The position numbers and the translations under genes were made by a program. The notes beneath the pieces are model-generated. The model saw only the letters and a program-made list of their open reading frames with translations. It searched no databases and had not been told where the DNA came from. From IMG/VR virus record IMGVR_UViG_3300036832_001014, positions 1-20,647 of that record: 20,647 nt of DNA; one strand, given 5' to 3'. Shown one piece after another: positions 1-20,647 of the stretch (position 1 is its first letter; each line of letters starts with the position of its first letter). Source of the stretch: a virus.

Positions 1-8
1 GGCCGTCG

Positions 9-47
9 CCGATAAACGTCACTATCTGGGATATTGCCTGCGCTCAC
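9..47 (-). CDS. Partial copy of the 81-aa protein gene (first 13 codons only)
   Basis: This is the left-end duplicate of the start of the gene complete at 20318-20563. A GTG start at 45-47 shares its first base with the TAG stop of the HNH gene, and the reading frame matches the right copy until the repeat ends at base 9. The fragment is produced by the terminal repeat and is not a separate gene. Confidence 0.8.
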
Positions 48-131
48 TAACGGCGCCTTTCCTCGTACCGGCGACGAGCGGCCTGACGACAGATGTTGCA
101 GGTCCGCCACGGCCGGCCACTCGGCCCTATC
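9..131. repeat. Left copy of 123-bp terminal direct repeat
   Basis: These 123 bases are identical to 20525-20647. The eight bases before them (1-8) do not match the bases preceding the right copy, so the identity begins abruptly at base 9. The repeat holds the 3' end of the HNH gene and the first codons of the next gene, and reading through the join gives an uninterrupted operon. The simplest explanation is a circular or concatemeric genome whose linear assembly overlaps itself, with a few wrong or chimeric bases at the very start. A genuine short direct terminal repeat is the alternative. Confidence 0.93.
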
Positions 132-472
132 TGGATATGGAGGTTGTCGCCGTCAAGCGGGTGACCGCGCGGGCACTCGGTCACCTGGGCCCGTGGTGAG
201 CGGCGCACGTTCTCGCTCGGCGTGACCAGCTCGAGGTGGTCGATGTTGACGCACAGCCGGTTGCGGCAGAGGTGGTCTACTTCGAGCTCGTCGGGGATCG
301 GGCCACGTAGAAGGATCCGCATGGAGCGGTGCGCCGATGTCGTGGTCTTGCCCATTCGGGCGACGCCGTAGCCGGTGCGGTTGACCGGGCCGGTCCACAG
401 ATCACATTGTGAATCCGGGAACTCTTTCCACATAGAAGCACGATTATCCGTAAATAGGCCCTCATCAGGCAT
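47..472 (-). CDS. HNH endonuclease (HNH_3-like, free-standing)
   Basis: A 141-aa protein with an HNH nuclease core at residues 65-90. VDHLC carries the first His, and a Cys-Val-Asn-Ile-Asp-His stretch followed by LELVTPSEN supplies the Asn and second His. A C-terminal Cys/His cluster follows (CPRGH at 100-104, CNIC at 125-128), probably a structural zinc site, and the tail is Arg-rich. Proteins of this type are site-specific DNA nucleases, often homing enzymes. I chose the ATG at 472 because GGAG lies about ten bases upstream; an earlier in-frame start at 496 falls inside the arm of an inverted repeat. The first 40 codons are noticeably richer in A+T than the neighbouring genes, which may mark acquired DNA. 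The TAG stop overlaps the GTG of the next gene across the circular join. Confidence 0.88.
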   Translation of the reverse strand: MPDEGLFTDNRASMWKEFPDSQCDLWTGPVNRTGYGVARMGKTTTSAHRSMRILLRGPIPDELEVDHLCRNRLCVNIDHLELVTPSENVRRSPRAQVTECPRGHPLDGDNLHIQIGPSGRPWRTCNICRQAARRRYEERRR

Positions 473-488
473 TAGGGGCGCGCTCCGT

Positions 489-539
489 TTCGGCACGGCC
501 GGACTTTTGGACGCGCCCGGCGTGTCCGGCCGTGCCGAA
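489..539. repeat. Perfect 16-bp inverted repeat between the two nuclease genes
   Basis: The arm TTCGGCACGGCCGGAC at 489-504 is the exact reverse complement of 524-539, with a 19-base loop. It fills the gap between the stop of the GIY-YIG gene and the start of the HNH gene. It could act as a transcription terminator, although no T-run follows on either strand, as an mRNA stability hairpin, or as a protein-binding site. The other perfect hairpin of this region, at 962-990, lies on the far side of the GIY-YIG gene. Confidence 0.85.
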
Positions 540-544
540 CGCGC

Positions 545-922
545 CTAGGCGGCCAGATGCACCACGGGCGGCGGCCAGTCGTGCTGATGCGGCAGGTTCA
601 CCACCCAGGCGATCACCTGTGGCGCGGGGTGATACCACTCGTGCGCCATGTGGAACGGCCGCAGCACCATGTGGACACGGTCTTCGTCCCGCTTCGTCTT
701 GTCGCGGTCGGTGGTAGCGAGCAGCGCGGCACGCAGCTCGGTCATGCGACGCGGTGGCTTGACGCTGTAGCCGATCTTGATCCACCCGTGGCGCCACGCG
801 GCGTACAAGTAGCCGCACGAAAGCGGCCCAGGTTCGTCGTCGAATAGCGACAGCTGGACGGGCGCGAAGGCGATTAGGTCGCCTTCGCGCTTGGACCGAT
901 AGTGGTCCTGCTGATACGACAT
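545..922 (-). CDS. GIY-YIG family nuclease (T5orf172/Mug113-like) with clamp-binding motif
   Basis: A 125-aa protein. Residues 38-41 (GYLY) and 49-53 (KIGYS) match the GIY and YIG elements. They are followed by paired Arg at 58-59, a Glu/His pair at 80 and 84, and an EWYH motif near 96, the pattern of the small Mug113/T5orf172 branch of GIY-YIG nucleases. Ahead of the domain, residues 23-27 read QLSLF, the consensus motif by which bacterial proteins bind the DNA polymerase III sliding clamp. The start is the ATG at 922 because AAGGAGG lies nine bases upstream; the ATG nine bases earlier has no room for a ribosome. It follows the early operon after a 128-base gap that contains a hairpin. The nuclease family is well supported; its biological target is unknown. 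Confidence 0.8.
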   Translation of the reverse strand: MSYQQDHYRSKREGDLIAFAPVQLSLFDDEPGPLSCGYLYAAWRHGWIKIGYSVKPPRRMTELRAALLATTDRDKTKRDEDRVHMVLRPFHMAHEWYHPAPQVIAWVVNLPHQHDWPPPVVHLAA

Positions 923-1050
923 CAGGGTCATCCTCCTTCTCAGACAAGGTTGGGTGACTGGCCGCCCGGGTGATATCCGCACCCGGGCGGTCGTCGCTGT
1001 CAGGGAAGAGTACACCCGTGTTATTTCGGTCATCAGGGGTCATAAATGGT
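923..1050 (-). promoter_or_regulatory. Intergenic region with a perfect hairpin and a strong ribosome binding site
   Basis: This 128-base gap precedes the GIY-YIG gene in an otherwise tightly packed operon. It carries an 11-bp perfect inverted repeat (962-972 and 980-990, arm CCGCCCGGGTG) with a 7-base loop, then the Shine-Dalgarno sequence AAGGAGG ahead of the start at 922. No clear promoter hexamer pair was found. The hairpin could be an attenuator or terminator separating the early operon from the nuclease segment; it lacks a T-run. Confidence 0.55.
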
Positions 1051-1335
1051 TCACTCGTCGAGGTCGGCGCGGGGCGGGAGGTGCAGCACGTCGCGGCGGA
1101 TCCGTTCGACCTGGATCCGGGAGAAGTCGCGGCCCGACAGATGTTCGTGGACTACGTCGCCCAGCGGCGGCGCCAGGTTGTAAGCCTTCGACCGGTCGTA
1201 ACCGGCCGGGCAGTCGCAGCGGTACACCTCGACCACCCACCGGAACTCCCCCGGTTTCTGTTCGAGGCGCCGGTCGAGCACGACCAGGCCGTGGTCGTCG
1301 CAGCGCGAGCAGCGCGGCGGCGGCTTGTGCTTCAT
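1051..1335 (-). CDS. Cys-rich (putative zinc-binding) small protein of the replication operon
   Basis: A 94-aa protein with CSRC at residues 9-12 and CDC at 40-42, a spacing that suggests one zinc ion held by four cysteines. The rest is basic and acidic with no membrane segment. The ATG overlaps the stop of the replication-initiator gene as ATGA, so translation is probably coupled. Position directly after the initiator is where lambdoid phages keep a helicase loader, but I see no AAA+ motifs and the protein is far too short for one. It might be an accessory replication or transcription factor. Function is not known. Confidence 0.7.
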   Translation of the reverse strand: MKHKPPPRCSRCDDHGLVVLDRRLEQKPGEFRWVVEVYRCDCPAGYDRSKAYNLAPPLGDVVHEHLSGRDFSRIQVERIRRDVLHLPPRADLDE

Positions 1336-1835
1336 TGCGGTTCCTCCCCGTTGTCGTAGACCGCCAGCGCGGCGCGGCGGGCCTCGGCGGTCCAGTCCGG
1401 GTAGTGGTCGTACGGCCCGCGGACAGGTTTGTCCCCAGCGCGGCCGCCCGCAGGGTGGCGGGCCGCGCTCTCCTTGATCTTCTCCAAAGACTCCATAGTC
1501 CGCGACCCAGACGCGTAGACCCCCTTAGCGTCACGCGCGGGGTCAGGCGCGTCAACGCGCAGGGTTACCCCGCGCGTGACGCGCGGGGTCAGATGCCATG
1601 TTGGGGATATCCCGAGCGGCTTATCCACCGTCAGATACCCCGCCTCGACGGCCCGGTCCAACGCCCGGCGGGCCGTCACGTGATGCACCCCCATGTCCGC
1701 CGCCAGCCGTACCGCCGACACCGTCACAGCCCCGGTGTAACGTGACGCCCGACCGGCGACGGCCTGCACCGCGTGTTTCGCCGTGCGGTCCAGATCCCAG
1801 ATGTCGAGGGCGGCCATGTAGGCGGCGATGTTCAC
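1332..1835 (-). CDS. Winged-helix replication initiator-like protein
   Basis: A 167-aa protein. Residues about 10-83 form a predicted winged helix: a helical start, then TVSAVRLAADMGVHHVTARR with the helix-turn-helix, then EAGYLTV and a wing strand. The second half is low-complexity and charged. The coding sequence contains three iteron-like direct repeats (1528-1591) just after the DNA-binding domain, the arrangement seen in lambda gene O, where the initiator binds iterons within its own gene. The GTG start overlaps the previous stop as GTGA, and the stop overlaps the next ATG. No helicase or polymerase lies nearby, so host enzymes would be recruited. A transcription regulator is the alternative. 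Confidence 0.65.
   Translation of the reverse strand: MNIAAYMAALDIWDLDRTAKHAVQAVAGRASRYTGAVTVSAVRLAADMGVHHVTARRALDRAVEAGYLTVDKPLGISPTWHLTPRVTRGVTLRVDAPDPARDAKGVYASGSRTMESLEKIKESAARHPAGGRAGDKPVRGPYDHYPDWTAEARRAALAVYDNGEEPQ
1528..1591 (-). repeat. Three iteron-like repeats inside the initiator gene (candidate replication origin)
   Basis: Read on the minus strand, TGACCCCGCGCGTCACGC starts at 1591 and TGACCCCGCGCGTGACGC starts at 1545 (17 of 18 identical). Between them, starting at 1567, lies a degenerate copy, TAACCCTGCGCGTTGACGC. Start-to-start spacing is 24 and 22 bases, about two helical turns, so the copies would lie on one face of the DNA. The first copy is also half of a 10-bp perfect palindrome on 1570-1590. 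A less GC-rich stretch (about 1465-1500) follows, which could be the unwinding region. The origin role is inferred from the layout. Confidence 0.6.
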
Positions 1836-1987
1836 CCCCGGAGGTCACGGGTAGCCTCCCGCCAGGCGCAATCGCGGCAGATCTGCTCGCCGTCGTCGAG
1901 ACGGTAGATCAGATGGCCGGGCGTGATCTTGTGGTCGCAGCGGTCGCAGATCCGGGAGAACTTGGCCGAGAACGCGGTGACGGTCAC
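1832..1987 (-). CDS. Small zinc-ribbon-like protein (51 aa)
   Basis: A 51-aa protein with two CxxC pairs (residues 14-17 and 37-40) flanking a short beta-rich segment, the usual form of a minimal zinc ribbon. It also has a SAKFSRICDRC lead typical of small phage zinc proteins that bind nucleic acid or partner proteins. The start is the GTG at 1987, which overlaps the previous stop as GTGA; longer in-frame extensions read through the neighbouring gene and look non-coding. Its stop again forms GTGA with the initiator gene. Function unknown; the operon suggests a role in replication or early regulation. Confidence 0.72.
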   Translation of the reverse strand: MTVTAFSAKFSRICDRCDHKITPGHLIYRLDDGEQICRDCAWREATRDLRG

Positions 1988-2130
1988 GGCCGGGCCGCCC
2001 GGAGCTGCTCGAGGTAGCGGCCGGCCCGCTCGCACGCCGCCAGGTTGCGGTTGTTGGGATTGTTGCGGTAGGCCAGCTCGGCGCTCAGAAGGTAGTGGCG
2101 GGCCCGCCAGTGAGCCCACCGCCACCGCAT
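1984..2130 (-). CDS. Small basic protein (48 aa), unknown function
   Basis: A short gene wedged between two better-supported ones. Its ATG at 2130 shares a base with the preceding TGA, and its TGA forms GTGA with the next gene. The product is Trp- and Arg-rich at the N terminus, followed by a helical stretch (YLLSAELAYRNNPNNRNLAA) with alternating charged and hydrophobic residues. The tight overlaps on both sides and sensible composition make it a probable gene, but I recognise no family. A TPR-like or helix-hairpin fold is possible from the pattern. Confidence 0.62.
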   Translation of the reverse strand: MRWRWAHWRARHYLLSAELAYRNNPNNRNLAACERAGRYLEQLRAARP

Positions 2131-2687
2131 CACCGGTAGCCCCTGGCTTCGGGGGCGTCGTCGTACACGTGTTCGGGGGCCCGGTCACCGCGCGGCCGTC
2201 CACCGCGCGGCGGTCGGGCCTCGGGCGGCGGCGGCGGGTCGTCGCCCTCGGCGAACAGGCTGGACGCGGCCAGCGCTGCCTTCGTGGCGGCGACCACCGC
2301 CCGTTTCTGGGCCATCTGGAGAACGTTGTTCCAGTCGGCTTTCCAGCCGGTCAAGTTGGCGAAACGGGATTCGTCGTAACCGGCGTAGCCTTCGCGCCGG
2401 GCGATCAACTGGCCTTCGTGGGTAGCGATCAGGCACACGTAGCGGACGCCGCGATGGTCACGGGCGTCGTCGTCGTCGACCTGGGTGGTAGCCGACGACA
2501 GGCGCGCCGCGAGCAGCAAGGTTTCGGCGCCGGCCTTCAATAGCGCCGGGCGGGCCCAGCCCGGGTACTGGCCGTAGTCGACGCCTTCGACGAGCGCTTC
2601 GCGCATCTGGGCCCGGACCCATTCGATCTGGCCTCTGGCCTCGGCCGGGGTGAGCCGGGCTGCCCCATCGGGCACAAGGTCGGTCAC
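2130..2687 (-). CDS. Phage protein of the 'EGVDYG...GAE / MAQKRA' recombination-associated family
   Basis: A 185-aa protein. Two blocks are characteristic of a conserved phage family: ALVEGVDYGQYPG followed by LLKAGAETLLLAARL (residues 31-63), and NNVLQMAQKRAVVAATKAAL followed by SSLFAEGDD (residues 120-150). Members often sit with recombination or single-strand annealing genes and share the second block with Erf-like proteins. An annealing role is plausible but unproven. The tail is Pro/Arg-rich and then acidic. The GTG start at 2687 overlaps the stop of the membrane peptide as GTGA; an upstream in-frame start would overlap that gene. It is the largest protein of the early operon. Confidence 0.72.
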   Translation of the reverse strand: MTDLVPDGAARLTPAEARGQIEWVRAQMREALVEGVDYGQYPGWARPALLKAGAETLLLAARLSSATTQVDDDDARDHRGVRYVCLIATHEGQLIARREGYAGYDESRFANLTGWKADWNNVLQMAQKRAVVAATKAALAASSLFAEGDDPPPPPEARPPRGGRPRGDRAPEHVYDDAPEARGYR

Positions 2688-2776
2688 AGCAGGGCCCCGG
2701 CGACGATGCCCCAGCACAGGGCGGCGAACACGACGACGATGGCGGCGTCGAGGGCGATCAGGCGGCGGGCGGTCAT
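2684..2776 (-). CDS. Single-helix membrane peptide (30 aa)
   Basis: A tiny gene between excisionase and the recombination-family gene, overlapping both (ATGA at its start, GTGA at its end). The product begins with two Arg and is otherwise one hydrophobic helix of about 20 residues (LDAAIVVVFAALCWGIVAGALL), so it should insert in the inner membrane with the N terminus inside. It is expressed with the early genes, far from the lysis genes. A role in host takeover or superinfection exclusion is possible, without direct evidence. Confidence 0.65.
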   Translation of the reverse strand: MTARRLIALDAAIVVVFAALCWGIVAGALL

Positions 2777-2955
2777 GATGCCGCCTTCGGCGTGATGAGT
2801 TTCTCTACGTCGGAGCGGCGGAACCGGCGGTGACCGCTTGGCAGCTCGACGGCGGTCGGAAGCAGGCCTTCTTCAGCCCAGCGCCAGACGGTCTGTCGAC
2901 TGACTCGGGCCAGGTCGGCCACTTCGTTGGTGGTAAGGAGGTCATCGGGTTGCAT
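2773..2955 (-). CDS. Excisionase-like MerR-type HTH protein
   Basis: A 60-aa protein that is almost entirely a MerR-superfamily winged helix-turn-helix of the excisionase (HTH_17) type: TTNEVADLARVSRQTVWRW, then EEGLLP, then SGHRRFRRSDVEKLI. Such proteins bind attachment-site DNA and steer the integrase towards excision, or act as small regulators. It is the first gene of the leftward early operon, directly behind a promoter with a perfect TTGACA, and diverges from the lysogeny genes. The ATG at 2955 has no Shine-Dalgarno sequence, which fits a nearly leaderless message. Being first in the lytic operon matches an excisionase, but a Cro-like regulator is also possible. Confidence 0.8.
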   Translation of the reverse strand: MQPDDLLTTNEVADLARVSRQTVWRWAEEGLLPTAVELPSGHRRFRRSDVEKLITPKAAS

Positions 2956-2993
2956 TAGTTACTTAGCGTTACTGATGTAACATCCGGTGTCAA
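2955..2993 (-). promoter_or_regulatory. Leftward early promoter with very short leader
   Basis: On the minus strand a perfect TTGACA lies at 2993-2988. After a 16-base spacer comes TAACGC at 2971-2966, a usable -10 element. The transcription start would be near 2959, leaving only about four untranslated bases before the ATG at 2955. An operator-like palindrome (2967-2981) covers the -10 element and spacer, so a bound repressor would block RNA polymerase. Hexamers were judged by eye. Confidence 0.6.
2967..2981. promoter_or_regulatory. Operator-like site at the leftward early promoter
   Basis: The 15-mer CGTTACTGATGTAAC contains the inverted repeat GTTAC-N4-GTAAC. It recurs with 13 of 15 identical bases, on the opposite strand, over the start of the repressor gene (3750-3764). 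An additional GTTAC half-site lies exactly 10 bp away at 2958-2962, and a GTAAC at 3001-3005. The likely ligand is the HTH repressor encoded at 3755-4105. Confidence 0.62.
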
Positions 2994-3062
2994 GGGCGGC
3001 GTAACCGGAAAACCCGGAAGGCCGGAGGGATAACGTTTATCCCTCCGCTATCGTGGGCCGCT
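2994..3062 (+). promoter_or_regulatory. Rightward control region with a 23-bp palindrome
   Basis: The space before the rightward gene holds a perfect inverted repeat, GGAGGGATAA and TTATCCCTCC separated by CGT, at 3024-3046. TATCGT at 3049-3054 is a possible -10 element placed eight bases before the ATG at 3063, which would again give a leaderless message; no good -35 is visible. The palindrome covers where RNA polymerase would contact DNA, so it is more likely an operator than a terminator. It is unlike the GTTAC operators, which suggests a second regulator. Confidence 0.5.
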
Positions 3063-3713
3063 ATGACTACCAACGACGAGCAGAGAACCAACGGCAATAT
3101 CCCGGTCCGGGTGACCCAGGCTGATATCGATCAGGCGACGGTCAACAATTCATCGCGTTGCGTCGTGGCCACCGCGATCGCCCGGTCCATCCCTGACGCC
3201 ACCCGGGTCTCAGTCGACGTGCAAGCCATCCGGTTCACCTCCGGCGGCAAGCGGCACACCTTCCTGACGCCGCCGACCGTGGCCGGTTATGTGGTCGCCT
3301 TCGACGCCGGCGAAGAGCTCCGGCCGTTCCGGTTCGTGCTGCGCAGCGATCAGCACATGGTCGTCCGGCCCAAGAAGCCACCCCTCACCCCGGCAGGAAG
3401 GACAACTGACCGCACGAAGAGCAAGGTGCGGAACGCCAAGAAGGCTGTAGAGCGGGCGGAAGCCAGGGCGGATGCTCTGAAGTCAGCTGGCGCCTCGCCC
3501 AGCGAGGTGAAGCGGGCAGAAGCCAAGGTCGCGGAAAAGCTCGAAGTGGTGAACGAAGCAGAGGACAAGCGGGCCGCGGTCATGGCCGCCTACTCCGGCC
3601 AACCGAAATACGAACCGGCGGACAAGTCGCTGCCGATGACCACGCCGCAGGTGTTCAAACGTAACGAGCGGGTGTACGGGATGCGCCTGCTACGTATCAA
3701 CCAGGCCCGGTAA
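3063..3713 (+). CDS. Conserved-looking phage protein of unknown function with coiled-coil middle
   Basis: A 216-aa soluble protein. Residues 13-102 form a compact domain (IPVRVTQADIDQATVNNSSR, then AIARSIPDA, then a GGKRHTFLTPPTVAGYVVAF segment) that resembles short hypothetical proteins common in actinobacterial phages and plasmids; I know no function for them. Residues about 118-178 are a long charged helix rich in Ala, Lys and Glu, probably a coiled coil. A short basic C-terminal segment follows. It is the first rightward gene, divergent from excisionase and upstream of the repressor with a separate promoter between them. No Shine-Dalgarno sequence is seen before the ATG. It may be expressed in the lysogen. 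Confidence 0.75.
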   Translation: MTTNDEQRTNGNIPVRVTQADIDQATVNNSSRCVVATAIARSIPDATRVSVDVQAIRFTSGGKRHTFLTPPTVAGYVVAFDAGEELRPFRFVLRSDQHMVVRPKKPPLTPAGRTTDRTKSKVRNAKKAVERAEARADALKSAGASPSEVKRAEAKVAEKLEVVNEAEDKRAAVMAAYSGQPKYEPADKSLPMTTPQVFKRNERVYGMRLLRINQAR

Positions 3714-3719
3714 CACGAC

Positions 3720-3754
3720 TTGACCACATCTGTTCCATAGGTTACCTTCGTTGC
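3720..3754 (+). promoter_or_regulatory. Repressor promoter giving a leaderless transcript
   Basis: TTGACC at 3720-3725, a 17-base spacer and TACCTT at 3743-3748 make a good sigma70-type promoter. Only six bases separate the -10 element from the ATG at 3755, so transcription should begin on, or within a base or two of, the start codon. There is no Shine-Dalgarno sequence, which is consistent with this. Lambda cI made from PRM is a known leaderless repressor message. Confidence 0.72.
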
Positions 3755-3768
3755 ATGAGTAACGAAGG
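3745..3768. promoter_or_regulatory. Autoregulatory operator over the repressor start codon
   Basis: CCTTCGTT at 3745-3752 and AACGAAGG at 3761-3768 form a perfect 8-bp inverted repeat with an 8-base spacer that holds the ATG. Within it, 3750-3764 read on the minus strand is CGTTACTCATGCAAC, matching the operator-like site at 2967-2981 in 13 of 15 positions. It overlaps the -10 element and transcription start, so occupancy would shut off the repressor gene. Confidence 0.65.
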
Positions 3769-4105
3769 GGTTGGGGTGGTGCCGGAGTGGACCGTCGGGG
3801 ACCGCATGATCAAGGCCCGGACGGTCGCCGACCTGTCGCAGGAACAGATGGGCGAATACCTCGGCCTGTCCCGGGTCACGCTCAGCCGGTACGAGACCGG
3901 CCACAACCGGGTACCGCTCACCGTGTTGCGCCTGTGGGCCATGCGCTGCGGGGTCCCGCTCGACTGGCTCCGCTATGGCGACGCTCCCCCGCTGCCCGAG
4001 GTCACCGCCGGGCCCAAGCCGCGCCCGAAGGGTCCGAAGCGTCCGAATCGTCGGACATCAACCGGATGGTTGATTGTGCCCCACCGCTTAGCGGCGGCGG
4101 CCTAG
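3755..4105 (+). CDS. Cro/C1-type HTH immunity repressor with ssrA-like C terminus
   Basis: A 116-aa protein. Residues 16-73 are a classical HTH_3 domain, with the helix-turn-helix at about 28-51 (LSQEQMGEYLGLSRVTLSRY). Residues 83-105 are a basic Pro/Lys/Arg linker and the last residues are RLAAAA. The absence of a peptidase or dimerisation domain makes it a compact repressor like those of integration-dependent mycobacteriophages. The gene ends 38 bases before the integrase start. Its 3' end contains two perfect inverted repeats back to back, which may be part of attP. The LAAAA ending resembles an ssrA tag recognised by ClpXP. Role as the immunity repressor is inferred from fold, position and operators. 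Confidence 0.82.
   Translation: MSNEGVGVVPEWTVGDRMIKARTVADLSQEQMGEYLGLSRVTLSRYETGHNRVPLTVLRLWAMRCGVPLDWLRYGDAPPLPEVTAGPKPRPKGPKRPNRRTSTGWLIVPHRLAAAA
4041..4094. repeat. Cluster of inverted repeats in the repressor 3' end (candidate attP region)
   Basis: GTCCGA-ATCG-TCGGAC (4041-4056) is followed without a gap by ATCAACC-GGAT-GGTTGAT (4057-4074), and then CCGC-TTA-GCGG (4084-4094). They lie between the HTH domain and the integrase gene, where integration-dependent phages carry attP. They are candidate integrase or excisionase binding sites. No tRNA 3'-end sequence was recognised, so the crossover core cannot be fixed from this window. Confidence 0.4.
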
Positions 4106-4143
4106 ACACGGGTCGGGCGGTGACTGTGACCCGGGAGTGTCCC

Positions 4144-4983
4144 ATGCTGCTCGCCGATGCCATCGCCGCCTACGCCGCCGACCGTCGCGATCGAGGTGAA
4201 ATTTCCGGCACGTCGGCCCGTCAGCTGGCCTGGCGGTTGCGGCTCCTGGCCCACACCTGGCCCGACCTGGAGGTCGCCGAGCTCGAGCGGGCCCACATCC
4301 TGGCCTGGCAGGCCACCGTGGGCGACCAGGCCCCGGCCACCCGCCGCGGCTACCTGTCGACGCTCAAGACTTTCTGCGGGTGGGCCATCGACAACGACCT
4401 GCTCACCGTCGACCCGTCGGCCCGGCTGGCCAAGGTCCGCGAGCCGCGCGCCGAACCCCGCCACCTGTCGGCCGGGCGGGTGGCCCGCCTGAACATGGTG
4501 CTGCCCGACGACCGGGCCCGCCTGATCGTGGCGTTGATGGTCGAGCTCGGGTTGCGCTGCGTCGAGGTCGCCCGCCTGGTCGTGACCGACTGGGACAATT
4601 CCGCTGCGGAATTGCGGGTGGTGGGCAAGGGCGGCCACGTACGTTACGGGCAGGTCCTCGACGACGTAGCGGTCATGCTCGAGCGGCGTTGCGCCGGCCG
4701 GTCGGGGCCGATCGTGGGGTTGTCGGCCAACCGGATATCGATGCTGGTGTCACGGTGGATGGACGCCGCGGGGATCAAAGGCGGCCGTTACGACGGGGTG
4801 TCAGCTCACGCCCTCAGACACACCGCGGCGTCGAACCTGCTCGACGGGTGCGGCAACGTGCGTCTCGTGCAGGAATTCCTGGGTCACGCGTCCTTGGCGA
4901 CGACGGAGCGTTACCTTCGCCGCCATTCGGCGGCGGAAATGCGGGCCGCCATGCTTCAGGTGAACAGTCGGATGGCCAGGTAG
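4144..4983 (+). CDS. int: Tyrosine recombinase (phage integrase)
   Basis: A 279-aa protein with an N-terminal SAM-like core-binding domain (residues 1-95) and a C-terminal catalytic domain. All catalytic residues are visible: Arg138 in LGLRCVEVA, Lys162 in VGKGGHVR, His222 and Arg225 in HALRHTAAS, His248 in LGHASLATTERY, and nucleophile Tyr257. It would insert the phage genome at the host attachment site. The protein is short, closer to XerC/D-like integrases, without an evident arm-type DNA-binding domain. The start is the ATG at 4144, six bases after GGGAG. It lies directly behind the repressor gene, and its end overlaps the end of the convergent membrane peptide gene by 28 bases. Confidence 0.95.
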   Translation: MLLADAIAAYAADRRDRGEISGTSARQLAWRLRLLAHTWPDLEVAELERAHILAWQATVGDQAPATRRGYLSTLKTFCGWAIDNDLLTVDPSARLAKVREPRAEPRHLSAGRVARLNMVLPDDRARLIVALMVELGLRCVEVARLVVTDWDNSAAELRVVGKGGHVRYGQVLDDVAVMLERRCAGRSGPIVGLSANRISMLVSRWMDAAGIKGGRYDGVSAHALRHTAASNLLDGCGNVRLVQEFLGHASLATTERYLRRHSAAEMRAAMLQVNSRMAR

Positions 4984-5066
4984 GCGAGCTCGGCCAGGGC
5001 GATGCTGCCGGCGGCGATCGACACCCAGGCCAGCAGGACGATGAGTCTGTGGGTGCGGTCGGTCAG
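4956..5066 (-). CDS. Second lysis-module membrane peptide (36 aa, apparent CTG start)
   Basis: A 36-aa product with one strong hydrophobic helix (LIVLLAWVSIAAGSIALAEL) after a charged start (TDRTHR). The frame opens with CTG overlapping the holin stop as CTGA, the same geometry as the ATGA and GTGA couplings elsewhere here; no ATG, GTG or TTG is available upstream in frame. It follows endolysin and holin, where many actinobacterial phages encode a second small membrane protein acting as holin partner or antiholin. It ends inside the convergent integrase gene. The start codon is the main uncertainty. Confidence 0.5.
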   Translation of the reverse strand: MTDRTHRLIVLLAWVSIAAGSIALAELAYLAIRLFT

Positions 5067-5251
5067 GTTTTGCCGTTGCCGTTGGGCAGGTTGGTGAGGA
5101 TGATGGCGATGCCGCCCAGGATGGCCACGTAGGCCAGCAGGTCGGTGTCGGTGCCGCGGCTCTTTTCCCTGACTAGGACGATGATTGCGAGGGCGAGGAC
5201 CCCGAACCCGCAGGCCATCAGGTAGAGCAGGCGCTTGGTTTTCCAGGGCAC
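5063..5251 (-). CDS. Holin-like protein with two membrane helices
   Basis: A 62-aa protein with two hydrophobic segments (residues about 8-27 and 38-54), a charged turn between them (REKSRGTDTD), and a short hydrophilic C terminus. Size, topology and position immediately after the amidase gene match phage holins, which permeabilise the cytoplasmic membrane so that the endolysin can reach the wall. The GTG start at 5251 lies two bases after the endolysin stop. The only ribosome-binding-like sequence, GAGAGG, runs right up to this GTG, so translation is probably coupled. The family was assigned by topology and context only. Confidence 0.75.
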   Translation of the reverse strand: MPWKTKRLLYLMACGFGVLALAIIVLVREKSRGTDTDLLAYVAILGGIAIILTNLPNGNGKT

Positions 5252-5254
5252 CTC

Positions 5255-6118
5255 TCAGTAGGTGCCGCCGCTGACTTTGCCTGACCCGTTTCTCGGGAAG
5301 TCGTAGGTTCGGAATCTTCGGCCGGTCTTGTCCTTGGACATGCCGCCGCCGCCGTCGCCCCAGTCGAGCACGATTCGGAACCCGTCATCGCCTGGGCGCA
5401 GGCCGATCCCGACGCACGGGTATTTCGCCTGGTTCATCGAGTTGTTGTTGGTGCCGCCGATGTAGGGGGCGCCGCCCTCGGCGTTGACGGCGCCTTCGCG
5501 CGACGCCACGCACCATGTGCCGCCGGTTTTGGGGTCTACGCAGATCAAGTTGTCTCCTGACGTGTCGGTCGGGGCCGGCGGGGTTGGTGTCGGGGCGCCA
5601 CCCGAAGCCATGGCGATCACGTCGGCCCATGGGAACGCGGGCCCCGGGTCGGTGTGCCCACCACCCCAGGATCCGAGGTCGACATGGCCGCACACCCCCC
5701 GGCCGGAGCCCTGCGCCTCGGTCGGGGTGAGCTTCACGATGGGCAGCCCGAACGCCGCGCACTCCTCGGCGATCCACTGGGCGCAGTTGGCCAGCATCGT
5801 CGGATGGCCGTGCCAGGTGGCGGTGCTCCAGCCCTGCGAGGCGCCCGACGGGGTACAAAGCTCGGTCTGCACGGCGTAAGGGTTGGCCGACGCCGCCGTC
5901 CACGCTTTCGAGCCTCTAGCTACGTACTCGCCGCACACCCCGGGGGTGTCGTCGATTCCGGTGTGCGAGGACACGCCGCTCGAGGGGTTGGCGAAAAAGT
6001 TGCCGAGCGACTGGTAGGTCTGGGCGCCCTCAGAACAATGGACCACGACCAGGCGCACGGCGGCGCCGGAACGGCCCGAGCAGTTAGGCGACGGGATCTG
6101 CACCCGTTTCAGAGCCAC
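5255..6118 (-). CDS. Endolysin: N-acetylmuramoyl-L-alanine amidase with C-terminal repeat-like domain
   Basis: A 287-aa protein. Residues 20-170 are an Amidase_2/PGRP-type domain that cuts the bond between muramic acid and the stem peptide. Zinc ligands are probably His27 (VVVHCSEG), His145 (GHVDLG) and Asp157 in GGHTDPGPAFPW. A Pro/Thr linker (residues 175-188) joins a C-terminal region whose pattern, DPKTGGTWCVASREGAVNAE then GAPYIGG and a VGIGLRP-D-GFRIVLDWGDGG segment, resembles the 'GYWLVASDGGVF' repeats of actinobacterial surface proteins, here likely the wall-binding part. No signal peptide is seen, so export needs the holin. The GTG start overlaps the preceding TAG by one base. Confidence 0.9.
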   Translation of the reverse strand: MALKRVQIPSPNCSGRSGAAVRLVVVHCSEGAQTYQSLGNFFANPSSGVSSHTGIDDTPGVCGEYVARGSKAWTAASANPYAVQTELCTPSGASQGWSTATWHGHPTMLANCAQWIAEECAAFGLPIVKLTPTEAQGSGRGVCGHVDLGSWGGGHTDPGPAFPWADVIAMASGGAPTPTPPAPTDTSGDNLICVDPKTGGTWCVASREGAVNAEGGAPYIGGTNNNSMNQAKYPCVGIGLRPGDDGFRIVLDWGDGGGGMSKDKTGRRFRTYDFPRNGSGKVSGGTY

Positions 6119-6234
6119 TAGCGGCCGATGTCCATCTCGTCGCCGTCCTCGTCGTCGGGGGTTGTCGGCGGATGCGACGGCTCGTCGTCGGGGTCGGGGT
6201 CGGGGGTGTCCTGGTCGAAAGGTATTTCAGACAT
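6118..6234 (-). CDS. Small acidic Asp/Pro-rich peptide (38 aa)
   Basis: A 38-aa product made largely of Asp, Glu and Pro, with a DPDPDD run and a second acidic patch (PDDEDGDEMD). It begins at an ATG with AGAGGA seven bases upstream, a clear ribosome binding site, and ends overlapping the endolysin start. It is very negatively charged and probably disordered. Acidic mini-proteins of this kind might act as DNA mimics or chaperone-like adaptors, but nothing specific supports either. No family recognised. Confidence 0.6.
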   Translation of the reverse strand: MSEIPFDQDTPDPDPDDEPSHPPTTPDDEDGDEMDIGR

Positions 6235-6238
6235 ACGT

Positions 6239-6328
6239 TTATCCTCTCAGGCCGATCATGCGTAGCAGGGCGGCGGCGGCGATCACGCCGACCTCGATAA
6301 GCAGGATGATGGTCTGGGTGTGACTCAT
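6239..6328 (-). CDS. Single-helix membrane peptide (29 aa)
   Basis: The ATG overlaps the previous stop as ATGA. The product has one hydrophobic helix (TIILLIEVGVIAAAALL) interrupted by a single Glu and ends in a basic tail (RMIGLRG). It precedes the acidic peptide and endolysin genes, so it may belong to the lysis module as a small pinholin-like or regulatory membrane protein. The buried Glu is unusual for such a short helix and could mediate packing. Function unproven. Confidence 0.6.
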   Translation of the reverse strand: MSHTQTIILLIEVGVIAAAALLRMIGLRG

Positions 6329-6471
6329 GTGACCTTGGCCGGCTGGTCGTGCAAGACGGCGCCGCACACCCCGCAAGTGACTTGCCAGGCTTCGGTGTCG
6401 TCTTCGGGTTCGGGCACGTCGATGGCTATGTCTCGGTTCTCACAGTCGGGGGTGTCGCACGTGACTATCAA
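6325..6471 (-). CDS. Small zinc-ribbon-like protein (48 aa, TTG start)
   Basis: A 48-aa product with Cys5, Cys10, Cys33 and Cys36 (VTCDTPDCENRD then VTCGVCGA), a pattern fitting one zinc ion. TTG at 6471 is the best start because AAGGAG lies six bases upstream; there is no ATG or GTG. Small zinc-ribbon proteins in this position occur in actinobacterial phages between tail-fibre and lysis genes, with no established role. The stop forms ATGA with the next membrane peptide. Confidence 0.65.
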   Translation of the reverse strand: MIVTCDTPDCENRDIAIDVPEPEDDTEAWQVTCGVCGAVLHDQPAKVT

Positions 6472-6488
6472 TCGGGACTCCTTTTCGA

Positions 6489-7232
6489 TCAAACGGCGGC
6501 GGTGGCGTACCAGGCGATAGGCAGGGTGGTGGCCCCGACGGTTGTCGCCCCGTAGGCCCGGGTGGTGAATGAGGTGTTGGTGATGGTGAACACCGTCGGC
6601 CACACCGACGCCGTCGTCAGAGGGATGGCCATGACGGTCGGGGCGACGGCGAACCGGCCGACCGGGAACGTGGCCGTCGAGTTGCCCGATACGGCGTTGC
6701 CGCCCGGGAAGGTGACGTTGACCTGGCCGGTCGCCTGGGCTGGCAGCGCGGCGCCGGCCGGGATGGCGAGCCCGCCGGGGCGGACGTCGGTGATGTTCCC
6801 GGCGGTTATCGCGGCCACCCCGGCCCCGACGAGGATTTGGGCCAGGGCGACCTGACCGGCCGGGGTGGCCGGCACCGTCGGCGACGCGGCGGGGGTGCCG
6901 GTCACGAAGTCGAAGATGAAATCGTTGTTGGCGCCGCCGTCGAGGTCGTTGCCGCGCGGGTGGCATGTGACCAGATCGATGCGGGGGTTGGTGCCGTTCG
7001 ACTGGGTCAAAGTGACCTGGTCGGTGGCGTCGGACGAGCACAACGTCGAGCCGGTGCTGTTCTGCGACGGGACCGCGACCTGGCCGATCGCGATATTGAC
7101 CGTCATGGCCGTGGCCGGGGTGACGGCGCACCCGGTCGACGCCGGGGCGGGCCACAGGGCGCCGATGAGTCGGCGGTCGACCGACGCCGCGTAGCTTCCG
7201 GCCTGCAACCACTGGGCGTACCTGTTGACCAT
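6489..7232 (-). CDS. Minor tail / receptor-binding protein with lectin-like C terminus
   Basis: A 247-aa protein. Residues 1-155 resemble the upper tail-fibre or baseplate domain shared by many actinobacterial phages: PRIDLVTCHPRG, later TGTPAASPTVPATPAGQVAL, and ITAGNITDVRPGGL. Residues about 168-247 are beta-rich, with VNVTFPGG, a VGRFAVAPTVMAIPLTTA stretch and a final ATTLPIAWYATA strand. This pattern recalls H-type lectin domains that bind cell-surface sugars in trimers. It is the last large tail gene before the lysis genes, which is the usual place for the host-recognition protein. The start is the ATG at 7232, just after the previous gene. Confidence 0.72.
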   Translation of the reverse strand: MVNRYAQWLQAGSYAASVDRRLIGALWPAPASTGCAVTPATAMTVNIAIGQVAVPSQNSTGSTLCSSDATDQVTLTQSNGTNPRIDLVTCHPRGNDLDGGANNDFIFDFVTGTPAASPTVPATPAGQVALAQILVGAGVAAITAGNITDVRPGGLAIPAGAALPAQATGQVNVTFPGGNAVSGNSTATFPVGRFAVAPTVMAIPLTTASVWPTVFTITNTSFTTRAYGATTVGATTLPIAWYATAAV

Positions 7233-7236
7233 CGGG

Positions 7237-8499
7237 TTATCTCCTGGTGAGGGCGTCGACGTCGCGGTCGGCCCGGGTGAGCATGTCGATAAAGCTTTGC
7301 GCCGGCCGCCCCACGGTCAGGATCACGTCTTCTTGGCCGTCGTCGCCGATGTCGTAGGAGATACCCATCACCCGGACGTTGGTGTTGACGTTGAGCCGGC
7401 CAGACAGGATTATCAGCGGGACGGTGTCGCCCATGTTCGGGTTGCCCCACGTGTAAGCGTCGGGGGCGAGCCCGAGGGTGTAGGTCGGGATCAGCACCCC
7501 GGACAGGGCGAGGGCGCCCTGGACTCTCTGGTCGAGGGTGGACTGGATGGTGACGTCGGCGGCGTTATCGGCATTCATCCACAGCCCGACGGCGCCCGCC
7601 GCGCCGTTCGTGGCGTCAGCGTTCCACGCCTCGGAGTACAGCTGGGCGGCGGCCGGGTCAGAGGACCCGTTGTTCCCGAGGATCCGCCAGTAGTTGGTGT
7701 AATCCGACGACGTGGCCGACCGGGTGACCGTGGCCACGTTCGAGCCGTACATCAGCGCCACGTCCGGGCGGGCCACCCCCTGCGCCGGGTACCAGACGCG
7801 CAGGCTGTCCAGGCCGATAGCGCCCGGGGTCATGTCGTAATCGAAACCGTTGATCACTTTCGACAGGTCGTCGATCGCCGGGCCGATCACCGTCGACGCC
7901 GGCCATGTCCGGTCCCGTAGCTGACCGGACGCCCCCCGGGTGGTGCCGTCCGGGTTGAGCGCGGCGACCGTTATCGGCAGGAACGACCCCGGCGACAAGG
8001 CGACGGGCGGCACGCCCGGCATGCCCGACGTGAACGTCTGGGTCGCCACTGACACCAGCGTCGCCACCAGGGTGTCCTGGTCGGTGGCGGTCCGGGTGAT
8101 GGCGCTGGTCGTGATCCGCCGGTCGAGCATGGCCAGATAGTCGTGACAGGTGAACGTGACGGTGTGGGAGTCCTCGTTCAGCTGGTCCTCGGCCTGGGTG
8201 ATCGGACCCCGGAAAACCATCCTGTCGGCGCCGGTCTGCTCGTCCCAGCGGTAACAGATGACGTCCTGGGTTAGTTCGGTGATCAGCGCCGCGCCGGGCG
8301 AGTGCCCGTCGAGGGTGAACGTGAACGTCGCCGAGGAATCCCATGCCTGGTCGAGCCGGCGGCCCCGGGCGTCGGTCAGCTCGGCGATCACCGTCCGGTA
8401 GGTCTGGGTTTGCACGTACGTCCGGCCGTGCAGCTCGACCCGCCAGCGGCCCCGACCGGCGGGGACCGGGGTCGCCGCCCGCGGTTCGACCACGGTCAC
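7237..8499 (-). CDS. Minor tail protein (baseplate hub-like, gp37-type)
   Basis: A 420-aa protein downstream of the distal tail gene, the position of the tail hub or tail-associated proteins in siphoviruses. N-terminal beta strands (GRWRVELHGRTYVQTQTYRT) and a TFTFTLDGHSPGAALITEL segment resemble the N-terminal domain of phage baseplate hub proteins, as does the later FTCHDYLAMLDRRI motif. A helical stretch ending in FGYDMTP-like sequence (NGFDYDMTPGAIGLD) is also typical of these minor tail proteins. The GTG start at 8499 overlaps the previous stop as GTGA; residues that could be added upstream do not look coding. No peptidase motif is seen. Confidence 0.72.
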   Translation of the reverse strand: MTVVEPRAATPVPAGRGRWRVELHGRTYVQTQTYRTVIAELTDARGRRLDQAWDSSATFTFTLDGHSPGAALITELTQDVICYRWDEQTGADRMVFRGPITQAEDQLNEDSHTVTFTCHDYLAMLDRRITTSAITRTATDQDTLVATLVSVATQTFTSGMPGVPPVALSPGSFLPITVAALNPDGTTRGASGQLRDRTWPASTVIGPAIDDLSKVINGFDYDMTPGAIGLDSLRVWYPAQGVARPDVALMYGSNVATVTRSATSSDYTNYWRILGNNGSSDPAAAQLYSEAWNADATNGAAGAVGLWMNADNAADVTIQSTLDQRVQGALALSGVLIPTYTLGLAPDAYTWGNPNMGDTVPLIILSGRLNVNTNVRVMGISYDIGDDGQEDVILTVGRPAQSFIDMLTRADRDVDALTRR

Positions 8500-9398
8500 G
8501 ACAAATACCCGTCTTGCCAGGTGGCCTGCACCTGCGACACGGCCGTCGTGCCCGACCCGGAAAGCGTCATCTGGGTGTAGCCGGGGGCGGCCGGCAGGAC
8601 ACCCCATTTGGTGTTGACCCAGTCGAGCGACCCGAGCACCGACTGGGAGCGGTCGGCGTCGCGGTACGCCGTTTTGCGGGCCATGTCGACGTCGACGAAA
8701 TGGCCGGCGTCGATCACATATGTCGACAGGAAAACGATGTTGAACGGCCCGGCGCCGGTCGGGACGAGACCGAGGAGAACCCGGGGCCCGGAGATCGGCC
8801 CGTATATCCGCAGGACCGGCCGCGGTCCGATGTCACCCGGCGAAGAGATTATGGCGGTGGTCTGTGACGCCCCGCCGACCGGGTATATCCGGTTGAACGT
8901 GAGCGGATAGGTCCGCCCGGAGCCCGTCACCCCAGCCCACGACGTCGCCGACTTGACGACCGGGTCACGCACGATCGGGTCGGCCGCCACCCACGAAAGC
9001 TGAATGTCCCGCTGGGTGGGCCCGGCGACCGGCCACGCATACCCTGACGCCCGCAACGTCAACACCCGCTCCGCGGCTCCCGGCCGGTCGAGCACGTAGT
9101 GCAGGATCGGCCGCGCCGCCGGGGTCATATACGGGGCGAACTGTGACGCTACGGCGTCGATCCGGGCCCCGGCACCGGTCAGCGCCGAAATGTCCGCCGT
9201 GACCACCCGGGAGCCCATGAACCGGGTGCGGTCGTCGACCCCGTCCTGGTCGGGCCGGTCCGACACCACCTCCCGCGGCTGCGGATACCCGAGGTCGAGG
9301 GAAGTGCAGAACCAGCCGCCCGCCACCGATTCGAGCGGCATGGTGATGGTGCCGTCGCCGTACAGGTCGAGCCATGCCGAGCGGACGCAGGCGGCCAT
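8496..9398 (-). CDS. Distal tail protein-like minor tail protein
   Basis: A 300-aa protein immediately after the tape measure gene. It opens with a short strand and a tail-type motif (WLDLYGDGTITMPLESVAGG), then has a helical segment with VVTADISALTGAGA, PGAAERVLTLRASGYAWPV, and a ISSPGDIGPRPVLRIYGPIS stretch that recalls the galectin-like part of distal tail (Dit) proteins. These form the ring joining tail tube and tip. The ATG at 9398 overlaps the tape measure stop as TGATG. Assignment rests on order and these patterns. Confidence 0.72.
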   Translation of the reverse strand: MAACVRSAWLDLYGDGTITMPLESVAGGWFCTSLDLGYPQPREVVSDRPDQDGVDDRTRFMGSRVVTADISALTGAGARIDAVASQFAPYMTPAARPILHYVLDRPGAAERVLTLRASGYAWPVAGPTQRDIQLSWVAADPIVRDPVVKSATSWAGVTGSGRTYPLTFNRIYPVGGASQTTAIISSPGDIGPRPVLRIYGPISGPRVLLGLVPTGAGPFNIVFLSTYVIDAGHFVDVDMARKTAYRDADRSQSVLGSLDWVNTKWGVLPAAPGYTQMTLSGSGTTAVSQVQATWQDGYLS

Positions 9399-11425
9399 CA
9401 CACGGCCTGCGTTTTGGCCACCCAGGCGGCGCGGCGCATGAACGCCTCGACGTCGAGCTCGGTCGAGAAATGGGCGTTGTTGATGACCACCGCCGGCCCG
9501 CCCCGGGCTACGCCTTTCGGGGCTGGGACGATGGCCTCCCCGGCGTGGGCCAGGATCAGCCCGGTGGAGGTGATCAGCCCGCCCTGAGCCAGCCGGGGGA
9601 TGTTCGGCACTCCGATCGACACCGACGGGAACGACGTGTGCGGCGGGAACGGCAGCTTGAACGACGGGGTCTTGAAGTGAAGCGAGTTCCACCCGTCGAT
9701 CAGCAGGTTTATGGTCGACTTGAACGCGAACCAGATCCCGTCCCACATGTGGGTGAACAAGGTCGCGAGCCGGGCCGGGAGTTGCGTGAAGTAGCCGACG
9801 AGGTTCTCGAACCCGGACTTGATGGCCTCTATCCCGTTGTGGACGGCCCCCGAGATCGTGCCCGATATGGCCTGCCAGGTGTGAGCGAACCAGCCGAGCA
9901 CCCCCGACGCCGCGGCGGTGACATCGGACCAGATGCGGGCGATGTACTGCCAGGCGGCGGCGAACGGGGCGATGATCCAGCCGAGCAGCTTCCCCCATTC
10001 GCGGGCGATCCACCCCAGGATCGCCTGGAAGGCGGCCAGGATCTGGGTGTGGTAGCGGTAGATGACCGCTACGGCGAGGGCGATCGGGCCGAGGAGAATC
10101 CCGAGGAGCAGCGGCCAGTTGACCTTGATCCAGTCCCACACATCCTTGACGATGCGTTTTATGAACGCCCAGATGGTCGACCAGTGCTTGTAGAGCTCGT
10201 AGCCGACGACGACCAGGGCGGCCACGGCGAGGGCGATCAGGCCGAGGGTGAGCAGCAGCGGGGCGCCGGCCGCCTCGGTCACCGTTTCGGCCGCGGTGGC
10301 CGCCCCTGACGCCGCCTCGGTCGCTTTGGCCGCCCCGCCCATGGCCTCAAATATGCCGGTGGTGGCGGTGACCGCCCCGCCGATGACGGCCACCCCCGAC
10401 CCTATGGCGGTGATCGCCGGCCCGTATTTCTGCCCGAAGGATGCGGCGGCGTCCTCGATGTGGGCTTTGAGGGCCGACATTTTCCCGCCGAAAGTGTCGG
10501 CCGCGGCCGACGCCTGGCCGTGCAGCTTGGCCGCCAGCTCGACCATGGCACCGCCCTGGTTTTTCGCCGAATTCTTGGCCGCGTCCTGCGCGGCCGCCAG
10601 CTTCTGGTGAGCGGTCCGGGCGGTCACGGTGGCGTCACGAACCTTGTTTTGGGCGTCGCGCAGCCGGATCGCCTCCGACGTCGTCAGCTTCTTCTTCCCG
10701 GCGTCCAAAGCTTCGATGTCGGCCAGATGCTGCTTCGCCGACGCCAACGCCTTGTCCGCCGCGTTGGCCTGCTTGGTCGCCGTCTCCAAACCCTTCGTCG
10801 CGGAGCCGGCCTTCGTGGTCTGGATCCCGAACTCCTTTAGGAGCTTTCCGTTGCCGTTGTAAACCTTGCCGAGCTGGGTCGCCGCGGTGTTCAGGTCCTC
10901 GTGTTTCGCCGCCGCCAGGTCGGTGGCTTCGCTCAGCAGGCCGAGGGCTTTGGTCGGCGACCCCGTCGCCTGGGTGAGCACCCGGAGGGCGTCCTGGGTT
11001 TGCCCGGCGGTGTCACCGAACTTTTCCTGATGCTTGATCGCCCCCTCGATCCTTTTGGCGTAATCGTCATACGACGCCCCGGTGGCCTCCACCGACGCTT
11101 GTAGCTGCTGGTGGGCGGCCTGGTCTTTCGACCCGACGGCGGACAGGCCGGCGCCGATCCCGGCCATGGCCCCGCCGATCCCGAGCATCGAGGGCCCGAT
11201 GTCTTTGGCGTGCTTGCCGATCGACCCGATGGCCTCGTCGATCCCGCTGAGGGCGTCGCCGAACGGGCCGAGCACGCCGGTTTTGTTCAGGGCGTCGAGG
11301 GTGCCGGAGAACGCTTTGTGCAGACCGCTGGCGGCGGTCGCCCCTTTCGCCGCGGCGGAGTCGAACGCCTTGCCGAGCCCGCCGAGGTCGCCGAGGACCC
11401 GTACGGTGATCGAAGGGCCGGCCAC
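9398..11425 (-). CDS. Tape measure protein
   Basis: A 675-aa protein, the longest in the window. It is Ala/Gly/Lys-rich and mostly helical, with coiled-coil stretches at residues about 210-330. Hydrophobic segments lie at 389-410 and 438-456, with further Trp-rich amphipathic helices to about 580, and a C-terminal part contains LAQGGLITSTGLILAHAGEA and VVINN, typical of phage tape measures. It sets tail length and helps DNA cross the membrane. By the usual proportion of about 0.15 nm per residue the tail would be near 100 nm. No lysozyme or peptidase motif was found. The GTG start follows the tail chaperone stop by three bases. Confidence 0.93.
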   Translation of the reverse strand: MAGPSITVRVLGDLGGLGKAFDSAAAKGATAASGLHKAFSGTLDALNKTGVLGPFGDALSGIDEAIGSIGKHAKDIGPSMLGIGGAMAGIGAGLSAVGSKDQAAHQQLQASVEATGASYDDYAKRIEGAIKHQEKFGDTAGQTQDALRVLTQATGSPTKALGLLSEATDLAAAKHEDLNTAATQLGKVYNGNGKLLKEFGIQTTKAGSATKGLETATKQANAADKALASAKQHLADIEALDAGKKKLTTSEAIRLRDAQNKVRDATVTARTAHQKLAAAQDAAKNSAKNQGGAMVELAAKLHGQASAAADTFGGKMSALKAHIEDAAASFGQKYGPAITAIGSGVAVIGGAVTATTGIFEAMGGAAKATEAASGAATAAETVTEAAGAPLLLTLGLIALAVAALVVVGYELYKHWSTIWAFIKRIVKDVWDWIKVNWPLLLGILLGPIALAVAVIYRYHTQILAAFQAILGWIAREWGKLLGWIIAPFAAAWQYIARIWSDVTAAASGVLGWFAHTWQAISGTISGAVHNGIEAIKSGFENLVGYFTQLPARLATLFTHMWDGIWFAFKSTINLLIDGWNSLHFKTPSFKLPFPPHTSFPSVSIGVPNIPRLAQGGLITSTGLILAHAGEAIVPAPKGVARGGPAVVINNAHFSTELDVEAFMRRAAWVAKTQAV

Positions 11426-11428
11426 GTG

Positions 11429-11597
11429 CTACCTGGTGGGGAGTTTGGCGTTGTTGGCCCGGATGGCGTCGGCCTCGGCGATCATGAGCCGGATCATGGC
11501 CGCGAACGTCTCGTCGTCGACGTCGTCGAGCTCGCCCGGGGTCATGCGGTAGTAGCGGCAGAGGGCGGCGACAGCGTCGGCGCGCTGCCGTTCGTAG
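11429..11597 (-). CDS. Frameshifted extension of the tail assembly chaperone (G-T type)
   Basis: This frame has no start suited to its whole length but encodes a convincing chaperone tail: ERQRADAVAALCRYYRM, then TPGELDDVDDETFAAM and a helix to the stop at 11429. It lies in the -1 frame relative to the upstream chaperone, overlaps its 3' end, and stops just before the tape measure, the classical position of the T part of a G-T fusion. The switch probably occurs near 11594-11605 around GGACCCT. An ATG overlapping the chaperone stop as ATGA could also start a 38-residue free form. Most phages of this type use -1 frameshifting here. Confidence 0.7.
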
Positions 11598-11847
11598 GGT
11601 CCGGTTCGACTATGGCCACCTCCACGTCATAGGCGTGGGCCCACAAAGACGTGGGGTCGCGGGCCGGGTGGTCGCGTGTCAACGCCCTAAAAGCGATCAT
11701 CCTGGGCGGCTGGTCTTCCATCAGCTCGGCGAACTTGACGTCCGGCTCGAGCCGTTTGAGAAGGTCGATGAGCCGTTGCGCCGGGAGTCGCTGAATGAAC
11801 GACTGGGTGACGAACACCACCTCGGGCAGCGGGCCGTTGTCAGTCAT
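11542..11847 (-). CDS. Tail assembly chaperone (G-type frame)
   Basis: A 101-aa protein between tail tube-side genes and the tape measure. It contains FIQRLPAQRLIDLLKRLEPD and DHPARDPTSLWAHAYDVEVA, a helical, moderately acidic composition usual for chaperones that coat the tape measure during tail assembly. The last 20 residues are low-complexity (Ser/Pro/Ala/Thr), which suggests that this end is a by-product of normal termination while the functional longer form arises by -1 frameshift. The ATG start overlaps the end of the preceding gene by eight bases. Confidence 0.78.
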   Translation of the reverse strand: MTDNGPLPEVVFVTQSFIQRLPAQRLIDLLKRLEPDVKFAELMEDQPPRMIAFRALTRDHPARDPTSLWAHAYDVEVAIVEPDPTNGSAPTLSPPSAATTA

Positions 11848-12322
11848 GGACGCCCGTCGCGGTGTCGGTCGAGTTGGTCCAAACCCCCGACTGGGCGAAA
11901 ACGGTGTTCAGGGCGTCGGAGTACTCCGACGCGGCGCGCGACGACAGGGCCCGGGCGGCGGGGAACAGGTACCGGCCGGACTTCACGTACGGCCGCTCCG
12001 ACACCCTCGGCCGGCGTCGGGTGCCGCCGAACTCGACCCACCCGGCCCACGGGACCGCTTTCGAGCCCATCCTGATCGCCGCCCCCGACTTGTAGGCGCT
12101 GGCCCGTATCGACCCGGCCAGCGCGCCCGGGCGGTGCCGGCCGCTGGCCTTGCGGTCCGACTGCGGGATTGCCGCCCTGGCCGCGGGGACGATCGGAGAT
12201 ACGGCGGCGTACCCGGCTTTTTTCATGGCCGAGTAGAGCGGCGACCGTTCGTCCTTGGTCATGCGGTTTATGTCCTTGCGTAACGCTTTCGCCCCGACCA
12301 CCGCCACCAGCGGTTCGACCAT
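11840..12322 (-). CDS. HK97 gp10-like neck/tail completion protein
   Basis: A 160-aa basic protein. Its layout, an N-terminal helix pair, then PGALAGSIRASAYKSGAAIR, VPWAGWVEFGGTRRR, and RYLFPAARALSS, is that of the HK97 gp10-like family of small head-tail or tail-joining proteins. Its place after the tail tube gene is unusual, since members normally lie before it. The ATG at 12322 overlaps the tail tube stop as TGATG, so translation is coupled. The family fit is good; the exact step it performs is uncertain. Confidence 0.7.
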   Translation of the reverse strand: MVEPLVAVVGAKALRKDINRMTKDERSPLYSAMKKAGYAAVSPIVPAARAAIPQSDRKASGRHRPGALAGSIRASAYKSGAAIRMGSKAVPWAGWVEFGGTRRRPRVSERPYVKSGRYLFPAARALSSRAASEYSDALNTVFAQSGVWTNSTDTATGVHD

Positions 12323-13008
12323 CAGGCTTTGCCTGCCACCCACGCCGACCCCGACCAGTGAGCGGCCAGCAGGTCGCCGGTGATGACGTACTGACCGGTC
12401 AGCCACGCCGTGGCCGGGCTGGCGGTGATCCCGGTGAGGGCGGCCAGGTTGGCGGGCGAGTTGGCGCCCGACGGGGTGAAAAACCCGGGTGAACCGGCGG
12501 TCGCCCCCGTGGCGGTCACGGCCCCGGTGTCGACCGTCGGGAACGCGGTCAGGTTCCAGTCGATCTGGACCTGTGACGCCGCCCCGGCGTCGCCGATCAG
12601 GTAGTCGAACGGTTGCGGGATGGCCTGCCCGGAGATAATCGGGTTGTTAGCCGCGGCCACCCTCGACGAGTAGGGGCGGGCCTTGAAGTTCACCGTCGCC
12701 CCCGACGCCACGTAGGCGTTATAAGCGGCTTGGAGCGTGGCGAACGTCGCCCCGGTATCGAAGCTTTGGTAGAACGTGACCCGGAGATGCCATTTCGTCA
12801 CCCCCGGATAGTCCGTCTCGGCACAGAACGAGGTAACCGTCACAGGCTTGTTCTCGGGACTGACTTCGAGGTGCTGGACCAGGCAGCGCAGGTTGACGCC
12901 GCCCAGCTCGAAATAGGCGTCGTTGAGGATCAGCGGGGTGGCGACCGGCGGCGTCGGGTCCCCGGCGGCCAGCAGCTCGACGTCGGGCGGGTCCATCACA
13001 TCTGACAT
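12322..13008 (-). CDS. Major tail tube protein
   Basis: A 228-aa protein rich in beta strands. The core (NDAYFELGGVNLRCLVQHLE to YSSRVAAANNPIISGQ) has the order of strands and the TKWHLRVTFYQSF motif typical of siphovirus tail tube proteins, which stack as hexameric rings. The C-terminal 50 residues (SGANSPANLAALTGITASPA, then WLTGQYVITGD and HWSGSAWVAGKA) form an add-on domain seen on tail and capsid proteins of actinobacterial phages and may decorate the tail surface. A strong ribosome binding site, AAGGAAAGGA, precedes the ATG, fitting a high-level structural product. Confidence 0.85.
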   Translation of the reverse strand: MSDVMDPPDVELLAAGDPTPPVATPLILNDAYFELGGVNLRCLVQHLEVSPENKPVTVTSFCAETDYPGVTKWHLRVTFYQSFDTGATFATLQAAYNAYVASGATVNFKARPYSSRVAAANNPIISGQAIPQPFDYLIGDAGAASQVQIDWNLTAFPTVDTGAVTATGATAGSPGFFTPSGANSPANLAALTGITASPATAWLTGQYVITGDLLAAHWSGSAWVAGKA

Positions 13009-13022
13009 AGCGGTTCCTTTCC

Positions 13023-13427
13023 TTACATCTGGATCATGAGAGTCACTTCGGCTTGTAACAGGTCGGCCCCGGCCACGTTGAGGTTCGACCAGTTGCGCTC
13101 GGCCTCGGCGTACACGTTCTGCACCTTGCCGCCCAACATGGGGTCTTTCAGCGCCTGGCGGACCGTGGCGATCAGCCCGTCGACGATGTCCTCACCGTCG
13201 AGGGGCCCGACGACCAGGACCGGCAGGGTGGCCTCGTCGATCCCGAGCGCCGCGGTGCCGTAGAGCACCTGGGTGGCCCGGCCGACCACTATCGCCGGGG
13301 GGTTGACCGTGTCCGGCGGGCTGGGGAACACGAACACCGTGCCGGCCGTGCCGTCCGGGAGGTTCCCGGCCGCGGTGTTGAGCGCGGAGACGAGGGCGGC
13401 CACCGCGGTGGTGCGCGACCAGCTCAC
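13023..13427 (-). CDS. Tail terminator-like protein
   Basis: A 134-aa protein between the head-tail connector and tail tube genes. The pattern of an N-terminal helix, PPAIVVGRATQVLYGTAALG, TLPVLVVGPLDGEDIVDGLI and LKDPMLGGKVQ is that of tail terminators, which cap the tail tube and join it to the head. The GTG at 13427 overlaps the previous stop as GTGA; an upstream extension is Arg/Pro-rich and looks non-coding. Assignment from order and strand pattern. Confidence 0.72.
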   Translation of the reverse strand: MSWSRTTAVAALVSALNTAAGNLPDGTAGTVFVFPSPPDTVNPPAIVVGRATQVLYGTAALGIDEATLPVLVVGPLDGEDIVDGLIATVRQALKDPMLGGKVQNVYAEAERNWSNLNVAGADLLQAEVTLMIQM

Positions 13428-13798
13428 CCGAACACCATCGGGGCGACGTTGAAGTAGAGGTCGTCGCGGTCGGCGTCGGTGCGGCCCACCCGCACCACCC
13501 CGAGGTCGCCGAAACCGATGGTGCCGTCGACCGAGTCCCGGCGCCGGTACAGCCGGGCGGCGTGGATCAGGCACGCCTCGTGGGCGGCGTCGGGCAGGGC
13601 CGTCGTGTCGCCCGGGTAGATCGGCACCCGGCCCGGCCCGAACGTGCCGTCGCCGTTGTCGACCAGCTCGGAGCCCATCCGGCCCTGCCCGTAGTTGATC
13701 GCCGCGGCCAGGGCGGTCTGGATCACCCCGTCCTCGACCGGGTCGGGCTGCTTACGCAGCACCGTCCGAACCTCTTTCAGGGTGGGCCAGGCCGCCAT
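13424..13798 (-). CDS. Head-tail connector (adaptor) protein
   Basis: A 124-aa protein of the gp6-like adaptor kind. Mostly helical, with LKEVRTVLRKQPDPVEDGVI, then AALAAAINYGQGRMG, PDAAHEACLIHAARLYRRRD and a C-terminal GFGDLGVVRVGRTDADRDDL hook that usually inserts into the portal. It docks under the portal and starts the connector stack. The ATG at 13798 overlaps the stop of the preceding gene as TGATG. Confidence 0.78.
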   Translation of the reverse strand: MAAWPTLKEVRTVLRKQPDPVEDGVIQTALAAAINYGQGRMGSELVDNGDGTFGPGRVPIYPGDTTALPDAAHEACLIHAARLYRRRDSVDGTIGFGDLGVVRVGRTDADRDDLYFNVAPMVFG

Positions 13799-14229
13799 CA
13801 GATGAACGTGTAAGCGGCGGGCATGGTGACGTTGCCGCGCGGGTTGGCCACCACCACCGCCACCCCGCCCGCCGCGTGGGCCGGGGTGACACACGTGACG
13901 GTGGCGTCGTTCACCACCACAAAGGCGGTGGCGGCGGTGCCGCCGAAGGTGACGCCGGTCGAGCCGGTCAGACCCTCACCCGACAAGGTGACCGGCGTGG
14001 CGCCCGCCGCGGTGCCCGACATGGGAGAAATCCGGTCCACGCCCGGCGCCGCCGCCAAGCTGCCCCACTGATCCTTACGGACAAAGAGCCGCTGGGTCGG
14101 GCCTGGCGCCTGGGGGTACTGGTCGAGCTTCCACGACCCCGGTAGGGCCAGCACCGACGCCACGTCGGTCGCCGGGGCGTTGCTGGTAGCAACGCCCCAC
14201 GACCCCTCAGGCTTGATCGACCAGCCCAT
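13798..14229 (-). CDS. IPT/TIG (Ig-like) domain protein, possible capsid decoration protein
   Basis: A 143-aa protein directly after the capsid gene. Residues 1-65 form an unknown N-terminal part (MGWSIKPEGSWGVATSNAPA and LFVRKDQWGSL). Residues 66-143 are a textbook IPT/TIG immunoglobulin-like fold: ISPMSGTAAGATPVTLSGEG, GVTFGGTAATAFVVVNDATV, and PAHAAGGVAVVVANPRG with final strands. Such domains are common on phage surface proteins and may bind cell-surface sugars or neighbouring capsomers. The ATG directly follows the capsid TAA. Position suggests head decoration or a connector with an Ig domain. Confidence 0.8.
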   Translation of the reverse strand: MGWSIKPEGSWGVATSNAPATDVASVLALPGSWKLDQYPQAPGPTQRLFVRKDQWGSLAAAPGVDRISPMSGTAAGATPVTLSGEGLTGSTGVTFGGTAATAFVVVNDATVTCVTPAHAAGGVAVVVANPRGNVTMPAAYTFI

Positions 14230-15585
14230 TTATGCCTTCTTGGCCCGAGACGTCGAGGTGTCGGCCTGCTCTTCCTCGGACGGTATCTCGGCCATGGTCG
14301 GCATACCGGCAGGCGGGGTGAGAGGAATGAACGCCGGGGCGGCCAGGCTGCCCGACGCCAGATACCCGCCGTAGGCGACCTGCACCCCGAGAATCGACGG
14401 TTCGATCACCGACAGCAAACCGATGACCTCCTCGTAAACCTCGAACAGACCGGACGGCCCGACGACGCAGGTGCCGGCGGCGAACGTGGGGACCACGATG
14501 CGCGGCACGCCGAGCATGTCGCCCCGGAAACTGGCCAGGCTCGAGCCGCCGATGTCCATCGAGTCCATGGCGTCGCCGCCGACCGCCGAGTCGGGCGGCA
14601 TGACCACCCGGGCCACGTCGACCAGGCTGCCTAACGCCGCCCACACGTCGAGAGAGCACCAGATCCGGTCGGGCATCATGAGCCCGCCCTGATAGGAGTG
14701 CATGGCCGCCGTGTACAGGGCCAGCGTCCACCCTTTGAGGTCGTTGGTGGCCACCACCACCGGGGTGGCCGTGGCCGCCGTCTTGAACGCCGCCGCGGTG
14801 GCCGTCTCGGTCTGCACGGCGTACACGTTGGCCAGGTCGCGGACGAGAATGTCCCACGCTGACGGGCTGGTCCAGTCGATGTCCTGGCGGGAAATGTCGA
14901 CGGTTCCGCCGTAGGTGTTCTTGGCGAACGGGACCGGGCTGATCGTCATTTTCTGAGACGGCAGCTGCGTTTTCTCGCCCGCCCCGCCCGCCGGGACCTG
15001 CTGGCCGACGGTGGTATGGGTGGTGATCTTCGGGCGGGTGAACGTGGCCCCCGGGATACCGGCGAGCGCCTTGGCGCCGCCCAGAGAGGAAATGAAAGGC
15101 CGGTTGGCGTCGATCAGGTTCACGACCTGGCCGACGATCGGCGTCGGCAGAATGCCGGTGGTGTCGGTCGTTTTCTGGTCGGCCACGGCCCGGGTCTGGG
15201 AGATACGGGCCGCGGCGTGAGGGTCGGGGTTGCCGCGGTCGGTGATCCCATGGGCCCGCAGATAGTCGACCAGATAGGCGCCGGCCGACGGGTAGGCGAA
15301 ACCGCGCAGGTCGGCGTCGATACGTCGGGGCTGCGCCGGGACCATGTCGCCGCGCGGTTGGGGCAGGGCGCCCGCCGCCGCGGCGTGAGCTGCTCTCATG
15401 TCCTCGTAGTCGGCCAGCGGTTTGATCTGGGCGTCGATCTCGGCCAGGCGCTGCTGGGTGGCCGTCAGGAGCGACTTTTCGGCGTCGACGAGGTCGCGGT
15501 CGTCGGTCACCTGGGACAGCACGGCGTCCATGGCCGCCATCTGCTCGGCGCGTTGGACGCGCAGTCGGTCGAGGACAGGGTTCAT
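14230..15585 (-). CDS. Major capsid protein (HK97 fold)
   Basis: A 451-aa protein. Residues 1-70 form a coiled-coil, scaffold-like delta domain (ADYEDMRAAHAAAAG ends it), which the protease would remove. From about residue 120 the HK97 capsid core begins, with RAVADQKTTDTTGILPTPIV, the E-loop region with FTRPKITTHTTVGQQVPAGG and the P-domain helices (LYTAAMHSYQGGLMMPDRIW). The C-terminal tail is charged. The protein assembles into the icosahedral shell. A GGAGG lies seven bases before the ATG, consistent with strong translation. Protease, capsid and portal form the usual order. Confidence 0.93.
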   Translation of the reverse strand: MNPVLDRLRVQRAEQMAAMDAVLSQVTDDRDLVDAEKSLLTATQQRLAEIDAQIKPLADYEDMRAAHAAAAGALPQPRGDMVPAQPRRIDADLRGFAYPSAGAYLVDYLRAHGITDRGNPDPHAAARISQTRAVADQKTTDTTGILPTPIVGQVVNLIDANRPFISSLGGAKALAGIPGATFTRPKITTHTTVGQQVPAGGAGEKTQLPSQKMTISPVPFAKNTYGGTVDISRQDIDWTSPSAWDILVRDLANVYAVQTETATAAAFKTAATATPVVVATNDLKGWTLALYTAAMHSYQGGLMMPDRIWCSLDVWAALGSLVDVARVVMPPDSAVGGDAMDSMDIGGSSLASFRGDMLGVPRIVVPTFAAGTCVVGPSGLFEVYEEVIGLLSVIEPSILGVQVAYGGYLASGSLAAPAFIPLTPPAGMPTMAEIPSEEEQADTSTSRAKKA

Positions 15586-15717
15586 CGGAAAACCTCCGCG
15601 TCAGAGAACGTCAGTGGGCAGCCGGCGGGGCTTTCCGACGGGCCAGCATCCGGGGCCACCAGGGAGCCTGGGCTCGGGTGGTGGCCGGGGGATGGGCGGG
15701 GTCGGCCGCGTGCGTCG
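15586..15717 (-). other. Protease-capsid intergenic spacer
   Basis: A 132-base gap, long for this tightly packed operon. It holds only the capsid ribosome binding site (GGAGG at its end) and no convincing gene; the longest frames are Pro/Arg-rich. A capsid-specific promoter or processing site could lie here, but no clear hexamer pair is visible. Confidence 0.5.
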
Positions 15718-16344
15718 CTACCGGGAGTGTAGGTCCTCGGCGATGCGCCGCCAGCGATCCACCTCGCGCACCGGCGGCGGCGGCGGGGTCGGCGGCCGCC
15801 ACGCCGAACGGACATGGGTCACCCCGGCCGACTCGAACGCCGGGGTCGGGGTCATCGACACCTCGAGGAGCCTGGACTCGACCCGGGACACCCGGGGCAT
15901 GAGGTCCTCGTCGTCGGCGAAGGGGTCGCCGTCTTCCCACGCCGGGGCCACCGCGTCGTTGAACCCGACCGACAGGCCGACGAGGTCGCCGGCCTCGGCC
16001 GCCTGGGCGGCGCGTTGCGCCTCGGGCGACTCGTTCAGTTTCCAGATGCCGTGCAGGCCGTCGTGGGGGTGCGACCAGCTCTCGGCGTGCCCGATCGGGA
16101 AAGACCGGTTGTCGTGGAACAACAACAACGGCAGTTTCTGCCCGCCCGGCCGCGACGGGCTGGTCGTCCGCTTGAACGACCCGTAACGGTGCTGCTCGAG
16201 GAACGACCCGAGCGCGGTGCGTACCGCCGTCCACTCGTCATACGGGACGGCGCGGCCCTCGATGAACCGGTACGGCCGGCCCACCGCCTGCACGTCGCGC
16301 AAGTTCAGGACCGCGGCGAAGTCTCTGGTTTCGGGTTCGGTCAC
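15718..16344 (-). CDS. Prohead protease (HK97 U35-type)
   Basis: A 208-aa serine protease that matures the prohead by cutting capsid delta domains and itself. His77 in LPLLLFHDNRSFPIG and Ser125 in GDLVGLSVGF are the catalytic residues expected in the family, and IGHAESW follows the first. The C terminus is Pro-rich (PPTPPPPPVRE) and basic. The GTG start overlaps the portal stop as GTGA. The protein is complete. Confidence 0.92.
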   Translation of the reverse strand: MTEPETRDFAAVLNLRDVQAVGRPYRFIEGRAVPYDEWTAVRTALGSFLEQHRYGSFKRTTSPSRPGGQKLPLLLFHDNRSFPIGHAESWSHPHDGLHGIWKLNESPEAQRAAQAAEAGDLVGLSVGFNDAVAPAWEDGDPFADDEDLMPRVSRVESRLLEVSMTPTPAFESAGVTHVRSAWRPPTPPPPPVREVDRWRRIAEDLHSR

Positions 16345-17567
16345 GCCGGGACCTCCTCGGGTTGGGCCGCCGGTACCGGCTGTGGCAAGCCAGGAGGTGA
16401 GACCGGTACCGGCGGCACAGGTGGCGGCGGCGGGGACGGCGGCCCCATGTCCTCATCCGACGGCGCCAAGTTGATCATCGCCCGCGCCTCGTCGAGCGTT
16501 ACAACTTTCGCCCCGTAAAGCAGCGTCGCCGCGGTCGACGTCACCGTCAGATCATCGGAGAGGAGCTGGTTACGGTCGAACCGGATGGTTTGGCCGCGCG
16601 GCAGCCACGACCACGACCACACGTCCTCGAGGTCGGCTAGGACCGGTTCGAGCGACGTGCGGAGGACCTGCTGGTATTGCGGGGTGGCCGTCTTGTAGGT
16701 CAGCCCGGCCACCGGGGCGCCCAGCCAGTACGAGTCGATGTTAAACAGGTTGGCCACGTCCTGTAGCGACGCGTGCCGGGCCTCGATCAGCTGCGTGTCA
16801 CTCGGCGACCACGCGAGGGGGATCACCTGGGTTCCGTTGGGCAGGATCGCCGGCCGCCGGTTCGGGCCGCCGTACTTGAGCTCCCACTGGTCGGCCGCGT
16901 GGTCGGCGACATCCTGGGTGAGCGACGACTGCGGGGCCACGATGGCCACGCTCGGCACCGCCGAGCCGGCCAAAGTGGCGGCCTCATAAACCTCTTCCAT
17001 GGCCACCCGGTCGAGCGTCCCTAACGCCTCCTCCACCACCCCGACCCCTCGCACGGCGCCGAACCAGCGGTCAGCGCCTCGTTTCACGTGGATCACGTCG
17101 TCGACGTTCAGGACCTGCCCGTAGTAGTAGTAATCGGGCAGGGCCTGGCCGGGCACCCACACGATGTACACGTAGTTGATCGGCAGATACTGGACCGTCA
17201 GCGGCCACCCATCGACCCCCCGAGACGTGATCAGCGACACGGCGTTACCTGACATCAGGTAGTCCTCGACGGAGATCCCGACGAACCACGACCCGGCGTT
17301 CAACGGGTCCGGCCGCTCGAGCAGGCGCGGCCTGGGTAGTTTCAGGTCGCCGCGGTAGGCGTCCATCTTCATCTGGCGGACCAGCCCCGAATAAATCTGC
17401 AAACATCGGGCGACCGACGGGATCTGACGGGCTGACGTGGCGTCCCACACGAACGGGCCGACCATGGCGTTCGTGCCGGCCGGCGGCGCGAACCGCAGGG
17501 ACGGGGCACCGGCAGAGGGTCGACCGACCGGCCACGGACCCGGGTTACGCGACCACACCATCGACAC
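16341..17567 (-). CDS. Portal protein (HK97-type)
   Basis: A 408-aa protein. Portal landmarks include ATSARQIPSVARCLQIYSGL near the start, the wing with SVEDYLMSGNAVSLI and LPINYVYIVWV, DVIHVKRGAD before the clip, and the tunnel-forming helix EARHASLQDVANLFNI followed by DSYWLGAP. A dodecamer of this protein forms the DNA entry vertex and docks the terminase. The C-terminal 30 residues are a Pro-rich low-complexity tail (PPSPPPPPVPPVPVSPPG) that is probably exposed. The GTG start at 17567 has only a weak ribosome binding site and follows the large terminase after 46 bases. Confidence 0.92.
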   Translation of the reverse strand: MSMVWSRNPGPWPVGRPSAGAPSLRFAPPAGTNAMVGPFVWDATSARQIPSVARCLQIYSGLVRQMKMDAYRGDLKLPRPRLLERPDPLNAGSWFVGISVEDYLMSGNAVSLITSRGVDGWPLTVQYLPINYVYIVWVPGQALPDYYYYGQVLNVDDVIHVKRGADRWFGAVRGVGVVEEALGTLDRVAMEEVYEAATLAGSAVPSVAIVAPQSSLTQDVADHAADQWELKYGGPNRRPAILPNGTQVIPLAWSPSDTQLIEARHASLQDVANLFNIDSYWLGAPVAGLTYKTATPQYQQVLRTSLEPVLADLEDVWSWSWLPRGQTIRFDRNQLLSDDLTVTSTAATLLYGAKVVTLDEARAMINLAPSDEDMGPPSPPPPPVPPVPVSPPGLPQPVPAAQPEEVPA

Positions 17568-17613
17568 TGCTCGCGAAGGTTAGCGCCACTGAAACGCCGG
17601 GTACCGAATCCCG

Positions 17614-19110
17614 TTACAGGATGTGGAAGTCGCCGAGCCCGGCCGGGGCGTGATCGAGGGCCCACAGCGCCACCGTCGCTGCCGTCAGGCACGCTATCGA
17701 CCCGGCCGACTGGCGTCGACCCCACGCCCACGCATCCCCCAACGGGCGGCGCACGGCGGCCAGAGCGGCGGCGTCGAGCGCCGGATGCGGCCGATAGCGG
17801 ACCCCGGGCGGCTCGGCGCACAACGCCTCGAGCAGCCCCGAGCACGCCCCGGCATACTCCCGGGCTTTCAGGCCGACCACGTCCAGGGCGGCCCGGCGGG
17901 CGGCGTCGGCCAGGTCGAGCACCGGGCCCGCCTCGTCGAACGCCACCGCCACCGGAGCCCAGCGGGCGACGATCTCCTCGAGCCGGTCCACCATCCACCC
18001 GGTGCCCGGCCGCTGGTCGGCCACCTCGAGGTGAGCGATCCCGCCCTCGTCGCGCCAGGCCACCACGATTGCCCCGTCGGAGCGGTCCACTGCAGCGTCG
18101 AAGCCGACCGCCACCCCGCCTACCGGGAGCTCGGCGGGGTCCTCGGCCGCCACCCGCCACGCCTCGGCCGGGATCACCCGAGCGGCGGTCGAAACCCACC
18201 GGTTCCCGTACGCTCGGGCGAACTCGTCGGGGCCGAGCTGGTCGAGCGCCGCCTGCATGGCCGACGCCCCTATCGTCCGCCCGTACGCCGGATGATAAAC
18301 CGGCCACGAATCGGGGTCGGTCGGGTCGAGCTCGTCGGGGCATGACCACTCGAAGTACGCCACCCCCGAATCGCGGCCGGCGTTCACCGCCGCCTGGCCC
18401 GCCTCGACGGTGCCCAGCCACCACAACGAACGGGCCGTCCCCGCCGTCGAAACCTTCCACGTCTGGGCGTTCGGCCGGGTCGCCTGGGTCGGCACCACCC
18501 CCATGTCGATGGCCTGGCCTTGCATCTGGTCGAACGCCCAGCACTCGTCGACCACCACCAAGTCGCTGACTTTCGAGTGCAGCCCGGTTTCGTTCGGCGG
18601 GAACGGCCGCACCAGCCCCCCGGAGCGGTGCCACTTGATGTGTTCCGACCCTGCCGCCCGCCGCAGATGGACCTCGGCGCCCAACGCCCCCAGCAGCGGC
18701 CAGAACTCGTTCAGGAGCCAGTCGACCGAGTCCTTCCCGGTCTGCATGGTGAACCAAACCCGCCCGGACGGCACGATCAGCGCCCGGTGAGCCATGGCCA
18801 CCCCGTCGAGCAGGCTCTTTCCCGACTGTCTCGGGACGGTGACCTCGACCAGCTTGTAACAGAACCGGCCGTCCGCATCCACCTCGGTGGCCACGTCCGC
18901 CACGTACTTCTGCCACGGCATCAGCGGCCGGCCCAACGCCCTGGCCAGGGTCGCTATGGCCGCCCCGTAGGTCTGGCGTTCAGGGCGGCGAGGGGTCGCT
19001 AGCGCCGGCTCCGGCCCTGCTGATGTCGGCCATGAGCTGATCGAACGCGTCGACGGGCCTCGAGCCCGACGTGGTGAGCCCGTTGGTGGTGAGGGCGTCG
19101 AAGTAGGCAC
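17614..19110 (-). CDS. terL: Large terminase subunit
   Basis: The DNA-packaging motor, 498 aa from the GTG at 19110. Walker A is VPRQSGKS (residues 92-99) and Walker B DLVVVDE (183-189), with the catalytic Glu last. The nuclease half has Asp338 in VGFDAAVDRSDG and Asp392 in VAFDEAG, the expected acidic metal ligands. The first 45 residues are odd, because they read through the 3' end of the small terminase gene in another frame for 131 bases and are Ser/Pro/Arg-rich. Recognisable family sequence starts around residue 45, and no ATG, GTG or TTG lies between the GTG and that point. The true start is therefore uncertain. Confidence 0.92.
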   Translation of the reverse strand: MPTSTPSPPTGSPRRARGPSTRSISSWPTSAGPEPALATPRRPERQTYGAAIATLARALGRPLMPWQKYVADVATEVDADGRFCYKLVEVTVPRQSGKSLLDGVAMAHRALIVPSGRVWFTMQTGKDSVDWLLNEFWPLLGALGAEVHLRRAAGSEHIKWHRSGGLVRPFPPNETGLHSKVSDLVVVDECWAFDQMQGQAIDMGVVPTQATRPNAQTWKVSTAGTARSLWWLGTVEAGQAAVNAGRDSGVAYFEWSCPDELDPTDPDSWPVYHPAYGRTIGASAMQAALDQLGPDEFARAYGNRWVSTAARVIPAEAWRVAAEDPAELPVGGVAVGFDAAVDRSDGAIVVAWRDEGGIAHLEVADQRPGTGWMVDRLEEIVARWAPVAVAFDEAGPVLDLADAARRAALDVVGLKAREYAGACSGLLEALCAEPPGVRYRPHPALDAAALAAVRRPLGDAWAWGRRQSAGSIACLTAATVALWALDHAPAGLGDFHIL

Positions 19111-19288
19111 GGCCGGCGGTGGCGATCAGGTCCGGGTCACCGGACGTTTCGGCCAGGTCGAGCCCGTGAGCGAGGGCCCGGAGCGCCGATCTGGCCGCAG
19201 CCAGGATGTCTTTCCGCTCGAGCAGGTTGGCGTCCAAACCGGACTCGACCCGACCCCGATGGCGGCGTACCCGCGGCCGGTCACTCAC
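18980..19288 (-). CDS. terS: Small terminase subunit-like protein
   Basis: A 102-aa protein just upstream of the large terminase. A basic N-terminal region (RPRVRRHRGRVESG) precedes helices (NLLERKDILAAARSALRALA, later DPDLIATAGRAYFDALTT) of the length and pattern of small terminase subunits, which recognise packaging sites. The GTG at 19288 was chosen because upstream sequence in this frame is Arg/Gly-rich and overlaps HNH in another frame. The name depends mainly on position, since small terminases diverge greatly. Confidence 0.65.
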   Translation of the reverse strand: MSDRPRVRRHRGRVESGLDANLLERKDILAAARSALRALAHGLDLAETSGDPDLIATAGRAYFDALTTNGLTTSGSRPVDAFDQLMADISRAGAGASDPSPP

Positions 19289-19392
19289 GATCCGCCCGAA
19301 CCCGACCCGACCCCGGGCCTCTCGAACAAAAACGGAAAGTATGCGGGATGTCCGGCCGGCCTCGCCCCAAAAAATCGCACCCCCCCCATTTG
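19289..19392 (-). other. HNH-terminase spacer with homopolymer tracts; candidate packaging site
   Basis: Contains eight C (19380-19387) close to six A (19369-19374), and a GC-rich palindromic word around GGCCGGCC (19352-19360 area). Packaging cos sites often lie between a packaging-type HNH gene and terminase. The spacer is a reasonable place to look for one, but no overhang sequence can be proven here. No gene was seen in it. Confidence 0.35.
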
Positions 19393-19674
19393 TCAGAACC
19401 GTGTCAGGTAGTCGGCGACCCCCGTCAGGTAGCGGGCCCGGTCGGCGCGACGGTCGTTCGCGATCTGCGCCCCACCCCGCCCGTTGCAGGTACGGCACGC
19501 AGCGCGCAGGTTGCCCCAGTCGTTCGACCCCCCGTCCACCACAGCAACGATGTGGTCCACCGTGGTCGCCCACCCAGTGCAACCCGGGCCGGCGATGCGG
19601 CACCGTGCACGGTCACGGTCCAACACGTACTCTCTCACCCGTCGCCACGGCCGACTACTGCGTTGCGTTGCCAC
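19393..19674 (-). CDS. HNH endonuclease of the packaging module
   Basis: A 93-aa protein with an HNH motif: TTVDHIVAVVDGG (Asp40-His41), then NLRAACRTCNGRG (Asn55, Cys60-Cys63, Asn64), with Cys25 and Cys32 completing the zinc site. HNH nucleases directly upstream of terminase are common in HK97-like phages and are required with the terminase for DNA cleavage at cos. The GTG start lies 12 bases after the previous gene; an ATG seven bases earlier is out of frame and soon stops. It opens the late operon. Confidence 0.9.
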   Translation of the reverse strand: MATQRSSRPWRRVREYVLDRDRARCRIAGPGCTGWATTVDHIVAVVDGGSNDWGNLRAACRTCNGRGGAQIANDRRADRARYLTGVADYLTRF

Positions 19675-19686
19675 TGTCCATACACG

Positions 19687-19911
19687 CTAGTGACCATGTG
19701 ACTGCCACGGCCCGACCTGTACGGTCCGACTCACGACGCGGTAGTTCTCGGCGCTGACGGCGTGGCGCTTATGGTGTCGGATCAGGTTGCCGATCCTGCT
19801 GTGCGCCTGCTCAAGCGAGCTGCATAGTTCGATGTGCTCGTGTCCGTCGATCTCGAAGGCGCAGCCGTACTGGATCTCCTCCTGATATCCGGGGTTATCA
19901 GGACTAGCCAC
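19687..19911 (-). CDS. Small hypothetical protein (74 aa)
   Basis: A 74-aa soluble protein with a GYQEEIQYGCAFEIDGHEHI segment, a basic helix (ARIGNLIRHHKRHA-like) and a C-terminal VVSRTVQVGPW strand. It begins at a GTG that overlaps the preceding gene by eight bases; an upstream in-frame extension runs through that gene and was rejected. The pattern of strand, helix and strand resembles small actinobacterial phage proteins of unknown role. No motif of known function. Confidence 0.62.
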   Translation of the reverse strand: MASPDNPGYQEEIQYGCAFEIDGHEHIELCSSLEQAHSRIGNLIRHHKRHAVSAENYRVVSRTVQVGPWQSHGH

Positions 19912-20137
19912 GGTCGGCCTCTGCTGGAGGTGTCCATCCGGCCTGGATGAGAGCGGTATGGAGTTGGTCGGTGATGTCATGCTTTTCCTGCGCTTCGACC
20001 ATCTCGCCGTCCAGCCGCCGATATCGGGTGATGGCAAACCACTTGTCGGTCAGCCATCCGTGACCGATCAGGATCGGCGCTTTACGGCGGCAGCGGTCCT
20101 CCGTGCAACACGTGCCGTCCCGGCCGTTATCTGCCAT
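19904..20137 (-). CDS. Small hypothetical protein (77 aa) with N-terminal Cys cluster
   Basis: A 77-aa protein with CCTEDRCRRKA near the start and an aromatic segment (GHGWLTDKWFAITRYRR), followed by an acidic amphipathic helix (ITDQLHTALIQAG). The ATG at 20137 lies just upstream of the preceding gene's stop, overlapping it. The Cys cluster might bind metal, but only three Cys are present. Function unknown. Confidence 0.62.
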   Translation of the reverse strand: MADNGRDGTCCTEDRCRRKAPILIGHGWLTDKWFAITRYRRLDGEMVEAQEKHDITDQLHTALIQAGWTPPAEADRG

Positions 20138-20321
20138 TCGCGATCTCCCCTGCCCGGAATGCCACATCCCACGGAGCGCCGTCCACGAAGACGCCCGTCG
20201 GCTCGATCCGGACCTCTGCCAGTGGATAGCCGGCTTCGGCCAGACACATCCGCATCCGCTCGGCGTACTGGGCTAGTTCGGCTTGCCAGTCGTCGTCCTG
20301 ATAAGTGCCGTTATCAGTCAT
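20127..20321 (-). CDS. Small hypothetical protein (64 aa)
   Basis: A 64-aa acidic protein with an amphipathic helix (DWQAELAQYAERMRMCLAEA) and a beta-like segment (AEVRIEPTGVFVDGAPWDVA). Its ATG overlaps the preceding stop as ATGA, so it is part of the same operon. It lies between the HNH gene that spans the join and the packaging genes. No family recognised. Confidence 0.65.
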   Translation of the reverse strand: MTDNGTYQDDDWQAELAQYAERMRMCLAEAGYPLAEVRIEPTGVFVDGAPWDVAFRAGEIANGR

Positions 20322-20563
20322 GAGCGCTCGCCGATGTCGGGAGCCCAGAGGGGCGGCCAGGGCGCGGCGTCGGAGACCAGGTCCGGCATGAGGGCGATCA
20401 GTTCAGGCATGAACGTGTCGAGGGCACGATTCACTTCACCGCGGACCTCGCGAATGTTGGTGCGGATAGCGCCGTGAAGGCAGGGCATCATCTCGAAGGC
20501 GGTGTAGACCTTGACGAGCAGGTCCCGATAAACGTCACTATCTGGGATATTGCCTGCGCTCAC
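20318..20563 (-). CDS. Small hypothetical protein (81 aa), starts at the genome join
   Basis: An 81-aa helical protein (VYRDLLVKVYTAFEMMPCLH, later EVNRALDTFMPELIALMPDL), ending Trp/Pro-rich. The GTG at 20563 shares a base with the TAG of the upstream HNH gene (TAGTG); a longer frame back to 20626 would be inside that HNH gene and is rejected. Because HNH is split by the window ends, this overlap is evidence that the ends join. Function unknown. Confidence 0.68.
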   Translation of the reverse strand: MSAGNIPDSDVYRDLLVKVYTAFEMMPCLHGAIRTNIREVRGEVNRALDTFMPELIALMPDLVSDAAPWPPLWAPDIGERS

Positions 20564-20647
20564 TAACGGCGCCTTTCCTCGTACCGGCGACGAGCGGCCT
20601 GACGACAGATGTTGCAGGTCCGCCACGGCCGGCCACTCGGCCCTATC
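20525..20647. repeat. Right copy of 123-bp terminal direct repeat
   Basis: Identical to 9-131 and runs to the last base of the window. Removing one copy and bases 1-8 would close the sequence into a circle of about 20,516 bp in which every gene around the join is intact. Confidence 0.93.
20563..20647 (-). CDS. Partial copy of the HNH endonuclease C terminus
   Basis: The last 27 or so codons of the HNH gene complete at 47-472, repeated here by the terminal overlap and truncated by the window end. It contains the final CNIC-type Cys pair and the Arg-rich tail. Not a second gene. Confidence 0.85.
   Translation of the reverse strand, partial: IGPSGRPWRTCNICRQAARRRYEERRR

Follow-up and report, generated by a model that had tools for sequence, protein, structure and literature searches.

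A conserved, probable recombination core within the repressor gene of a soil phage points to integration-dependent immunity in phages probably infecting Acidimicrobiia

The stretch of DNA analysed here (the window) comes from a soil phage and makes up a virus record of 20,647 bases; its relevant features are collected in the table below. The open reading frame at 3755-4105 (MSNEGVGVV...TSTGWLIVPHRLAAAA*; C-terminal stretch ...RRTSTGWLIVPHRLAAAA) gave matches to HTH_3 (E 9e-12) and to PHROG 2328, ‘transcriptional repressor’ (E 7.5e-21), confirming the original prediction of a short HTH repressor ending in RLAAAA. An AlphaFold model of this protein showed confident helices from residues 14 to 74 and pLDDT values below 50 past approximately residue 83; as the modelled tail is disordered, its loss should leave DNA binding intact. 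As had also been predicted, the integrase gene begins (ATG 4144) 38 bases past the repressor stop codon and on the same strand. The integrase model opens at once with a four-helix core-binding domain, so that an arm-binding domain is lacking, and both its best PDB match and its best profile match was the Brujita integrase 5vfz (23% identity over the structural alignment).

Features of the window discussed in the text (positions from the first base of the window)
Feature	Position	Strand	Remarks
Small HTH_17 protein, excisionase/Cro-like candidate	2773..2955	-	Divergent from repressor block
Perfect 8-bp inverted repeat CCTTCGTT-N8-AACGAAGG	3745..3768		Spans repressor start codon; candidate operator
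Immunity repressor, viral (long) form	3755..4105	+	116 aa; HTH ~14-75; disordered tail; C-terminus RLAAAA
First inverted repeat GTCCGA-ATCG-TCGGAC	4041..4056		Unconserved in relatives
Probable attP core ATCAACC-GGAT-GGTTGAT	4057..4074	+	In-frame S-T-G-W; same-frame core in 25 loci
Trp codon TGG, predicted to become a TGA stop on integration	4067..4069	+	Change seen at attL of G001 and G111
Removable tail WLIVPHRLAAAA, ssrA-like end	4067..4102	+	24/25 core-bearing relatives end -AA
Tyrosine integrase, 279 aa	4144..4983	+	PF00589; no N-terminal arm-binding domain; C-terminus untagged (..SRMAR)

From its sequence, the inverted repeat over the repressor start codon is a possible operator. GTTAC/GTAAC elements occur there and again at approximately 2957-2981, and possibly serve as operators at both places; the repressor message may be leaderless. 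Between the excisionase-like gene and the repressor, on the strand of the latter, lies a gene for a 216-aa protein (3063-3713; PHROG 19191, function unknown), which is unusual beside the divergent cro/repressor order of BPs, and upstream of it, at 3023-3047, an inverted repeat (CGGAGGGATAACGTTTATCCCTCCG) has perfect 11-bp arms and a 3-nt loop. HNH-endonuclease-like ORFs, judged by eye from their translations, are situated close to both record ends (47-496 and 19393-19674, both on the - strand), and an ORF at 545-1033 (-) gave a weak MUG113/T5orf172 (GIY-YIG-type) match.

Two perfect inverted repeats had been predicted within 4041-4074 and both are present, the first having 6-bp arms and the second, which directly abuts it, 7-bp arms, each with a 4-nt loop. 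Dinucleotide shuffling of 3755-4143 (2000 times) never produced such a back-to-back pair, which is thus unlikely to have arisen by chance, whilst 6% of the shuffled sequences contained a single hairpin with 7-bp arms and a 4-nt loop. In relatives, conservation is limited to the second repeat (ATCAACCGGATGGTTGAT), so that the description ‘attP-like repeats’ could be retained for 4057-4074, probably the attP core, and had to be withdrawn for 4041-4056. Neither a T-run nor a terminator-like site was found at the repeats, and a terminator was accordingly rejected; a tRNA-derived core was likewise rejected, as no tRNA was found in the window and the core had no tRNA likeness and no T-loop motif by eye, in keeping with the predicted absence of a tRNA core.

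A scan of viral contigs with the single integrase sequence returned no relatives, and those of the window’s branch were obtained with an alignment as query. This search yielded 24 further loci with TC[TA]ACCNNATGG or CCTACCAAATGG upstream of the integrase gene, 25 including the window. In all of these the core was within an ORF of 90 codons or more and was read in the same frame, as S/P-T-x-W. The residues encoded at the core vary (STGW, STKW, STRW, SSAW, KNAW and PTAW). The sequence TCAACCGGATGG is common to the window, L284, L295 and L298; the 17-mer at 4057-4073 is identical in L284 and a 14-mer is identical in L003/L295. Matches to the 14-mer TCAACCGGATGGTT in viral contigs were, among those listed, mostly chance. 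The repressor bodies of the window and L284 gave no BLASTP alignment, yet the core is kept, and the L298 repressor had no Pfam match. Several codons of the core are rare in this genome, GGA accounting for 2.6% of Gly codons, TCA and TCT for 9% and 4% of those for Ser, and AGA for 4% of those for Arg, and its two arms change jointly (AACC..GGTT versus TACC..GGTA). Its retention in dissimilar repressors, together with the rare codons, indicates that the constraint acts on DNA, and the rare codons and co-varying arms point to selection on a recombination core.

The tails that follow the core comprise 6-16 residues of unrelated sequence, ending in -AA at 24 of the 25 loci and in -AS at the other, compared with 11% AA endings among the long ORFs of these loci. 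This count was made without ORF selection and replaces a figure of 27/29 that partly rested on hand-picked ORFs; since the loci share kinship, binomial probabilities overstate its significance. In L302 and L303 the 300 bases leading to the core are 99% identical, and the two diverge from the base after TGG. L303 and L304, whose repressor bodies differ, have 41 bases in common, starting 9 bases before TGG and reaching base 32 as counted from TGG; both sequence patterns record an exchange at the core.

Secondary core-like palindromes (TACCGGACGGTA, TACCGAACGGTA and TACCACACGGTA), in which TGG reads CGG, were observed between the attP core and the integrase gene at L286:2929, L289:2936, L296:2896, L297:2728, L300:2914 and L301:2677 and 2933. 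Extra genes lie between the attP core and the secondary palindrome, including methyltransferase-like genes in L297/L301, and HNH endonucleases occupy the corresponding place in L294/L302, where a second site was not seen. The secondary copies suggest cassette accretion at attP. We offer tentatively, as a possibility that is rather less than even, the broader proposal that attP in the repressor is a joint between modules, its palindromic core and fixed frame enabling the integrase to swap repressor bodies, tails and cargo, akin to the cassette collection of integrons.

Crossover could be located to the base in two related prophages, both of them in genomes of Acidimicrobiia. That of Acidiferrimicrobium sp. 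IK (L204/G001), of approximately 37.3 kb and with an integrase 42-44% identical to that of the window, has a 21-bp direct repeat (GGCCGGTGGTGGGTCTCGTTG), the core, at both ends. Its attL repressor ends ...GGGSR* (TGA); the rebuilt attP encodes a phage-form repressor ending ...GGGSRWNATRIAAVMPLHSDVAA*, and the attB reconstructed from the flanks encodes an uninterrupted histidine phosphatase (PF00300, E 9e-43). The second prophage (genome G111) splits dtd, and its attL repressor (...GGSPTA*, TGA) is of the window’s repressor family (37% over 73 aa, E 6e-15); in this instance the rebuilt attP gave a phage-form repressor ending ...GGSPTAWNDDRPGQVLAFRRLAA* and the flanks, when joined as attB, make up a complete dtd (PF02580, E 3e-52). 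In both prophages, the repressor gene is interrupted by the chromosome precisely at the core and one host base converts the Trp codon TGG to TGA, removing tails that end in VAA or LAA. The Trp codon of the window’s STGW occupies the position that is stopped in these prophages, and a 104-aa prophage form ending in STG is predicted by this correspondence. A contig from a bacterial bin (G427, L448) encodes a long-form repressor (...SWCTPQSLKPAA) adjoining a related integrase, has no junction and apparently carries an uninterrupted attP. Searches among the families of G001, G111 and G427 retrieved no further prophages.

These integrase relatives (L204, G111 and G427) make Acidimicrobiia the likely host class of the window phage. 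The original prediction of a different host group is upheld as likely by these relatives. No prophage or attB of the window phage’s own core was found in approximately 300 Acidimicrobiia genomes: 296 were scanned with the 17-mer, allowing up to two mismatches. None of the sites listed matched exactly, and the near matches were dispersed over genes such as rpoC, ftsZ and those of ABC transporters and included no convincing common site. The candidates truA, nuoG and ftsZ were without support and were dropped. The proposed search of host genomes for prophage junctions thus gave none for the window phage, and two relatives in which crossover occurs at the core.

A tblastn search found relatives of the window repressor in 257 phage records, the top matches being prophiT36-2a of M. 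abscessus (49%) and Wizard-type Gordonia phages (42%), which have been described as integration-dependent (PMC9934374, PMC5559632). Phayonce (cluster P), matched with the G111 repressor as query, has a repressor of the same HTH family. The attP cores of Wizard, prophiT36-2a and Phayonce are tRNA 3' ends, whereas that of the window is a palindrome unrelated to tRNA. Of 76 IMG/VR repressor relatives, most of those with a downstream integrase have -AA or a similar C-terminus, while those at prophage edges commonly read into a tRNA 3' end, where they terminate; the two forms together represent the known switch, using tRNA attB sites. Integration-dependent immunity has also been reported for Brujita, a cluster I mycobacteriophage (PMC6109161), the integrase of which is called ‘simple, arm-less’ in the title of Lunt & Hatfull 2016 (cited in PMC8138268). 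The window integrase resembles it in being a short tyrosine integrase without an arm-binding domain, although identity is low, as given above, and the host class differs. With a repressor homologous to those of known integration-dependent phages and an integrase nearest to that of Brujita, the window does not represent an independent invention, contrary to what had been proposed.

In the BPs gp33/gp32 cassette (Broussard 2013; PMC4557955), attP lies in the repressor gene, the truncated prophage form is active, and an ssrA-like tag on the viral form leads to its degradation. The window shares with BPs the order of repressor then integrase on one strand, a probable attP in the repressor and an ssrA-like end on the viral form, so designated here by a sequence criterion only. 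Compared by description, gp33 has a removable tail of 33 residues and its integrase is tagged, whereas the tail of the window is of 12 residues, shorter than the published 18, 20-35 and 33, and its integrase is untagged. The integrase tag, which several relatives do have in the form of -AA, is a non-defining trait of BPs and is absent from several Mab systems also (PMC8092301). An attB overlapping a tRNA gene is similarly common and non-defining, and the two related prophages are instead inserted in dtd and in a histidine-phosphatase gene. The M. abscessus prophages MabC, MabH, MabN and MabO have non-tRNA attB sites, and in MabC, MabN and MabO the attL stop codon arises from the first bacterial base (PMC8092301); their repressors are without -AA tags, in contrast to the tails of the window’s clade.

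Taken together, it is very probable that the window encodes an integration-dependent immunity switch, in which attP lies in the repressor gene and chromosomal insertion cuts off the degradation tail, leaving a stable repressor. For the window attP the evidence is comparative, comprising the in-frame core of the 25 loci and the crossover mapped in two relatives, and the switch resembling that of BPs, as originally envisaged, is supported by the base-level attL and attR of those relatives and by the window’s own conserved core and tail pattern. During lytic growth and in the virion, the repressor would be made as the 116-aa form, whose unstructured tail, directly preceded by the core in the reading frame, is expected to be recognised by a protease of the ssrA/ClpX type. 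The adjacent arm-less integrase would recombine the core with a non-tRNA chromosomal attB, so that attL would retain the promoter and HTH body of the repressor, and a TGA stop is predicted to replace the Trp codon. We infer that the resulting repressor of approximately 104 aa is stable and confers immunity, maintaining lysogeny, whilst the 3' remnant (tail and integrase gene) would land at attR and excision would restore the unstable long form.

Of the other explanations considered, the strongest, though improbable, is that the phage does integrate at the core while the long repressor escapes degradation, truncation merely trimming a neutral tail or adjusting activity otherwise, as through multimerisation or partner contacts. 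Some M. abscessus systems of this type indeed do without an -AA tag and presumably rely on different signals (PMC8092301). Against this, very different tails in the window’s clade converge on -AA at all but one locus, which has -AS; the tmRNA tags in three genomes of the putative host class (AEPQLALAA, AEPQLSIAA and ADGDYALAA) end in LAA or IAA as the tails do; and BPs provides a precedent for degradation through an ssrA-like tag (PMC4557955).

We consider it very unlikely that the repressor is an ordinary one with attP elsewhere, and that the repeats are a terminator, an operator or a chance occurrence. The frequency of the single hairpin in shuffled sequence and the lack of conservation of the first repeat would agree with this; however, nothing at the site resembles a terminator, unrelated repressors retain the second repeat at the DNA level, and the crossover mapped in both related prophages falls on it. 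More remote still is the notion that S-T-x-W is a conserved protein motif, such as a hinge or a peptide signal, from which the likeness in DNA follows. The invariant frame is what such a motif would produce, but the residues vary, rare codons (TCA, GGA, TCT and AGA) are held in common, the palindrome survives changes in both arms, and the G001 and G111 prophage forms stop before the Trp residue. The integration-dependent switch thus remains the reading that we favour.

We regard the window as a very probable non-tRNA case among the integration-dependent immunity systems already known (BPs, Brujita and cluster P). Non-tRNA attB sites and stop codons from the first bacterial base (M. abscessus, PMC8092301), arm-less integrases (Brujita) and -AA tags (many systems) are already known individually. 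What is probably new is their combination in phages probably infecting Acidimicrobiia, with one core located within unrelated repressors. A literature search, which was not exhaustive, found no reported case in Acidimicrobiia, and we know of none. Integration-dependent immunity is thereby extended to phages that probably infect this class, with attB in protein genes and an arm-less integrase. The clade is a natural data set, in which one core runs through many repressors with convergent -AA tails and recombinants broken at the core; it allows the joint evolution of a recombination site and a protein-stability switch to be tested, and is a source of small integrases whose target sites are short and not of the tRNA kind.
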